From: Bacteroidia bacterium
GTDB lineage: Bacteria; Bacteroidota; Bacteroidia; B-17B0; Aurantibacillaceae
Reading direction: 5' to 3'
Assembly (NCBI GenBank): GCA_016787785.1
Contig: JAEUTO010000011.1
Coordinates: forward strand, 186,001-250,000
DNA length: 64,000 nucleotides
Below, in pieces: positions 1 through 64,000 of the stretch (position 1 is its first letter; every line of letters begins with the position of its first letter). Under the pieces are notes generated by a model. The model worked only from the letters and a program-made list of their open reading frames with translations, was not told the DNA's origin and searched no databases. Position numbers and translations under genes: made by a program.

Positions 1-973
1 TGTAGCTATTGGACAAAAAGCTTCTACGGTTGCTAACATTGTTCGTGTATTGGAAGAGAACGGTGCAATGCCTTACACAGTAATTGTTTCTGCATCTGCT
101 GCCGATCCTGCTCCATTACAATTTTACGCTCCATTCGCAGGCGCTGCAATTGGTGAGTTTTTCCGTGATACCGGTCGTCCGGCTTTGATCGTGTTTGATG
201 ACTTATCAAAACAAGCAGTTGCTTACCGTGAGGTATCTTTATTATTACGTCGCCCACCGGGACGTGAAGCATATCCTGGTGACGTTTTCTACTTGCACAG
301 TAGATTACTTGAGCGTGCTGCAAAGATCAACGCTAACGATGATATTGCGCAACGTATGAATGACCTTCCTGAATCAATTAAACATTTGGTAAAAGGTGGT
401 GGTTCGTTAACAGCTTTACCAATTATCGAAACACAAGCGGGTGACGTTTCTGCATACATTCCAACTAACGTAATTTCTATTACCGACGGACAAATTTTCT
501 TAGAGTCGAATTTATTTAACTCAGGTATTCGTCCCGCTATTAACGTAGGTATCTCGGTTTCGCGTGTGGGTGGTAATGCTCAAATTAAATCAATGAAAAA
601 AGTAGCAGGTACTTTAAAATTAGATCAGGCGCAGTTCCGTGAGTTAGAGGCTTTCTCTAAATTCGGATCTGATTTGGATGCAGCTACAAAATCAGTTCTA
701 GATAAAGGGTCACGTAATACTGAAATATTAAAGCAAGGTCAGTTCTCACCTTTCCGTGTTGAACAACAAATTGCTATTATTTATTTAGGAACAAAAAATT
801 TACTAAGAAATGTTCCGGTAAATAAAGTACGTGAATTTGAAAAAGACTATTTAGATGTATTAGAACGCAAACATAAAAATGTGTTGAATGATCTTAAAGC
901 AGGAAAATATACTGACGAGATCACTAACACTTTGGAAGCTGCAGCAAAAGAATTAACTGCAAAGTATAATTAA
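1..973 (+). CDS. atpA: ATP synthase F1 subunit alpha, 3' part (5' end outside window)
   Basis: Codons run in frame from base 2, so the gene enters from the left edge; about 323 C-terminal residues of a protein that is usually a little over 500 are present. The visible part begins just after the P-loop region, at [14 protein letters not shown]. It holds the Walker B/catalytic-interface stretch ([17 protein letters not shown], then [19 protein letters not shown]), which is near-invariant in AtpA. The alpha subunit carries the non-catalytic nucleotide sites of the alpha3beta3 head and, with beta and gamma, couples proton flow to ATP synthesis at the inner membrane. atpG follows 67 bases later on the same strand, as in a normal atp operon. 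The assignment is secure; only the truncation by the window edge is notable. Confidence 0.98.
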
Positions 974-1040
974 TTTAATTTTATGTGTTTGGTTTTAGAA
1001 ACAAGAAACTAAAAACCAAGAACTAAAAACTAATAATAAG

Positions 1041-1919
1041 ATGCCTAGTTTAAAGGAAGTAAGAAATAGAATAGTATCCGTTGGTTCAACCATGCAAATT
1101 ACCAGCGCTATGAAAATGGTTAGCGCTGCTAAATTAAAGCGTGCGCAAGATGCTGTTACTCAAATGCGCCCTTATGCCAACAAACTAAAAGAACTTTTGG
1201 AGAACGTTAGCGCAAGTGTTGATGCAAGCGACAATGTTTATGCAAGAAATACCGGTGGAAAAAATCTATTGATCATCGCTATCTCTTCTAACCGTGGTTT
1301 GGCGGGTGGTTTTAACTCAAACATCATTAAAAAAACACACCAGTTAATTAAAAACGAATACGCAGGCCATAATATTACCGTTCTTTCGATTGGAAAAAAA
1401 GTGCAGGATGCCTTTAAACGCACGCCATATGGCATTACTGGTAGCGATCTTCCGCATCAAACCGGCAATTTATTCGAAAAATTGACTTTTGCCAATACTT
1501 CGGCTGTTGCAGAAAAAATTATGGAAGCATTTTTAACCAAACAATTTGACAAAGTTGTTTTGGTATACAATCAATTTAAAAATGCAGCCGTACAAATTCC
1601 AACAGAAGAACAATTACTGCCATTGATTCCAACCAAATCAGCAGGAAAAACAAGTAACACCGATTATATTTTTGAGCCAGGCCAGGAAACGATCATTAAC
1701 GAATTAATTCCTAGATCTATCAAAACGCAATTTTACAAAGCAATTTTAGACTCTGTTGCCAGCGAGCACGGTGCCCGTATGACAGCTATGCACAAAGCAA
1801 CTGATAATGCCAAGGCTATGCAAAAAGAATTAAAAATCACTTATAACAAAGCTCGCCAGGCGGCAATTACAAAAGAGATCCTGGAAATTGTTGGTGGAGC
1901 CGAAGCGTTGAACGGATAA
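1041..1919 (+). CDS. atpG: ATP synthase F1 subunit gamma
   Basis: This 292-residue protein has family-typical length. The N-terminal helix contains the conserved ITSAMKMVSAAKL motif and the C-terminal helix contains the block NKARQAAITKEILEIVGG; together they form the coiled-coil rotor shaft turning inside the alpha/beta head. The middle (SSNRGLAGGFNSNI) is the Rossmann-like part. The gene follows atpA and is closed by a clear hairpin terminator, so it appears to be the last gene of this atp transcript; beta and epsilon genes are not downstream here and are presumably elsewhere. The start ATG is preceded by an A-rich spacer with repeated ctaaaaac-like words rather than a Shine-Dalgarno sequence, which is usual for Bacteroidota. 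Confidence 0.97.
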   Translation: MPSLKEVRNRIVSVGSTMQITSAMKMVSAAKLKRAQDAVTQMRPYANKLKELLENVSASVDASDNVYARNTGGKNLLIIAISSNRGLAGGFNSNIIKKTHQLIKNEYAGHNITVLSIGKKVQDAFKRTPYGITGSDLPHQTGNLFEKLTFANTSAVAEKIMEAFLTKQFDKVVLVYNQFKNAAVQIPTEEQLLPLIPTKSAGKTSNTDYIFEPGQETIINELIPRSIKTQFYKAILDSVASEHGARMTAMHKATDNAKAMQKELKITYNKARQAAITKEILEIVGGAEALNG

Positions 1920-1941
1920 ATGATAATTTAAAATAAAACAT

Positions 1942-1970
1942 AAACCCTTTGCATTTGTAAAGGGTTTTTT
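1942..1970 (+). terminator. Rho-independent terminator of the atp operon
   Basis: A nine-base perfect stem (aaacccttt paired with aaagggttt) surrounds an eight-base loop and runs into a T tract. It lies 23 bases after the atpG stop codon. Confidence 0.9.
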
Positions 1971-2077
1971 GTTTCCTTAACATTAGTTTTAAGTTAAACA
2001 TAAAACATAACAACAATTGTGACCGTATATAGTAATATAACGCTTACCTTACAAACTATAAATAACGCTACTTATAA

Positions 2078-2803
2078 ATGATCATTTTTCTCTTTTTAAT
2101 TCTACATTGGTACCTCTCTTTATTTGGGCAAACCTTTTTTCTGCACCGCTACTCTGCCCACAAGATGTTTACCATGAATAAATTCTGGGAAAAATTCTTT
2201 TACATTTTTGCCTGGGTCTCGCAAGGTTCTTCTTATTTGAATGCTCGCGCTTATGCCATTTTACATCGTATGCATCATGCCTATAGTGATACTGAAAAAG
2301 ATCCACACACCCCGCATTTTTTTAAAGACGCCTATCACATGATGTTGCATACACGCAGTATCTATAACGACGTTTTAAATAAACGTGTAGTAGTAGAAGA
2401 AAAATTTGATCGTAATTTTCCGGAATATGCCACTATTGATAAAATTGCCGATAACTGGATAACACGACTAGCCTTTGCCGGCCTTTACATTGCATTTTAT
2501 GTTGTTTTTGCAACGCACTGGTGGATGTTCTTATTTCTTCCGATACACTTCTTTATAGGGCCAATACAAGGCGCCATTGTAAATTGGGCGGGACATAAAT
2601 ACGGCTACCGAAATTTTGATTGTCCAGACAAGTCGAAGAATACATTTTTTATTGATATATTTTTAATGGGCGAATTATTTCAGAATAACCATCACCAGGC
2701 GGGCGCAAGACCAAATTTTGCGGCTAAGTGGTGGGAGCTTGATCCAACCTACCCTATCATCTGGTTATTGGACAAAATGCGCATTATAAAATTAGCGAAG
2801 TAA
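2078..2803 (+). CDS. Membrane fatty acid (acyl-CoA) desaturase
   Basis: The 241-residue membrane protein carries the three histidine boxes of the membrane di-iron desaturases: HRYSAH at residues 23-28, HRMHH at 63-67 and NNHH near 203-206, plus NWAGHKYG, which matches the extra His region of stearoyl-CoA desaturase-type enzymes. Hydrophobic stretches at the N-terminus and around residues 130-170 fit membrane segments. Such enzymes use O2 and reducing equivalents to put a double bond into acyl chains, adjusting membrane fluidity. Length is short for the family (often 250-380), but all boxes are present, so it looks intact. It stands alone after the atp terminator and converges on the next gene with no gap. 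Regiospecificity (delta-9 is likely) is inferred only. Confidence 0.88.
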   Translation: MIIFLFLILHWYLSLFGQTFFLHRYSAHKMFTMNKFWEKFFYIFAWVSQGSSYLNARAYAILHRMHHAYSDTEKDPHTPHFFKDAYHMMLHTRSIYNDVLNKRVVVEEKFDRNFPEYATIDKIADNWITRLAFAGLYIAFYVVFATHWWMFLFLPIHFFIGPIQGAIVNWAGHKYGYRNFDCPDKSKNTFFIDIFLMGELFQNNHHQAGARPNFAAKWWELDPTYPIIWLLDKMRIIKLAK

Positions 2804-3403
2804 TTAGTTGGCGATATACTGATACTCTTCTTTCTCTTCGCCATCCCGTGCATAATGTTTGTGATTGGCTTCAGAGATCTTACCCGTTACTTTATCAATT
2901 TTGTAATGCGAATACGTTGACCAATCCGATACTTCAATATAATAATAGGTGATCTTTTCGGTGATCTGCATAGTTTGCCCACGCGGCATTTTTTTGTCTT
3001 TCACATCGCCAATTTCGTTATCCTTATTTATCGCATCAAACACAAAATCAATTTTCTTTTGCTCGGCCTTTGTCCGTTTATGAAACTTTGGTTCGTCGCA
3101 AAAGCCTTGTATACTTTTACCAGAACCCTGGCCAACAAGTGCTACATAAACAGCGTCGTAAAAGCATGAACTATTCCCCGCAAACTTTATGGCTAATTTA
3201 AAATCAACTATCAGTGATTTATCATTATACTTCACATCAACTCTGTCGTAATTTTTTGGATCAAAGCCCGGCTCATTTATTTTAGCAACCGCAATCTTTA
3301 TCAACGAATCGCGGCCAAGTTTTTTAAGGTCCTCTATTTTATCTTTTTGTGAAAAACAAAAAACAGAGAAAAAGCAAAGTGTAAAAATGTAACTGACTCT
3401 CAT
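2804..3403 (-). CDS. Exported protein of unknown function
   Basis: The 199-residue product starts with a signal peptide (MRVSYIFTLCFFSVFCFSQ) ending in the SQ cleavage context common in Bacteroidota, so it is probably periplasmic or surface exposed. The mature part is charged and contains a C-terminal segment around YYYIEVSDWSTYSHYKIDK, which reads like alternating beta strands. Two cysteines, in SSCFYD and GFCDEP, could form a disulfide. I do not recognise a family. Its stop codon abuts that of the desaturase on the other strand, so the two converge without any terminator between them. The gene faces away from the histidine kinase at 3539 and has its own upstream region. Confidence 0.7.
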   Translation of the reverse strand: MRVSYIFTLCFFSVFCFSQKDKIEDLKKLGRDSLIKIAVAKINEPGFDPKNYDRVDVKYNDKSLIVDFKLAIKFAGNSSCFYDAVYVALVGQGSGKSIQGFCDEPKFHKRTKAEQKKIDFVFDAINKDNEIGDVKDKKMPRGQTMQITEKITYYYIEVSDWSTYSHYKIDKVTGKISEANHKHYARDGEEKEEYQYIAN

Positions 3404-3538
3404 TGTATATCAAAATTATAACTAAAATCTGATAAGCAAAGTATAATTGAAAAATTTTAAAATAAACTCCGCTTTTTCATTTCTATTCACCATTTGCCCA
3501 GGTTCGATCACAATAAAAATTCTTTGTATATTCGTTTA

Positions 3539-5410
3539 ATGAAGATAAAAAGCATTATACTACTATTTATACTTAGCAATATAGCTTATAACTTCAAATC
3601 CCAGAATTGCGATTGTAAAATATACGCAAAAGCCCGGCCTGTAATAGACAGTTTAATGGAGATCGCTGATTATGATAAAGCCAATCAGCTGGCAACGGGC
3701 TTTATCAAAGAAGGTTCCGCTTACTGTAAAGCAATTGGCTATGGATATGTTGCAGAGATCTTGGCGAAAAAAAACAGTTTGGATTCAGCAAAGAAATGTA
3801 TAAAAGAATCCGAAACCATTTTCAATACTTTAAACTGCATTAACAGTAACAAGTATCGCTTTTTATCGCAATCGGCCGAGTGTGCTTTTTACGAGAATAA
3901 CTATGAACTTTCTTTAAACCTTAATTTAAAAGCGCTTGAGAGCGCAATAGATGATAACAATAATGCTCAAATTGCTCAATGCTATGTGCGAGTTGCAAAT
4001 ATTTTTATTAGAATGGGGCAACCGGAAAAAGCAAGGCACTATAGTGTTTTGGCAAAAAACGTAATTGATAAGTTACCCGAAAGTTATAAAAAATACCAAC
4101 TCTACAATGTTCTTGCAAACCGCTATAATAACTTATACCAAGACTTTAAAGAACCCAAATTTTTAGATACGATCGAGTTTTTTATGACTGGAATTAGGAT
4201 GTATGCGTTGAAGGCGGGGAAATACAACCGCTTAATAGAACAGTACTATAGAAAAAAAGCCTTTTTATCTTTAAAAACAAAAGATTTTACAGCTTCGCTC
4301 AAATTTCTTGACAGCGCAAGTGAAGTTTTAAAAAAATTCCCGCTTAAATTCGAACTATACTCTATCCATGGCGACAGAGCGAATATATATCGAAAATTAA
4401 AACAGTTTAAAACCGCTGAACTTTTTGCAGATTCCTGTTTGTTTTTTGCGTTACAAGATAATATAGTTTCTTCAATAACAAATGCTTACGACATAGTTTA
4501 TATGGTTGCAAAAGACGCAGGAAAGTCAGATAAAGCACTGTGGGCTTTTGAAAATTTGAAACACATAAACGACAGTATAACGGGCGTAAAGAACACTTCG
4601 AAAATAATTGAACTCGAACAAAAGTATAATAAAGTACAAAACGAAAAGACCATCAAGGAGCTAAATCAAGAAACAGAAATTAAAAGTTTAAGAATAAAAA
4701 TTTTAATAAGTACAACGGCGTTAGCCGTATTGTTGACAATAACAATTATTTTCTTTTATCGGCAAAGTAGCATTAAAAATAAACAGAAAGTTTTAGAAAC
4801 CGAACAGCGCCTTAATCGCTCACGTATAAATCCCCATTTCTTTTTTAATGCTATCACAACATTGCAAGGGCTTGCGGTTAAGGAAAATGACGGAAAAAAA
4901 ATAGCAACTAGTTTATATAAATTTAGCAGTTTAATGCGACAAACCTTAGAAAGTTCTTACACAGATTACATAAGTATTGAGACAGAACTAGATTTTATAA
5001 ATAAATATATTGAACTTCAACAGCTAAAAGAAAAAAATAAATTTTCGATTGAAACAAACATAGATCCTGAGTTGGAGATTTCTGAAATTCTTATTCCTGC
5101 AATGCTCATTCAACCGTTTCTTGAAAACAGTATTGAGCATGGCTTCAATTCCATTGCTCATAAAGGCTTGATCCATTTAAAATTTACCGCTGAAAATAGA
5201 TCTCTAAGAATAATCATTTCTGATAACGGTCAAGGCTTCAACCCGAACGACCTTGCAGAAAAAAAGCACATTCCTAGAGCTATGCAAATTACAAAAGACA
5301 GGCTTTACTTATTAAACAAAGGAAACAATGGTAATGCAACTTTTTCTGTTAAAGAAAATACACCGTCTGGGGTGGTTGTAGATATTTTATTACCTTTGAT
5401 TTACAAATGA
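3539..5410 (+). CDS. TPR-containing sensor histidine kinase, LytS/YehU type
   Basis: The 623-residue protein has a signal peptide (MKIKSIILLFILSN...), a periplasmic region of TPR-like helices to about residue 370, a coiled segment, one membrane helix near 386-408 and a cytoplasmic kinase core. The core is the His_kinase family (PF06580 type): NPHFFFNAI with H433 as the predicted phosphorylation site, an N box QPFLENSIEHGF and a G1 box DNGQGF. The start chosen is the ATG at 3539; an in-frame TTG at 3494 would place 15 residues before the signal peptide. It overlaps the downstream response regulator by four bases (ATGA), so the two form a coupled two-component pair. The signal sensed by the TPR region is unknown. 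Confidence 0.92.
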   Translation: MKIKSIILLFILSNIAYNFKSQNCDCKIYAKARPVIDSLMEIADYDKANQLATGFIKEGSAYCKAIGYGYVAEILAKKNSLDSAKKCIKESETIFNTLNCINSNKYRFLSQSAECAFYENNYELSLNLNLKALESAIDDNNNAQIAQCYVRVANIFIRMGQPEKARHYSVLAKNVIDKLPESYKKYQLYNVLANRYNNLYQDFKEPKFLDTIEFFMTGIRMYALKAGKYNRLIEQYYRKKAFLSLKTKDFTASLKFLDSASEVLKKFPLKFELYSIHGDRANIYRKLKQFKTAELFADSCLFFALQDNIVSSITNAYDIVYMVAKDAGKSDKALWAFENLKHINDSITGVKNTSKIIELEQKYNKVQNEKTIKELNQETEIKSLRIKILISTTALAVLLTITIIFFYRQSSIKNKQKVLETEQRLNRSRINPHFFFNAITTLQGLAVKENDGKKIATSLYKFSSLMRQTLESSYTDYISIETELDFINKYIELQQLKEKNKFSIETNIDPELEISEILIPAMLIQPFLENSIEHGFNSIAHKGLIHLKFTAENRSLRIIISDNGQGFNPNDLAEKKHIPRAMQITKDRLYLLNKGNNGNATFSVKENTPSGVVVDILLPLIYK

Positions 5411-6147
5411 AGGCTTTAGTTATAGACAACGAAAAAAACATACGAGAAACTGTTGTCGATCTTATTAGTGCGTTTTGTCCCCAAATTACTTCCATTGCAC
5501 AAGCCGATGGCGTTGTAAACGGCCTAAAAAAAATACATGAAATTGACCCAGATATTGTTTTTACCGATGTGGAAATGGAAGATGGAACCGGAATGGATAT
5601 GCTTTCTAAACTGTCGGAAATAAAATTTCAAGTGATATTTATTACCGCGCACAACAAATATGCTATAGACGCATTCAAATTTAGCGCAATAGATTTTCTA
5701 ACTAAGCCCATTAATCCCGACGATCTTGCAAAAAGTGTTCAAAAGGCTGAGCAGTCTGTAAAAAAAAGATCTTATTTGGAGCAAGTAGCCGTTATGAACG
5801 AAAAGAACATTTCTATAAACGAAAAAAAGATCGTTCTTAAAGAGTTAGATGTTATACATGTTTTAAAACTAAAAGATCTCATTTGTTGCGAAGCTTCAGG
5901 AATTTACACAACATTTTATATCAATAATAGCAAACAAATAGTTGTTTCAAAAAATTTAAAAGAATACGAAGACATCTTAGAGCCCTTTGGCTTTTTAAGA
6001 ATACACAATACTTTTTTAATCAACGCGCACAAAATCGAAAAATTTGAAAAATCTGATGGGGGTTTTGTTGTAATGGAAGGAGGGCAAAAAATACCGGTTT
6101 CTCAGCGTAAACGTGATGTTTTGATTGACTTTTTAAAGAAAATTTAA
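5407..6147 (+). CDS. LytTR-family response regulator transcription factor
   Basis: This 246-residue protein has an N-terminal receiver domain with acidic residue D7, predicted phospho-acceptor D54 (FTDVEMEDGTG), FITAHNKY and the conserved lysine in FLTKPI. From about residue 140 the C-terminus is a LytTR DNA-binding domain (ICCEASGIYTTFY, FLRIHNTFLIN, IPVSQRKRD). These regulators bind direct repeats upstream of target promoters. Translation is coupled to the preceding kinase through an ATGA overlap. The targets are unknown; the exported-protein island starting 100 bases downstream is a candidate by position only. Confidence 0.94.
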   Translation: MKALVIDNEKNIRETVVDLISAFCPQITSIAQADGVVNGLKKIHEIDPDIVFTDVEMEDGTGMDMLSKLSEIKFQVIFITAHNKYAIDAFKFSAIDFLTKPINPDDLAKSVQKAEQSVKKRSYLEQVAVMNEKNISINEKKIVLKELDVIHVLKLKDLICCEASGIYTTFYINNSKQIVVSKNLKEYEDILEPFGFLRIHNTFLINAHKIEKFEKSDGGFVVMEGGQKIPVSQRKRDVLIDFLKKI

Positions 6148-6262
6148 AAACACTTATTGCTCTTAAGCCTTCACTTATTTGTTTTTACTGCTCACTTCTT
6201 AAGTCTTTCCTGCAATTCTTTAAAGTACTTATACCTTGCTTAAACATATTTAGAAAAGTTTA

Positions 6263-6517
6263 ATGTCAATTAATCAAAAAATAAAAGCAGATGTGCTTCC
6301 CACAAATGGTGCGGCAAAAGTATATTACAAAAACTTGCTACAATTATTCGAAAACCTACACTCAACTAACCCGGCCCTGAACAAAGTATATTTTTGCAAT
6401 TACCTTCTTCAAGCAAAAGATGTATTAACGAAATTACAAAAATCCGAACCGCTTTTCGATTGCTCGCAACTTATAGAAGAATATAATACACATGAAAGCG
6501 CTTTTCTAAAAGTCTAA
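6263..6517 (+). CDS. Small orphan protein resembling the N-terminus of the protein at 18549
   Basis: The 84-residue product has no signal peptide. It aligns over most of its length with residues about 22-110 of the 372-residue exported protein at 18549-19667: PTNGAAKVYYKNLLQLFE against PTNSAAKIYYKGVIKHFE, then KLQKSEPLFDCSQLIEEYNT against LIKKSQPDYDVTALTAELNT. It is therefore a separate, shortened homologue with the export signal and the C-terminal 260 residues missing. The fold is probably a helical hairpin. The gene sits between the LytTR regulator and the exported island. It may be a real small gene or a decayed fragment; the intact frame and A-rich leader before its ATG favour a gene, but only moderately. 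Confidence 0.55.
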   Translation: MSINQKIKADVLPTNGAAKVYYKNLLQLFENLHSTNPALNKVYFCNYLLQAKDVLTKLQKSEPLFDCSQLIEEYNTHESAFLKV

Positions 6518-6607
6518 CGCCACAGCTCAATTAAATAGATGTATAAAGACTTTCGTAAAACAAGCGCTTACTTGTAAAGTTATTTGTGACTTAAAACTAA
6601 ATAAGAA

Positions 6608-7042
6608 ATGAAAATTCTCTTTTTACTAGTTATTCTAATTAGCTATTCGACAAATAATTTTGCTCAAAACGATACCTTAGTTGTAAATAGTAACACCTAT
6701 TTGATGCTTAAGCAAACTATAAAAAATGATTTCGGCAGTAAAGATACCGTTGTAAGAATGTACAGGATTGAAAACAATGTTAGAAAATTTTTACTGACAC
6801 ATTATTCATACAGATACGAAACAGATTGCAATAACGAATTTAAGGATATCGGGACCATTAAATTTAAAGGCAGCTTTGCCATCTTTGAAACTAAATTTTT
6901 ACAGAAAGGATCAGACCCAATTCCTAAAAAGCAAAAGCAAGTTTATAAATTTCAGGAAAATGGAAAATTAACGCTTTTGAGTGATCAAGTTTACTTTAAC
7001 GGTAAATGGCTAAACTCAAAAGATTTTTTAAAAATACCTTAA
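6608..7042 (+). CDS. Small exported protein of unknown function
   Basis: The 144-residue product begins with a signal peptide (MKILFLLVILISYSTNNFAQ). The mature region is rich in alternating beta-type residues (NTYLMLKQTI, GTIKFKGSFAIFETKF, KLTLLSDQVYFNGKW), suggesting a small beta-sandwich or barrel. No family is recognised. It is the first of a series of exported proteins on the same strand; the next gene starts 21 bases after its stop, so co-transcription is likely. Confidence 0.65.
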   Translation: MKILFLLVILISYSTNNFAQNDTLVVNSNTYLMLKQTIKNDFGSKDTVVRMYRIENNVRKFLLTHYSYRYETDCNNEFKDIGTIKFKGSFAIFETKFLQKGSDPIPKKQKQVYKFQENGKLTLLSDQVYFNGKWLNSKDFLKIP

Positions 7043-7063
7043 AATAAATTTTATATAAGCCTA

Positions 7064-8239
7064 ATGAAAAAAATAAACAATTTTTTGATTTTAATTCTTG
7101 CAGTTGCAATAGTGAGTCCTTCTTGCAATTCTCCCACAAATGAAAAGGAACATGAAAATAAAAGAGAAGCTTCTTTCAAAATTATATCCGCATTTGGTAA
7201 AAACTCAAAGCTCTCGGGAATGACAGATAACGGATTAAGTATCTCAGCCGATGGTAGATTGTTTTGTGTGATTAATGAAACAGATGCTTTTTTGTGGACA
7301 GCTTTACAAAATGGCGATGATGCTAAATCCAGAAAACTACATGGATCTATAACTTATCCGGGTAATATTACGGTTAGTATGGCAAGGGGTTTAACGCTAG
7401 CAAATCATAAACTATATGGCGTAACCGAAAACGGGGGCGATAATGGCGGAGGTACAATATATTCTATTGAATCAAAAACACAAGCTGTTGAAATTGCTTG
7501 TGAATTTACAAACAAAGAAAATTTGAAGCCAATAAGTTTGCCTGTTTTTGATGGCGATAGTTCCTTAATTGGTTTGTCGGAAAATGAAAAAAAACAAAAA
7601 CTATTTTGGTATGTTTATAATATTTATTCAAAAAAAATAACTAAAAAGACAGAATGTACTGGAGACTGGTTTTCCTTTGGCTATTTTCCAAATGGATGTG
7701 TGCAAATGGGGTCTGATAAATGTATTTATATAACGGACGTATTTGCATCAGGTAAGCCGGGAACTATTTTAAGGATTGATAAAAATTTAGAGAAAACAAC
7801 ACTTCTTTATGAGATGGATGCTAAAGTTGCAGGTGAACCAGATGGTGACTTAGTGTTTATGAATGGAAAAATTTATGGCTTAACCTCCGGTGGTGGTCCT
7901 ACCGATGATGGTTTAATATATTCTATTAATATGGATGGAACAGGTTTTGAAGTATTGGCAACATTTAATGGCGATGATGGCCACCTACCAACTTGTTTGT
8001 TTCGGTCTTCAACAGGTATGCTATATGGTACCTGTTATAGTGGTGGAGAATACAACCGAGGTTGCTTTTTTGAATTCAATACTAAGGATAAAAATCTTAA
8101 AATCTTAAAACATTTTAAGGATAGCGAAGGTTCATATCCAAATGGCAGAATAGTGGAAGGAAAAGACGGCTCACTATTTGGATTTTTAAGACATGGTGGC
8201 AAAGGAGAAAAGGGTGCTGTTTATCGCATTAAACTCTGA
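7064..8239 (+). CDS. Lipoprotein with GloVer-type tandem repeats
   Basis: The 391-residue protein starts with a lipoprotein-like signal (hydrophobic core then SPSCNS, Cys21). The mature part contains repeats of the GloVer kind: GVTENGGDNGGGTIYSI, GLTSGGGPTDDGLIYSIN followed by FNGDDGHLPTC, GTCYSGGEYNRGCFFEFN, then GSYPNGRIVEG and GFLRHGGKGEKGAVYRI. Each unit pairs a glycine-rich GG...GxxY turn with a following G..P.G segment, consistent with a beta-propeller-like surface protein. No T9SS sorting domain is seen; anchoring would be through the lipid. It lies between two orphan exported genes with 21 and 27 base gaps. The molecular function of these propeller-like repeats is not established. Confidence 0.72.
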   Translation: MKKINNFLILILAVAIVSPSCNSPTNEKEHENKREASFKIISAFGKNSKLSGMTDNGLSISADGRLFCVINETDAFLWTALQNGDDAKSRKLHGSITYPGNITVSMARGLTLANHKLYGVTENGGDNGGGTIYSIESKTQAVEIACEFTNKENLKPISLPVFDGDSSLIGLSENEKKQKLFWYVYNIYSKKITKKTECTGDWFSFGYFPNGCVQMGSDKCIYITDVFASGKPGTILRIDKNLEKTTLLYEMDAKVAGEPDGDLVFMNGKIYGLTSGGGPTDDGLIYSINMDGTGFEVLATFNGDDGHLPTCLFRSSTGMLYGTCYSGGEYNRGCFFEFNTKDKNLKILKHFKDSEGSYPNGRIVEGKDGSLFGFLRHGGKGEKGAVYRIKL

Positions 8240-8266
8240 TTTTTAAGAATTTAAACTCGAAAAAAA

Positions 8267-9031
8267 ATGACAAGATCACTACTATTATTACTGTCCATAA
8301 TAGTGCCGTTTTTTTTCTTTCCGCTTCGCGTAATTTCAAATTTACAGATAGTAAAATCAATTAGTTATGTCGACTCGTTGTTGCTGGAAAGTTACAAAAA
8401 TCAAATAAAAAAAGAATATGTACAAAATACAGACTCTATGGACACTGAACAAGTCGACAGCCTTTTTAGTTTAGATAGAAGAGTTTTTGGCGGGTCAAAA
8501 GTCTCTTATTCTCCCGACTGTACTTTTAAAATTTTTACTATTGAGGTTGAAAGTTGCGGCGCTTATTGCAACTCTTCTTGGTTTTCGTGGATACATTATA
8601 ATTTAAAGGGAACGGAAAAAGCAAAAGAAATGAATTTGGGAGTTGTCGATTCAATTTATAAACTATCAGATAATAAATATTTGGTTGTTTCAATGAATTG
8701 GGGCCGCCCATCTTCGAACTATTTTGTACGTTGTATTAATGCCAATTTAATAGCAATCGAAAACGATAGTATAAAAACTCAATCGATAAATTATAAAAAA
8801 GAAAGTGCTTTTGGTTTTTGTCAGGAAAGTTCGGTGCAAACAGAAATAGAACCTTTTATAAAATATGATCATAATAAAAAGAGGCTTACTTACCAGTATG
8901 CTAACAATGATCCCGATGATAACAAACCGGATGTAGACATTATCAGGAAAGGCTATTTTACATACGAAGCCGGAAAATTTAGTATCGTAAAGGAAACTAC
9001 AAGAATAATTAATCGATCGGACAAACAATGA
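8267..9031 (+). CDS. Exported orphan protein, first of an overlapping four-gene chain
   Basis: The 254-residue protein begins with a strongly hydrophobic leader (MTRSLLLLLSIIVPFFFFPL), a signal peptide or N-terminal anchor. A distinctive segment is EVESCGAYCNSSWFSWIHYN, where two cysteines three residues apart precede aromatic residues; later there are single Cys in FVRCIN and GFCQES. I recognise no family. Its last four bases overlap the start of the next gene (ATGA at 9028), which indicates translational coupling. Start is ATG after an A-run without a Shine-Dalgarno match. Confidence 0.62.
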   Translation: MTRSLLLLLSIIVPFFFFPLRVISNLQIVKSISYVDSLLLESYKNQIKKEYVQNTDSMDTEQVDSLFSLDRRVFGGSKVSYSPDCTFKIFTIEVESCGAYCNSSWFSWIHYNLKGTEKAKEMNLGVVDSIYKLSDNKYLVVSMNWGRPSSNYFVRCINANLIAIENDSIKTQSINYKKESAFGFCQESSVQTEIEPFIKYDHNKKRLTYQYANNDPDDNKPDVDIIRKGYFTYEAGKFSIVKETTRIINRSDKQ

Positions 9032-9735
9032 AAAAAAAAATTGTAGTAGTTCTATTTTCACTGATAAGCGTCATGTTTTTCGCGCAAGCACTACCCGTAA
9101 ACACCGAAATTCTATCTCGAAAAGCTGTATTAAAGTTATTTACCGATACGTCTAACAAACAATTCAACTTCACTTATCCCATTAAAAAAGTTTATAAATC
9201 TGCGAGTAGATATCAAACACTTTACTTTGTCCTAACAGAAAGTAATGATAGTATTGTTACTAATGATACTTTTAACAGCAAAATTAAGGCGTTCATATTT
9301 GAAGAGCAAAAAAACAAATTATCTTTTGTTTGGTCAATAAATGATTTTATCATTAAACGTGAAAGCGGTTTATTAGAAAATTCAATTTGGTTTTGGACAA
9401 AATATTGTGAATTTACGGATATTGATGGGGATAGATTAATTGATCCGATATTTATTTACGGCGCATCAGGAAATTATGATATAGAAGACGCACGGATAAA
9501 GTTTGTAATTTACCACAAGAAACAAAAGGTTGTTATTCAACATCAAAATTCGCCAGTTGATTACGGAAGGAATACAAAAGTTGATGCGGTATTTTATACT
9601 TTACCCCTTAAAATACAAAACCGCGTGCAATTAATAATGAAGCAAATGGAAGAAAAAAAACATGCAATTTTCCCACCTACCTGGCAAGAAGAGATGAAAA
9701 AAAAGAAATTATATTTTGAGGAACATCACGAATGA
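9028..9735 (+). CDS. Exported protein, possibly M949_RS01915-like surface protein family
   Basis: The 235-residue product has a signal peptide (MKKKIVVVLFSLISVMFFAQA). The middle contains EFTDIDGDRLIDPIFIYGASG, a D-x-D-x-D pattern reminiscent of a calcium-binding loop or of FG-GAP-like repeats. The arrangement of that block followed by a KFVIYHKKQK segment resembles the family annotated as M949_RS01915 surface polysaccharide biosynthesis protein, but this is from memory of the family pattern and is tentative. Translation is coupled to both neighbours through four-base overlaps (start at 9028, next start at 9732). Confidence 0.6.
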   Translation: MKKKIVVVLFSLISVMFFAQALPVNTEILSRKAVLKLFTDTSNKQFNFTYPIKKVYKSASRYQTLYFVLTESNDSIVTNDTFNSKIKAFIFEEQKNKLSFVWSINDFIIKRESGLLENSIWFWTKYCEFTDIDGDRLIDPIFIYGASGNYDIEDARIKFVIYHKKQKVVIQHQNSPVDYGRNTKVDAVFYTLPLKIQNRVQLIMKQMEEKKHAIFPPTWQEEMKKKKLYFEEHHE

Positions 9736-10391
9736 AATATATTAATTTATTTATAATTGCCTTACTAGTAAAAAATTTTTTAAAGATGCCCGGTTCTTTG
9801 TCTATTGAAAATCAATTAATAACTAGAAATGACAGCCTCAATAGAATTTGTATTCCCGGCATTTCGATTGGAGCTATTAGTACAACTACATCAGAGCTAG
9901 ATTTAATTCGTATTTACGGCAAAGAAAATGTTAAACATAGTAACATTGAGGTAGGCGAAGAATCCTTTGAAAAAGTAACAGTTTTGTTTTCAAATAAACC
10001 AGATGAATTAAAAATACTTTGGAAAGATACGGTCAATTTTTTAACCCCTTTACGCATATATATAAAAGCAAAAAATACAAATTGGAAAACTAATACTGGC
10101 ATTACTACCGGAACTTCTTTAAAAAAATTAGAACTTATAAATACAAAGCCTTTTATTTTGCAGGGATTTGGCTGGGATTATAGCGGTTTTGTTAGTAATT
10201 GGAATAACGGCACATTGGAAAAAGATGATTCAGAATTAAAAATAAGATTAAGTTATAATAAAAAACAAAAACTTACTAAATTTGAATTAATAGAAATAAT
10301 GGGTGATAAAGAAATACCAAGCTCAAATAAAATTATACAAAAATTGAACCTAAAAGTTGTAGAGCTCATATTCTCTTTTAATAATAAATAA
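9732..10391 (+). CDS. Exported orphan protein, third of the overlapping chain
   Basis: The 219-residue product has a hydrophobic N-terminus (MKYINLFIIALLVKNFLKM) followed by a charged mature region. The segment CIPGISIGAISTTTSELDLIRIYGKENVK reads as beta-alpha and resembles the opening of domains that compare a stored value with a grid point, but no family can be named. Start and stop overlap both neighbours (ATGA with the upstream gene, TAATG with the downstream one). The product looks intact, and base composition is very A/T rich, like the rest of the island. Confidence 0.6.
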   Translation: MKYINLFIIALLVKNFLKMPGSLSIENQLITRNDSLNRICIPGISIGAISTTTSELDLIRIYGKENVKHSNIEVGEESFEKVTVLFSNKPDELKILWKDTVNFLTPLRIYIKAKNTNWKTNTGITTGTSLKKLELINTKPFILQGFGWDYSGFVSNWNNGTLEKDDSELKIRLSYNKKQKLTKFELIEIMGDKEIPSSNKIIQKLNLKVVELIFSFNNK

Positions 10392-10942
10392 TGTTAATGG
10401 TACAGTTAAGCAAATTCATTACAATAATTATAATGCTATTAAATTACTTGCCTTATTTTGGCCAGGATAGTGTAGTTACATGTAAATGCGAGGCAACCTA
10501 TAACCCTATAAATACAAAAGAAGATACAACGAATAGGCAGTTTAATAAGAAATATACCAAAATGAATCTCATCGATTCTGAAAGTCAGTGTAAATTATTC
10601 ATTTTAAAAGACTCCGCAGATTACTTTTATGTTAAAACGTTGCGTGTATTAAATAAAGTAGATAAATTTTGGGTAAAGAAAAGTGCAGCATTTGGTATGA
10701 TACCAACCGGTAATGATGCAGGATACATTGTTTTATATGAGTACCCATATTTTAGGTCTAAAAAAATATTTATTCGAAAATATGGAAACGGAATCAAGCA
10801 GGAAGCACCCGCAAGCACCTTTTCGGTAGATATGATTAATTGCAATGGTAAATGGTTGAAAATTGTACTAACTTTTAAAGGAAAAAAATATACTGGTTGG
10901 ACAAAGTTTTATTGTTCCAATAATTGTACAAATTGCTGTTGA
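10391..10942 (+). CDS. Exported Cys-rich orphan protein, last of the overlapping chain
   Basis: The 183-residue product has a hydrophobic leader (LSKFITIIIMLLNYLPYFGQ) and two possible Met starts, at 10391 and 10397; the first shares one base with the upstream stop. The mature part begins DSVVTCKCEATY and ends with CSNNCTNCC, so cysteines cluster at both ends, suggesting disulfides or metal binding. The middle (KKSAAFGMIPTGNDAGYIVLYEYPYFRSKK) looks like beta strands of a small SH3-like fold. No family is recognised. A candidate promoter for the next gene overlaps its stop codon. Confidence 0.6.
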   Translation: MLMVQLSKFITIIIMLLNYLPYFGQDSVVTCKCEATYNPINTKEDTTNRQFNKKYTKMNLIDSESQCKLFILKDSADYFYVKTLRVLNKVDKFWVKKSAAFGMIPTGNDAGYIVLYEYPYFRSKKIFIRKYGNGIKQEAPASTFSVDMINCNGKWLKIVLTFKGKKYTGWTKFYCSNNCTNCC

Positions 10943-10968
10943 GCTGTAAATGTATTTATGTAACTTAG
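10939..10968 (+). promoter_or_regulatory. Candidate Bacteroidota-type promoter for the gene at 10984
   Basis: A TTG at 10939-10941 is followed after exactly 19 bases by TAACTTAG at 10961-10968, one mismatch from TAnnTTTG. Transcription would begin near 10975, just before the TTG start codon at 10984. Confidence 0.35.
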
Positions 10969-10983
10969 AATAAATCAAATAAA

Positions 10984-11688
10984 TTGACCAAACGCGTCAT
11001 CATACTCATTCTTGTTTTCTCGAAGCAATTAGTTATTTCTCAAACTACCATTTTGCATTGCTTACAACTTAAAGATTCCTTGTTAGGTAAACATATATAC
11101 GGGGAAATATCGCCAACTAAAACTTTCATAGATATAAAAAATGGATACTTTGAGACCTTTAATTTAGAAACAGATAAAAAAGGGAAAGAATCCATACACG
11201 TAATCTTATTTCAAGCTACTATTTTTAATAATGCAGATACAACTATTATACTAGCCACAACTGCTTATAAATCCGATGAACAATGTGATTGGCACGAAAC
11301 CAATTTTTATGAAATTTCTAAAAACAGAGATGGTATTAAAAAAATTAACGCCAAAAGTATTTTGCCTGAAACACCTTGGGAAAACATATTAGTTACAGTA
11401 AAAGCAAAAACGATCATAAAAAAATATTTACCACAAATAAAAAAGCAATACTTAGATTCTACCGCAACATTAAATACTGCCATAAATGAAATTTACAACA
11501 CACATTTGCTTTTGCCCAAAAAAGGGGCCGACATTAAAATGACATTAACGACCTGTGATTACATCCCCAGAAACATAGGAATTATTACCCCTAAAGATTG
11601 GGAAATTATTACGGGTAATTTACAAAGTGTTAAATTAAGGTACAACAAAAATCAAAAAAAATTTACGCTTTTCAACTCGAAAAAATAA
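10984..11688 (+). CDS. Exported orphan protein with TTG start
   Basis: The 234-residue product has a clear signal peptide (TKRVIILILVFSKQLVISQ) that can only be completed from the TTG codon at 10984; no ATG lies upstream in frame. The mature region has the segment ATTAYKSDEQCDWHETNFYEIS and a C-terminal TPKDWEIITGNLQSVKLRYNK that looks like beta structure. No family is recognised. A 41-base gap and a candidate promoter separate it from the overlapping gene chain upstream, so it may be its own transcript. Confidence 0.6.
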   Translation: MTKRVIILILVFSKQLVISQTTILHCLQLKDSLLGKHIYGEISPTKTFIDIKNGYFETFNLETDKKGKESIHVILFQATIFNNADTTIILATTAYKSDEQCDWHETNFYEISKNRDGIKKINAKSILPETPWENILVTVKAKTIIKKYLPQIKKQYLDSTATLNTAINEIYNTHLLLPKKGADIKMTLTTCDYIPRNIGIITPKDWEIITGNLQSVKLRYNKNQKKFTLFNSKK

Positions 11689-11858
11689 TCGTTCTAAATT
11701 TCTCTATTAGATTAATAGTGGAACTTTATTTTTTAAGCAACTCATTCACTTGCCAAAAATACCAAGTTTTCATAAGACTGAATTATCGATAATTTAATCA
11801 CCTGTTAGTAATTCGCTATCACCTATTTGTTTTAGGGATTATTTAGACGCTAAAAAAA

Positions 11859-11866
11859 TACATTTG
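11859..11866 (+). promoter_or_regulatory. Candidate -7 promoter element (TAnnTTTG)
   Basis: TACATTTG is a perfect match to the Bacteroidota -7 consensus and ends 16 bases before the ATG of the repeat protein at 11883. A TTTG lies at 11826-11829, but the 29-base spacer is too long to be convincing, so only the -7 half is supported. Confidence 0.35.
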
Positions 11867-11882
11867 GTTAAAATTTAGTATT

Positions 11883-14864
11883 ATGAAAATAAAAATTACA
11901 AAAAAGAAATTTCTTACACTAATAGTGTGTTTGATGTTCAGCGTTCAATTCATTAACGCACAAGCGCTTACTTTTGATTGGGCCAAACAAATAGCCGGCA
12001 GTGTAGACGAAATAGGTAGATCTGTTGCTGTTGATGCTTCCGGCAACGTATATTCAACTGGTACTTTTCAAGGCACGGTTGATTTTGATCCAGGAGCCGG
12101 AACATTTAACTTAACATCAGCCGGAGCAAAAGACATTTTTATTTTAAAGCTGGATGCGCTGGGCAATTTTGTTTGGGCAAAGAGGATTGGTTCAACAAGT
12201 AACGAAAACGCCTATTCCCTTTCGTTAGACGCTTCAGCAAACATTCACATAACGGGAGATTATACGCTTCCTGTTGATTTTGATCCAAACGTTGGCGTTG
12301 CTACCCTTAATTACATTGGTCAGTCTGACGTTTTTGTTTTAAAACTAGACGCCTCTGGTAATTACATATGGGCCAAAGGATTCGGAGGGACTAATTTTGA
12401 TTTTGCTTACACTGTATGCGTTGATGGTGCAGGAAACGTGTATACAACTGGTAGCTTTCAGTTGACTGTTGATTTTGATCCGGGCGCCGGAACTTCTAAT
12501 ATTGCTTCTTCCGGCTCATCGGATATTTTCATTTCCAAATTAGACGCCTCCGGAAATTTTGTTTGGGCAAAAAAATTAGGTGGCTCATCTGCTGATATCG
12601 GCCGTGCAATAAAAGTAGATGGTAGTGGCAATGTATACACTACCGGCGAGTTTCAAGGGGTGGCAGATTTTGACCCCAATGCAGGCGTTGCAAATTTAAC
12701 TTCTTCGGGAGCGAGTGATATTTTCATCTCTAAATTAGACGTATCAGGAAATTTTGTTTGGGCCAAACAAATGGCGGGCGGAACATTAAATGATGTTGGT
12801 AATTCTATTTGGCTTAACTCAACAGGTTCAGAAATTTTCACAACGGGTTATTTTCAAAACACTGTTGATTTCGACCCAGGCGCAGGAATCTCTAATTTAA
12901 CATCATTTGGAGTTGAGGATGTATTTATTTCAAAATTGGATGCGTCTGGAAATTTTCTTCTGGCTAAACAATTAGGAGGTACAGGAAGTGACATAGGAAC
13001 ACAAATTATCCATGATCCTTCGGGAAATATATATTGCATTGGGTACTTTGCAGGAACTGGAGACTTTGATCCAGGCGTATCATCGTTTAATCTGAGCTCA
13101 AGTGGTAATAATGACATTTTTATTTCAAAATTAAATTCTACTGGAAATTACTCTTGGGCTGGAAAATTTGGAGGGCCAAACGACGAGTTAGGTTACTCCG
13201 TAACTGCCGATGCATCCGGGAATATATACTCTACTGGCAGCTTTCAGTCTACCGCAGATTTCGATCCTGGTGCAGGCGTAATTAACTTAAGTTTTAACGG
13301 AGGATACAATATTTATGTCAATAAACTTGGTCCGTGTATTGCTCCTGCAAGTCCAACAAATATAACACCAAGTGCCAGTCTAAGTATTTGCGCCAATAAA
13401 TCCACTACCCTATCTGCTTCCAGCAGTGGCGCAGTTAGTTGGTTCTCAAATGCAACAGGTGGTGCCAGTATTGGCACAGGAACGAATTACGTTACGCCCA
13501 TTTTAAGCACCGGAACTTATACGTATTATGCCGAAGCATTAACTTGTGTAACAAGCGTTACTAGAACAGCAGTTACTGTTACGGTCAATCCAAATCCTAC
13601 AATAACTGTAAACAGCGGCACTATATGCTCAGGAAAAATATTTACGATGACTCCAAGCGGTGGCATTTCCTATACTTATAGTAGCGGTTCAAATACCGTA
13701 TCACCATTAGCAAATAATTCATTTACAGTTAGCGGCTCTAATACGTTTGGTTGCGTAAATACTGCTATAAGCAATGTTGTAGTTAATGCAACCCCAACCA
13801 TTTCAGTAAACAACGGCACTATTTGTTCTGGCCAAATATTTACAATGGTACCAAGTGGAGGCGTTTCATATACGTATAGCAGCGGTTCAAATACCGTTTC
13901 AGCTTTAACCAATAGCACATACACAGTAATCGGAATCAGTTCGCAGGGCTGTACAAATACCGCTGTAAGCAACTTAGTAGTAAACACAACACCAACGTTA
14001 ACAGTTAATGGTGGTGCAGTTTGTCCCGGAGGCTCTTTTACCTTTACACCTAGCGGCGCCAGCACTTACACATTTTCAAGTGGCTCAGCTGTAGTTACGC
14101 CAACATCTACAACAAATTATACTATAACAGGAACTTCTGCACAAGGGTGTAACGCTTCGCAGGTTGTTGCAACCGTTGTTTATACAAATAATTTGGTAAT
14201 TACTATTAGCTCATCAAATACGGTTTGCAACGGACAAGCCACTACATTAACCGGCAACGGGGCAAGCACCTATTCATGGAGCACCGGAGCAACCACTCCC
14301 ACAATAAGTGTAACGCCCACTTCAAACACTACATATTCGGTAATTGGTGCAAGCGGAAGTTGCTCAAATACGGCCGTAAAATCAATTACAGTAAATCCAA
14401 ACCCAACTGTAACTGCCGTTTCAAGTACAAGTTTAATTTGTGTTGGGCAAACAGCAACCTTAACTGCAAGCGGTGCAAATAGTTATGTTTGGAGCCCATC
14501 TGGCAGCGGTGTAACAGTTGTTATTTCACCAACAGTTACATCTACATATACAGTTACTGGTGCAGATGGAAATGGTTGTTCAAATACAGCAATAATTACA
14601 CAGTCAGTTTCCCTTTGCACGAATATTTCAGGAAAAACAGAAAATAACATTGGCTCTATAACTGTTTATCCAAATCCTAATAATGGCGAATTTACAATAG
14701 CTACCATTAAAGGTGTTTATTTTTTAATAAATACATTAGGTCAAACTGTAAAAACTGTTGAAATTAAAAATGATAGTGAGTGGATTGAAGTTAACGATCT
14801 ATCGCAGGGTATTTATTACATTATTGGTAAATCAGCAAAAACAAAAATTATAATAACAAAATAA
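11883..14864 (+). CDS. T9SS cargo protein with SBBP propeller repeats and Ig-like repeats
   Basis: The 993-residue protein has a signal peptide (ending FINAQA), then seven SBBP-like units, each with a VDFDPGAG motif, a DIFISKLDASGNFVWAK block and SGNVYxTG. From about residue 480 there are six Ig/PKD-like units with a recurring ICSG...TPSGG...Y.YSSGS.TV pattern. The last 75 residues are a T9SS type A sorting domain (VYPNPNNGEF, NTLGQTVKT, LSQGIYYI, ending KTKIIITK). Such proteins cross the outer membrane through the PorU/SprA machinery and are attached or released at the surface; adhesion is a reasonable guess. It is the first of three adjacent T9SS cargo genes and shares the SBBP arrangement with the gene at 16847. 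Repeat units are similar enough at DNA level to allow copy-number change. Confidence 0.9.
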   Translation: MKIKITKKKFLTLIVCLMFSVQFINAQALTFDWAKQIAGSVDEIGRSVAVDASGNVYSTGTFQGTVDFDPGAGTFNLTSAGAKDIFILKLDALGNFVWAKRIGSTSNENAYSLSLDASANIHITGDYTLPVDFDPNVGVATLNYIGQSDVFVLKLDASGNYIWAKGFGGTNFDFAYTVCVDGAGNVYTTGSFQLTVDFDPGAGTSNIASSGSSDIFISKLDASGNFVWAKKLGGSSADIGRAIKVDGSGNVYTTGEFQGVADFDPNAGVANLTSSGASDIFISKLDVSGNFVWAKQMAGGTLNDVGNSIWLNSTGSEIFTTGYFQNTVDFDPGAGISNLTSFGVEDVFISKLDASGNFLLAKQLGGTGSDIGTQIIHDPSGNIYCIGYFAGTGDFDPGVSSFNLSSSGNNDIFISKLNSTGNYSWAGKFGGPNDELGYSVTADASGNIYSTGSFQSTADFDPGAGVINLSFNGGYNIYVNKLGPCIAPASPTNITPSASLSICANKSTTLSASSSGAVSWFSNATGGASIGTGTNYVTPILSTGTYTYYAEALTCVTSVTRTAVTVTVNPNPTITVNSGTICSGKIFTMTPSGGISYTYSSGSNTVSPLANNSFTVSGSNTFGCVNTAISNVVVNATPTISVNNGTICSGQIFTMVPSGGVSYTYSSGSNTVSALTNSTYTVIGISSQGCTNTAVSNLVVNTTPTLTVNGGAVCPGGSFTFTPSGASTYTFSSGSAVVTPTSTTNYTITGTSAQGCNASQVVATVVYTNNLVITISSSNTVCNGQATTLTGNGASTYSWSTGATTPTISVTPTSNTTYSVIGASGSCSNTAVKSITVNPNPTVTAVSSTSLICVGQTATLTASGANSYVWSPSGSGVTVVISPTVTSTYTVTGADGNGCSNTAIITQSVSLCTNISGKTENNIGSITVYPNPNNGEFTIATIKGVYFLINTLGQTVKTVEIKNDSEWIEVNDLSQGIYYIIGKSAKTKIIITK

Positions 14865-14870
14865 CAACAT

Positions 14871-14940
14871 TGAATCACGCAATTGAAAGATTTAGATTTG
14901 TGATTCATAAACGATAAGGGGGTTTACGGCTTCGCTTATC
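14871..14940. repeat. Two inverted repeats between T9SS cargo genes
   Basis: TGAATCAC (14871-14878) pairs with GTGATTCA (14900-14907), and GATAAG (14913-14918) pairs with CTTATC (14935-14940). Neither has a following T tract, so they are not standard terminators; an RNA processing or regulatory role is possible but unproven. Confidence 0.4.
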
Positions 14941-14979
14941 AAATTTAAAAAAATAGTAAACCCAAATAAAAATAAGAAA

Positions 14980-16704
14980 ATGAAGCTAATTAAAGAGTAT
15001 AATAAAAATATCACAAAGTTTACAATTATTGGATTATTAACTTTTACTAGTCTTGTAAAAGCCCAGCCAGGAAGCCTCGATTTATCTTTTAACGGCAATG
15101 GTAAATTTATTTCTGGTTCTATTGGAAATTCTGAGTCAGTTGCATTACAAAGCAATGGTAAAATTATACTTGGCGGTAGTCTGTTTTCATCTAGCTGGGC
15201 ATTTGGGGTTAAAAGATGCAATACAAACGGAACAATTGATAATACATTTGGCATCAATGGTTCAACTGTGATTGATATTAATCCAAATTTAGATTTTGGT
15301 AGAGCTATTGCAATACAAACAGACGATAAAATTGTTATAGCAGGCCAATCTGATAATGGCTCTAATGATGATGTTACGGTTGTAAGGTTAAATAGTAATG
15401 GTACTATTGATAATACATTTGGTACTAATGGTATTGTTACTACTACTATTTCTTCATTTAGCGAAAAAGCGAGCGCAATTGCAATACAGCCTGATGGTAA
15501 AATTGTAGTTGGAGGTTCTGCTAATACAGGCACGAGTTCGGATTTTATAATAATACGTTATAATACTAATGGTACATTAGACAATACGTTTGGGGTAAAT
15601 GGAATAGTATTAACAGATATTGGTTTAGCATCTGACGATCAGATAAAAACTATTGATTTACAAAGCGATGGTAAGATTGTTGCTGGGGGCATATATAATG
15701 CTAGTGGTTATGATTTTTGTTTGGTAAGATATAACACTAATGGTACTATTGATAATACATTTGGCAACGCAGGCAAGGTAATTACAGCTATTACTTCTGG
15801 TGTAGATGAAATTGAATCTATTGACGTTCAAAGTGACGGTAAAATTGTTGTTGTTGGTAATTCCAATATTACTGCAAATACTGACTTTGTTTTAGTACGA
15901 TATAACACTACGGGCAGTTTAGATAATACCTTTGGTAATTTAGGTATTGTTACAACAACTGTGGGGTTAGGAGGCGACTATGCCTCTTCTGTAAAAATTC
16001 AAACAAACGGAAAAATAGTGGTAATGGGTTATATTCAAGTAGGTGCTGATAATGATGCTGCTATAGTTAGATACAATAGTAATGGAACTTTAGATAACAC
16101 ATTTGGACTTGGAGGAAAAGTAATTAGCCCAATTGGCAGTACCTATGATTTTGTTTTAGATGGCATTTTGGATAACAACGGAAAAATCATTTTAAGTGGT
16201 AATTTTGATAATAGTATGGGTGCTGCCAGATTTATAGGGGAATGCAATTTAAACACCTCTGTCGCTGTAAGCGGATTAAATCTAACGTCAAATCAAATTG
16301 GCACTTATCAATGGCTTAATTGTGCTAATGCTATGGCGCAAATTTTAAACGAAACCAATCAAACATATACTGCAACCACAAATGGAAGCTATGCCGTACA
16401 AATTACTAATAACGGATGTATAGATACAAGTGTATGTATAAATATTGTCAATGTAGGCATTAATGAACGTACAAGGGATATTGATTTTGGATTATTTCCA
16501 AATCCAAGCAATGGTATTTTTAATTTAATTTTACCAAATCCTTCACGAATCATACTTATAAATATGCTCGGACAACAAATACAAAACCAAATGTATGGGG
16601 AGGGGCTTCATCAATTTGATTTATTAAATCAGGCCAGTGGCGTTTACTTTATTAAAGTTATTTCTGAAAATAAACAACAAAGCATTAAATTAATTAAGGA
16701 ATAG
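14980..16704 (+). CDS. T9SS cargo protein with delta-60 repeats
   Basis: The 574-residue protein has a long signal region (hydrophobic core IIGLLTFTSLVKAQ) and then about seven delta-60 (DUF5122-type) repeats. Each carries a signature like NTNGTIDNTFGxxG followed by DGKIVVxG and RYN. After these comes a short Ig-like segment (TYQWLNCANAMA, VQITNNGCIDTS) and a T9SS type A sorting domain (LFPNPSNGIFNL, LINMLGQQIQN, ASGVYFIKV, ending IKLIKE). Delta-60 repeats form a beta-propeller-like structure of unknown ligand. It is the middle gene of a three-gene T9SS cargo block and ends at a hairpin terminator. The assignment of domains is strong; the biological role is open. Confidence 0.9.
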   Translation: MKLIKEYNKNITKFTIIGLLTFTSLVKAQPGSLDLSFNGNGKFISGSIGNSESVALQSNGKIILGGSLFSSSWAFGVKRCNTNGTIDNTFGINGSTVIDINPNLDFGRAIAIQTDDKIVIAGQSDNGSNDDVTVVRLNSNGTIDNTFGTNGIVTTTISSFSEKASAIAIQPDGKIVVGGSANTGTSSDFIIIRYNTNGTLDNTFGVNGIVLTDIGLASDDQIKTIDLQSDGKIVAGGIYNASGYDFCLVRYNTNGTIDNTFGNAGKVITAITSGVDEIESIDVQSDGKIVVVGNSNITANTDFVLVRYNTTGSLDNTFGNLGIVTTTVGLGGDYASSVKIQTNGKIVVMGYIQVGADNDAAIVRYNSNGTLDNTFGLGGKVISPIGSTYDFVLDGILDNNGKIILSGNFDNSMGAARFIGECNLNTSVAVSGLNLTSNQIGTYQWLNCANAMAQILNETNQTYTATTNGSYAVQITNNGCIDTSVCINIVNVGINERTRDIDFGLFPNPSNGIFNLILPNPSRIILINMLGQQIQNQMYGEGLHQFDLLNQASGVYFIKVISENKQQSIKLIKE

Positions 16705-16719
16705 CGCAAAGACCATACT

Positions 16720-16753
16720 AAAAAATCCTGCTAAGAAATTAGCGGGTTTTTTT
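16720..16753 (+). terminator. Rho-independent terminator after the delta-60 gene
   Basis: CCTGCTAA pairs with TTAGCGGG (one T-G pair) around a GAAA loop and runs into seven T residues, 15-48 bases after the stop codon. Confidence 0.88.
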
Positions 16754-16846
16754 GACTCTTCAACACTTATTAGTTTATAAATATCAGTTATTGGTTTTAC
16801 CTTACCCAGAACAGTGAAAAGAATAACTTCGTTTAAAATAAATAAA

Positions 16847-18538
16847 ATGCAAATAAATAAATTTTTTCTTTCGGTAGTTGTTTTTTTTGTTGTCGCAAAC
16901 AAATCCTTAAACGCTCAATTGTCCTTTCAGTGGGCCAAAAGCAACCAGGGTCCTTTGGCAGATGAAGCAACATCTGTTGCCCTGGACGCATTGGGTAATG
17001 TATATTATGCGGGTAACTTTGAAGGTGTTTTTGATCTGGATCCGGGCGCAGGTACTTCAACAGTTTCTTCGGCCGGATCAAAAGATAATTTTATTATTAA
17101 ATTGGATCCTGCTGGTGCTTTTATCTGGGGAAAAGTTTTTTCGGGCGCAAACGATTCTTATATAACAGATTTAGCCACTGATGCTTCAAATAATATAATT
17201 GTTGTAGGTAACCTATTAGGGTCGGCTGATTTTGACCCGTCGCCTTCTACTTTTGTTTTAACCGCACCGGGCTCTTCAAATGCAGGTTTCGTTACCAAAT
17301 TAGATATGAATGGAAATTATGTTTGGGCTAAGATATTTTCCAGTACAACAAACGCAAGTGCAAGTTCTGTTGAAGTTGACGCGGCGTCTAATGTTTATAT
17401 CGGTGGCAATTTTTTCGGAACCATCGATCTTGATCCCGGAACCCCTATTATAAATGTTACAACCAACATAAGTAGTTCTAATGGATTTATTTGCCGGCTT
17501 AATTCTTCTGGTGTATACTTAAATCACTATACGCTTGGGATTGCAAATTATAGTGAAAGTGTTCGAGATCTAAAATTAGATAATACAACTAATTCACTTT
17601 TCACAACCTCCTTTGTTGAAGGCCAAATATCCGGTACGGGCATCTATGCTGGTGGAATTGATGTGTATTTCGAAAAACTCAACCCAAACTTAACAGCTGT
17701 TTGGAATAAACAGTTTGGGGGAAGCGGTGGAGACTACCCTACAACTATCGATATTGATGCCAGCGGAAATGTATACCTAGCGGGTGTTTTTAATGGAAAT
17801 TGTGATTTTGATCCGGGCACAACCTCATCGTTTACCCTTGCTTCGTTTAATGCAGTTTACAACGACATATTTGTTTCTAAATATAATGCTACAGGAAATT
17901 TTGTTTGGGCAAAACAAATAGGTTCAAATTCTTTACATGATTACTGTAACGGTATGGTGGTCAATACTACCGGTGTTTATATAACTGGTGCTTTTCAAGG
18001 ATCATGTGATTTTGATCCGGCTGTAACAGTAAACAATCTAACATCTTCCGGAGGCCAGGATATGTATATCGCGGCACTAGATCTAAATGGAAATTATAAT
18101 TTTGCCCATAAGTACGGAAGTTCTGGTACTGAAACAGGTATCTCAATTGCCTCAGACGGAGTTAATATTTATACGGCTGGTTATTTTAGCAATACAATTG
18201 ATTTTGATTTTACAACAGGCGTAAATACACACGTTTCTTTAGGTGGCACCGATCCGATCATTCATAAAATGAATTTGTCAAGTGTATCCGTAAAAGAAAA
18301 TAATACAAATAACTTGCGTTTTTATCCTAATCCGGCAAACGAAGAGTTGCACTTTGAGAATTATAATGGCAATAAAGTTATTTTAAATATTTATGACCTA
18401 AACAGAAAGTTAATTTACACTTTCACTTCATCCGAAAAAAACTTTACTATCAGTTTAAACAAATTCGAAAAAGGGCTTTACATTCTTAAGCAGGAGACGA
18501 ATGGCGCAATTACAACAAGTAAACTTTTAATCAATTAA
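16847..18538 (+). CDS. T9SS cargo protein with SBBP-type repeats
   Basis: The 563-residue product has a signal peptide (MQINKFFLSVVVFFVVANKS, cleavage near LNAQ). I start it at the ATG at 16847; an in-frame GTG at 16814 would add 11 residues before a complete signal peptide. The body is made of SBBP-like units with DLDPGAG or DFDPG motifs, DNFIIKLDPAGAFIWGK and SGNVYLAG, closely related to those at 11883. It ends with a type A sorting domain (RFYPNPANEELHF, NIYDLNRKLIY, FEKGLYILKQ, TSKLLIN). The small gene at 18549 follows after 10 bases and is probably co-transcribed. Role: secreted or surface propeller-like protein, inferred. Confidence 0.9.
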   Translation: MQINKFFLSVVVFFVVANKSLNAQLSFQWAKSNQGPLADEATSVALDALGNVYYAGNFEGVFDLDPGAGTSTVSSAGSKDNFIIKLDPAGAFIWGKVFSGANDSYITDLATDASNNIIVVGNLLGSADFDPSPSTFVLTAPGSSNAGFVTKLDMNGNYVWAKIFSSTTNASASSVEVDAASNVYIGGNFFGTIDLDPGTPIINVTTNISSSNGFICRLNSSGVYLNHYTLGIANYSESVRDLKLDNTTNSLFTTSFVEGQISGTGIYAGGIDVYFEKLNPNLTAVWNKQFGGSGGDYPTTIDIDASGNVYLAGVFNGNCDFDPGTTSSFTLASFNAVYNDIFVSKYNATGNFVWAKQIGSNSLHDYCNGMVVNTTGVYITGAFQGSCDFDPAVTVNNLTSSGGQDMYIAALDLNGNYNFAHKYGSSGTETGISIASDGVNIYTAGYFSNTIDFDFTTGVNTHVSLGGTDPIIHKMNLSSVSVKENNTNNLRFYPNPANEELHFENYNGNKVILNIYDLNRKLIYTFTSSEKNFTISLNKFEKGLYILKQETNGAITTSKLLIN

Positions 18539-18548
18539 ATACTTAAAA

Positions 18549-19667
18549 ATGAAAAAAATCGTCATCATTCTAACTTTTTTATTTTATTATCAAATGGATT
18601 TAACCGCACAAGCACCAACCAACTCAGCTGCAAAAATTTATTACAAAGGTGTTATAAAACACTTTGAGACTATAAAAAATTTAAAGTCTCAATCCAATCC
18701 AAAAAATGATGGTCCCCAAAGTACCACAAAACAGTATTTATATGAAGTAGATAAAGCTGAAGAAAAAATAGCCCTCATTAAAAAATCACAACCGGATTAT
18801 GATGTAACTGCATTAACTGCCGAATTAAATACATATAAAACGATTGGTAATGAAGCGAAAAGTGATGAAGAGAATGCAAGTATAGACGCAGCAAAATTAA
18901 GCGCTGAAATGGATAAAGTTTTTAAAGCACCAACAATTAATGATTTTACCGGAGGCCAAACAAGTGCGGAAAGTGCCTTAAATGAATACAAAACACTTGC
19001 CTCCAATTTCATAGCAACTAATTCAAAACAACGCGTTGACAATGCCAAAAAAGCAAATAGGTTCCGTAGTTACTCATCTAGCTTTAGTATGGAAATGAAT
19101 GGTTTTGCCAGTACCGCTAAGTCTATTAAAGAGTCGTATAACAAATCCGACGTTGTAAATGGAGCTATTGGCAATTACTACTTAGCTAATAAATATGTAA
19201 TTTATTGGGAAACCGCAAAAAATAGTATAACTGATGAAAAACTGTTTTCAGATAACTATACAATAGCATTAAACCTTTTTAAAGAAATGGGAAGTGTAGA
19301 GAACGCAAAAGCTATTGCAAAAAATAATGCGAAAGCCAGAATGGCAAAGGTAAAAATACCTGTAGCTGCTAGAAAAGATGCTGCAACAGAAGCTCTATTT
19401 AAAAAAGCCTTTGTCGCCGAAGGTTGGAATGAAACGATAATGGTTGTGAACTTAAGAGATCATGATTGGTCTATAGTTAAGCATGAAAATACTGGCGTTA
19501 TTTTAGGTAGAGCACAAACGGCTGCAATGGTAGCAAAAAACAAAGATGGAGATTGCATCTTATATATATTTACAATTATGCAAGACTATAACGGATCGGG
19601 CTATCAATCAAATGCATACAGAAGAAGCCACGATGCAACGCCCATGCTTTGTGAAAATGTAAAGTAA
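18549..19667 (+). CDS. Exported helical protein of unknown function, related to the 6263 product
   Basis: The 372-residue protein has a signal peptide (MKKIVIILTFLFYYQMDLTAQ) and a largely helical, Lys/Ala/Glu-rich body. The N-terminal 90 mature residues are homologous to the small protein at 6263 (PTNSAAKIYYK, KKSQPDYDV, ELNTY). The C-terminal part, from about residue 290, contains EGWNETIMVVNLRDHDWSIVKH and ends with SNAYRRSHDATPMLCENVK, a more globular segment that could be a separate domain. No known family is recognised. It is 10 bases downstream of a T9SS cargo gene and 1 base upstream of a lipoprotein gene, so these likely form one transcript. Confidence 0.68.
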   Translation: MKKIVIILTFLFYYQMDLTAQAPTNSAAKIYYKGVIKHFETIKNLKSQSNPKNDGPQSTTKQYLYEVDKAEEKIALIKKSQPDYDVTALTAELNTYKTIGNEAKSDEENASIDAAKLSAEMDKVFKAPTINDFTGGQTSAESALNEYKTLASNFIATNSKQRVDNAKKANRFRSYSSSFSMEMNGFASTAKSIKESYNKSDVVNGAIGNYYLANKYVIYWETAKNSITDEKLFSDNYTIALNLFKEMGSVENAKAIAKNNAKARMAKVKIPVAARKDAATEALFKKAFVAEGWNETIMVVNLRDHDWSIVKHENTGVILGRAQTAAMVAKNKDGDCILYIFTIMQDYNGSGYQSNAYRRSHDATPMLCENVK

Positions 19668-19668
19668 A

Positions 19669-20199
19669 ATGGAAACAAAAAAATTATTTCAAAGAAAAAA
19701 ACACAGGCTTGGCGCCTTCGTTCTTTGTATTTCGCTCATCATTAGCGCTTGTTCAACTAACGAAAATAGAAAAAAAGTTGTAACACAAAAAGTGGAAACA
19801 AAAACAGTTGAACCAACAATTGAAGAAGATGTTCCGGTAACCATTAATTCACTCGTTGGTGTTTGGAAGTATTCGGAAGTAAGAACAAGCCCTAAAATAC
19901 TTGGAATACCGCCAGTGGGCGAAATTTTACTAGGCATTACAGAAAAGTATGAACTTTGTTTTGCTACAAGTGGTATGGAAGAATTGAAAGGAAATTTAAA
20001 AAGTATGCCCACAAATTTTGCAATAAAGGGTAGTAGTCTTTGCCCTAGCGATAAAATTTCGGAAGCAGATTTTAAAATTAGTTTTAACAGTAAAATCACA
20101 AAAGTGTACGTTCTTAATGAAAAAGAATTAGTTCTTGGTAAAGGAATATCGGAGGACAATAAACCTGTGCTATATATGCATTTTACAAGAATAAAATAA
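19669..20199 (+). CDS. Lipoprotein, lipocalin-like
   Basis: The 176-residue product has a lipoprotein signal: charged start (METKKLFQRKKHR), hydrophobic stretch and lipobox ISACS with the Cys at about 29. After a charged linker the mature domain opens with LVGVWKYSEV and contains repeated beta-type segments (KYELCFATSGMEELKGNL, KVYVLNEKELVLGKG), a pattern seen in small lipocalin-like lipoproteins of Bacteroidota. It directly follows the 18549 gene with one base between them and precedes a 29-codon membrane ORF. Function unknown. Confidence 0.68.
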   Translation: METKKLFQRKKHRLGAFVLCISLIISACSTNENRKKVVTQKVETKTVEPTIEEDVPVTINSLVGVWKYSEVRTSPKILGIPPVGEILLGITEKYELCFATSGMEELKGNLKSMPTNFAIKGSSLCPSDKISEADFKISFNSKITKVYVLNEKELVLGKGISEDNKPVLYMHFTRIK

Positions 20200-20206
20200 A
20201 AATACA

Positions 20207-20296
20207 ATGGAAAATGTTGCATTAATAATCACCGTAATATGTTCTTCAATTATTCCGGTTCTCGTTGTTTTACTTTATAAAAAGAAGAACAAATGA
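20207..20296 (+). CDS. Possible 29-residue single-pass membrane protein
   Basis: An ATG seven bases after the lipoprotein stop opens a 29-codon frame whose product is a single hydrophobic helix (ALIITVICSSIIPVLVVLLY) followed by KKKNK. This positive-inside arrangement fits a small membrane peptide. Its spacing fits the operon of 18549 and 19669. Short ORFs can arise by chance, so confidence is limited. Confidence 0.35.
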   Translation: MENVALIITVICSSIIPVLVVLLYKKKNK

Positions 20297-20412
20297 TAAA
20301 GTTTTTAAATTAATAGTTGCTGGTTTTGAACGGAAAAAAATTTAAGTAAATGTATTTCATTAAATCAGTTGAATTAATAACTATTTCATTCTCTAGCACG
20401 AAACAGGGAAGG

Positions 20413-21738
20413 TTAAAACAATTCCATCTGTTTACTTTCAGTGAGTACTTTTTTATATAAAGCTATCACTGTCAAGCGCGCTTTGGTATGATCTACAATT
20501 GGCACGGCATATTTTGACGTTCCATACTCCGGCACCCATTTTTTTATGTACTCAAATTTTGGATCGAATTTTTTTTGTTGCTCAGTTGGATTAAAAACTC
20601 TAAAGTAAGGTGCGGCATCGCAACCACTGCCTGCCGCCCATTGCCAGCCACCATTGTTGGCACTAAGATCAAAATCATTTAGCTTTTGTGCAAAGTAAGC
20701 TTCACCCCAACGCCAGTCTATTAACAGATCTTTTATTAAAAAACTACTTACGATCATGCGCACACGGTTATGCATAAATCCAGTGGCATTTAATTCGCGC
20801 ATGCCGGCATCAACAATCGGAAATCCGGTTCTGCCCTCACACCATTTTTTAAACTGCTCCTCGTTATTTTGCCAGGGAATACCGTCGTATTGTTTTTTAA
20901 ACGAATTAAATGCCGCATGCGGAAAATGATGAAGGATCATCATGTAAAAATCGCGCCATATTAATTCGTTCAACCATGTTTCGCTTTGTGAAATACTTTT
21001 CTCTACTAAACTTCTAATACTTATAACACCAAAGCGCAAATAAACGCTTAATTTACTTGTTCCCTCAATGGCGGGAAAGTCGCGTTGCTCCTTATATTTT
21101 TGAAGCAGCAAGTTATTTACAGTTACTTTTTTATTTAAAACAATATCTGTTTTTTTAAAACCAATTTTTTGGAGCGTTGGAATCTCTTCAGCCTTTAGCC
21201 TGGCAAAATTTTTAAAATACTTTTTTGTTGGATAAGCTTTGTAATAAAACGGCGTTAATTTCTTTTTCCATTTATTAGCATAAGGTGTAAAAACAGTATA
21301 GGGTTTTCCATCATCTTTTATCACTTCATCTTTTTCAAAAACACATTGATCTTTATAGGTTTTAAATTCAATACTGTTTTTATCAAGCAACAGTTTTATG
21401 GCCGCATCGCGTTGGTTAGCATAAGGCTCATAATCGTGATTGGCGTAAACGTTTTTAATTGAATACTCTTTTACTATTTTTTTAAAAACCTCTTCTGGCG
21501 TACTATAAAAAACATGTAATGTTGAGCCAAGTGAAATTAATTCCTCATTAATAGTTGTAATGGCCTGATGAATAAAATCAACACGTCGATCGTTCTTATC
21601 CTCTAACTTATCAAGAATAGTTTTATCAAAAATAAAAATGGGTACAACATTTTTGTTTTCACGCAATGCATGATACAGGCCCGCATTGTCTTGCAGACGA
21701 AGATCTCTCCTGAACCAAAAAATTGTTACTTCTTTCAT
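20413..21738 (-). CDS. phrB: Deoxyribodipyrimidine photolyase
   Basis: The 441-residue protein has the N-terminal alpha/beta antenna domain (FWFRRDLRLQDNAGL, FIFDKTIL) and the C-terminal FAD domain with family hallmarks: LNELIWRDFYMMILHHFP, GRTGFPIVDAGMRELN, MHNRVRMIVSSFL, DWRWGEAYFA and NNGGWQWAAGSG. It uses blue light to split cyclobutane pyrimidine dimers. Tryptophans of the electron-transfer triad are consistent with W in the WRDF and NGGWQW regions. Length is slightly below the E. coli enzyme (472). It lies downstream of an ECF sigma gene on the same strand, with the sigma gene's terminator ending right before its ATG. Distinguishing photolyase from cryptochrome needs phylogeny, but photolyase is more likely. 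Confidence 0.92.
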   Translation of the reverse strand: MKEVTIFWFRRDLRLQDNAGLYHALRENKNVVPIFIFDKTILDKLEDKNDRRVDFIHQAITTINEELISLGSTLHVFYSTPEEVFKKIVKEYSIKNVYANHDYEPYANQRDAAIKLLLDKNSIEFKTYKDQCVFEKDEVIKDDGKPYTVFTPYANKWKKKLTPFYYKAYPTKKYFKNFARLKAEEIPTLQKIGFKKTDIVLNKKVTVNNLLLQKYKEQRDFPAIEGTSKLSVYLRFGVISIRSLVEKSISQSETWLNELIWRDFYMMILHHFPHAAFNSFKKQYDGIPWQNNEEQFKKWCEGRTGFPIVDAGMRELNATGFMHNRVRMIVSSFLIKDLLIDWRWGEAYFAQKLNDFDLSANNGGWQWAAGSGCDAAPYFRVFNPTEQQKKFDPKFEYIKKWVPEYGTSKYAVPIVDHTKARLTVIALYKKVLTESKQMELF

Positions 21739-21766
21739 AAAAAAACCCTCCAGCTATGGTAGGGTT
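21739..21766 (-). terminator. Terminator of the sigma factor gene, abutting the phrB start
   Basis: On the minus strand AACCCT-A-CC pairs with GGAGGGTT around ATAGCT, followed by a run of T that reaches the ATG of phrB. It lies just after the sigma factor stop codon and may also act as an attenuator for phrB. Confidence 0.75.
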
Positions 21767-21795
21767 AATTTATCAACACACAAAGTTTTTATTTA

Positions 21796-22302
21796 TTAAT
21801 TTCTAAAATGTTTTAAGGCAACCATTAAAATCTTCCGGGCAATAAAAATGCGACTCTTAACAGTGCCTAATGGCAATTTCATTTCCTGAGCAATCTCTTC
21901 GTACTTGTATCCGTTATAATAGCGGGTAAAAGGTACTTTATATTCATCGCCAAGGCTTTCAATATGTTTAATGATTTCTTTTGCATTTAACCTGCTTTCG
22001 CTATGGTCGTAACTGTTTTGTTTAAAAGCCCTGTCTAAAGCAATATCATCGCCTTTGCTAATTAACTGCTTGGTTTTTACGTTGCGGCGATACGCGTTTA
22101 TGAATGTATTTTTCATAATTGTAAATAACCAGGCCTTTATATTCGTGCTGTCTTCAAATTTTTCGCGATAAGTGATAGCCTTTACATAAGTATCCTGTAA
22201 CAGATCTAATGCATCATCTGTGTTGCGGGTAAGACTTAAAGCAAAGTTTTTTAATGAACTTTTTTCGTTCATTATTCTGGAGTTAAATTCAATTGCTGTC
22301 AT
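21796..22302 (-). CDS. ECF-type RNA polymerase sigma factor
   Basis: The 168-residue protein has sigma region 2 (NFALSLTRNTDDALDLLQDTYVKA, then KAWLFTIMKNTFINAYRR) and region 4 (YKVPFTRYYNGYKYEEIAQEMKLPLGTVKSRIFIARK) with the helix-turn-helix that reads the -35 element. Regions 1 and 3 are missing, as in ECF factors. No anti-sigma gene adjoins it: the downstream neighbour is phrB and the upstream neighbour is lysS on the other strand. In other bacteria, light- or stress-controlled ECF factors can sit beside photolyase genes, so control of phrB is plausible but not shown. Confidence 0.94.
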   Translation of the reverse strand: MTAIEFNSRIMNEKSSLKNFALSLTRNTDDALDLLQDTYVKAITYREKFEDSTNIKAWLFTIMKNTFINAYRRNVKTKQLISKGDDIALDRAFKQNSYDHSESRLNAKEIIKHIESLGDEYKVPFTRYYNGYKYEEIAQEMKLPLGTVKSRIFIARKILMVALKHFRN

Positions 22303-22591
22303 AATTCTCAGGCTTTAAAATGAATTCTACATTAAAATTACAATTTGTTTAATAAAGTATTAAAAAGATTAAACAAAAAAGTTGTTAAATCTCTAGCCTC
22401 TAATCTTTGCAAAATATATACCAACGGACAAAAGTCTGTTTTGGGCAAGTTTTTCCACATTTTATTGGGTTTCCGGTGCCTTTTATATACGTAAAATTCC
22501 ACATTCCCGGATTTAATTAATACGGTTGTAGATAACCTGTTTGTATTGAATTAATTTAAAAATGTACTTTTAGCCTTTAAAATTTCAAATT

Positions 22592-24127
22592 ATGTCGGCA
22601 CACCTTAGCGAGCAAGAATTACAAAGAAGACAAAAATTAACAGACCTCAGGGCTTTAGGAATTGATCCTTATCCTGCTGAAGAATTTAAGGTAAATGTTA
22701 ATGCATTAGATATTAAAGATAACTACGATCGTGATAAATTAAATTATAAGGACATTTCTATTGCGGGCCGCATTATGAGCGTGCGCGATATGGGCAAGGC
22801 CTGTTTTGCGGTTATACAGGATGCTACAGGCCGAATACAATTATATGTTCGTAAGGATGATATTTGCCCCGGCGAAGATAAAACGCTTTACGATGTAGTT
22901 TGGAAAAAACTAATTGATATTGGTGATATTATTGGGGTTAACGGTTATGTATTCACTACAAAAACCGGCGAGATCTCTATTCACGTTACTTCCCTAAAAA
23001 TATTAAGCAAGTCCCTAAAACCCTTGCCAATAGTTAAGACCGACGAGTCTGGAAATTCATTTGACGAGGTAAGCGATCCCGAATTCAGGTTCCGTCAGCG
23101 TTATGTTGATCTGATCATTAATCCGCAAGTGCGCGATACATTTAAAAAACGTTCGCAAATAATTAATTCTATTCGCACAACACTAAACAACGCGGGTTTG
23201 TTAGAGGTTGAAACGCCCATTCTGCAGAGCATTCCGGGCGGGGCTACTGCACGTCCTTTTATTACACATCACAATGCACTTAACATGCCGTTGTATTTGC
23301 GTATTGCCAACGAGCTGTATTTAAAGCGCTTAATTGTTGGAGGCTTTGAAGGTGTGTTTGAATTTGCAAAAGATTTCAGAAATGAAGGGATGGATCGTAC
23401 GCACAACCCTGAATTTACAGTATTGGAATTTTACATTGCCTATAAAGATTATAATTGGATGATGAATTTTACAGAGCAAATGCTCGAAAAAATTGTTATT
23501 GATCTTTACGGTAAAACCGAAATTCCTGTAGGCGATAAGCAAATAGATTTTAAAGCGCCATTCAAGCGCGTTACTATGTATGAAGCTATTAAAGAATTTA
23601 CAGGTGTTGACATAAGCGGCATGAACGAAGAGCAATTACGCGAAGTATGCAAAAAATTAAACATACACGTTGAATCGCACGCCGGTAAAGGAAAATTAAT
23701 TGACGAGATCTTTGGCGAAAAATGCGAAGGCAATTATATACAACCTACTTTTATTACCGATTACCCGGTAGAAATGAGTCCGTTAACCAAAAAACACCGC
23801 ACAGTTGAAGGTCTGGTAGAGCGTTTTGAGCTAATGATAAACGGCAAGGAAATAGCCAATGCCTATAGTGAACTAAACGACCCTATTGACCAACGCGAAC
23901 GTTTTGAAGAACAATTAGCGCTGCAGGAAAGAGGCGATGATGAGGCAATGTTTATTGATCATGATTTTTTACGCGCCCTTGAATATGGCATGCCGCCAAC
24001 CGCTGGTATTGGCATTGGTATTGACCGTTTAACCATGCTTTTAACCAATAACGCCGCTATACAGGAGGTGTTGTTCTTCCCGCAAATGCGCCCAGAGGTG
24101 GTTGCGAGCGATGTGGCGCATTCATGA
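22592..24127 (+). CDS. lysS: Lysyl-tRNA synthetase, class II
   Basis: The 511-residue enzyme has an N-terminal OB-fold for the anticodon (SIAGRIMSVRDMGKACFAVI) and a class II catalytic domain. Motif 2 appears as FRNEGMDRTHNPEF and motif 3 as GIGIGIDRLTMLL; LNARP-type recognition is seen in EVETPILQSIPGGATARPF. It charges tRNA-Lys with lysine using ATP. Length is normal for bacterial LysS (about 500). It ends FFPQMRPEVVASDVAHS. The 289-base upstream region contains no other gene. A 13-codon degenerate repeat of its own C-terminus lies 34 bases downstream. The assignment is secure. Confidence 0.97.
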   Translation: MSAHLSEQELQRRQKLTDLRALGIDPYPAEEFKVNVNALDIKDNYDRDKLNYKDISIAGRIMSVRDMGKACFAVIQDATGRIQLYVRKDDICPGEDKTLYDVVWKKLIDIGDIIGVNGYVFTTKTGEISIHVTSLKILSKSLKPLPIVKTDESGNSFDEVSDPEFRFRQRYVDLIINPQVRDTFKKRSQIINSIRTTLNNAGLLEVETPILQSIPGGATARPFITHHNALNMPLYLRIANELYLKRLIVGGFEGVFEFAKDFRNEGMDRTHNPEFTVLEFYIAYKDYNWMMNFTEQMLEKIVIDLYGKTEIPVGDKQIDFKAPFKRVTMYEAIKEFTGVDISGMNEEQLREVCKKLNIHVESHAGKGKLIDEIFGEKCEGNYIQPTFITDYPVEMSPLTKKHRTVEGLVERFELMINGKEIANAYSELNDPIDQRERFEEQLALQERGDDEAMFIDHDFLRALEYGMPPTAGIGIGIDRLTMLLTNNAAIQEVLFFPQMRPEVVASDVAHS

Positions 24128-24161
24128 ACACATTAGTTTAAAATCAAAAAAAGCGAACTAA

Positions 24162-24200
24162 ATGCGTCCGGAAGTGCTGGCCTTTAAAGTGGAAGCGTAG
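24162..24200 (+). pseudogene. Degenerate copy of the lysS 3' end
   Basis: The bases encode MRPEVLAFKVEA and a stop, matching the lysS tail MRPEVVASDVAHS. The first four codons after Met differ only at third positions (cgc/cgt, cca/ccg, gag/gaa, gtg/gtg), so the similarity is at coding level. It is too short to be a working gene. Confidence 0.4.
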
Positions 24201-24264
24201 ATAATTTAAGGGTATTTAACAAAGTTTAAAAACAATAACTTGTTAGTTATTTGCGTTGTTAATA

Positions 24265-24294
24265 TTTGTAAAACTCTTTAATTAAGTATCTTTG
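24265..24294 (+). promoter_or_regulatory. Bacteroidota-type promoter for the lipoprotein at 24313
   Basis: TTTG at 24265-24268 is followed after 18 bases by TATCTTTG at 24287-24294, a perfect TAnnTTTG. Transcription would start near 24300, which excludes the in-frame TTG at 24292 as start codon. Confidence 0.55.
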
Positions 24295-24312
24295 TTTAGC
24301 TTAAATCATTTA

Positions 24313-24849
24313 TTGAGGTTAGTTTTTAAAATATTCTTTTGTTTTGTTTTTCTTTTTGCGGTTTCGTGTACAACCGAAAAAAAGGAAGATCCTAAGGCCA
24401 ATCCTCGTGTTTTTGAGGGATATCATCCCTTATTGGACGAGATCATTCGTTCAAAGGAAGGTGTGTTTAGAGGTATTAATTTAAACAGCAAAGCCGAAGT
24501 TATTAAGACCATTGAAAGTGTTCCACCTATCGAAAAATCACCCGGCCATCTTTATTTTGAATATAAGGTGAACGATCAAACCAACTACTCTGTTGATTAC
24601 ACGTTGAATAAAGATAGTCTTGAAGAAATTAGCGTGCAGATAAACAGTAACGACCTGGAACTTGCAAATTATCTATTCTGCGACCTTAAAGATTATTACG
24701 CTAATAAATTACCTAATCCAACAGAAGATCATGGCTCGGTAGTTTATAATTGTTTCGAGGGTCAGCGAAAACCGTTTGTAGTTTCGTTAAGTGATAATTC
24801 TAGCCCCACCCAGGGCAGTATTAATATGGTAATTTATAAGGACAAATAA
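24313..24849 (+). CDS. Lipoprotein of unknown function with TTG start
   Basis: From the TTG at 24313 the 178-residue product begins MRLVFKIFFCFVFLFAVSC, a canonical lipoprotein signal with the Cys at about 19, followed by TTEKKEDPKAN as linker. The mature domain (EGYHPLLDEIIRSKEGVFRGINL, SPGHLYFEYKVNDQTNYSVDYTL, NLFC-like YLFCDLKDYY) suggests a mixed alpha/beta fold of about 140 residues. No family is recognised. No ATG exists in frame before the signal peptide. The upstream TTG at 24292 lies inside the promoter's -7 element, so the start at 24313 is preferred. Its stop nearly touches the stop of the convergent Kelch protein. Confidence 0.66.
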   Translation: MRLVFKIFFCFVFLFAVSCTTEKKEDPKANPRVFEGYHPLLDEIIRSKEGVFRGINLNSKAEVIKTIESVPPIEKSPGHLYFEYKVNDQTNYSVDYTLNKDSLEEISVQINSNDLELANYLFCDLKDYYANKLPNPTEDHGSVVYNCFEGQRKPFVVSLSDNSSPTQGSINMVIYKDK

Positions 24850-24850
24850 T

Positions 24851-26038
24851 TTATTCTTTAATTATTTTTTTTACCTCCATCTGCTTCGCTCTGTTCTTAA
24901 TTCTCAGAAAATAAATACCCTTTTCAAGACCTGAAATATCAATACAACCTGAATTTTTGTTTTGCTCAAACAAAATTATTTTTGAAGTAATGTCTGTTAT
25001 TTCGAACGTATAATTTTCTGTTGACGGGTTTATAAAAAGTTTTTCGCTACAAGGGTTCGGATAAACAGAAAAGATCAGATCGCTGTTATATTCTTTCGTG
25101 CCAACGGGCACATCAATCATCCAGGTTTCTTTTAAACGCACATCGCTAACGTTAATACCACAACTGTAATAAAATCTATCGCCTGCAATACAACTCATAC
25201 CACCTTTACGACCCGCCGCCGGCATATTGGGGCCGGCAGACCATGAAGCTAAAAAGGGATTGTAATACCAAACATCATTATAATAGGTATTCAACGTATC
25301 GTAACCACCAAATAATATTAATTGTGTTGTAGATGCTTTTAGCGCAGAATAAGATCTGCCTTTTGGTTGCGGAAAATCCATCACCTTTGTCCACACATCC
25401 GTTGCGTGGTTATAGCTGTACATTTCTTTTCTAAAAGATTGGTTATTATCTTTTCCAAACACCAAGTAACCTACTCCGTTTAAAACAGAAGCGCTTGCAC
25501 GCCATCTGCCACCAAAAGGAAAATTATTTTTTTGTGCCCAGGTATTAGAGCTGATCGTATACTCCCAAACTTCATCGCTTACCACACCGCTTTGAAACTT
25601 ACCGCCAACAATAATTACTTTGTCGCCGTACTCTAAACAACTGGCGCCAATTAAACCATTACCCGGTTTTGGTGCAAGCGTTGTCCATGTATTTGTAGCA
25701 ACATCATAACGTTGCAGATCTGTGAAAACTGCATTTGAATAACCTGCCCCACTAAAAACATAAAACGAATTTAAGTGTGTAAAAGCTGTTGCATATTGTC
25801 TGTCAGAGCCAACCGGCATAGGCGCAATGGTTGTCCATGTTGTAGCGGACATATCGTAAACGTAAAAATCTCTTCCCAAAGTAAAACCTGCCAATAAACC
25901 TGTACCAAAATAACCTTTGTTATTTATATGCACCGCTACCCCATCATCTCGTTCTGTATTTGGAAAATCGCTTAATTGCACCCAGGTTTGGCTAAGCAAA
26001 CTCTTTGAAAGAAAAATAAATATAAATAGTAATCTCAT
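24851..26038 (-). CDS. T9SS cargo protein with Kelch repeats
   Basis: The 395-residue product has a signal peptide (MRLLFIFIFLSKSLLSQ) and about six Kelch-type units, for example DFYVYDMSATTWTTIAPMP, DLQRYDVATNTWTTLAPKP, EVWEYTISSNTWAQKNNFP and MYSYNHATDVWTKVMDFP, forming a beta-propeller. The C-terminus is a T9SS type A sorting domain (FSVYPNPCSEKLFI, ISGLEKGIYFLRI, MEVKKIIKE). The predicted location is outside the outer membrane. It is followed on the same strand, upstream at 26072, by another T9SS cargo gene 33 bases away, so the two may share a transcript. Function unknown; Kelch propellers commonly mediate binding. Confidence 0.9.
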   Translation of the reverse strand: MRLLFIFIFLSKSLLSQTWVQLSDFPNTERDDGVAVHINNKGYFGTGLLAGFTLGRDFYVYDMSATTWTTIAPMPVGSDRQYATAFTHLNSFYVFSGAGYSNAVFTDLQRYDVATNTWTTLAPKPGNGLIGASCLEYGDKVIIVGGKFQSGVVSDEVWEYTISSNTWAQKNNFPFGGRWRASASVLNGVGYLVFGKDNNQSFRKEMYSYNHATDVWTKVMDFPQPKGRSYSALKASTTQLILFGGYDTLNTYYNDVWYYNPFLASWSAGPNMPAAGRKGGMSCIAGDRFYYSCGINVSDVRLKETWMIDVPVGTKEYNSDLIFSVYPNPCSEKLFINPSTENYTFEITDITSKIILFEQNKNSGCIDISGLEKGIYFLRIKNRAKQMEVKKIIKE

Positions 26039-26071
26039 GTTGTTTTCTTTAACGTTGTGCTACACCTATTA

Positions 26072-28369
26072 TTATCTAAGCACAACCAGTTTCTGTTTTT
26101 TAACCACTTCTTTGTTTTTACTGAGAAAAACAAAATAAACCCCTTCACTAAAGGTACTGGTATTTATGTCTTGTGAAACATTTGGCGCAATAGTTCCTCT
26201 TTTTAATTCTTTCCCTAAAACATCTGCAACCACATAAGTTGCCTCTACAAGGTCTTCGCCATTATAAAGTATACTAAAATTCTCTGTTGCAGGATTCGGA
26301 AATACAAGCAAAGAATTTTCATCTGCAGGTGAAGCGGTTCTTTTTACACCATCCCATTTACTGTTCGTGCAAATTGCATTGTCAATAGAGGTTAACTGTG
26401 CGCCATCAATAACTTTTAAAAGGCCGCCCAACATTACAGTTATGTTTGTTTCAATGCCTGTTAATTTACTATCTGCAAAACGTATCAACGTATTTTGTCC
26501 TTTTATTGTGAATACAACACCCGGATGTACCACTATTTTTCCGATCACCGTTTCAGACGAATCCCAGGTGGTATTTACAGTTAAGTCTATTACATTATTT
26601 GGTCCTGTTGTATATGTTTGCTGCGAATTACACTCGTTGTATAATTTTGCCATGTAGTTATCGTCAAAATTTCCGCTCGAATTTCCACTGATCGTATAAC
26701 CGCCATCCTGTGTTTGTGTTATCTTGTACATACATTCTTGTCGCTTCAGATCACCCGGTGGTGTTTGGCGCGGCCTTTTTTCGGCGAGGTCAAATGTTTT
26801 ACTCCAGTGTGTTGCACCGCTTGCGGTAAACTTTACAACCAAAGCATCTGTATCCCAATCAGAAAACTCTACGTCAGGACAGCCAACCAAATATCCTAAT
26901 TCCGCATCGGTTGGATAGGTATGATCTGCGCTTGGCGGTCTTACAGAACTAACTGCAATAAAACCGCCGTCATCGGTTTCCTCAACACCTATTCTAAGAT
27001 CATAGGCGTTAACATTACCCATGGGCGAGGGATTGGTTCCGTCATTTGATATCGTACCGTTTGGATTGTATCTATAAACGAAACCTTTTCCATAATTTCT
27101 TCCTGCAGAACCGCAACTCTCGCAATCGCGTACAACAGGAATTAATAACTGACCGAGTGCTTTATGGTATTTTATTTCCCATACATTTGAATTATAATTA
27201 GGGCCAACGCCAGCAATTTGTATCGGATTTTTTTTCCAGTTGGTATTAATTTCCAAATTTTGATCAACACACCAAATAAAAGCATTGTTTTGATCTTCGG
27301 CACCGGTATTGCCAAAATAATAAGTTGTTGCAATGGCATAATCGCCGGTTGAAAGTATTTCAACCAAAGAGTGTCCAATGCCTGAAGACACGTAACTCGA
27401 ACCGGCATTTGTTGTTGATGCAATGTTGCTGCCACTTAAAGGAAGTATGGTTTTTTTAAGCAGGTATCCATTCACAGGATCTATTTCCAAAAGAAAAGGG
27501 TAACCCGGACTATCATTTTTTGCGTTTAATTGCGCATAGCCAGTTGCTACTAAATTACCGTTTGAGCTTTTAATAATATCATAACCATAACTTTTACATT
27601 GATACGCTAATAGTGGCGACTGCACATAATCTATATAACCGTATAGCCCTTCCCAAATTACAACACCGGTAACAATATGGATCTTGGCAACATACAAATG
27701 ACCGATCTCATTTGTATAATTTGTAACTGCCAGCTTAGTGATAGAAAAATTATCATTGGGATTTATAGCCGTTTGATTGTAGTGCACAAAATTTACTTTA
27801 TCCTTATAGGGCCTAACGCCTAAATGCACACCAACAATATAGGCATAATCTAAATTTTGTGGATCCTGAATTACTTCTTCAATAGCGCCAACGGTTTTGG
27901 GCTTGCAGTATATCATATTACCATAAAGATCATTAAGACCAACATTGCCCCGCGAAGGTGTTCTGTGTTCGCCTACATAATCTCTATCCTCACAACCTTC
28001 GGGTAAGGTATTATAATTAAATGTTGAAGTATCAATTGGATTGTAAGGAGAATCAGGTCCTTCGTTATACATTAACTGTGCGGCAGTAAATGTTGCAGCG
28101 GTACTTACCAAATTAGTATAACCACAGGTTATATACGCTGTATGTTGCCCCGCGGCATTAAGCACATTTTTGTGACTGTACCACCACTCTTCACCGCTCT
28201 GATGCTGGCCCTGAAGTTGTCCATCAAGGCCGCGTGGCGACCAGGTAGATTTTTGCCATTCAATACCGGGCGAAAGTTGTGAATAGGAAGAAAAGAAAAT
28301 TGCAAAGAACGAACAGCACAACAAAAATTTGATGTGCGTATTTCCACCTTTCGGTGAAATGCCAGTCAT
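26072..28369 (-). CDS. Large T9SS cargo protein
   Basis: The 765-residue protein begins with a signal region (hydrophobic core FLLCCSFFAIFFSSYSQ). The body carries recurrent motifs of long secreted repeat proteins of Bacteroidota, such as GVWEIKYHKALGQLLIPVVRDCESC, GVEETDDGGFIAVSS, VVKFTASGATHWSKTFD and QTQDGGYTISGNSSG, which resemble the GG.I..G units seen in beta-propellers. Near residue 600 is a parallel-beta-like region (GKIVVHPGVVFTIKGQNTLIRF). It ends with a type A sorting domain (LVFPNPATENFSI, VADVLGKELK, FSEGVYFVFLS, KLVVLR). The start at 28369 is the first Met of the frame. It may be co-transcribed with the Kelch gene. Function unknown; the assignment as T9SS cargo is strong. Confidence 0.88.
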   Translation of the reverse strand: MTGISPKGGNTHIKFLLCCSFFAIFFSSYSQLSPGIEWQKSTWSPRGLDGQLQGQHQSGEEWWYSHKNVLNAAGQHTAYITCGYTNLVSTAATFTAAQLMYNEGPDSPYNPIDTSTFNYNTLPEGCEDRDYVGEHRTPSRGNVGLNDLYGNMIYCKPKTVGAIEEVIQDPQNLDYAYIVGVHLGVRPYKDKVNFVHYNQTAINPNDNFSITKLAVTNYTNEIGHLYVAKIHIVTGVVIWEGLYGYIDYVQSPLLAYQCKSYGYDIIKSSNGNLVATGYAQLNAKNDSPGYPFLLEIDPVNGYLLKKTILPLSGSNIASTTNAGSSYVSSGIGHSLVEILSTGDYAIATTYYFGNTGAEDQNNAFIWCVDQNLEINTNWKKNPIQIAGVGPNYNSNVWEIKYHKALGQLLIPVVRDCESCGSAGRNYGKGFVYRYNPNGTISNDGTNPSPMGNVNAYDLRIGVEETDDGGFIAVSSVRPPSADHTYPTDAELGYLVGCPDVEFSDWDTDALVVKFTASGATHWSKTFDLAEKRPRQTPPGDLKRQECMYKITQTQDGGYTISGNSSGNFDDNYMAKLYNECNSQQTYTTGPNNVIDLTVNTTWDSSETVIGKIVVHPGVVFTIKGQNTLIRFADSKLTGIETNITVMLGGLLKVIDGAQLTSIDNAICTNSKWDGVKRTASPADENSLLVFPNPATENFSILYNGEDLVEATYVVADVLGKELKRGTIAPNVSQDINTSTFSEGVYFVFLSKNKEVVKKQKLVVLR

Positions 28370-28428
28370 TACTATATTAAGAAAGCTTTTGATGCTAATA
28401 AAAATACAACATTTTTTGAAAATGCCAC

Positions 28429-28457
28429 AAAAAAAGCCACCCTATTTGGATGGCTTA
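28429..28457 (-). terminator. Terminator of the DUF5606 gene
   Basis: On the minus strand AGCCATCC pairs with GGGTGGCT around a short loop and is followed by a T tract. It lies directly after the stop codon at 28480. Confidence 0.85.
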
Positions 28458-28479
28458 TTGAATTTATTCGACCAAAGAA

Positions 28480-29022
28480 CTAAGCTGTACCTGTTTTTCT
28501 AACACCGGTTGTTTTTTTAACACCAACGCTTGTTTTAGCTTTACTGGAATCTTTTGAAACGCCTTTTTTAATGGCTTTTGCTTTATCTTCTGCTTTAATG
28601 GCAATTGCTTTTTCCTCTCCTTCTTTATCGTCGCTTTTTTCTTTTAAGTTACCGGTTGTTTGAAGTGCGTTATACCAACTAAATAATTTTTTCATGTTAC
28701 TAACGTAAACACGATCTTTATCATAATCCGGTAAAACCTCGCCAAAATATTTTTCTACTGCTTTATCATCAGCCTTACTATCTATAGCCAGGCCACCTTT
28801 TTCTTTTTCAAAAATAGCGGTCATTATCTCTTCAATAGGCTTATCATCGCCTGTAGTAAACATGCTTATATCCGATAAAGTAGAAACTTTAGTAGACGCA
28901 TAAACATTTACTCTTTTTTTGTCGGCTAAGCCTTCAACAATAATACCATTCTTGCTTTGCGCAACAATTTTAAATAAACCCGGTTGTCCGGTAATGGAAA
29001 TAATTCCTGTTAGATCGATCAT
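28480..29022 (-). CDS. DUF5606 domain protein
   Basis: The 180-residue protein opens with the DUF5606 pattern: LTGIISITGQPGLFKIVAQ, then IIVEGL, VNVYASTKVSTLSDISMF, followed by GLAIDSKADDKAVEKYFGEVLPDYD. The last 60 residues are a low-complexity Lys/Ala-rich tail (KAIAIKAEDKAKAIKKG, TSVGVKKTTGVRKTG) typical of this family. The domain may be an SH3-like barrel with a helical arm; the cell role is not established. The gene is divergent from the peptidase gene at 29108 and has its own terminator. No signal peptide, so it is cytoplasmic. Confidence 0.85.
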   Translation of the reverse strand: MIDLTGIISITGQPGLFKIVAQSKNGIIVEGLADKKRVNVYASTKVSTLSDISMFTTGDDKPIEEIMTAIFEKEKGGLAIDSKADDKAVEKYFGEVLPDYDKDRVYVSNMKKLFSWYNALQTTGNLKEKSDDKEGEEKAIAIKAEDKAKAIKKGVSKDSSKAKTSVGVKKTTGVRKTGTA

Positions 29023-29107
29023 ACTCTTTTAATTTTATTCTATTAGCAAATATAAGTTTTTAATTAAAAATAAAAACCTTTTTTTTGTAATAATATAGCC
29101 CTATTAA

Positions 29108-30298
29108 TTGCTGAGCGAAACGGATATCTCATTGACAATAGAAGAACTTCAGCGGTTTTATAGCGCGTATTTTGCATATTACAATACCCTCAACAGCCAG
29201 TGGCAGCTGGTGTTTGCGGAGCGCTGCCGCGGCTTTATCTCCAAAAAGACCATTACAGGTGCTGAAGGTTTTGTGCCAAATAACCAGGTAAAAGCCATTA
29301 TAGCCGCATCTGCAGTTCAATTAACACTTGGATTAGTGACCTGGGACCTTAACTATTTTGAGACCATAATTGTGCATCCGGGCGATTTTGACAATAAAGC
29401 GTCGGGCCTTAAATTCAGGGGCGAAACTAATACGCAGGGCTTTATTCGCCTAAGTTGGAAGGGATTTATTAAGGGTTACAAGATCACAAACGACAACATT
29501 AATTTGGGCTTGCACGAATTTATGCATGCCCTGCGGGTTAACGATGTAAAAAGTTTCTATCAGGATTATTTTTTCGACCATTTTTTTAGCCGCTGGCTGG
29601 CGGTTGCAACGGAGGCATATTACGACACAAAAAACAAGCAGCAGACACTTTTTAGAAAATATGGTGGTACAAATATGAACGAATTTATGAGTGTTTGTAT
29701 TGAGCATTATTTTGAATCGCCAAATGAAATAAAAGAAGAATATCCGCATTTATATTGTTGCACAGCTATTTTACTCAACCAGCAAACCAACAACAACCTA
29801 ACAGAATTAAACATCCGGGAACGAATGCTAAAAGAGTTAACCCTGTTTATGCCCGGGTTTACAAATAAGACCATTAAAAGTAATCCGCTGCGTACAAATT
29901 CTTTTACAAGAGCTATCATTATTTTAATACCACTTTTGTTTACCGTTTATGCTACCGGTATGGATAGCGGTGGCAGTATCTTTCTCGAAATTTGGCTAAG
30001 TTTTATTTATCTTAGGTTTGATTATCGTTATACAAAACTGCTTGTTCACCAACAGGGCTTTAGTCTCAATAAAGGCTTTTTTATTTTCAGGAACCGGCGT
30101 AAATACACTTTTCCCCTAGCTAACCTTATAAGCATAAGAAAGTACAACAGGGGGCGGGAAAAGCAGGACTGGGAAATAATTTTTTACAATTCTAAGAACG
30201 ATCATTTTTACGAAGAAACGATCTTTGAATACGCTGTTTTAGATGAGCAGTTTATTGCAGAACTTAAAAAAAACCGCATCGCATATTTTATGTCGTAG
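29108..30298 (+). CDS. MtfA-like M90 zinc metallopeptidase with C-terminal membrane/PH-like extension
   Basis: The 396-residue product has an MtfA-type metallopeptidase domain: AASAVQLTLG early, then HEFMH at residues 136-140 (HExxH zinc site) with MSVCIEHYFE downstream supplying the third ligand. E. coli MtfA is about 265 residues; here an extra 120 follow, with two membrane-type stretches (AIIILIPLLFTVYATG, then IFLEIWLSFIYLRF) and a C-terminal PH-like segment (HQQGFSLNKGFFIF, FPLANLISIRKYNRG, DWEIIFYN). This joins a peptidase with a membrane anchor. An in-frame stop sits immediately before the TTG at 29108, so the start is TTG there or the TTG at 29132. E. coli MtfA affects sugar uptake through Mlc; a similar role here is not implied. 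Confidence 0.78.
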   Translation: MLSETDISLTIEELQRFYSAYFAYYNTLNSQWQLVFAERCRGFISKKTITGAEGFVPNNQVKAIIAASAVQLTLGLVTWDLNYFETIIVHPGDFDNKASGLKFRGETNTQGFIRLSWKGFIKGYKITNDNINLGLHEFMHALRVNDVKSFYQDYFFDHFFSRWLAVATEAYYDTKNKQQTLFRKYGGTNMNEFMSVCIEHYFESPNEIKEEYPHLYCCTAILLNQQTNNNLTELNIRERMLKELTLFMPGFTNKTIKSNPLRTNSFTRAIIILIPLLFTVYATGMDSGGSIFLEIWLSFIYLRFDYRYTKLLVHQQGFSLNKGFFIFRNRRKYTFPLANLISIRKYNRGREKQDWEIIFYNSKNDHFYEETIFEYAVLDEQFIAELKKNRIAYFMS

Positions 30299-30316
30299 TT
30301 TTAGCCCTATTAATTT

Positions 30317-30345
30317 TTGTTTCTAATCCTTTATTAATACTTTAG
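30317..30345 (+). promoter_or_regulatory. Candidate promoter for the M24 aminopeptidase
   Basis: TTG at 30317-30319, then 18 bases, then TACTTTAG at 30338-30345 (one mismatch to TAnnTTTG), 20 bases before the ATG at 30366. Confidence 0.3.
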
Positions 30346-30365
30346 TACCCACTAAAAAAGTAATT

Positions 30366-31655
30366 ATGAAGTACCAGCCAATTGACAATAACTTGTTTGT
30401 TGAGAACAGGAATAAATTCAAAAATAATTTAAAACCAAATTCGCTTGCAATATTTGTAAGCAACGATATTATGCCAACCAATGCCGATGGGCACATGGGC
30501 TTTAGGCAAAATAGCGATCTGTTCTATTTAAGCGGTATTGATCAGGAAGAAACAATGTTGGTTATTTTTCCGGATGTGAAAGATGGCAAGCACAAAGAAA
30601 TTTTATTTGTAAAAGAAACCAGCGAGTTAATTGCCATTTGGGAAGGTGCAAAATTAAATAAATTGCAGGCAACTGCAGTAAGTGGCATTGATCACATTTA
30701 TTGGTCGCACGATTTTTATAAAGTAATGCAGCCGTTTTTTTTCCAGGCCGAACATATTTATTTGAACTCTAACGAGCACGCAAGAAACAGTAACACTACC
30801 GAAACTGCTGAAGCTCGTTTTAATAAAATAATTCAGGCAAAGTTTCCTTTACACAAATTTGAGCGCAGCGCGCCTATCATGCACAAGATCCGTGCGCTTA
30901 AAAGCACGCAGGAAATTGATCTTATACAACAGGCCTGCGATATTACCGAGAAAGGATTCCGTCGTTTATTATCTTTTATCAAACCCGGTGTTTGGGAACA
31001 TGAGATCGAAGCAGAATTAATTCACGAATTTATTCGTAACCGCTCACAAGGTTTTGCATATGGACCAATTGTTGCAAGCGGAAAAAATGCCTGCGTGTTA
31101 CATTACGTTGAGAACAATCAACAATGTAAAGATGGTGATGTTATTTTATTAGATGTTGCGGCAGAGTACGCAAATTACGCCAGCGACCTAACGCGTTGTT
31201 TACCGGTTAACGGAAAATTCAGCAAACGTCAAAAAGAAGTTTACAATGCGGTGTTATGCGTACATAAAGCAGCTGCAAAAATGTTGTTGCCGGGCCAAAC
31301 CTTTGACAAATACAACAAAGCTATTGGTGATATGATGACCGAAGAATTGTTACAATTAGGTTTAATAAAAACCGATGACGTAAAAAAACAAAATCCTGCA
31401 TGGCCCGCTTACAAAAAATACTTTATGCATGGCACCTCTCACTTTTTAGGATTGGATGTGCATGACGTTGGATTTTTTACAGAGCCCATGCAAGCCGGTA
31501 TGGTATTTACAGTAGAGCCTGGCATTTATATTCCTGAAGAAGGTTTGGGAATACGTATTGAAAATAATTTATTGGTAACTACAACCGGGCAGTTAGACCT
31601 GATGAAGAACATTCCTATTGAAACAGATGAGATAGAGGCGTTGATGAATAAATAG
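30366..31655 (+). CDS. pepP: Xaa-Pro aminopeptidase (M24B family)
   Basis: The 429-residue enzyme has the N-terminal creatinase-like domain (GFRQNSDLFYLSGIDQEET) and the pita-bread catalytic domain with the five metal ligands: DVAAEYANYASD (two Asp), GTSHFLGLDVHDVG (His), VEPGIYIPEEG (Glu) and GIRIENNLLV (Glu). It removes N-terminal residues ahead of proline and acts in the cytoplasm using two metal ions, usually Mn. Length equals E. coli PepP (about 440). A candidate promoter precedes it; the next gene starts 47 bases downstream. Confidence in the family is high; substrate preference within it is not resolved. Confidence 0.95.
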   Translation: MKYQPIDNNLFVENRNKFKNNLKPNSLAIFVSNDIMPTNADGHMGFRQNSDLFYLSGIDQEETMLVIFPDVKDGKHKEILFVKETSELIAIWEGAKLNKLQATAVSGIDHIYWSHDFYKVMQPFFFQAEHIYLNSNEHARNSNTTETAEARFNKIIQAKFPLHKFERSAPIMHKIRALKSTQEIDLIQQACDITEKGFRRLLSFIKPGVWEHEIEAELIHEFIRNRSQGFAYGPIVASGKNACVLHYVENNQQCKDGDVILLDVAAEYANYASDLTRCLPVNGKFSKRQKEVYNAVLCVHKAAAKMLLPGQTFDKYNKAIGDMMTEELLQLGLIKTDDVKKQNPAWPAYKKYFMHGTSHFLGLDVHDVGFFTEPMQAGMVFTVEPGIYIPEEGLGIRIENNLLVTTTGQLDLMKNIPIETDEIEALMNK

Positions 31656-31702
31656 GAAGTTTGGTTTATTTTTACTACATTTAATTATCAAAAAGAGATC
31701 AA

Positions 31703-32638
31703 ATTAGTAAAAAGATCTGTTTCTTATCCTTTGCTTTTTTAATTTTTACGAAGAGTTTTTCGCAAGACCCTTTTTTTATTAATACAGATCAATCCATTAT
31801 TTATTTAAACCCTTCTTTTGCCGGCAGTAATGGAGGTATAAGAAACCAGTTTACTTACCGAAACCAATGGCCAAACACCAGCGGTAACTACGTTACCTTT
31901 GTTAATAGTTTGGATTTTTACCTTCCCAAAGTAAAAGGAGGAATTTCTGTTTTGGCGCTTCATGATGACCAGGCACACGGCACTTTAAAAACGGAGAAAC
32001 TTAGTCTGGGGTATGCCCAGCAGCTTTCCTTATTTGATGGGAAGTTAAAACTAATTCCCTCTTTACAACTGAGTTATTTTGAGAAAAATCTTGACACACG
32101 AAAACTCAATTTCGGCTCTTATATAAATCCTCGCCGTGGTTTTGCTTGGAGTCCTTACACAATTCCAAATACTAAAAAGCAAAACATTGATTTTAGCGCC
32201 GGCTTATTGTCGAACTATAAAAACTTTTATTTGGGTACAGCTATTTTTCATATTAACCAGCCTGATGAAGGTTTATTGGGCGTAAGTAAATTACCTTATA
32301 GATTACTGATTCATAGTTCTTACAATTTGCATGTTTCAGAAAAAACGGTTTTTAACCTTTTTGCACGATTTGAAAAGCAGCAGAATTTTGAAGGCCTAAG
32401 TTTAAATATGAAAGCATTGCTGTTTAAACATCTTATTCTCGGCGCCGGATGCACTTCCGACAATCTTGCTAATTTTAACTTTGGTTACAGGAATAATTTT
32501 TTTGTAGTTTCTTTGGGCTACGATATGTCAAAATTTAGATTACTTGATAACTATACAGGCTCATGGGAATTTATGGCCAGCTTTAATCTTCGCAACAAAG
32601 AACAAAGAAAGACACTCACCGATTTTGAAAAATGGTAA
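31703..32638 (+). CDS. PorP/SprF family T9SS outer-membrane protein, with non-AUG (ATT) start
   Basis: The 311-codon frame from 31703 encodes a complete signal peptide (ISKKICFLSFAFLIF, cleavage near KSFSQ) and then DPFFINTDQSIIYLNPSFAGSN, GIRNQFTYRNQWPNTSGNYVTF, VDFYLPKVKGGISVLALHDDQAHGT-like segments, matching the start of PorP/SprF proteins. PorP/SprF are outer-membrane partners of the T9SS translocon or of gliding adhesins. An in-frame stop (TAA at 31682) lies 21 bases upstream and no ATG, GTG or TTG occurs between it and the signal peptide, so the start must be a near-cognate codon: ATT at 31703 fits best. A TTG at 31910 would remove the signal peptide. A strong bidirectional terminator follows. 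Confidence 0.78.
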   Translation: MSKKICFLSFAFLIFTKSFSQDPFFINTDQSIIYLNPSFAGSNGGIRNQFTYRNQWPNTSGNYVTFVNSLDFYLPKVKGGISVLALHDDQAHGTLKTEKLSLGYAQQLSLFDGKLKLIPSLQLSYFEKNLDTRKLNFGSYINPRRGFAWSPYTIPNTKKQNIDFSAGLLSNYKNFYLGTAIFHINQPDEGLLGVSKLPYRLLIHSSYNLHVSEKTVFNLFARFEKQQNFEGLSLNMKALLFKHLILGAGCTSDNLANFNFGYRNNFFVVSLGYDMSKFRLLDNYTGSWEFMASFNLRNKEQRKTLTDFEKW

Positions 32639-32641
32639 AAT

Positions 32642-32675
32642 AAAAAAGCCGCATAAAATTATGCGGCTTTTTGTT
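32642..32675. terminator. Bidirectional Rho-independent terminator
   Basis: AAAAAGCCGCATAA pairs with TTATGCGGCTTTTT around a two-base loop, with A and T runs on both sides. It sits between the PorP-like gene and the convergent channel gene at 32691. Confidence 0.93.
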
Positions 32676-32690
32676 TAAGAAAATTATTTT

Positions 32691-34595
32691 TTAATCTTCT
32701 GCTAAAACAATTATATAATCATTTTCGCTGAAGGTTAATTTTTTAGATTTATCAGGATTAATGTTCACACCAAAATGCTGATCTGAATCGGTATTTAAAG
32801 ATGAGATCCTGTAACCAATTGCCGATTCGTTTAACTGCGCAGCGCTTTCAATAACTGTGTAAAAACTTACAGGCTGTCCGGCTTTTACATATTTACTAAC
32901 CGGTTTTAAATAAATTTCCGATCCTTCTGCCTGGAACAACACATCGTAAACTTTTTTCAATTCCTGGTTCTCGCTTAACTGACTTAACATTAAACTCACC
33001 AAATTATCGCTCACAATAAAATCGTCTGCCTTTGCAACAACACCAAGATCTCTGTTACGAATATCCAACATCTCAGATACAATGCTAAAATCTTTTCCGG
33101 CCTTCTCGCTTAAGTTACGTAAGTGCAATAAGCAGATCAAGGTTTTTGCATCACTTTCCTGTGTATCAATATCCGTATAGCTTAATAAAATAATGTGATC
33201 AAAGATCTCTGGTTTTAAGCCTACCAAAGTTGCTTTATCATTAATATTTCCTTTTTGAAGTCTAATTTTTTGTTTCTCTAATGTTTTTTGTAATTCAGCA
33301 ATCTCTTCTTCTATATCAACACCATCTTCAACGATCAATACTTCAGAGCCGCTTGCAACGTAATTATCCAATTCTTCAATAATGCGAATACCTCTTGCAT
33401 TCCAACCTAAGATCAACGTTTTTTCTACACTCGCCGCTTTTAATTCGGCGCGGCTAAATAATTTTTCATCAATATCAAAGCTCGTTTTACCGCTTAAAAC
33501 AACTGTATCATCATCTTCAGAAATAGCAATTATCTTATCGCCTTTATTAATTACCGTATCCATTGGTGGATTAATTAAGGCCGAACCATCTTTGGTAAAA
33601 ACACCAATTACAGAAGATTTTTCGTAAGCTAATAATGAATCCTTATATTTTTTTCCAACTAATTTGGGCTCTTCCTGAAAATAAATTTCATCGCCTTCAA
33701 ATTGTAATAGCTCGCTGTACACTATACTTAAACCTGATTGGCGACAGGTTTGCGCGGTGATGCGTGAAATAAGATCGGACGACATTACAAAAACCGTTTC
33801 ATCGTTACCAACCAATTCTGCAGCTTCCATATTTTTTGGATCTTTAATTTCGGCTACAATGGCATAAGGGCTCTCTTTCCTGTTCTTGCCATTTGTTAAC
33901 GCTAATACAGATTTAATTACGTAGGTATCTGCATTATCTTCGGTTCCTGCTAATACAATAATAGAACGCGCCTCGTTTGGATTTACCAACGCGATGTTGG
34001 TTGATTCTAACGGACTACCGCTTCTAACAATTAACTTCGTGTTCTTAAAATCTTCTATCTTACCGCGGATCTCATCTTCCATTTCGCCCTTATCGCGATC
34101 GGCTAAAATAACAATGCTTGGTTTTTTTTGATTTTCGTTGGCTTCAATAATTTCTGAGATAATAGAAAAAACTTTTTCAGACCAACCTAAAATTAAGGTA
34201 TGATTACTTTCTAAAACACGTGAGCGTCCTTTTTTTAACTCGTCCAATTTTTCATCGATGCCTGATGAAATTGTACCAATTAAAATAGAGATCAAAAATA
34301 TACCGCCTAATGTTGCAACAAAACGTACCGCACGAAACGCCCAGCCTTCGTCACCACCCATAGTTCCCGAATCTAAGGTGGCCATTAAACTTTGCCAGGC
34401 CCCTTCAATAAAACCTAAATTTTCGGCATCCGCTTCGGGCGAACTTTTAATACCAAATACTAAAATTAGTAAGCCTAATATTAATACCATAAATAATGAG
34501 AAAATGGCCAGCCATTTAATTACGCCACCTGGCCCGGCAGACATTGTGTTCTCAAAATAGTATCTCGCTTTTTCTTTAAACGTTGGTTGACTCAT
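32691..34595 (-). CDS. CASTOR/POLLUX-type ion channel with RCK domains
   Basis: The 634-residue protein has two or more N-terminal membrane helices (AIFSLFMVLILGLLILVFGI, ATLGGIFLISILIGTI) flanking a pore segment with SLMATLDSGTMGG, then two RCK/TrkA-N-like domains: LILGWSEKVFSIISEI near 130 and LILGWNARGIRIIEEL near 395, each with a following DxGxxxE nucleotide-type strand (VILADRDKGE, LIVEDGVDIEE). This matches the family of plant CASTOR/POLLUX channels and their bacterial relatives, which conduct cations, probably K+ or Ca2+. The protein converges on the PorP-like gene and lies 64 bases after the DPP IV gene. Ion specificity is inferred only. Confidence 0.82.
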   Translation of the reverse strand: MSQPTFKEKARYYFENTMSAGPGGVIKWLAIFSLFMVLILGLLILVFGIKSSPEADAENLGFIEGAWQSLMATLDSGTMGGDEGWAFRAVRFVATLGGIFLISILIGTISSGIDEKLDELKKGRSRVLESNHTLILGWSEKVFSIISEIIEANENQKKPSIVILADRDKGEMEDEIRGKIEDFKNTKLIVRSGSPLESTNIALVNPNEARSIIVLAGTEDNADTYVIKSVLALTNGKNRKESPYAIVAEIKDPKNMEAAELVGNDETVFVMSSDLISRITAQTCRQSGLSIVYSELLQFEGDEIYFQEEPKLVGKKYKDSLLAYEKSSVIGVFTKDGSALINPPMDTVINKGDKIIAISEDDDTVVLSGKTSFDIDEKLFSRAELKAASVEKTLILGWNARGIRIIEELDNYVASGSEVLIVEDGVDIEEEIAELQKTLEKQKIRLQKGNINDKATLVGLKPEIFDHIILLSYTDIDTQESDAKTLICLLHLRNLSEKAGKDFSIVSEMLDIRNRDLGVVAKADDFIVSDNLVSLMLSQLSENQELKKVYDVLFQAEGSEIYLKPVSKYVKAGQPVSFYTVIESAAQLNESAIGYRISSLNTDSDQHFGVNINPDKSKKLTFSENDYIIVLAED

Positions 34596-34659
34596 GATCT
34601 TTCTTTTTTAATGTTAGGATAATAAGGTCTTTCTTTTCTATATTAAAACTAAACAACTT

Positions 34660-36801
34660 TTATAAATTATCAATAAAATAATTGCAAATTTTTTCCATTA
34701 AATGTGCCCTGTCTTTTCCAAGCACATTGTGCTCGTGGCCCGGGTAAACAAAATAATCCAGTTGCACGCCCTTTTCTACGGCTTTCTTTTGGTACATTAT
34801 GCTGTGTTGCCAAACCACCACCGGATCCTGCGCACCGTGGATCATTAACAATTTACCTTTTAAATTGCCTACATGGTTGAGCAAATTATTTTTATCGTAA
34901 CCCTCTTTATTTTCCTGTGGACTATCGTTATAACGCTCGCCATACATGATCTCGTAATAACTCCAGTCTATTACCGGTCCACCGGCAGCACCCACTTTAA
35001 ATGTACCGGGGTAACGCGTCATTAATGAGGTAGTCATAAAGCCACCATAACTCCAACCATGCACACCAAGGCGTGTGGCATCTACATAAGGTAAAGACTT
35101 TAAATAATTAACCCCACTAATTTGGTCTTCCATTTCTTTTGTGCCCACCTGTCGGTGAATGGCTTGTTCAAAGGCCTTACCGCGATAGTTCGTTCCTCTT
35201 CCATCCAGGGTAAAAACAATAAATCCTTTTTGTGCCATGTATTGGTACCATAATTCGCCACCGGCCATCCAGGTATTGGTAACCATTTGCGAATGCGGCC
35301 CGTTGTATAAATAAACAATTACAGGATATTTTTTTGTGCTGTCAAAGTTAACTGGTTTAAACATGCGGCAATGTAGTTCTGTGCCTTCTACATTTTTAAT
35401 GGTAAACAAATTCCATTTGCCCAGCTTGTAATTCTTTATCGGATTTTCAGCAGTAAAAATAGTTTTTGATTTGCCAGTGGCGGTATTAATAATTCTGTAT
35501 TCGCGGGGGATAAAACAGGAGGTAAAATTATCAATAACATAATCTCCCTTTTTACTTATTGCTGCAGTGTGATAACCGTTATACTGCGTTAAGCGTTTTG
35601 ATTTACCGCTTTTTAAATTAACCATATAAACATCCTGGTTAATAGGGCTTTGCTCAGCTGCGTGAAAAAATAAATTTTCGCCCTTATCATCAAAACCCAG
35701 ATCATCTTTAACTTCCCAATTACCCTTGGTAAGTTGTTTTATTAATTTACCATCAATTGCATATAAATAAAAATGGTTGTAACCATCTCTTCTGCTTTGC
35801 CAGATAAATTGTTTTGGATTGTTCTTTACAAACAACATGGGATTTAATGGCTCGGCATACTTTTCATCTTTTTCTTCAAACAGGGTTCTAACAAAATCGC
35901 CCGTTGCAGCATCGTACTCATTTAATTTAAAATGGTTTTGCTCGCGGTTTAAAACAGCCATGTAAACGTATCTTTCATCCGGACTCCATGCAATGTTAGT
36001 TAAGTATTGATCCTTTGGGCCTTCTGTTTTTAGTTTAACGCTTGTATTACTTTTTAAATTATAAACTAATACTGTTACATAATGGCTTTTGCCACCTGCC
36101 ATTGGGTATTTAATATTTTTATTTTGTGCAGGGTTGGTACTCCAGTCAATAATCGGATAATCTTTTACATCGCTTTGATCCATGCGGTAATAAGCTAGTG
36201 CATTGCCATTAGGGCTCCAGAAAGTTCCTTTAACGATACCAAATTCTTCGCGGTGAACCGATTTACCATTTACTATTTCGTAAGAACCATCGGTTGTAAC
36301 CTGGTTTACTTTGCCGTTGTTTGAAACATATAAATTGTTACCACTTGTATAAGCAAAAATTTCGCCTTCTTTAAAATTATCCAAATTCTCTAAGGTAAAA
36401 TCGCTTTGTTTTCTTTCTGACTTAACAACCGTTTTTTCATTGGCTGAATAAAGCCACTCACCTTTTTTATTATGAAAATAAAATTGGTTTTCGTTTTCCC
36501 ATAAAATTCCCTCAAAAGCAGAAACGGTATCAACCGAAGCGGTTACAAGGTTTTTATTGAACCCAACTGTAGAAATAGTTGAAAGCGTTTTGCCACTCTC
36601 GGCATCAATAATAATAAGTTCATTCTTTTCTATATACGCCACTTTTTTTGATCCGGGAATAAAAGCAAGTGCCTGCAAACGTTTTGGCGCAAGGCTTGTA
36701 CGGCCTTTCCAAACTGCATCCTGTATGGTAAGTAATTGATCCTGCGAAAAAACGAAATAAGAAATAATGATCAATAGAAAGCTGAGACTGGTTTTTTTCA
36801 T
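34660..36801 (-). CDS. Dipeptidyl peptidase IV family protein (S9)
   Basis: The 713-residue enzyme has a signal peptide (MKKTSLSFLLIIISYFVFSQ), an N-terminal beta-propeller (GKSVHREEFGIVKGTFWSPNG, YVYMAVLNREQNHFKLNEY) and a C-terminal alpha/beta-hydrolase domain. The catalytic Ser is in GWSYGGFMT, the Asp in GAQDPVVVWQHS and the His in YPGHEHNVLG. The N-terminal EE motif of DPP IV (REEFG) that binds the substrate amino terminus is present. It cleaves dipeptides with proline at position two, probably in the periplasm or at the surface, where such enzymes feed peptide uptake. Length fits the family (about 720). It is divergent from the DUF5819 gene. Confidence 0.93.
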   Translation of the reverse strand: MKKTSLSFLLIIISYFVFSQDQLLTIQDAVWKGRTSLAPKRLQALAFIPGSKKVAYIEKNELIIIDAESGKTLSTISTVGFNKNLVTASVDTVSAFEGILWENENQFYFHNKKGEWLYSANEKTVVKSERKQSDFTLENLDNFKEGEIFAYTSGNNLYVSNNGKVNQVTTDGSYEIVNGKSVHREEFGIVKGTFWSPNGNALAYYRMDQSDVKDYPIIDWSTNPAQNKNIKYPMAGGKSHYVTVLVYNLKSNTSVKLKTEGPKDQYLTNIAWSPDERYVYMAVLNREQNHFKLNEYDAATGDFVRTLFEEKDEKYAEPLNPMLFVKNNPKQFIWQSRRDGYNHFYLYAIDGKLIKQLTKGNWEVKDDLGFDDKGENLFFHAAEQSPINQDVYMVNLKSGKSKRLTQYNGYHTAAISKKGDYVIDNFTSCFIPREYRIINTATGKSKTIFTAENPIKNYKLGKWNLFTIKNVEGTELHCRMFKPVNFDSTKKYPVIVYLYNGPHSQMVTNTWMAGGELWYQYMAQKGFIVFTLDGRGTNYRGKAFEQAIHRQVGTKEMEDQISGVNYLKSLPYVDATRLGVHGWSYGGFMTTSLMTRYPGTFKVGAAGGPVIDWSYYEIMYGERYNDSPQENKEGYDKNNLLNHVGNLKGKLLMIHGAQDPVVVWQHSIMYQKKAVEKGVQLDYFVYPGHEHNVLGKDRAHLMEKICNYFIDNL

Positions 36802-36861
36802 GCTGTATTTTTATTAATTTAGAGCATTAAATATAGGCATAAAATAATTATTGTCATCTTT

Positions 36862-37341
36862 TTGTTATCTTATCTGGTAATTCATTTTACCTCTGTTTTT
36901 TTGTATTCAAAACCTTTTCGTTCAGAAAAAACAAAACCTGAATTTTATGCCCAGGCCTACATCTATCCTTATTTTCATCAAAACTGGAATCTGTTTGCAC
37001 CCGCGCCGGATGCGAATTACAAACTTTATTGTGCGTTCGAAAATAATGGCAAACAACAAGTAGATCTTTTTTCTGAAATAAAAACCATACACCAAAGCAA
37101 CCGCTTAAAAGGCTACGGACCTTTATTGGTAGGGCTTTCAAACGCCATTCATTATTTTGAAAAAAATGCATTGCAGGCACCTTTAAACGGATCGATGGAA
37201 AACAATACTAGTTTTAAAGTGATAGTCTATTTTGCAAAAAACTACCTTCAACATACGCGAAACATTCCTATCACACAGCTTAAGCTTATTCTTGTTGTGA
37301 GCGAGGTTTCCACCTCAAAACAAAGAATATATTTTAATTAG
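36862..37341 (+). CDS. DUF5819 family membrane protein
   Basis: The 159-residue product (TTG start at 36862) has an N-terminal membrane helix and the DUF5819 hallmark FHQNWNLFAPAPDAN around residue 40-55, then KLYCAFENNGKQQVDLF. With a TTG start the membrane helix is short (LSYLVIHFTSVFLY); extending to the upstream ATT at 36826 would give KYRHKIIIVIFLLSY, a full-length helix of about 21 residues. That upstream start would leave only 24 bases to the divergent DPP IV gene. I keep the TTG as the conservative start. Family function is unknown; proteins of this kind are small and membrane anchored. It precedes a patatin-like phospholipase gene by 42 bases, possibly as an operon. Confidence 0.75.
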   Translation: MLSYLVIHFTSVFLYSKPFRSEKTKPEFYAQAYIYPYFHQNWNLFAPAPDANYKLYCAFENNGKQQVDLFSEIKTIHQSNRLKGYGPLLVGLSNAIHYFEKNALQAPLNGSMENNTSFKVIVYFAKNYLQHTRNIPITQLKLILVVSEVSTSKQRIYFN

Positions 37342-37383
37342 ATTTTTTCTGCCATTTACAGGTTTTTTTGCTATTTTTAGGCT

Positions 37384-38388
37384 ATGACAAAAGTGAAGAA
37401 AATTGATGTGGCCTTGCAAGGCGGAGGCGCTCATGGTGCCTATTCATGGGGCGTAATAGACAGGTTGTTGGACGATGATCGTATTGAAATTGACGGCATA
37501 TGTGGTACAAGTGCCGGCGCCATGAATGGTGTTTGCACGGTTTATGGTTTAAACAAGGGTGGGAAAAATCTTGCCAAACATTTGCTTGTAAAATTCTGGC
37601 ATAAAATATCTGAAGCAGGAAAATTATCTCCCTTGCAACCAACCTGGTTTGATAAAGTAATGAGTCCGGGTAATATGGATTACTCGCCAAGCTATAAGTT
37701 CTTTACAATGGCTTCTGAAAACATGTCGCCTGCGCAAATGAATCCATTAAAATTAAATCCTCTCGAAAAAATATTAAAAGAATTAATTGATTTTGATGAG
37801 CTTCATAAAATGAGTCCGCCAAAATTATTTGTATGCGCAACCAATGTAAAAACCTGCGCGCCCAAAATTTTTGGTCCTAAAGAAATTTCTGCAAAAGCAA
37901 TTATGGCCAGCGCCTGTTTACCATACATGTACGAAGCTGTTGAAATTGACGGAGAATTTTATTGGGATGGCGGTTACATGGGCAACCCGCCACTTGGCCC
38001 CTTAACAGAGCATACCGAGGGAACCGATGATATTTTATTGATCGAGGTAAATCCTTTTACAATTAAAAAGGTGCCCGATAATATTGAAGAAATAAAAGAC
38101 CGCGTGAACGAAATTTCTTTTAATTCGTCATTAGCCTTAGAAATTAAACACATGGAGTTTGTGAACGATCTTGTGGATAAAGGAATTACTTTGGATGGTA
38201 AATTGAAAAAAATAAATTTACACCGTGTAAGCTCAAATAATGTTTTAGGCGAATTTAATTTATCAAGTAAACTAAATACCGATTGGGATTTTTTAATGCA
38301 TCTTAAAAACCTTGGCTACAAAGCTTGCGGCGCATGGCTGGATGCGAATTACAACAACATCGGAAAAAAATCAACGTTCCATTTATAA
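37384..38388 (+). CDS. Patatin-like phospholipase
   Basis: The 334-residue protein has the patatin active-site set: oxyanion loop LQGGGAHGAYSWG near residue 11, catalytic Ser43 in GTSAGAMNG (GxSxG) and the catalytic Asp195 in FYWDGGYMGNPP (DGG). It hydrolyses acyl esters, probably phospholipids, with a Ser-Asp dyad. No signal peptide is seen, so it is cytoplasmic or membrane associated. The M3 peptidase gene starts four bases after its stop, so the two are in one transcript. Target lipid is not known. Confidence 0.93.
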   Translation: MTKVKKIDVALQGGGAHGAYSWGVIDRLLDDDRIEIDGICGTSAGAMNGVCTVYGLNKGGKNLAKHLLVKFWHKISEAGKLSPLQPTWFDKVMSPGNMDYSPSYKFFTMASENMSPAQMNPLKLNPLEKILKELIDFDELHKMSPPKLFVCATNVKTCAPKIFGPKEISAKAIMASACLPYMYEAVEIDGEFYWDGGYMGNPPLGPLTEHTEGTDDILLIEVNPFTIKKVPDNIEEIKDRVNEISFNSSLALEIKHMEFVNDLVDKGITLDGKLKKINLHRVSSNNVLGEFNLSSKLNTDWDFLMHLKNLGYKACGAWLDANYNNIGKKSTFHL

Positions 38389-38392
38389 GCAT

Positions 38393-40084
38393 ATGAAGAG
38401 AAGTTTTGTTGCAAAAGATTTCACGGTAACTACCTGGGAATTACTAAAACCTTATTTTACGCAGTTACAAGAACGCGCCATTAATTCGGTTGATGAATTA
38501 GAAAAATGGTTAAAAGATTACAGCGAACTAAGCGCGGTAATTAGCGAGAACATGGCCTGGCGTTATATTAAAATGACCTGCGATACCGCTAACACAGCGT
38601 TGCGTGACAGCTTTAACGATTTTGTGCAAAACATTGAGCCGCACATGTCGCCCATTGCCAACGACCTTAACAAAAAAATTATTGCTACGCCTTTTGTAGA
38701 TAAATTAACCAAAGCCGGTTACGATATTTATTTGCGCGGTATAAAAAACAGTATCGATCTTTTCAGAGAAGAGAACATTCCTTTAAATACAAAATTACAA
38801 GAGCTCGAACAACAGTTTGGCGAAATTAACGGCGCGCAAAGTATTGAATATGCCGGCGAAAAAATGACACTGCAAAAAGCAGGTGTCTTTTTAAAAGACC
38901 TAAACCGCACGGTGCGCGAAGAAGTGTATCAAAAAGTACAAAACAGACGCGCGCAGGATGAAGATGCTTTGAACGACTTGTTTACCAAATTAATTGAATT
39001 AAGACACCAGGTTGCATTAAATGCAGGTTTTAAAAATTTTCGCGATTACAAACACCAGGCCTTAGCACGCTTTGATTATTCGGTGCAGGACTGTTTAAAT
39101 TTTCACGAAGCCGTTAAGTTACATGCCGTGCCATTAATTAACGAGCACGATAAACAACGTAAACAAAAATTAAAGTTGGATGATTATCGTCCATGGGATA
39201 CTTCGGTTGACGAAGAAGGCTTGCCGCCTTTAAAACCATTTACAACCGCGCAGGAATTAATTGACAAAACAATTGCCTGCTTTAATAAACTAGATCCGTT
39301 TTTTGGTGAGTGCATAAACACCATGCAAAAAATGAAACGCCTTGATCTGGAGAGCAGATTAGGCAAAGCACCCGGCGGCTACCAATATCCCTTGTACGAA
39401 ACCGATGTGCCTTTTATTTTTATGAACTCGGTTGGTTTGCATCGCGATCTGGTAACCATGGTACACGAGGGCGGACATGCCATACACTCTTTTTTAGATT
39501 TTGATCTGGAGCTGGTAGATTTTAAATCGCCGCCAAGCGAAGTGGCCGAACTGGCCAGTATGAGCATGGAATTAATGAGCATGGAACACTGGGACGAGTT
39601 CTTTAAAACCGATGAAGAATTAAAACGCGCCAAGCGCCAGCAATTGGAAGGTGTAATGGATACCTTGCCCTGGATAGCAGCCATAGATAAATTTCAGCAT
39701 TGGATCTATGAGAACCCAAAGCACAACACTGCTGAGCGTTATGATGCATGGCAAAAAATAATTGCCGACTTTGGAAGTTCTGTTATAAATTACAAAGGAT
39801 TAGAAAGTAATTTAAAAAGAAGATGGCAGGTGCAATTGCATTTATACGAAGTGCCTTTTTATTATATAGAGTATGGTTTTGCGCAATTGGGCGCTGTAGC
39901 GGTGTGGCGCAATTACAAACGCAACCCAAAAGAGGCCATTGAAAAATACAAACAAGCATTGTCTTTAGGCTACACGCGCTCTATTCCAAAAATTTACGAA
40001 GCGGCCGGTATTAAATTTGATTTTAGTCCTGCTTACATAAAAGAACTAATGGATTTTGTGAAAGAAGAGTATGCTAAGATCTAA
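38393..40084 (+). CDS. M3 family oligoendopeptidase
   Basis: From the ATG at 38393 the 563-residue enzyme starts MKRSFVAKDFTVTTWELLKP, a normal start for this family; the longer frame from 38312 overlaps the patatin gene and adds no recognisable residues. The zinc site is HEGGHAIHS (HExxH) in LVTMVHEGGHAIHSF, with a downstream glutamate in LASMSMELMSMEHW completing the set. M3 enzymes of this size cut short peptides in the cytoplasm. It is four bases after the patatin gene. The exact subgroup (PepF-like) is inferred from length and motif. Confidence 0.9.
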   Translation: MKRSFVAKDFTVTTWELLKPYFTQLQERAINSVDELEKWLKDYSELSAVISENMAWRYIKMTCDTANTALRDSFNDFVQNIEPHMSPIANDLNKKIIATPFVDKLTKAGYDIYLRGIKNSIDLFREENIPLNTKLQELEQQFGEINGAQSIEYAGEKMTLQKAGVFLKDLNRTVREEVYQKVQNRRAQDEDALNDLFTKLIELRHQVALNAGFKNFRDYKHQALARFDYSVQDCLNFHEAVKLHAVPLINEHDKQRKQKLKLDDYRPWDTSVDEEGLPPLKPFTTAQELIDKTIACFNKLDPFFGECINTMQKMKRLDLESRLGKAPGGYQYPLYETDVPFIFMNSVGLHRDLVTMVHEGGHAIHSFLDFDLELVDFKSPPSEVAELASMSMELMSMEHWDEFFKTDEELKRAKRQQLEGVMDTLPWIAAIDKFQHWIYENPKHNTAERYDAWQKIIADFGSSVINYKGLESNLKRRWQVQLHLYEVPFYYIEYGFAQLGAVAVWRNYKRNPKEAIEKYKQALSLGYTRSIPKIYEAAGIKFDFSPAYIKELMDFVKEEYAKI

Positions 40085-40094
40085 CGAAAATTTG

Positions 40095-40131
40095 TCCTCC
40101 TCTGGAGGAGGTGCCCGAAGGGCGGAGGAGG
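40095..40131. repeat. GC-rich palindromic intergenic element
   Basis: CCTCCTC followed by TGGAGGAGG, and then GCCCGAAGGGC, form two adjacent small hairpins in an otherwise A/T-rich region. This looks like the short GC-rich interspersed repeats found between genes in Bacteroidota genomes. Confidence 0.5.
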
Positions 40132-40241
40132 AATAAATAAAAAGGAAAGTCTATATATTTGTAGCAATTCTGTTTGCAGGAGAAATGATTTAGCAATGTC
40201 AATTCCAGAAATGTTAGTATTAAGCCGTTTTAATGCGGTTA

Positions 40242-40670
40242 CTACTTACACTTAGCACAATTATCTTTTTTACTGCCGAAGCCGCAATCGTTACATAATT
40301 TAGCTTCAATTTTGGTGCTGCCCATCCATTTGTTGCATTTAGCGCAATTGTCTTTTTTACTGCCAAATCCACAATCGCTGCACAATTGAGCAGCAATTTT
40401 GGTGCTTCCAACCCATTTATCACAGGCAACGCAATTATCTTTTTTGTTGCCAAAACCACAATCATTACAAAGCATTGCCGGCACACCCGAGCTTGCAACC
40501 CATTTATTGCAGCGCTTACAATCACCAGCGGCCTTTGATGCTGCTGTTGTTTTGTTTGGTTCGTTGGCACTATTGATCTGTTTATTTTTATTTCCATGCA
40601 TATACATGGTACATCCTATAATTATAGAAATTACAAGAGCTATTGTCACATTATATTTATAATTTTTCAT
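40242..40670 (-). CDS. Membrane-anchored or lipoprotein with tandem CxxC-x13-CxxC repeats
   Basis: The 142-residue product has an N-terminal hydrophobic stretch (NVTIALVISIIIGCTMYMHG), a membrane anchor or lipoprotein signal with Cys20. From about residue 50 it consists of three 29-residue repeats plus a fourth partial CxxC. Each unit has CxxCxKWxxS...LCxDCGFGxKKDN, giving two CxxC pairs 13 residues apart, so each could bind one zinc as a small zinc ribbon. Period at DNA level is exactly 87 bases (CAATT words at 40258, 40345, 40432 and 40519). No named family is recognised. The gene stands alone between the M3 peptidase and a gene-poor stretch. Confidence 0.75.
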   Translation of the reverse strand: MKNYKYNVTIALVISIIIGCTMYMHGNKNKQINSANEPNKTTAASKAAGDCKRCNKWVASSGVPAMLCNDCGFGNKKDNCVACDKWVGSTKIAAQLCSDCGFGSKKDNCAKCNKWMGSTKIEAKLCNDCGFGSKKDNCAKCK

Positions 40671-40758
40671 GCTATTTTTTTATATTCAAATTTATGAAAT
40701 TTATTTAAACCAAAGTTTACAACTGGTCTATGACTATTTGCTTATTCGTTCGTGTGTG

Positions 40759-40857
40759 CTAAAGCGCAGAATCTTTAACAACCTTAAATACTTTTTGCCC
40801 TACAGGACTTTGAACTTTTAAATAATAAATTCCTAATGGCAATAACGAAGTAATAAC
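40759..40857 (-). pseudogene. Remnant of a T9SS type A sorting domain
   Basis: The minus strand encodes 32 residues, with LLPLGIYYLKVQSPVGQK and FKVVKDSAL, then a stop codon. This matches the C-terminal half of type A sorting domains (…GIYYLKV…GQ…K..K). A stop codon sits immediately before the fragment and no start or upstream domain remains, so it is a decayed gene end. Confidence 0.5.
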
Positions 40858-40962
40858 TTAAAACGGAAAGAGGGTTAAAATGCGCAAAAAATTAGAACAT
40901 AAAATTTCTATTCAACAGAAATTATTAATCAACAATTGTACAACTCGTTGGCACATAATTTA

Positions 40963-40978
40963 GCTTGCCATGGCAAGC
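40963..40978. repeat. Perfect 16-base palindrome
   Basis: GCTTGCCATGGCAAGC is fully self-complementary and has an A run after it. No coding frame uses it. It could be an operator or a loopless hairpin; no function can be assigned. Confidence 0.45.
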
Positions 40979-41112
40979 AAAAAATCAAATTCTGAATATT
41001 ACCTGAACCTTATTTTTGTCTTACTTTTTGTCTTAACATAGGGCGATGCGAACCATTGAGCCAGGGTAACTAGAACTTTAAGATCTTTCATGGATGTGTT
41101 TTATAGCATAAA

Positions 41113-41152
41113 TATAAAAAAAATTCCCTCCTGTAAAAACAAGAGGGAATAG
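41113..41152 (-). terminator. Terminator of gcvP
   Basis: On the minus strand ATTCCCTC pairs with GAGGGAAT around a 12-base loop and runs into eight T residues, 25-65 bases after the gcvP stop codon. Confidence 0.87.
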
Positions 41153-41176
41153 AAAATATATATTTTATTTATTTTT

Positions 41177-44050
41177 TTAAGCTGTTACCGATTCTTCCAT
41201 ATAGGCTTCAATTGGTGCGCATGAGCAAACCAGGTTGCGGTCGCCATAAGCATTATCAACCTTGGCAACAGATGGCCAGAATTTATTATCGCGTACCCAA
41301 GGTAATGGAAACGCAGCTTTCTGACGGCTATAGGCTTTTTTCCAATCGTCGCTCACTACTAATTTACAAGTGTGTGGTGCATTTTTTATAACGTTATCGG
41401 CCTTGTCGTATTTACCATCTTCTATCTCTTTAATTTCTTTTCTAATAGAGATCATGGCTTCGCAAAAACGATCCAGCTCGGCTTTGCCTTCGCTTTCGGT
41501 TGGTTCTACCATTAATGTATTTACAACAGGGAAGGCAACCGTTGGCGCATGAAAACCATAGTCCATTAAACGCTTGGCCATATCTGCTACCTCAACACCA
41601 CTCGCCATTTTAAATTCGTTGCAATCTAAGATCATCTCGTGTGCGCAACGTCCGTTCTTACCGGTGTATAAAATTTTGTAATGGCCTTTTAAACATTCTT
41701 TAATATAGTTGGCATTTAAGATGGCTATTTCTGTAGCTTCTTTTACACCTTCTCTACCCAACATTTTTATGTAACCGTAAGAGATCAATAAAATTAAAGC
41801 ACTGCCATAAGGCGCTGCAGATACTGCTGTAATACCTTCAGGGCCGCTGGTGTTTACAATAGTGTGCGACGGTAAAAAAGGAACTAATTTTTCTACCACA
41901 CCAATTGGTCCCATGCCGGGGCCACCGCCACCATGAGGAATTGCAAATGTTTTATGTAAATTTAAGTGACAAACATCTGCACCAATATTTCCGGGCGATG
42001 TTAAACCAACTTGTGCATTCATATTTGCGCCATCCATATAAACCAATCCGCCGTTATCGTGAATTAGTTTAGTGATGTCCATAATAGATTCTTCGTACAC
42101 ACCGTGTGTTGAAGGATAGGTAACCATTAAACAAGATAAATTATCTTTATGTTCTTCTGCTTTTGCTTTTAAGTCGGCAATATCAATATTTCCTTTGTCG
42201 TCGCATTTTGTAATAACAATTTTCATACCCGCCATAGCAGCGCTTGCCGGATTTGTTCCGTGTGCAGAAGATGGAATCAACGCAACATTACGGTTTGCAT
42301 TTCCGTTAGCGATGTGATACGCGCGGATAACCATTAAGCCAGCGTACTCGCCCTGCGCGCCTGAATTAGGCTGAAAGCTCATGCGTGCAAAACCTGTTAT
42401 CTCTGAAAGATCTTTGTTTAATTGCTCAATTAATTCTGTGTACCCTTGTGCCTGATCGGCAGGAACAAAAGGATGTATGCTTGCAAACTCCGGCCAGGTA
42501 ATTGGTAATAATTCTGAAGCCGCATTTAATTTCATAGTGCAAGATCCTAAAGAGATCATTGAGTGAACCAAAGAAAGATCTTTGTTCTCTAAACGTTTTA
42601 TGTAACGCATCATTTCGCTTTCGCTGTGATACGAATTAAAAACAGGATGTGTTAAGTAAGATGATTTTCTCTCTGCAAAAGTGCCTTTAATTAAATTTTG
42701 AGATTCAACGTTTTTGCCTTTGTACGATTTACCGTTTGCTTCTGCAAAAACAGAAATAATATCGGTTACATCATTTTCTTCAACCGTTTGATCGATAGAA
42801 ATGGCAACGTGTTTATCATCTATGTAACGGAAATTAATTTCTTTAGCTTCAGCAAGCGAACGAATTTTTTTAGCGTCTGCTGCTACAACGATGGTATCAA
42901 AATATAATTTTGTTTTTATCTCGTAACCTAAGGCCTTTAATTCTGATGCAACAAAAGCAGTTGCGCCATGCACACCTTCTGCAATGGCTTTAATACCTTG
43001 TTGACCATGATACACTGCATACATACTTGCCATAATAGCCAGTAAGGCTTGTGCTGTACAAATGTTAGATGTTGCTTTATCGCGTTTAATATGTTGCTCG
43101 CGCGTTTGTAGTGCCATGCGTAAAGCCTGATTACCTTCAGCGTCAATTGATACACCAATGATACGACCCGGAATTAAACGCTTGTAATCTTCGCGGCAGG
43201 TAAAAAATGCGGCGTGTGGTCCGCCATAACCTAATGGCACACCAAAACGTTGTGAGTTACCCACTACACAATCTGCACCCCACTCGCCCGGAGGTGTTAA
43301 TAAAGCTAATGCTAAAAGATCGGTTGCAACTGCAATTTGTATATCTAACGCTTTGGCGCTTGACGCAAATTTTTTGTAATCATTTATTTCGCCATTAATA
43401 TCAGGATACTGAATTAATACACCGAAATACGAATCGTCTAATTTTGTTGTGTTGGCATCGCCAATAACCAATTCAATACCATAAGGTACCGCGCGTGTTT
43501 TTACAACATCGATGGTTTGAGGGAAAACAGTATTGCTGATGAAAAATTTATTCGAATTATTTTTTACTTTGTCTTTACTGCGGTTAGAGTAAAACATAAA
43601 TAATGCTTCGGCAGCTGCAGTAGCTTCGTCTAATAAAGAAGCATTTGCAATTGGCATGGCTGTTAAGTCCATTACCATGGTTTGAAAATTTAAGATAGCT
43701 TCCAAACGGCCCTGCGCTATCTCTGCCTGGTAAGGCGTGTAGGCTGTGTACCAGCCCGGATTTTCTAAAACGTTACGTTGAATAACGGCCGGTAAAATAT
43801 TATTATAATAGCCTAAGCCAATATAAGAACGGAATACTTTATTTTTTTTACCAAGCGCTTTTAAATGTTTGGTGTATTGAAACTCGCTCATTGCAGAAGC
43901 AATGTTCAAAGGGTTTTTTAAACGAATGTTTGCCGGAACAGTTTGGTTTATTAATTCATCAACAGATGAAACGCCGATCTTAGCTAACATTTCTTTGATC
44001 TCGTTTTTGCGTGGCCCGTTGTGGCGGGAAGCGAATTTATCAGTAGTCAT
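41177..44050 (-). CDS. gcvP: Glycine dehydrogenase (decarboxylating), P-protein
   Basis: The 957-residue protein is a fused two-half P-protein (homodimeric type). The N-half has family blocks such as RHNGPRKNEIKEMLAKIG, SYIGLGYYNNILPAVI, LDEATAAAEALFMFY and GEWGADCVVGNSQRFGVPLG. The C-half carries the PLP-binding lysine K700 in HLNLHKTFAIPHGGGGPG. It decarboxylates glycine with PLP and passes the aminomethyl group to the lipoyl H-protein. Its partner gcvT lies at 49719 but not adjacent; the H-protein gene is not in the window. Length matches the usual 950-960. The gene ends at a hairpin terminator. The assignment is secure. Confidence 0.98.
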   Translation of the reverse strand: MTTDKFASRHNGPRKNEIKEMLAKIGVSSVDELINQTVPANIRLKNPLNIASAMSEFQYTKHLKALGKKNKVFRSYIGLGYYNNILPAVIQRNVLENPGWYTAYTPYQAEIAQGRLEAILNFQTMVMDLTAMPIANASLLDEATAAAEALFMFYSNRSKDKVKNNSNKFFISNTVFPQTIDVVKTRAVPYGIELVIGDANTTKLDDSYFGVLIQYPDINGEINDYKKFASSAKALDIQIAVATDLLALALLTPPGEWGADCVVGNSQRFGVPLGYGGPHAAFFTCREDYKRLIPGRIIGVSIDAEGNQALRMALQTREQHIKRDKATSNICTAQALLAIMASMYAVYHGQQGIKAIAEGVHGATAFVASELKALGYEIKTKLYFDTIVVAADAKKIRSLAEAKEINFRYIDDKHVAISIDQTVEENDVTDIISVFAEANGKSYKGKNVESQNLIKGTFAERKSSYLTHPVFNSYHSESEMMRYIKRLENKDLSLVHSMISLGSCTMKLNAASELLPITWPEFASIHPFVPADQAQGYTELIEQLNKDLSEITGFARMSFQPNSGAQGEYAGLMVIRAYHIANGNANRNVALIPSSAHGTNPASAAMAGMKIVITKCDDKGNIDIADLKAKAEEHKDNLSCLMVTYPSTHGVYEESIMDITKLIHDNGGLVYMDGANMNAQVGLTSPGNIGADVCHLNLHKTFAIPHGGGGPGMGPIGVVEKLVPFLPSHTIVNTSGPEGITAVSAAPYGSALILLISYGYIKMLGREGVKEATEIAILNANYIKECLKGHYKILYTGKNGRCAHEMILDCNEFKMASGVEVADMAKRLMDYGFHAPTVAFPVVNTLMVEPTESEGKAELDRFCEAMISIRKEIKEIEDGKYDKADNVIKNAPHTCKLVVSDDWKKAYSRQKAAFPLPWVRDNKFWPSVAKVDNAYGDRNLVCSCAPIEAYMEESVTA

Positions 44051-44169
44051 AAGTAGGTTTTAGAGACATTAAAGTTACGCAAAAAAGCCTGCATTTTAAG
44101 CCAAATTTTTTTAACATTTGTTCATAAGAAAATGTATGATTTACGTCACATACAGGGCTTGGCAGGGAC

Positions 44170-44267
44170 TTATACTTTTACGCCAATAAGGCAAACATCC
44201 CTTCGGCGGTGCTCGGGGTAAACTGACTCGTTTGCCTTTATACTTTTACCCCAATAAGGCAAACATC
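44170..44267. repeat. 30-base direct repeat duplicating the tail of the 44238 gene
   Basis: Bases 44170-44199 repeat bases 44238-44267 with one mismatch (29 of 30). The second copy is the last nine codons plus stop of the SpoIIE-type phosphatase; the first encodes the same DVCLIGVKV and stop. Between them is a 38-base GC-richer insert. AAGGCAAAC (44188-44196) also pairs with GTTTGCCTT (44230-44238). Confidence 0.75.
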
Positions 44268-46334
44268 GTCAACCTGCTCGTAATCGCCTTTCCAGTCGAG
44301 GAAAGCCTTGCGGACAAGGTCTTTTTGTTGGGCAACCGCCAGGTTTGAAGCGCTTACAAGGATGTCTTTCATGTACTTGTATTTTAATTTTTTTCCATCG
44401 GTGCCGCCAAACTGGTCGGCAAAACCGTCGGTAAACAAGTACACAATATCGTTCTCTTTTAAGGCAATTTTTTGGGAAGAAAAAATTTGTGGTTTATCCT
44501 CTATAAAGGCTCCCACAGGGAATTTATTGCCTTTAAACTCGGTAAGCACCTTTTCAGAAACCACGTAAATGGGGTTCATAGCACCGGCAAACATCACTTC
44601 TTTTTGTTTTTTATTTATGGCAAGTAGTGTTACGTCCATACCATCTTTTACCGTGTCTTCGTTAAAGCTTTGATGCAAGGCCTGCGTTAACCAACCATTA
44701 ACGGCATTTAAAATATCAGCAGGATCGTTTAAGTTTTTTTCGAGCACCGCTTTATTTAAGAGGTTGTAATTGATGATCGATATTAAAGCGCCGGGCACAC
44801 CGTGACCTGTACAATCAGCAACAGCAATAAAAATGTGCGTGGCGGTTTCTTCGATCCAATAAAAATCGCCACTTAAAATATCTTTAGGTTCAAAATAAAC
44901 AAAAGAGTTGGGAAGTATTGATTTTACAAATTTATCGGGTGGCAAAATAGCATGTTGAATACGCTCCGCATATTTTATACTATCGGTAATATCTTTGTGT
45001 TGTGCTTCAACCAATTTATTTTTTTCTTCAATGATGCTGTTCTTTTCACCAAGCTCAAGATTGATCTTGTTTTTTTGGCGGTTCTGTCTTATTAAAACAA
45101 AGGCCACTATGGCCACGATCAATAAAATAATACCAATTAAAAAAATAGTTATTTGCTGGCGGGAGCTTTCAACTTCGTTAACTTTTAATTTTTCGTTGAG
45201 CAACTGATTCTCTTTTTCTTTTTCGCTGAGTTCGTATTTTTTTTCGAGTTCAGCAATAGCCGCTTGTGTTTCAAAATTAAATAATGAATCTTTTATTTCT
45301 ATGTGTTTTAAAATATCTTCATAAGCCTCTTTCGACCTTCCAATATCAAAAAGTATAGCAGCCCTGTTTAAATATATAGTAGATAAATTGCTTTTGTTTT
45401 CCCGTTGGTTTTCGTATTCAAAAGCTTTATTGATATACCCAAGAGCCTCATCGTATTTTTTTATGCTTCTGGCTAACTCTGCTCCATTCGCATAGGCATT
45501 ACTTAATCTGCCAAAATCTTTCGTTTTAGAAAAATATTCGATCGCCTTGTTATTATACTCTATTGCTTTAACCAGATTTTTTTTGTGATATTCTAATTTA
45601 CAATAATTCGTATAAGCATTTGCCAGCGCGGTTGACTGATTTAATTCTTCGTCTAAAACTATTGCTTTTTTTAAAGCCAATTCTGCTTTATAAAAATTCT
45701 TAACTTCAATATATGCTAGGGCTACATTTCCGAGGTTTGTTGCTACGGTTGCCTTGTCGTTCAGGATCTCGTTAATTTCTATTGTTTTTTCCCAATACAT
45801 CGCAGCCTTATCGTAGTAATGAAGATAATAATTGATCATTCCAAGATCGCTATAACCAATTCCAATGTTTTTTATGTTACCCGTTTCTTGCCATGCTTTT
45901 AGCGCGTCGTAATATAGTTGGGCGGCTTTTTCATACTCTCCGGTATTAAGATTAATTAGAGCTTTTGTTTTAAGACAATTAGCTTGGCCAATTACGTTTT
46001 TTATTTTGATCGTTCGGATCATGATCTTGTTTATAGAATCCGTTGCTAAAGCATAATTTTCCTGAGCAATTAATAAGTTGACATATTCGATAGCTAAATT
46101 AATTTGTGTTTTTTTATTTGATATACACAAAGGTTTTGCGAGTTCATAATATTTCAGTGCTTTTTCAAAATGCCCGGCATTTTTAAGGGGACCAATAATT
46201 TTGTTGATTATAATAGAAACTTTTTCGGAATCGGATTGTGCCGGATTAATTGTATTAAATAAAGAATCCACATTCTGTGAAAAAGATGCGCTGTAGCTAA
46301 AAATAATTATTAATGTTAAGAAGAAGTTACGCAT
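44238..46334 (-). CDS. TPR-sensor SpoIIE-type protein serine phosphatase
   Basis: The 698-residue protein has a signal peptide (MRNFFLTLIIIFSYSASFSQ), a periplasmic array of TPR-like units (NIGIGYSDLGMINYYLHYYDKA, VATNLGNVALAYIEVKNFYKAE, LANAYTNYCKLEYHKKN), one membrane helix near 390-412 and a coiled segment. From about residue 485 it has a SpoIIE/PP2C-like phosphatase domain with SGDFYW, VADCTGHGVPGALI, DGMDVTLLAI and a final YEQVDDVCLIGVKV. Such proteins dephosphorylate anti-sigma factor antagonists or similar targets in response to a signal sensed outside. It ends next to a partial copy of its own tail at 44170. Target and signal unknown. Confidence 0.9.
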   Translation of the reverse strand: MRNFFLTLIIIFSYSASFSQNVDSLFNTINPAQSDSEKVSIIINKIIGPLKNAGHFEKALKYYELAKPLCISNKKTQINLAIEYVNLLIAQENYALATDSINKIMIRTIKIKNVIGQANCLKTKALINLNTGEYEKAAQLYYDALKAWQETGNIKNIGIGYSDLGMINYYLHYYDKAAMYWEKTIEINEILNDKATVATNLGNVALAYIEVKNFYKAELALKKAIVLDEELNQSTALANAYTNYCKLEYHKKNLVKAIEYNNKAIEYFSKTKDFGRLSNAYANGAELARSIKKYDEALGYINKAFEYENQRENKSNLSTIYLNRAAILFDIGRSKEAYEDILKHIEIKDSLFNFETQAAIAELEKKYELSEKEKENQLLNEKLKVNEVESSRQQITIFLIGIILLIVAIVAFVLIRQNRQKNKINLELGEKNSIIEEKNKLVEAQHKDITDSIKYAERIQHAILPPDKFVKSILPNSFVYFEPKDILSGDFYWIEETATHIFIAVADCTGHGVPGALISIINYNLLNKAVLEKNLNDPADILNAVNGWLTQALHQSFNEDTVKDGMDVTLLAINKKQKEVMFAGAMNPIYVVSEKVLTEFKGNKFPVGAFIEDKPQIFSSQKIALKENDIVYLFTDGFADQFGGTDGKKLKYKYMKDILVSASNLAVAQQKDLVRKAFLDWKGDYEQVDDVCLIGVKV

Positions 46335-46425
46335 GGCTGTGCCTGTACCATAAATATATACAAATATTTTTTATTTAGAATTATATTTTTTATACTTGTT
46401 GTATAAACAACTAAAACAAAAAATT

Positions 46426-47034
46426 ATGGCATTAGGCAAAGTAGAGTCAATAGACCCAAGTAACAATACCTTAGGAACCATTATAGAAGATGAAACCGGA
46501 ATAAGCTACGCGTTTAGTGATGCAAACTTTCCAAACACAGGCTTAGTGGTAGGCAGCCCTTGCACTTACGATATAGATTATTCTGCCAGGATACCCGTTG
46601 CAACAAATCTTCAGGCGTATACGCCCACAAGCAAAGATATTACTACACCCGTACAAGGCCCTTTAACTGTTAATGCTGGCGAAACTTTAAATGTAAAAAA
46701 AGGCGGTATGGTAAATGGTTCTATTACTATCAATAATGGAAATTTATTTGTTGAAGATACCGGCGGAGTAGTTGGTGAAGTTACCGTAAATGATCAGGGA
46801 AGTTTTATAGTAAGAAAAGGGGGCATGGTAAACGGCAATGTAATGATCAACCAGGGCAGCGCTTTAAAAGTTGTGAATAAAGGTGCAATTAAAGGTAATA
46901 TTATGATTAATTCTGCAAACCGTTTTATTGTAGGCAATGCTAATGGTGGTGGAATTATTAACGGCTCAATTACCGTTGATAAAATAAGAAAAGTAACTAT
47001 TACAGCTACTTCTACAATTAATTGTGGCGCGTAA
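46426..47034 (+). CDS. Cold-shock-like domain fused to a bactofilin-like beta-solenoid
   Basis: From the ATG at 46426 the 202-residue protein begins MALGKVESIDPSNNTLGTII, continuing EDETGISYAFSD, GLVVGSPCTYDID and ATNLQAY. This is the pattern of a small cold-shock/OB-type domain (G.V, GxI, Y.F, GL..G). It is followed by a repetitive region of about 100 residues with units such as NAGETLNVKKGGMVNGSI, NNGNLFVEDTGGVVGEV, NDQGSFIVRKGGMVNGNV and NQGSALKVVNKGAIKGNI, a regular pattern typical of a right-handed beta-solenoid like bactofilins. No signal peptide. A TTG frame from 46396 adds 10 residues of poor character and is rejected. Flanked by a strong terminator shared with the helicase gene. Function is not known. 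Confidence 0.75.
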   Translation: MALGKVESIDPSNNTLGTIIEDETGISYAFSDANFPNTGLVVGSPCTYDIDYSARIPVATNLQAYTPTSKDITTPVQGPLTVNAGETLNVKKGGMVNGSITINNGNLFVEDTGGVVGEVTVNDQGSFIVRKGGMVNGNVMINQGSALKVVNKGAIKGNIMINSANRFIVGNANGGGIINGSITVDKIRKVTITATSTINCGA

Positions 47035-47048
47035 TTATTAAATATTTA

Positions 47049-47090
47049 AAAACAAAAAAGCCTTAGAAAATTTCTAAGGCTTTTTTGTTT
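47049..47090. terminator. Bidirectional terminator between the solenoid gene and the helicase gene
   Basis: AAAAAAGCCTTAGAAA pairs with TTTCTAAGGCTTTTTT around a single A, with A and T runs at both ends. It overlaps the stop codon of the minus-strand helicase at 47089. Confidence 0.93.
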
Positions 47091-48402
47091 AAGTTGAGAT
47101 CTGTACTTTGATTTTTTTGCCTTTTATTTTTTCTTCGCTTATTAATTTTACAGTATTATTTATTTTATCTGCGCTAATGGCTACATAGGCCGAGTGATCC
47201 AGCACTTCTATTTTTCCAACTTCCTCTTTTTGTAAATTTCCTTTTTGCAAAAGCACACCTACAATATCCATTTTATTTATTTTGTCTTTTTTACCCGCAG
47301 CAATATAAAGTGTTTTCCATTTACCGGGTTTGGGTGCAATAAATTTCGCAGGCAATGTTTCTTCTTCGGGTGTAATTTCTAAAAATGGTGGTAAATGATC
47401 GTCCACATCCAATAAAAAATAAACTGTACCTGTTGCGTGCATTCTTGCTGTACGTCCATTTCGGTGGATCATCGCATCTTCGGTAGTTGGTAACTGGTAA
47501 TGTATTACCGCTTCTATCTCAGGTATATCCAGCCCGCGAGCGGCAAGGTCGGTGGTAATTAATAAATTGGTGCTGCCGTTGCGTAATTTAATGAGCGTTT
47601 TCTCTCTATCAATTTGTTCAAGACCGCCGTGATAAACACCATGCTCTACTTTATGAAATTGCAGTTGCTCGCTAATTCTATTTACAGCGTCGCGGTGATT
47701 ACAAAATACCATCGTCGATCGATTACCTGTTTTGCTGATCAATAACATTAATGCTTCTAATTTATCGTCGCCAACAACTCTTACCGTTTTTACCTGTAAT
47801 GTTTCTTTTACTTCTTGTTTGTTGTTTGTGTAATTTAATTCTTCATGTTTTTTTAATCCAACAAAATCTGGAATTTCTTTTAAAGGTGTTGCTGAAGTTA
47901 AGATGCGTTTTTTTATGCGCGCGCTGCTTTTAATAATGAACGACATTTCTTCATGAAAACCCGCTTCTAACGATTTATCAAATTCATCTAAAATTAGTGT
48001 GTGCACATCTTTTGTAGTTAAATTCTGTTTTCTTAAATGGTGTGCGATCCTTCCGGGAGTGCCAATTAGCAAGGCAGGCGGGTGTTGCAAATTATTCTTT
48101 TCAATTTTTACATCGTGGCCACCATAACAGGTATTAACTTTAAAACCGGTGCTCATTTGTTTAAACACCTGCTCTATCTGCAAGGCCAACTCTCTGGTAG
48201 GAACCAGGATCAACACCTGCACGCCCTCTTTTTCTTTGTCTAACATTTCTACAAGAGGTAAAAGAAAAGCCAGCGTTTTTCCTGAGCCGGTTGGCGAGAT
48301 CAATACCACATCGGTTGGTTTTGCAATAGCATCTATTGTTGCTAGTTGCATTTCGTTCAATGCAGTTATTTTAAAGAGAGAAAGGATCTTCGTAAAGCTC
48401 AT
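47089..48402 (-). CDS. DbpA-like RNA helicase with variant DEFD motif
   Basis: The 437-residue helicase has Q-motif-like NEMQLATIDAI, Walker A SPTGSGKT (36-43), PTRELA, GTPGR, motif II as DEFD at 139-142 instead of DEAD, SAT in TSATP, and the C-terminal core (VFCNHRDAV, TTDLAARGLDIPEIEAVIHY, HRNGRTAR). The last 70 residues (KTLYIAAGKKDKINKMDIVGVLL) resemble the DbpA RNA-binding domain, which in E. coli binds 23S rRNA hairpin 92. It unwinds RNA with ATP, probably in ribosome assembly. The F in motif II is a rare change at a position that is usually Ala. It lies downstream of the tRNA-Ala gene but behind a terminator. Confidence 0.9.
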   Translation of the reverse strand: MSFTKILSLFKITALNEMQLATIDAIAKPTDVVLISPTGSGKTLAFLLPLVEMLDKEKEGVQVLILVPTRELALQIEQVFKQMSTGFKVNTCYGGHDVKIEKNNLQHPPALLIGTPGRIAHHLRKQNLTTKDVHTLILDEFDKSLEAGFHEEMSFIIKSSARIKKRILTSATPLKEIPDFVGLKKHEELNYTNNKQEVKETLQVKTVRVVGDDKLEALMLLISKTGNRSTMVFCNHRDAVNRISEQLQFHKVEHGVYHGGLEQIDREKTLIKLRNGSTNLLITTDLAARGLDIPEIEAVIHYQLPTTEDAMIHRNGRTARMHATGTVYFLLDVDDHLPPFLEITPEEETLPAKFIAPKPGKWKTLYIAAGKKDKINKMDIVGVLLQKGNLQKEEVGKIEVLDHSAYVAISADKINNTVKLISEEKIKGKKIKVQIST

Positions 48403-48412
48403 AGTTTAAAAA

Positions 48413-48443
48413 TAAAAAAGCCCGGAGGTTAATTGGGCTTTTG
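48413..48443 (-). terminator. Terminator of the tRNA-Ala gene
   Basis: AAAAGCCC pairs with GGGCTTTT around an 11-base loop and is followed on the minus strand by a T tract. It lies 12 bases downstream of the tRNA gene. Confidence 0.85.
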
Positions 48444-48454
48444 ATGAAATTGTG

Positions 48455-48531
48455 TGGTGGAGAATATCGGATTCGAACCGATCACCTCTTCACTGCCAGC
48501 GAAGCGCTCTAGCCAAATGAGCTAATCCCCC
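48455..48531 (-). tRNA. tRNA-Ala(GGC)
   Basis: The 77-base gene folds into a full cloverleaf: acceptor GGGGGAT with ATTCTCC, D stem GCTC/GAGC, anticodon stem CTTCG/TGAAG with loop CTGGCAG, and T loop TTCGAAT. The anticodon is GGC, reading GCC (alanine). The G3-U70 wobble pair that marks alanine tRNAs is present, and CCA is encoded. Confidence 0.97.
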
Positions 48532-48587
48532 ATGATTTTAAATAACAGGCTACAAAAATAAGATTAATTTTTAAATGAGGGGGAAAT

Positions 48588-48613
48588 AAAAAAGGCGCTG
48601 TAAAAGCGCCTTT
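48588..48613 (-). terminator. Terminator of the MORN-like repeat gene
   Basis: AAAGGCGCT pairs with AGCGCCTTT around GTAAA, with A residues on the downstream side of the minus strand read as T. It begins eight bases after the stop codon at 48622. Confidence 0.82.
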
Positions 48614-48621
48614 AAATTTTT

Positions 48622-49527
48622 TTAGTTCTCAACCTGCGTGTCGCCGACGTAAATTCCGCCTTTGTAAACCGCAATACGTGTTAAGATACCATTATCGTCG
48701 TAGATATATGCTTTACCATCCATAAAACGATTGTCTTTAAACACACCGTCTTTTGTAATTTGTTTGTTCTTGTTATATAACGTTTGTTGTCCGTTTAACA
48801 CCATTGGGCCTGCGCCTTTTTTAACTGCCTCGTTTGGTTTTTCGTCTGGTTTAACAATTACTTTTGGAGCGTTCTCTGCTGGCACATCTGATTTTGCAAC
48901 CAATGGCTTTTTAGGTTGGTATTCTTTTATAGAAGCCACATCCACATTTCCATCGGCAAAATTCTTTTCTGCTTTAATATCGCCGTTCTCATAATATTCT
49001 TTTATTAAACCGGCTTCTTTACCAGCAGCGAAGTTTCCTTCGATAGCTAATTGACCGTTATCGTAAAAATATTTTTGAGCGCCTTCACGTTTTCCACTTG
49101 CGTTAAAAGCAAACTCATGTTGCACCTGTCCGTTATCGTAATATAATTTGTAGTTACCTACCCAACGGTTGTTCTTCCAGTTTCCTTCTTCAGAAATTTT
49201 TCCGTTCTCGTGGTACATAATAGCGTATCCGTCAGGACGGCCGTTTGTGAAAGTTAGCTTATTGCGCATGTTACCATTGCAAAAGAACTCAACCCAGATA
49301 CCCGCTTTTCTGTTATCCTGGTATTTTCCTTCTTCCACTTTTGCATCAGGAGCATAGCAGGTTCCCGGCTTATGTCTTCCAAAAAGAATCCATTTACCTT
49401 GCTTTTTGCCATCCGGATCAATTTTATTAATTGTGTCCTTCCCATTGGCTGGATTTACTTCAAAAGTTTGGGATTGCGAGAATCCTATTGATGAAGTAAA
49501 AAATAAAATGAGTATAAATTTTTTCAT
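48622..49527 (-). CDS. Exported MORN-variant (YwqK-like) repeat protein
   Basis: The 301-residue protein has a signal peptide (MKKFILILFFTSSIGFSQ). It contains repeats of the MORN-variant kind: YHENGKISEEGNWKNNRWVG, YYDNGQVQHEFAFNASGKREG, YFYDNGQLAIEGNFAAGKEAG and YYENGDIKAEKNFADG, each about 22 residues with Y..NG.I..E..F..G. A linker (PKKPLVAKSDVPAENAPK) precedes one or two more divergent units near the C-terminus. Such repeats form extended beta-sheets; YwqK was named as a putative antitoxin in another setting but no toxin gene is next door, so that name is only a family label here. Located alone between the tRNA-Ala region and gcvT. Confidence 0.83.
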   Translation of the reverse strand: MKKFILILFFTSSIGFSQSQTFEVNPANGKDTINKIDPDGKKQGKWILFGRHKPGTCYAPDAKVEEGKYQDNRKAGIWVEFFCNGNMRNKLTFTNGRPDGYAIMYHENGKISEEGNWKNNRWVGNYKLYYDNGQVQHEFAFNASGKREGAQKYFYDNGQLAIEGNFAAGKEAGLIKEYYENGDIKAEKNFADGNVDVASIKEYQPKKPLVAKSDVPAENAPKVIVKPDEKPNEAVKKGAGPMVLNGQQTLYNKNKQITKDGVFKDNRFMDGKAYIYDDNGILTRIAVYKGGIYVGDTQVEN

Positions 49528-49718
49528 GGGTTAATCAAATTTATTAATAATTCTCGTTAATTCATCACTTTTTAGATTAAAAACACAAAATAATCGATAA
49601 AGGGCAAAAAAACATAATTGAACGCATTTCCCTAGAATATTGAGTGTTTCTTGTACTTAGCACACCGATGTTTACGAGGCAAAACTTAAAAAGTTTCAAA
49701 ATAAATACGGAAAACTAT

Positions 49719-50801
49719 CTACTTTTTCAAAAACGGGATCTTACAAACCTTTGCTTTAATGGGTTTATCGCGAATTACAATAAATATCTCGCTATCCGGT
49801 TTCGAAAATTCGGTCTTAACATAACCCAAACCTATTGCTTTATTTAAAGTTGGAGATTGTGTGCCGGATGTTACTTTCCCAATAATGGCGCCACTTGCGT
49901 CGGCAATTGGATAATCGTGACGGGGAATACCACGGTCGATCATTTCAAAACCAACCAGTTTTTTTGCAACGCCCTGCAACTTTTGTTGTTCGATATTAGC
50001 CTTGTTAGTGAAGTCCTTGTTAAATTTTGTTATCCATCCCAAACCCGCTTCAATTGGGGAGGTTGTATCATCTATATCATTACCATACAAACAAAAACCC
50101 ATCTCTAAACGAAGCGTATCGCGGGCTCCAAGGCCAATTGGCTTAATGTTAAATTCTTCACCGGCTTTAAAAACCGCGTCCCATATAGCTTCTGCATGTT
50201 TATTGTCAAAATACAATTCAAACCCGCCAGCACCGGTATACCCGGTGTTGCTTAATACAACATTATCAACACCTGCAAATTTACCTTTGGCAAAGGAATA
50301 ATAGGGAATGTCGGCCAGTTTAACATCGGTTAGTTTTTGGAGGGTATTAATGGCTTTAGGCCCCTGAACTGCCAATAAAGACGTGTCCTCTGAAATATTC
50401 TTCATGTCCACATTCCAGGTATCGTGCTTCTTTATCCAATTCCAGTCTTTTTCAATATTGCTTGCATTTACTACCAATAAATAGCTTTGAGCATCAATTC
50501 TATATACCAAAAGGTCATCTACAATGCCGCCATCAGCGTTTGGGAGGCATGAATACTGCGCTTTACCATCTGTTAAAACAGCAACATCATTACTGGTTAC
50601 TTTTTGAATAAGATCGAAAGCATGAGGTCCTTTTAAAATAAATTCGCCCATATGACTCACGTCAAAAACACCAACGCCTGTGCGCACAATTTGATGTTCT
50701 TCGTTTAAGCCGGTATAAGAAACGGGCATATTATATCCTGCAAAAGGCACCATTTTAGCCCCTAAAGCAATGTGTTTGTTTGTTAAAGCTGTAGATTTCA
50801 T
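49719..50801 (-). CDS. gcvT: Aminomethyltransferase (glycine cleavage T-protein)
   Basis: The 360-residue enzyme matches Gcv[23 protein letters not shown] at the N-terminus, [55 protein letters not shown] and the C-terminal [19 protein letters not shown]. It transfers the one-carbon unit from the H-protein to tetrahydrofolate, releasing ammonia. It is about 6 kb from gcvP, so the cleavage genes are not an operon here. Length equals E. coli GcvT. Its upstream neighbour is the thiolase gene on the same strand, with a terminator in between. Confidence is high. Confidence 0.97.
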
Positions 50802-50896
50802 AAAAGAGATTATTTGTTTTTAATTGGAGATTCAGGGTTTTGTATGAGGGACTAAATGTAAACAAAAATGTATAAAAATGCATTTTATTAGAAAAT

Positions 50897-50932
50897 AAAA
50901 AAGCCCTTTCGGTATTACCAAAAGGGCTTTTT
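50897..50932 (-). terminator. Terminator of the thiolase gene
   Basis: AAAAAGCCCTTT pairs with AAAGGGCTTTTT around CGGTATTACCA, which itself forms a small stem (GGT/ACC). It begins 17 bases after the stop codon of the gene at 50949. Confidence 0.92.
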
Positions 50933-50948
50933 AAAAAATATGCTTTTT

Positions 50949-52127
50949 TTAATTTACGTTTTCAATTACCATAGCGCTGGCACCGCCGCCGCCATTGCAA
51001 ATAGCTGCCGCACCGTATTTTGCACTGTTTTGTTTTAATACGTTAATTAAAGTAACAATAATACGCGCGCCGCTAGCACCTAACGGATGACCCAAAGAAA
51101 CCGCACCGCCATTAACATTTACTTTAGAAGCGTCTAAGTTCATCATTTTAATATTTGCCAAACCAACTACGCTAAACGCCTCGTTTAATTCGTAATAATT
51201 AATATCGCCCATTTTTAAACCTGCTTTTTCAACCGCTTTTGGCACCGCTAAACTTGGTGTGGTTGTAAACCATTCAGGCGCTTGTTCCGCATCTGCAAAA
51301 CCTTTAATTTTTGCTAATGGTTTTAAACCTAATTCCTCTGCTTTTTCTTTGCTCATTAACACTAAAGCTGCAGCGCCATCATTCATAGTACTTGCATTAG
51401 CTGCAGTTACAGTTCCATCTTTTTGAAAAACCGGTTTTAAGGTTGGGATCTTTTCAAAATTTACATTTTTATACTCTTCGTCTTCTGCAAATTCAACATC
51501 GCCTTTTTTTGTTTTTACAGTAACAGGCACAACTTCATTTTTAAATTTTCCTGCTGTCCACGCTGCTGCTGAACGTTTGTAAGATTCAATCGCAAATGCA
51601 TCTTGTTCTTCGCGCGAAAATTTATGGTCTTTAGCGCAAAGCTCTGCGCAATTTCCCATTGGTACGTTGCCGTAAACATCTGTTAAACCATCTTTCGCTA
51701 AACCATCGATCAACGTAGCGTTACCATATTTTGCGCCCCAGCGTGTGCTGTCAGAATAAAAAGGAACCGAACTCATGTTCTCCATTCCACCGGCCACAAC
51801 AATATCATTCTCGCCCAACATAATACTTTGTGCAGCTAACATAATTGATTTCATTCCGCTCGCGCACACTTTATTTACGGTTGTGCAAATTACACCATCG
51901 GGCAAACCAGCAAACTTTGCTGCCTGACGCGCGGGCGCTTGCCCAAGATTGGCCTGCATTACAGAGCCCATGTACACTTCGTTAACCACTTTGCCATCTA
52001 AATTAATTTTGGCTAAAGCGCCTTTAATTGCAACGGCACCTAATTGCGTAGCCGATACACCGGCTAATGTTCCACCAAAGGAACCCATTGCTGTTCGCAC
52101 TGCTGAAACTATATATACTTCTTTCAT
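50949..52127 (-). CDS. Acetyl-CoA C-acyltransferase (thiolase)
   Basis: The 392-residue enzyme has the thiolase signature residues: nucleophile Cys88 in NKVCASGMKS, the C-terminal His in GHPLGASGARI and the second Cys in AAICNGGGGASAM. It either condenses two acetyl-CoA or cleaves 3-ketoacyl-CoA. The sequence does not settle which direction is used; neighbouring genes give no pathway context. Length is typical (about 390). The gene stands alone, with its own terminator. Confidence 0.94.
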   Translation of the reverse strand: MKEVYIVSAVRTAMGSFGGTLAGVSATQLGAVAIKGALAKINLDGKVVNEVYMGSVMQANLGQAPARQAAKFAGLPDGVICTTVNKVCASGMKSIMLAAQSIMLGENDIVVAGGMENMSSVPFYSDSTRWGAKYGNATLIDGLAKDGLTDVYGNVPMGNCAELCAKDHKFSREEQDAFAIESYKRSAAAWTAGKFKNEVVPVTVKTKKGDVEFAEDEEYKNVNFEKIPTLKPVFQKDGTVTAANASTMNDGAAALVLMSKEKAEELGLKPLAKIKGFADAEQAPEWFTTTPSLAVPKAVEKAGLKMGDINYYELNEAFSVVGLANIKMMNLDASKVNVNGGAVSLGHPLGASGARIIVTLINVLKQNSAKYGAAAICNGGGGASAMVIENVN

Positions 52128-52333
52128 ATCTAGATTTTATTGTTTTTTAATTGTAATATGGAATACGCCATGTGTTTTAATTATAATGCGAAAACAGGAA
52201 CATGGCTATTTCATTTCTTTAATCGTTTTAGTTTTATTAAACGCGCCTAAATTAGCATTTTAATTATAAGAATTACGTTAAATGTTGTAAACAGTTTTTA
52301 AAGGATTTTTAAGTATTTTCGGGCTGGTAAATT

Positions 52334-53266
52334 ATGCAGGGAGTAGTAATAAAATCAACGGGAAGCAGTTATTTGGTAAAAACAAATGATATAGTGCAGC
52401 TTTGTCGATTAAAAGGCAAGGTTAGACTGGAGGGAAGAAAAACTACCAACCCAATTGCTGTAGGAGATATTGTTGATTATGAGTTGGAAGATAATAACGA
52501 AGCAAATATTGTTAAGATCCATCCCCGCAAAAATTACATTATTCGTAAATCTATTAACCTTAGTAAACAATCTCAAATTTTGGCCAGCAATTTAGATCAG
52601 GCCGTTTTAATTGCGACTTTGGTTTCGCCAAGAACAAGTTTGGGTTTTATGGACAGGTTTTTAGTTACTGCCGAGGCGTATCGCATTCCTGCAAAAATTA
52701 TTTTTAATAAATGTGATCTTTTAAATGATGAACTTTTAGAAATTCAAAAACAAACCATTGCTATTTATACCAAAGTTGGTTACGAGTGTTTTGAAGTGAG
52801 CAGTTATGATGCCAAACAAATTGAGGCATTAAGAAATTTATTTAAAGATAAAGTAACTTTAATTGCCGGCCATTCCGGCGTTGGAAAATCTACTTTCATT
52901 AATGCACTTCAACCGGGATTAGATCTTAAAACCGGAGAAATTTCTTCAGCTCACGCAAAAGGCATGCACACCACTACATTTGCAGAATTACATTCTTTAG
53001 ATTTTGGCGGAAGTATTATAGACAGTCCGGGAATAAAAGAATTGGGTTTAGTTGAAATGAAAAAAGAAGAAGTTGGTCATTACTTTCCGGAAATTCGCGA
53101 TCGCATGAACGATTGTAAATTCAATAATTGTTTGCATGTTAATGAACCCAAATGCGCTATTATGGCTGCTGTTGAAAACGGAGAAATAAGCGAAGAACGC
53201 TACCAAAGTTATTTAGGAATTTTAAATGGCGAAGAAATGGATTGGAAGGAGTGGGAGGTTAAATAG
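52334..53266 (+). CDS. rsgA: Ribosome small subunit-dependent GTPase A
   Basis: The 310-residue GTPase has the circular permutation typical of RsgA: an N-terminal OB-fold (MQGVVIKSTGSSYLVKTND), G4 NKCD at 125-128, then G1 GHSGVGKST at 179-187 and G3 DSPGIKEL. The C-terminal zinc motif is present in CKFNNCLHVNEPKC. It helps mature the 30S subunit and is released by GTP hydrolysis. Length is near the E. coli value (350, minus an N-terminal extension). The gene is on the opposite strand to rdgB downstream, with which it converges. Confidence 0.96.
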   Translation: MQGVVIKSTGSSYLVKTNDIVQLCRLKGKVRLEGRKTTNPIAVGDIVDYELEDNNEANIVKIHPRKNYIIRKSINLSKQSQILASNLDQAVLIATLVSPRTSLGFMDRFLVTAEAYRIPAKIIFNKCDLLNDELLEIQKQTIAIYTKVGYECFEVSSYDAKQIEALRNLFKDKVTLIAGHSGVGKSTFINALQPGLDLKTGEISSAHAKGMHTTTFAELHSLDFGGSIIDSPGIKELGLVEMKKEEVGHYFPEIRDRMNDCKFNNCLHVNEPKCAIMAAVENGEISEERYQSYLGILNGEEMDWKEWEVK

Positions 53267-53290
53267 TTCCGGGTTTCTCATTTCGGGTTT

Positions 53291-53884
53291 CTAGTTCTGT
53301 GTTATCAAAAATTCAATTAATTTTTTTACCGCTAACGCCCTATGACTAATTGTATTTTTTGTTTCAGCGCTTAATTCAGCAAAAGTACTTCTATAACCTT
53401 GTGGAATAAATAATGGGTCATAGCCAAAACCGTTAGTGCCTCTTTTTTCGTAGGAAATAGTTCCTTTTATTTCTCCTTCAAAATAATGTATCTCTCCATT
53501 TAAAATTAACGTGATGACGGTTACAAAACGCGCTTTGCGATCAGTCACTAATTTTAATTCTTCCATTAATTTTTTATTGTTGTTCTCGTCATTTTTTGGA
53601 ACACCTGCGTAACGCGCACTATAAACGCCGGGCGCATTATTCAACGCTAAAACTTCCAGTCCGCTATCATCGGCGAACACTGCAATACTTTCGTTTTTCT
53701 TTTTCAAAAAATCTAAAACGTATTGTGCTTTTAAAAAAGAATTTTCTTTTATGGTTGTTCCGGGTTCTGGAATTTCTTCTGCGATCCCAATATCTTCTAA
53801 ACCCAATAATTCAAAATGAGACGGCAATAGAGCTTTTATTTCTTTAATTTTATTTTTGTTGGAGGAAGCGAAAATGATTTTCAT
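53291..53884 (-). CDS. rdgB: XTP/dITP diphosphatase (RdgB/HAM1)
   Basis: The 197-residue product starts at the ATG at 53884 with MKIIFASSNKNKIKEIKALL; a TTG at 53893 would add three residues and is unlikely. Family motifs are NKxK at the N-terminus, FADDSGLEVLALN, GVYSARYAG and GTNGFGYDPLFIPQGY, and SHRALA near the end. It hydrolyses dITP and XTP to keep damaged purines out of DNA. Its ATG is five bases after the stop of the large sensor phosphatase, so they are probably co-transcribed, an unusual pairing. Confidence 0.95.
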   Translation of the reverse strand: MKIIFASSNKNKIKEIKALLPSHFELLGLEDIGIAEEIPEPGTTIKENSFLKAQYVLDFLKKKNESIAVFADDSGLEVLALNNAPGVYSARYAGVPKNDENNNKKLMEELKLVTDRKARFVTVITLILNGEIHYFEGEIKGTISYEKRGTNGFGYDPLFIPQGYRSTFAELSAETKNTISHRALAVKKLIEFLITQN

Positions 53885-53889
53885 TAAGA

Positions 53890-56800
53890 TCAAACAATTT
53901 TTAAACCAATAACCAAAAGATCATCCACCTGTTCGTGCGGACCCATCCAGTTATTTATTTTATCTGCAACGAGCGTCTTTTGTTTTTCAGATGGTAGCGT
54001 AGAAATTTCTTGCAAAAAGGCCTTCATGTTCTTGGCCATAAATTTTTTTCCGTCCGGTCCGCCAAACTGATCAGGGAAACCGTCACTTGTCATGTAAATA
54101 GAATCATTTACATCTAAAGTGATTTCGTGTTGCTGGTACTCAAAATTATATTCTGTAAAACTGGCCACGCTTGCCTTGGTTGGTTTTACCTCAACAAATT
54201 CTTTAGTGCCTGCTTTTATGATCCACATTGGGCGATGCGCGCCGGTGTAGGAAACTTTTCTTTCTTTGATGTTATATTTTATCAACGCAATTTCCATTCC
54301 GTCTTTCGATTTGCCATCCGACTCCACATTTTGTTTTAAAACATCTTTAATGGCGTTGTTTGCTAAAAACAAGATCTTAGCAGGTTCATTCGTTTCAAAA
54401 CAAGCTTCGGATAATTTATTTGAACAGATCATGCTCATAAAAGCACCCGGCACACCGTGACCCGTGCAATCGGCGCAAGCAATTAAAAACTCGTTATTGT
54501 TTATTTTAAAGAACCAATAAAAATCGCCGCTTACAATATCTTTTGGCTGGAAGAAAATAAAACCTTCGTGATAGGTATTGTCAATTTCTTTTAAAGACGG
54601 CAACACAGATTCCTGAATGCGTTGCGCGTAATTGATACTGTCGGTAATTTCTTTTTTCTGATCGGCCAATAAATGTACTTGCTCTTCGATCGTAGCGGTA
54701 CGCAATTTAACGGTCTCTTCCAGTTTTATATTCTGCGATTTTAAACGTTTGGTGTACATGCGCACAACCAAATAAATAAATAAACAGAAAACAATAAAAT
54801 AAAAAGCATAAGCCCAATAGGTACGATACCATGGCGAAAGAATGGTAAATGAAAAATTAATTTCTTTAATATCGTTAGAAAAAGCATTGCGTGCTTTTAA
54901 ATAAAAAGTATAATCTCCTTCGTGTAAATTATCATATTTAAATTCTTTATTTTTTTTCCAGTCACTATAGTTATCTTCCTTTCCCTTTAAGTAGTAACTA
55001 AATTCGGTTAAATTATTATCTTCAAAACTGGTAAAGCCGGGAAGGATCCTGATATCATTTTTTGAATACGTGATCTTTAGATCAAGGATCTTATTGGATT
55101 CAAATATGTTTTGTATTACGGTGTCTGCGCGGGCTTCAACACTGCTTATAAAAAGTGCATAATCTCTTTTTACGTCGTTTAACTCGCCGTTCAAAAGAAA
55201 CAAACCTTCATCGCATGAAATAAACAATTGCTTGCCCGTGCTATCGTAACTTATTAAATTGGCCTTAATGTATTTTAAATGGTTTAAACTACTGTTTATT
55301 TTTACGAAGCCGTTTTTTTGCTTTTTTAAGTAAATACTTTTATGCGAGTAATCGCTCGTTATGGAATTCTTATCGTTTAGATTGCAGATAATATCACCTT
55401 GAAATTCGGACGCTCGGAATATCTGTCCTGAATTTGTCAAATTCCAAAGTTGCGGGTCTTTTACACAAACAAACTTGTTGTTAGCTCTTTCTTCTAACGA
55501 ATAAATTCCGGGGTCGGTTCCAATTAGTAACTTTCTATTATAGCTAAATACATAATTCTCTTTAAGATCAGGTAAACCGTCTTTCAATTGCAGCGAATCC
55601 AATAAATACGAATTCTTATAATTTAAAAAGTAAATTCCTTTATCGCTTGTGCCAAAATAAATATTCTTATTATCATCACTTGCTAAACTTCTTACGTCGG
55701 TATTAAGTATATAACTTTTTATGTAACTGGTATTCTCGCCCGAAATATTTAAAACGTCTACACCATTATCGTGCCCGCAATACAAAACGTTTGGCTGGTA
55801 AGGGTCGTTCAGCATATAATAAATTGTGCCGTACTCGCTTTGGTGCACAGGCTTAATGGTTTTGCCATTATAAACATATAAGCCGCTGTTGGCCGAAAAG
55901 AAAAGTTTGTTCTGATAATTTAAAATGTACCAGGTTTGCTCGTTAAAATTATTAAGTTGTTTAAAGAGATAATCTTTTGAGTCGAAATAAAAAACACCTT
56001 TATCTGTAGCAATGTACAAAACGTTATTGTATACAGCCGAAGATTGAACAACGCCATTGATACCATTCTTACGTGTAAACTTTCTTAATGGAGATTTAAC
56101 CTCCACAAAAGAAACACCATAATTTAAAGCCAGCCAAATATTACCATTAACATCTTCATAACCGCCTTTTACATTCTCGTCATAAATACCGGTTTTACTG
56201 TTTAATTTGCTAATGATAGCAAGATCTTTGTTTAAAATAAATGCGCCTGCTTTATTTGAAGTAACAACAAAATTGCCATTACTAAGCGGGAAACCATTTA
56301 CGATCTCTGCCTCTATCAGATCTTTGTTGCATGGAGCATTTGTCACCTGCTTAAACTCTGTAAGTTCAGGATTTGTTGCATTATAATTTGCTGTATAAAT
56401 ACCTAAGCCCCTAAAACCAACAGCGTAGTGTGTGTTGCTAATCTTGTAAGTAAAATAATATTTACTTGTTGCTAACTCTTCGCTTTTAATTACCGGTTTT
56501 AAAATGCCGTTGCTAAGCACTAAAAAATTATTATCAATATCTTCTACAAAAATATGATCGCCCATAATAAGCGGCCTGATGTGAAAACGGTTAACAGGCA
56601 TAAAGTTTTTAAATTCGCCATTTGCATATTCAATTAAGACTTCTTCTGATAAAAAATAAATTTTATCATTTAGAGGATAGATAAATTTTATAGGTTCTGT
56701 TGGTTTAAAATTTCCGGGAAGGTTATCCTTGAAAGAAAAAAAGCGATAGATGCCACGCGGGTCGCGATTAAAAATACCGAAGTCGCCATTATCACAACCA

Positions 56801-57081
56801 ATAAAGATCTCGTTCTGTTTTGAAATAGCAATACTTGTAACCGTTGGTTCGTTCTTATTTAATTTTATGGTACGCCAGTTATAACCATCGTAAATTAAAA
56901 CACCGGCACTGTTAGCTGAAAAAATAAGACCTTCTTTATTTTGAACGATACCGAAATTGGTGTTTCCGGCGTTATATTCTTTAGGTAAATAATTATTTAT
57001 AAAAAATTCGCCGGCTTGTGGCAGTGCTTTAAAACAAAACACTACCGATAGAAAAAGTAAATATTTTTTTAGGCCTTTCAG
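53890..57081 (-). CDS. Two-component-propeller sensor with SpoIIE-type phosphatase, CTG start
   Basis: The 1063-codon frame from 57081 begins with a complete signal peptide (KGLKKYLLFLSVVFCFKALPQ). A GTG at 57042 would cut it to FCFKALPQAG, which is not an export signal, and no ATG or TTG lies between the upstream stop and the hydrophobic core, so CTG at 57081 is the best start. The body has a beta-propeller of two-component-regulator type (GLIFSANSAGVLIYDGYNW, IFIGCDNGDFGIF, VLYIATDKGVFYF, NIYFGTSDKGIYF), a Y_Y_Y-like segment (GFTSFEDNNLTEFSYYLKG), one membrane helix near 770-795 (YFIVFCLFIYLVV) and a C-terminal SpoIIE/PP2C domain (SGDFYWFF, ADCTGHGVPGAFMS, DGMEIALI, HEQVDDLLVIGLKIV). It is a paralogue in domain plan of the 44238 phosphatase. 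Confidence 0.85.
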   Translation of the reverse strand: MKGLKKYLLFLSVVFCFKALPQAGEFFINNYLPKEYNAGNTNFGIVQNKEGLIFSANSAGVLIYDGYNWRTIKLNKNEPTVTSIAISKQNEIFIGCDNGDFGIFNRDPRGIYRFFSFKDNLPGNFKPTEPIKFIYPLNDKIYFLSEEVLIEYANGEFKNFMPVNRFHIRPLIMGDHIFVEDIDNNFLVLSNGILKPVIKSEELATSKYYFTYKISNTHYAVGFRGLGIYTANYNATNPELTEFKQVTNAPCNKDLIEAEIVNGFPLSNGNFVVTSNKAGAFILNKDLAIISKLNSKTGIYDENVKGGYEDVNGNIWLALNYGVSFVEVKSPLRKFTRKNGINGVVQSSAVYNNVLYIATDKGVFYFDSKDYLFKQLNNFNEQTWYILNYQNKLFFSANSGLYVYNGKTIKPVHQSEYGTIYYMLNDPYQPNVLYCGHDNGVDVLNISGENTSYIKSYILNTDVRSLASDDNKNIYFGTSDKGIYFLNYKNSYLLDSLQLKDGLPDLKENYVFSYNRKLLIGTDPGIYSLEERANNKFVCVKDPQLWNLTNSGQIFRASEFQGDIICNLNDKNSITSDYSHKSIYLKKQKNGFVKINSSLNHLKYIKANLISYDSTGKQLFISCDEGLFLLNGELNDVKRDYALFISSVEARADTVIQNIFESNKILDLKITYSKNDIRILPGFTSFEDNNLTEFSYYLKGKEDNYSDWKKNKEFKYDNLHEGDYTFYLKARNAFSNDIKEINFSFTILSPWYRTYWAYAFYFIVFCLFIYLVVRMYTKRLKSQNIKLEETVKLRTATIEEQVHLLADQKKEITDSINYAQRIQESVLPSLKEIDNTYHEGFIFFQPKDIVSGDFYWFFKINNNEFLIACADCTGHGVPGAFMSMICSNKLSEACFETNEPAKILFLANNAIKDVLKQNVESDGKSKDGMEIALIKYNIKERKVSYTGAHRPMWIIKAGTKEFVEVKPTKASVASFTEYNFEYQQHEITLDVNDSIYMTSDGFPDQFGGPDGKKFMAKNMKAFLQEISTLPSEKQKTLVADKINNWMGPHEQVDDLLVIGLKIV

Positions 57082-57162
57082 TTTCTTTTTTTAGAACACT
57101 AAAAATAGATAAAAAAACCAAGCTAATGAAAGGCTTATTGTTAATTGGAAATGAACAGGGAT

Positions 57163-57888
57163 TTACTTCCTGAGCTCAAAATTCTGGCCCAGGTAAACTT
57201 TACGTACTTGTTCGTCGTTAGCAAGATCTTCGGCACTGCCGGATTTAATTACGCTGCCGGAATAGAGCAGATAGGATCTATCGGTAATATTTAATGTTTC
57301 GTGTACATTATGATCGGTAATTAAAATACCAATATTCTTATCTTTTAGTTTGCGCACAACATTTTGAATGTCCTCCACCGCAATAGGATCAACGCCAGCA
57401 AAGGGTTCATCTAACAATATAAATTTTGGATCGGTTGCCAGCGCACGTGCTATTTCGGTACGGCGACGCTCGCCACCACTTAACTGATCGCCCAGGTTTT
57501 TGCGAACATGATGCAATGCAAATTCGTCTAGTAAACTTTCTACTTTTAATTCCTGTTCTTTTTTGGTGAGTTTTGTCATTTCCAAAACTGCACGTAAATT
57601 ATCTTCTATACTTAATTTGCGAAACACAGAGGCTTCTTGCGGTAAATAACCCACGCCAAGCTGCGCACGGCGGTACATAGGTTCTTTCGTAATATCAAGA
57701 TCATCTAAAAATATTTTACCGCTGTTTGGTTTTACCATCCCTACGATCATATAGAAGGAAGTTGTTTTGCCGGCACCGTTAGGCCCAAGCAAACCCACTA
57801 TCTCGCCCTGCTGCACCTGTACAGATACATTGTTGGCAACGGTTCTGTTCTTGTATTTCTTTACTAAATTTTCGCTACGTAAGATCAT
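57163..57888 (-). CDS. lptB: LPS export ABC transporter ATP-binding protein
   Basis: The 241-residue ATPase has Walker [12 protein letters not shown], the Q-loop region [13 protein letters not shown], signature [15 protein letters not shown], Walker [14 protein letters not shown] and the H-loop [10 protein letters not shown]. It powers lipopolysaccharide transport with LptFG. The combination [13 protein letters not shown] and [15 protein letters not shown] is the LptB kind. Its inner-membrane partners are not next door. It lies on the minus strand between the DUF5686 outer-membrane gene (74 bases away) and the phosphatase gene (81 bases away). High confidence for family. Confidence 0.96.
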
Positions 57889-57961
57889 TCATTTCAAAGG
57901 TAATGAGATTTTTGAGAACTGGTTTTTATTGAATGTTAAACAAACTAAATGCCGCCTTGCG

Positions 57962-60433
57962 CTATAATGCTAATTGGAATCCGAATTTAAGTCCAAAATT
58001 ATCGATGTTGCGTGGTAACTGATAATTTAAACGCCAGAAAGCATCCACTCTAAATACTTTAAAGATATTTTCTACACCAATACTTGCTTCGGCATAAGGG
58101 CCTTTATCAAGCGACGAAAGCGTGCTTGGGAATAAAAGTGGCACACGGTTCTTATCGTTCACAGTTCCCCAAACAGTTTTTAATGTTGCTACTTCGCGCC
58201 ATTTTAGTTTACGTAATAAAGGCACTTTATTTAAGAACAATCCTTCGAAGTGATGAAATAAAGATAAAGACACAAATTGATCGCTTACAAATTCATAATA
58301 TTTCATCATGTTAAATGCTGCGTAATCGTAAATATACGTTTGGTTACCACCATGTAATTCCATTATTGGATAAGGCACAACACCCCAGATCTTTCCACCT
58401 TCGATAATATAATCTGTGTATCCTAATATTGGTGTAATACGGATCCTGTCGCTAACATTTATTACTAATTTGTGATAATCATACTCGCCTTTAAATGCAT
58501 TCTGCAACGACTTTGCATAATTTAATTGCACAATTGGAAACTTGGTACCAATAGATAATCGCTCAAAGCCTTCGCCAACATATTTTTCCTTCCACGCAAA
58601 TCTTACATTGATGCGCGCCTCTGTATTATTAATACTTTCGCGCTCTCCAACACCGCCGTCTTTTTTCAAGTACTGATATTTATTGGTGCCAAGCGCGGTA
58701 AATTGCCTGCCGGTAATACTTGTTTTTGTTGTTAAACCCGGAAACCATTGTCGTTCATAATAAACATCTACTTTATCTACACGCGTTAAATTGGTAAGCG
58801 GGCTCGACCTAAAAATAGATGCTAACACGTTATCCTGCGAAAAACCGTTTGTGCTTTGCCCTAAAATTTCGTTATCGCTTTTATAATTGGCGCCCACAAT
58901 TTGCCGTGTTGGCTTTTTGGTTAAAAAACTTTTAAAGCCTAACGCATATTTCCATTTTTCATCTAATAAACCGTAGGCCACGTAACCGTTTAATTCGTAC
59001 CACTTACTAAATTTTTCGCTGGTGCGGCCACCAAATCTTAAACGCATCCCTTCTACCCTGTTATAAGAAACTAAATTTGAATAGGGACCTATCTCAAAAT
59101 TATTTACTTTTTTATATCCGGCAACCAACAAATAAAAAACGTCAACCCATGTTTTATAAATTGGTAATGATTGAATGGTGTCTATCATTTTAAAGATCTT
59201 TAATTCGCGCTGCGTAAGGCTGTCATGGCGGTTTGCGGCCCAAAACTCATCCGACATTTTTGTGGCGCCGTCTTCCACAACTATCTTATCTGCAAACTCG
59301 TAAAATTTATCCTCTTTAGGATCGTTCAATTTTATTTTTTTGTAGGATGTTGTTTTCCGTCCGTAAAAACCAATAGCTTTTTTTGTAGGCGCAAAATCAA
59401 TTATCAATCTGTCTTTACTTAAAAACCAAACGCTGTCTGCATATGTAAATTCCTGAATAACATTTACACTATTAATAAAATTAATGTTGGCGTCTTTTGG
59501 CAAGCTCATTTCTAAACGCTTTACACCCCAGGTTGTATCTGCTATCCAAATGTTGCCGGTAAAACTTAATTCTTGTACACGTTTTGGTTTAAAGCGAATG
59601 TGATAGATCATTTGGTTATTCTCAATGGCACTATCCTCTAAAAAATATTTGTAATAGAACAAACCGTTTTCGCTAACAGGGCTTGGCATTTGTTTATTGA
59701 ACACTAAAATATTATTATCGTAAATATTTATATTCTGGTACATATCGCCCAAAACCTGCGATACACTTGCGTTTTCGAGGCCCGTAATTTTACTGGCTAT
59801 AACAACTTCTTTTTTGCGTGTTGGATTTTTTTTGTAATAGAATTGCGAAAGGTTCTCTATTATAAAGAAGGGTAAGGACGGTTTTTCTCCGCTAAAACTA
59901 CTATCAACATTATCAAAAACAAAAGCTATTGGTTTAAGAATTTTTTTGTCGCGCATTTCTTTTGGTATGCGGTTAAGATCGAACTCTAATTTATTGTAGG
60001 TTTCGTATTCATACGATGCTAAATTGTTTTTGTCGTTTTTTACTTTTTGTTTTACACAATTTCTGATGATGCGGTGCGCGGGGTTCTCGCCCATCTTTAT
60101 TACAACCTCATCAAGAGAAACACCACCAACACTTTCTAACGGAAAATTAATGTCCTGCTCCATTAAATTTTTATTAATGGGCCGGGCAAGACGCTTGTAA
60201 CCAACGTAAGAAGCAACAACCGAATCGCCAAGTTTTGAAGCTTTGATAATATAGTTGCCGTCAAAATCGGCCTGCGCGCCAATGGTTGTGCCTTTAATTA
60301 ATACCGGCACAAAGGGTAAAGCCTCTTTGTTTTCGGCAGCAAAAATTTTTCCGCGAATAGTATATTGGGCGTTTAGAACAAACGGAAAGACAAATAAAAA
60401 AAATAAGCTCTTTGTAAGAGTTCTAAATTTCAT
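57962..60433 (-). CDS. DUF5686 protein with carboxypeptidase-like regulatory domain
   Basis: The 823-residue protein has a signal peptide (MKFRTLTKSLFFLFVFPFVLNAQ), an N-terminal carboxypeptidase regulatory-like domain (TIRGKIFAAENKEALPFVPVLI, GTTIGAQADFDGNYII, DSVVASYVGYKRL) and a long C-terminal region that fits DUF5686: NPAHRIIRNCVKQKVKNDKNN, then beta-rich segments (ARINVRFAWKEKYVGEG, VDAFWRLNYQLPRN) ending in a membrane-barrel-like C-terminus (NFGLKFGFQLAL). It is probably in the outer membrane. It is 14 bases downstream of the peptide-binding lipoprotein gene, so the two are in one transcript. Function unknown. Confidence 0.86.
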   Translation of the reverse strand: MKFRTLTKSLFFLFVFPFVLNAQYTIRGKIFAAENKEALPFVPVLIKGTTIGAQADFDGNYIIKASKLGDSVVASYVGYKRLARPINKNLMEQDINFPLESVGGVSLDEVVIKMGENPAHRIIRNCVKQKVKNDKNNLASYEYETYNKLEFDLNRIPKEMRDKKILKPIAFVFDNVDSSFSGEKPSLPFFIIENLSQFYYKKNPTRKKEVVIASKITGLENASVSQVLGDMYQNINIYDNNILVFNKQMPSPVSENGLFYYKYFLEDSAIENNQMIYHIRFKPKRVQELSFTGNIWIADTTWGVKRLEMSLPKDANINFINSVNVIQEFTYADSVWFLSKDRLIIDFAPTKKAIGFYGRKTTSYKKIKLNDPKEDKFYEFADKIVVEDGATKMSDEFWAANRHDSLTQRELKIFKMIDTIQSLPIYKTWVDVFYLLVAGYKKVNNFEIGPYSNLVSYNRVEGMRLRFGGRTSEKFSKWYELNGYVAYGLLDEKWKYALGFKSFLTKKPTRQIVGANYKSDNEILGQSTNGFSQDNVLASIFRSSPLTNLTRVDKVDVYYERQWFPGLTTKTSITGRQFTALGTNKYQYLKKDGGVGERESINNTEARINVRFAWKEKYVGEGFERLSIGTKFPIVQLNYAKSLQNAFKGEYDYHKLVINVSDRIRITPILGYTDYIIEGGKIWGVVPYPIMELHGGNQTYIYDYAAFNMMKYYEFVSDQFVSLSLFHHFEGLFLNKVPLLRKLKWREVATLKTVWGTVNDKNRVPLLFPSTLSSLDKGPYAEASIGVENIFKVFRVDAFWRLNYQLPRNIDNFGLKFGFQLAL

Positions 60434-60447
60434 GCAAGGTTATGGTT

Positions 60448-62157
60448 TTACTTTTTTTCCTCGACCTTTCTTTCTTCGATAATTACCTGCGTAAAATCAA
60501 AATAACGAATAGGGTTTACATGAAAGTTCTTTAAACGTGTTTTGATCAACCTGCAATTACTTTCGTACCAAAGCGCAATTATTGGCGCATCATCCATTAA
60601 AATTTGTTCTGCTTTTAAGAAATTAACTGCTGCAGAATCTCTGTTTAGGGCATCGCGACCCATTTTGTAATACTTGTCGTATTCGGCATTTTTGTATTTG
60701 ATCGTATTAGGATACGACATGCGGCTTGTATCGCTGGTTACGGGCTCGCCATAAAAAATGGAGAGGAAAGATTCCGGACTTGGATAATCGGCAACCCAAC
60801 CATCGCGGAAAATATCGCCTTTTCCTTTAATTTGAAGATCAAATTTCTCGGGATTTGGAAGCGATTCGAAGGTGATGTTGATATTTAAATTATTTTTTAA
60901 TTGTTTTTGGATCTCGGCCGCAACCGTATTATTTCTTGAATTCCCGGAGTTTACTATCAACTGTATCTCTGCCAGACCTTTACCGTTAGGATAGCCGGCT
61001 TCTGCCAATAATTTTTTCGCTTTCTCAAGATCCAGGTCGTAACCTTTTACTGTGTAAGATTTATAAAAATCAAATGTGGGAGGCACAATACCGTTAATGG
61101 CCGGGCCATAAGCTTGTCCATTCAATACGCGATCGATTATTTTGCTTCTGTCAATACCGTAATTGATGGCCTGTCTAAGCTTGATGTTGTTGAAAGGCGC
61201 ACGGTTTACGTTAAACACGTAATACGAAGTACCCATTTCAGGACGTTGATCAAGGATAAACACCGGCGGACTGCCTTTGAACGATTTAATGTTTTCTTCA
61301 ACCACTTGTTTTAACTGGTTACTAGGCACAGAGCCAATAAAGTCAACATTTCCATTTTGAAACCTTTGTAAAGCTACCTCGGTTGATGAAACAATGTCTA
61401 TGATCACCGAATCAATGTATGGTAAAGATTTCCCTTCTTTGTCTTTTCCGTAATAATTGGCGTTTTTATATAATGCGTAGTGCGTTTTGGTAGATGTTTT
61501 TTCGTCAACCATAAAGGGGCCCGCGCCAATAAAGGAATCCTCCTTTTTTTGCTTGTAGGCTCCTTCGCTAAGGATGGCTGCTACCGGGTTAGCAAGGATC
61601 TCTAAAAAAATGCTTGGTGAGTTCAATAATTCGATCGAAAAGCTAAGATCGTCAATTACCTTAAAGCCTGTTAGTTGGGCTTTTTGGCCTTTCATGCTAG
61701 ATTGGTAATATTCGTTTGCACCAACTATCCTGTCTTTACAAACGGTGTGAAAATGAACATTTCCGGGCCTGTCGGTACAAAGCAACTCAAAAGTGAATTT
61801 TACGTCTTTACTGCTTATTTCGTCGTTATTTTGAAATTTTAGTCCTTTTCTCAGGTGAAAAGTAATGGTTTTGCCATCAGCGCTTATTTCCCACTTTTCG
61901 GCCAAACCCGGCATCAGAGTAAGATCCTTCGGGTTTATCTTCACCAAACCTTCATGAATTTGCGATGCAATTAACCCTTCAACAACATTGGTTATCCTGT
62001 GCGGAAAAATGCTTACCGGTGTAATTACTTCTGCGATCCTAACAACCTTATTTCCTCCCGTAAATTCGCTCGTATCAGCGTCTTTGCCACCACTTTTGCA
62101 CGATCCTAAAAATAGTACAGATGCCAGTGAAATAGGGTAAAATAGCGAAATTCTCAT
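60448..62157 (-). CDS. Peptide-binding lipoprotein of an ABC importer (SBP_bac_5)
   Basis: The 569-residue protein has a lipoprotein signal (hydrophobic LASVLFLGSC, Cys20) and the extracytoplasmic solute-binding fold of family 5: GLVKINPKDLTLMPGLAEKWEIS, GKTITFHLRKGLKFQNNDEISSKDVKFTFE, LRQAINYGIDRSKIIDRVLNGQAYGPA and DGWVADYPSPESFLSIFYG. It would bind oligopeptides or a similar ligand. No permease or ATPase genes of an Opp/Dpp system lie nearby; LptB belongs to another system. It is the first gene of the minus-strand run into the DUF5686 gene. Ligand unknown. Confidence 0.92.
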   Translation of the reverse strand: MRISLFYPISLASVLFLGSCKSGGKDADTSEFTGGNKVVRIAEVITPVSIFPHRITNVVEGLIASQIHEGLVKINPKDLTLMPGLAEKWEISADGKTITFHLRKGLKFQNNDEISSKDVKFTFELLCTDRPGNVHFHTVCKDRIVGANEYYQSSMKGQKAQLTGFKVIDDLSFSIELLNSPSIFLEILANPVAAILSEGAYKQKKEDSFIGAGPFMVDEKTSTKTHYALYKNANYYGKDKEGKSLPYIDSVIIDIVSSTEVALQRFQNGNVDFIGSVPSNQLKQVVEENIKSFKGSPPVFILDQRPEMGTSYYVFNVNRAPFNNIKLRQAINYGIDRSKIIDRVLNGQAYGPAINGIVPPTFDFYKSYTVKGYDLDLEKAKKLLAEAGYPNGKGLAEIQLIVNSGNSRNNTVAAEIQKQLKNNLNINITFESLPNPEKFDLQIKGKGDIFRDGWVADYPSPESFLSIFYGEPVTSDTSRMSYPNTIKYKNAEYDKYYKMGRDALNRDSAAVNFLKAEQILMDDAPIIALWYESNCRLIKTRLKNFHVNPIRYFDFTQVIIEERKVEEKK

Positions 62158-62238
62158 GATTCTACAGTTTAATTAACAAATTTAATTAAATTACTTCATA
62201 TAAAAAGTAAATAAAGTGCAATTTTCCTAAAAATATAT

Positions 62239-62269
62239 TTTGTAATTCAAAAAAATGATTATAATATTG
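62239..62269 (+). promoter_or_regulatory. Candidate Bacteroidota-type promoter for the gene at 62296
   Basis: TTTG at 62239-62242 is followed after exactly 19 bases by TAATATTG at 62262-62269, one mismatch from TAnnTTTG. The start of transcription would be near 62276, 20 bases before the ATG at 62296. Confidence 0.5.
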
Positions 62270-62295
62270 CAACGTTAAGAATTGAACTATAATCG

Positions 62296-63114
62296 ATGAA
62301 AAAATTTATACTTTATTTCCTTTTTTGTTTTGCTGGCATTAATTTTGCTAACGCCCAAGGCGGCGTTATAATTTTAGAAGGTAATTATCAAGGGAAAAAT
62401 CTTTATGTACAAAATCCATTTGGAAGTGGCGGCGTTGGTTTTTGTGTAACTGAGGTTAAAGTAAACGGTAACATTACAACAGATGAGATCCCTTCAAGTG
62501 CTTTTGAAATAGACATGAAGCCTCACAAACTAAATATTGGCGATAAAGTAGAGGTTAAAATTTTCCACAAAGAAGACTGCAAGCCTAAAGTACTAAATCC
62601 GGAAGTTTTAAAACCAAAAAGTACTTATGAGGTTGTTAGTATGACAGCTGATAAAGACGGAAACATTAAATGGACCACTAAGTCTGAAACAGGTAAATTA
62701 GCTTTTGCAGTTGAACAGTTCCGTTGGAACAAATGGGTAAAAGTTGGTGAAGTTGATGGTGTTGGTACGCCTACAAGTAATGAGTATTCTTTTAAAGTAG
62801 TGCCACACAGCGGAAAAAATCAGGTCCGTGTTCGTCAAACAGATTATAGCGGGCAACCGCGTTTAAGCAAACCAACTGAGTATATGAGCGAAGTTCCCGA
62901 AATTGAATACGCTCCAATGAAAGCCAGCAAAGACATTACTTTTTTCCAAAAAGGAAAATCAGATAAACAAATTGAGACGATGTATGAGATCTATGATCAA
63001 TACGGTAACATCGTTAAAAAAGGATTTGGTAGCAAGTTAGATGTAAGCAATCTTCCTAAAGGTGGTTATTTCCTTAACTTCGATAATAAAATGGGTGAAT
63101 TCGTAAAAAAGTAA
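62296..63114 (+). CDS. Exported protein with sorting-domain-like C-terminus, function unknown
   Basis: The 272-residue product has a signal peptide (MKKFILYFLFCFAGINFANAQ). The mature protein has a first domain (GGVIILEGNYQGKNLYVQNPF, FCVTEVKVNG, PHKLNIGDKVEVKIFHKEDC), a middle beta domain (IKWTTKSETGKLAFAVEQFRWNKWVKVGEVDG, SFKVVPHSGKNQVRVRQTDYSG) and a C-terminal segment (MYEIYDQYGNIVKKGFGSKLDVSNLPKGGYFLNF, EFVKK) with the layout of a type A sorting domain, without the usual YPNP start. It is preceded by a good promoter match and followed by a terminator, so it is a single-gene unit. I know similar exported proteins in Bacteroidota but cannot name a function. Confidence 0.75.
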   Translation: MKKFILYFLFCFAGINFANAQGGVIILEGNYQGKNLYVQNPFGSGGVGFCVTEVKVNGNITTDEIPSSAFEIDMKPHKLNIGDKVEVKIFHKEDCKPKVLNPEVLKPKSTYEVVSMTADKDGNIKWTTKSETGKLAFAVEQFRWNKWVKVGEVDGVGTPTSNEYSFKVVPHSGKNQVRVRQTDYSGQPRLSKPTEYMSEVPEIEYAPMKASKDITFFQKGKSDKQIETMYEIYDQYGNIVKKGFGSKLDVSNLPKGGYFLNFDNKMGEFVKK

Positions 63115-63135
63115 ATTCACACAAAAGAAATTTTT

Positions 63136-63168
63136 AAAAACCCTTTTCCAAAACGAAGAGGGTTTTTT
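63136..63168 (+). terminator. Terminator of the exported gene at 62296
   Basis: AAAAACCCTTTTC pairs with GAAGAGGGTTTTT (one T-G pair) around CAAAAC and runs into T residues, about 20 bases after the stop codon. Confidence 0.88.
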
Positions 63169-63202
63169 ATTTTAATAGATCTAATAGTATTAAATTTGTA
63201 AT

Positions 63203-63712
63203 ATGTATTCTATAACCATAAACGGCAACCAAACCCTTAAAACCAATTTAAATACTTCTAATAAAGAATTTGAAGGCACATTAAATGATGCTTTGGTAAA
63301 AGGGAATTTTGAAAAGATAAATGCGAACCAATATCATTTTTTAATGAATGGCAAATCGTATAATGTTGATCTTATAAAATTAAATGCCGAAGAAAAAACC
63401 ATGGTGGTAAAAATCAACTCGGTAAAATTTAATTTGCAGTTAAAAGATAAGTACGATGAGTTATTGCACACTTTAGGTTTGGATAATTTAGCTACCAAAA
63501 AAATAAATGAAATAAAAGCGCCTATGCCTGGCATGGTATTAAATATATTAGTTAAAGAAGGTGATACTGTAAACAAAGGCGATGCTTTAATTGTTTTAGA
63601 AGCAATGAAGATGGAAAATATTTTAAAAAGTCCGAGCGATGGAACGATTAAAAAAATTGCCATCAATAAAGGAACTGCTGTAGAAAAAAACCAAATACTA
63701 ATTCAATTTTAA
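63203..63712 (+). CDS. Biotin/lipoyl-attachment carrier protein
   Basis: The 169-residue product has a C-terminal biotinyl domain with KAPMPGMVLNILVKEGDTV, VLEAMKMENIL (biotinylated Lys136 in EAMKMEN) and GTIKKIAINKGTAVEKNQ. The first 90 residues are a linker with beta-type segments. It is the carrier subunit of a biotin-dependent carboxylase, such as acetyl- or propionyl-CoA carboxylase; the carboxylase and transferase genes are not in view. TAAATTTG, a perfect -7 element, lies at 63191-63198, only four bases before the ATG, but without a clear -33 partner, so the transcript may be nearly leaderless or come from elsewhere. The superoxide dismutase gene starts on the base after its stop. Confidence 0.9.
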   Translation: MYSITINGNQTLKTNLNTSNKEFEGTLNDALVKGNFEKINANQYHFLMNGKSYNVDLIKLNAEEKTMVVKINSVKFNLQLKDKYDELLHTLGLDNLATKKINEIKAPMPGMVLNILVKEGDTVNKGDALIVLEAMKMENILKSPSDGTIKKIAINKGTAVEKNQILIQF

Positions 63713-64000
63713 ATGAGCGATAACAGAAGAGATTTTTTAAAAAAAGGAACACTGCTTGGCCTATCGGGTTTGGCAAGTGCTTTATTTGGAAAAGATAAAA
63801 TAGATAAGTTAGAAGAAATGAGTAACCAGTTAGAAAATACACCCGCTTTTACCTTACCAAAATTACCTTACGCTTACGATGCCCTGGAACCTTTTATTGA
63901 TAAGCAAACCATGGAGATCCATCACACAAAACATCACCAGGCTTATGTAAATAAATTAAACGAAACGCCTTCAACCAATATCGATTACATGTCGGCCGAT
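63713..64000 (+). CDS. Tat-exported Fe/Mn superoxide dismutase, 5' part (3' end outside window)
   Basis: The frame begins [19 protein letters not shown], which has the twin-arginine motif RRDFLKKG and a hydrophobic stretch, so export by the Tat system is predicted. After a helical linker the mature enzyme starts [18 protein letters not shown], with [19 protein letters not shown] giving the first metal-binding His region of the Fe/Mn superoxide dismutase family. It converts superoxide to peroxide and oxygen outside the cytoplasm. The gene starts on the base after the biotinyl gene's stop, and runs off the right edge of the window. Metal preference cannot be judged from this part. Confidence 0.93.

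Follow-up and report, generated by a model that had tools for sequence, protein, structure and literature searches.

The window, the whole 64,000-nucleotide stretch analysed here (contig JAEUTO010000011.1 of Bacteroidia bacterium assembly GCA_016787785.1, genome G000 below), carries on its plus strand a PorP/SprF frame at 31685-32638 that stays open over 317 codons up to a TAA at 32636-32638, with no other stop or frameshift inside. As the initial annotation had described, an in-frame TAA lies just upstream at 31682-31684, no in-frame ATG, GTG or TTG occurs at 31685-31909, and an ATT, the proposed start codon, is present at 31703-31705. Translation from 31703 gives ISKKICFLSFAFLIFTKSFSQDP; the residues directly after the ATT are S-K-K-I-C and not K-K-I-C, the initial annotation having omitted the serine (AGT at 31706). 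The likely signal peptide, ISKKICFLSFAFLIFTKSFS, occupies 31703-31762, its cleavage site being placed from homologues, and is followed by the predicted mature outer-membrane barrel at 31763-32635. The first usual in-frame start codon is the TTG at 31910-31912, and beginning there would indeed cost the signal peptide and the conserved N-terminal region, dropping 69 codons, among them an NPSFAGSNGG block that the alignment shows to be common to many relatives. The plus strand is free of ATG codons in all three frames from 31645 to 31829, and the next ones, at 31830 and 31867, are both out of the PorP frame.

The gene upstream, at 30366-31655 on the same strand, encodes an aminopeptidase P family protein with AMP_N and Peptidase_M24 domains (PF05195, E 4.7e-29; PF00557, E 8.7e-61) and ends 47 nt before the ATT; the same peptidase DNA precedes the A-type PorP copies of two related genomes, G003 and G031. 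The downstream neighbour is a convergent gene for a Castor/Pollux-type (ion-channel) protein, and a terminator-like hairpin of 13 pairs, scored on the minus strand, lies between the two genes at 32643-32672. Between the peptidase gene and the ATT, TACATTTA at 31677-31684 on the plus strand is identical in the aligned A-type leaders of G003 and G031; it resembles the Bacteroidota -7 box (consensus TAnnTTTG) and is a candidate for one. Elsewhere in the window, a large exported protein is encoded at 26072-28369 on the minus strand, and its product ends in a stretch that may be a type IX sorting domain.

Two profiles place the window protein in the PorP/SprF family of outer-membrane proteins of the type IX secretion system, both beyond their curated cut-offs: PF11751 (E 1.1e-30, 107.6 bits against a cut-off of 22.3, residues 20-294) and TIGR03519 (E 1.7e-38, 132.8 bits against 90.55). 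The protein is like the family in matching over nearly its whole length and in having a signal peptide, whose n-region SKK, hydrophobic core and SFSQDP align with relatives provided that the start lies at or before 31703. It differs from the family in its unusual start codon and its mosaic make-up. PorP-like proteins have been described to bind or shuttle type B CTD cargo (PMC9143113, PMC12618676).

The initial annotation had proposed comparing the codon with that of close relatives, and this comparison placed an ATG at exactly the 31703 codon. A protein search of 40 genomes of the genus, G000 included, found a match in 39, again including G000. An ATG was present at the signal-peptide start in all 28 resolved same-genus relatives (29 loci were fetched and L032 was left out; the more distant of the 28 are other PorP subtypes), and the second PorP copy of G003, read from a stretch, also starts with ATG. 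The leader is near-identical in two species that have ATG at this codon (G031, CAAATGAGTAAAAAG; G003 copy A, CCAATGAGTAAAAAG), and the longer alignment of G031 CAAATGAGTAAAAAGATCTGTTTCTTA, G003 copy A CCAATGAGTAAAAAGATCTGTTTCTTA and the window CAAATTAGTAAAAAGATCTGTTTCTTA shows that the window leader carries an extra base some 8 nt before the ATT, plus other substitutions. The homologues place the window start exactly at the ATT, as expected of a gene starting with AUU; the ATT itself was found in one genome only and, unlike the near-cognate start of infC in this genus, is not conserved among orthologues. Since the relatives have ATG at precisely this codon, the start has not moved; its codon differs, and the alignment marks the difference as a G-to-T change of an ancestral ATG. 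A search of related contigs for a second genome of the same species gave none, only three related loci at 61-68% identity (G003, G009 and G023). Of the two options first offered, real use of ATT and a base error, the former is taken as the more probable on the evidence weighed below.

The gene is also a single mosaic, as judged by identity, informative sites and a protein tree: its front is of type A and its body of type B. Two PorP copies, A and B, stand in tandem behind the peptidase gene of G003, against one in G031. In the signal region, the window DNA is 94-96% identical to G003 copy A and G031 (96% to copy A) and 84% identical to G003 copy B, while in the mature part it is 62% identical to copy A and 69% to copy B. 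Positions that distinguish A from B favour A by 31 to 7 in the leader and signal peptide, and favour B by 164 to 104 in the mature part (nominal Fisher p = 8e-7, the sites being non-independent); these counts are to be read with caution, as what precedes copy B is the final part of copy A, so that those columns are not true counterparts. In the protein tree, the mature part of the window protein groups with G003 copy B, G023, G009, G010A and L017 (support 90/91, below the starred level). The sequence changes type near the point where the signal peptide would be cleaved, which lies 3′ of the ATT; by itself this does not account for the codon change. The two tandem copies at G003:C2:206744-208649 (L039), set against the single A/B mosaic at 31703-32638 of the window, suggest copy turnover at the PorP locus.

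The body of the gene is intact, and its sequence looks constrained. Values of pN/pS were 0.30-0.39 in seven comparisons that include the window gene and 0.12-0.41 in 21 pairs without it, a weak test here with synonymous sites near saturation. The window branch of the protein tree (0.33) is longer than those of G003 copy B (0.22) and G023 (0.23) and shorter than that of L017 (0.58). A recent loss of the start would leave no trace in either test.

Near-cognate starts were surveyed in 383 of the 385 reciprocal-best gene pairs between the window's own contig (C14) and contig C2 of G003, looking for a conserved N-terminus that lacks a usual start; cases were picked out by visual inspection, which would miss any gene that happens to have a usual start codon upstream. 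The yield was five near-cognate genes, one ambiguous gene and prfB, a programmed frameshift gene, which was recovered with its TGA before GGFFDYDRKKHDLELLEEKTLDP. Two of the five lie in the window, which wholly contains 36 of the pairs: the PorP gene and a second gene. The latter, at 53890-57081 on the minus strand, encodes a Reg_prop/Y_Y_Y/SpoIIE protein, as read from its domains, and in the alignment has CTG at 57079-57081 where four close relatives have TTG (more distant relatives, L115-L117 and L130, have ATG, GTG or TTG near the start and were left uncounted). The next usual start of this gene, a GTG, falls within its likely signal peptide.

Other genes of the contig share their near-cognate starts across species. 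A TPR-SpoIIE gene on the minus strand (L080, G000:C14:344108-346264) has AUU in six of six species (L080 and L081-L085), with no ATG, GTG or TTG before the signal peptide; the remote paralogues L086 and L094 (at most 33% identity; ATG or TTG) were left uncounted. Its likely start lies in a conserved AAT-ATT, and a second conserved ATT stands six codons upstream. A small exported protein, also on the minus strand (L230, G000:C14:482284-483045), has CTG at 9 of the 12 loci that could be resolved, out of 13 (L238 was left out); a tandem second copy is present in G000 at C14:483160-483918. Orthologue comparison likewise gave a CUG start for a GT2 glycosyltransferase gene on the plus strand (L210, G000:C14:422842-424806): the 26 genus loci have CTG (20), TTG (3), GTG (1) or a usual start just upstream (2), and 14 loci of other genera have GTG (12) or ATG (2). 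Inspection of the GT2 rows extended 14 codons upstream or as far as the stop codon. A further candidate, G000:C14:508171-511113 (ATT CAA TTA), was dropped when its orthologues disagreed on the start codon.

As a positive control, infC was fetched from 30 genus loci, of which 28 were resolved (L157 and L164 were left out). AUC or AUU is the start codon at 27 of these 28, with AUC in G000; the exception, L135, has ATG and belongs to a genome with two infC copies, of which it is the second. The near-cognate codon of infC follows a strong Shine-Dalgarno motif (GCGGAGG or ACGGAGG), as in L162, L160, L158, L155 and others. Within the PorP/SprF family itself, the 17 starts in G000 comprise 13 ATG, two TTG, one ATA and the one ATT. 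The ATA gene, on the plus strand (L250, G000:C6:5010-5909), was also identified by orthologue comparison: the 16 closest genus loci have ATA (7), ATT (5), ATC (3) or TTG (1), that is, AUH in 15 of 16, and 14 more distant genus loci, placed by eye, have TTG (9), ATG (2), GTG (1) or no usual start (2), with ATG in nine and GTG in one of ten loci from other genera. Starts of the GT2 and AUH PorP loci were placed by eye, the least certain being L258, L260 and L264, and an in-frame usual start occurs further upstream in at least L219, L220 and L225 (GT2) and L252, L255, L257 and L264 (AUH PorP). On these comparisons, near-cognate initiation is a recurrent feature of the genus and is long-lived in some genes. 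To call ATT starts rare outside infC of E. coli is too strong for this genus, where other genes repeatedly show AUU, AUC, AUA and CUG starts and conserve them.

The sequence around the window ATT is not that of a strong start. It has C at -3 and G at -6, and its Shine-Dalgarno-like match scores -2.9 kcal/mol against an anti-Shine-Dalgarno sequence that we assumed for all duplex scores (a pattern search for the 16S 3′ end of G000 gave no match); this value is reached or bettered by 11% of 342 ATG starts, whose mean is -0.29. In the ATG-started relative G031, -3 and -6 are likewise C and G, which makes this context an inherited one. By comparison, infC scored -9.5 kcal/mol (four of five loci matched at the right site; L161 matched at a wrong one), 11 of 13 resolved AUH PorP loci scored -4.0 kcal/mol or lower, and the TPR-SpoIIE AUU had A at both -3 and -6 in five of five resolved loci, against 54% and 35% of ATG starts; among 17 GT2 CUG loci, four had A at -3 and one scored -4.0 or lower. 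L258, L260, L081 and all eight a289 loci were left out of the context scoring where the pattern missed them. An A at -3 is reported as a positive determinant of initiation in Flavobacterium johnsoniae, and Shine-Dalgarno sequences are reported to be missing from Bacteroidota (PMC6847099), although infC in this genus carries a strong one. Given the C at -3, the G at -6 and the weak -2.9 match, low initiation at best would be expected at the ATT, despite the ATG-free stretch at 31645-31829.

Several other features of the leader were considered. A gain of Shine-Dalgarno pairing through the one-base insertion was rejected, the duplex moving only from -1.5 (G031) to -2.9, within background, and a start-codon hairpin was also rejected (z-score 0.12, not above shuffles). 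No sigma-70-type promoter was predicted on the plus strand between 31660 and 31700, and the 6 predicted sites compare with 4.8 in shuffles. A search of the window's own contig for an initiator tRNA that could account for lax initiation found four tRNAs, and the anticodon stem of the sole Met tRNA does not have the GGG/CCC pairs typical of initiators.

We consider the most probable explanation, at roughly 55%, to be a real, lineage-specific change of start codon with reduced initiation at AUU. The ancestral ATG at 31703 would have become ATT by a single G-to-T change in the lineage of G000, and ribosomes would still use the AUU, which initiator Met-tRNA would read, though less efficiently. The full-length preprotein with its signal peptide would then be made in small amounts and might serve type B CTD cargo as a shuttle or anchor, the role that PorP-like proteins have elsewhere (PMC9143113, PMC12618676). 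With 17 family members in the genome, a reduced output from one copy could be tolerable.

That same redundancy also fits a recent loss of function, in which the gene is an incipient pseudogene whose start loss was tolerated given its many paralogues and frequent gain and loss of copies at the locus. The restriction of the ATT to one genome, the weak initiation context, the variable copy number (two in G003, one in G031), the mosaic gene and the somewhat long branch are all consistent with such a loss; we nevertheless regard it as unlikely, as the frame has no other stop or frameshift, its pN/pS lies inside the range of intact relatives, and near-cognate starts serve other genes of the genus. 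An ATG misread as ATT in the assembly is less probable still. It would equally produce a single-base change in one genome, and both lineage-specific losses of a usual start in the survey (the PorP ATT and the CTG at 57079-57081) are in G000, with none clear in G003. Against such an error, the region has diverged, its leader differing from those of relatives by the inserted base and by substitutions, and few genes are disrupted over the 385 pairs (about 456 kb aligned), a measure that tests indels better than substitutions and that badly broken genes may escape by not being paired; only 2 of the 385 pairs have more than 40 unaligned C-terminal residues, so frameshifts look rare. It is very improbable that translation starts elsewhere, at another near-cognate leader codon or by coupling to the peptidase gene, with 31703 read as isoleucine: the peptidase gene does end only 47 nt before and the leader does hold other non-standard codons, but the n-region S-K-K directly follows the ATT as it follows the ATG of relatives, and the upstream leader is not conserved as protein, a one-base difference shifting its frame relative to theirs.

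A reduced but real AUU start has precedents elsewhere. AUU starts have been described for infC and pcnB of E. coli, tied to lowered or regulated expression (PMC1780047, PMC13009471), and have been inferred for lepA in two species (PMC1780047). In S. aureus, cvfC1 starts with AUU, and ccpN, citZ and infC with AUA; in poor medium, reporters with the cvfC1, ccpN and citZ sites reached about 10% of the level seen with AUG, and the non-canonical start of citZ is lineage-specific, being found in NCTC 8325 lineage strains (PMC13009471). The window gene resembles infC and pcnB in its AUU start codon, and the S. aureus genes in that they use AUU or AUA, in one case (citZ) as a lineage-specific start. 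It differs in that infC and pcnB are published bench cases, whereas the window ATT is a putative start, changed in a single genome and with a weak Shine-Dalgarno-like match, and in that the S. aureus sites have extended Shine-Dalgarno motifs (PMC13009471) where the window leader offers the weak match only. For Bacteroidota, a literature search, largely at title level, found no paper on near-cognate starts, and a search of PMC6847099 for AUU, AUA, CUG and non-AUG gave no match. An AUU start as such is thus already known, and what differs here is its recurrence in a genus of Bacteroidota, partly without help from Shine-Dalgarno pairing.

This genus-wide pattern is more interesting than the window gene itself. 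We tentatively propose, at a little under even odds, that the genus uses near-cognate starts (AUU, AUA, AUC and CUG) in at least about 1% of its genes, a rough lower bound, and that selection keeps them in specific genes, the codons drifting within AUA/AUU/AUC or within CUG/UUG/GUG and seldom returning to AUG, with low and possibly IF3-responsive expression; the window PorP gene would be a recent entrant to this set. Gene callers that accept only ATG, GTG and TTG would truncate or drop such genes, with loss of the secretion signal peptide in the present case and of the conserved start of the glycosyltransferase domain in GT2. If selection does hold near-cognate starts in a mostly Shine-Dalgarno-free lineage, these genes would allow the relative weight of start codon and context to be tested in nature, and likewise whether the level of IF3 links a set of genes.
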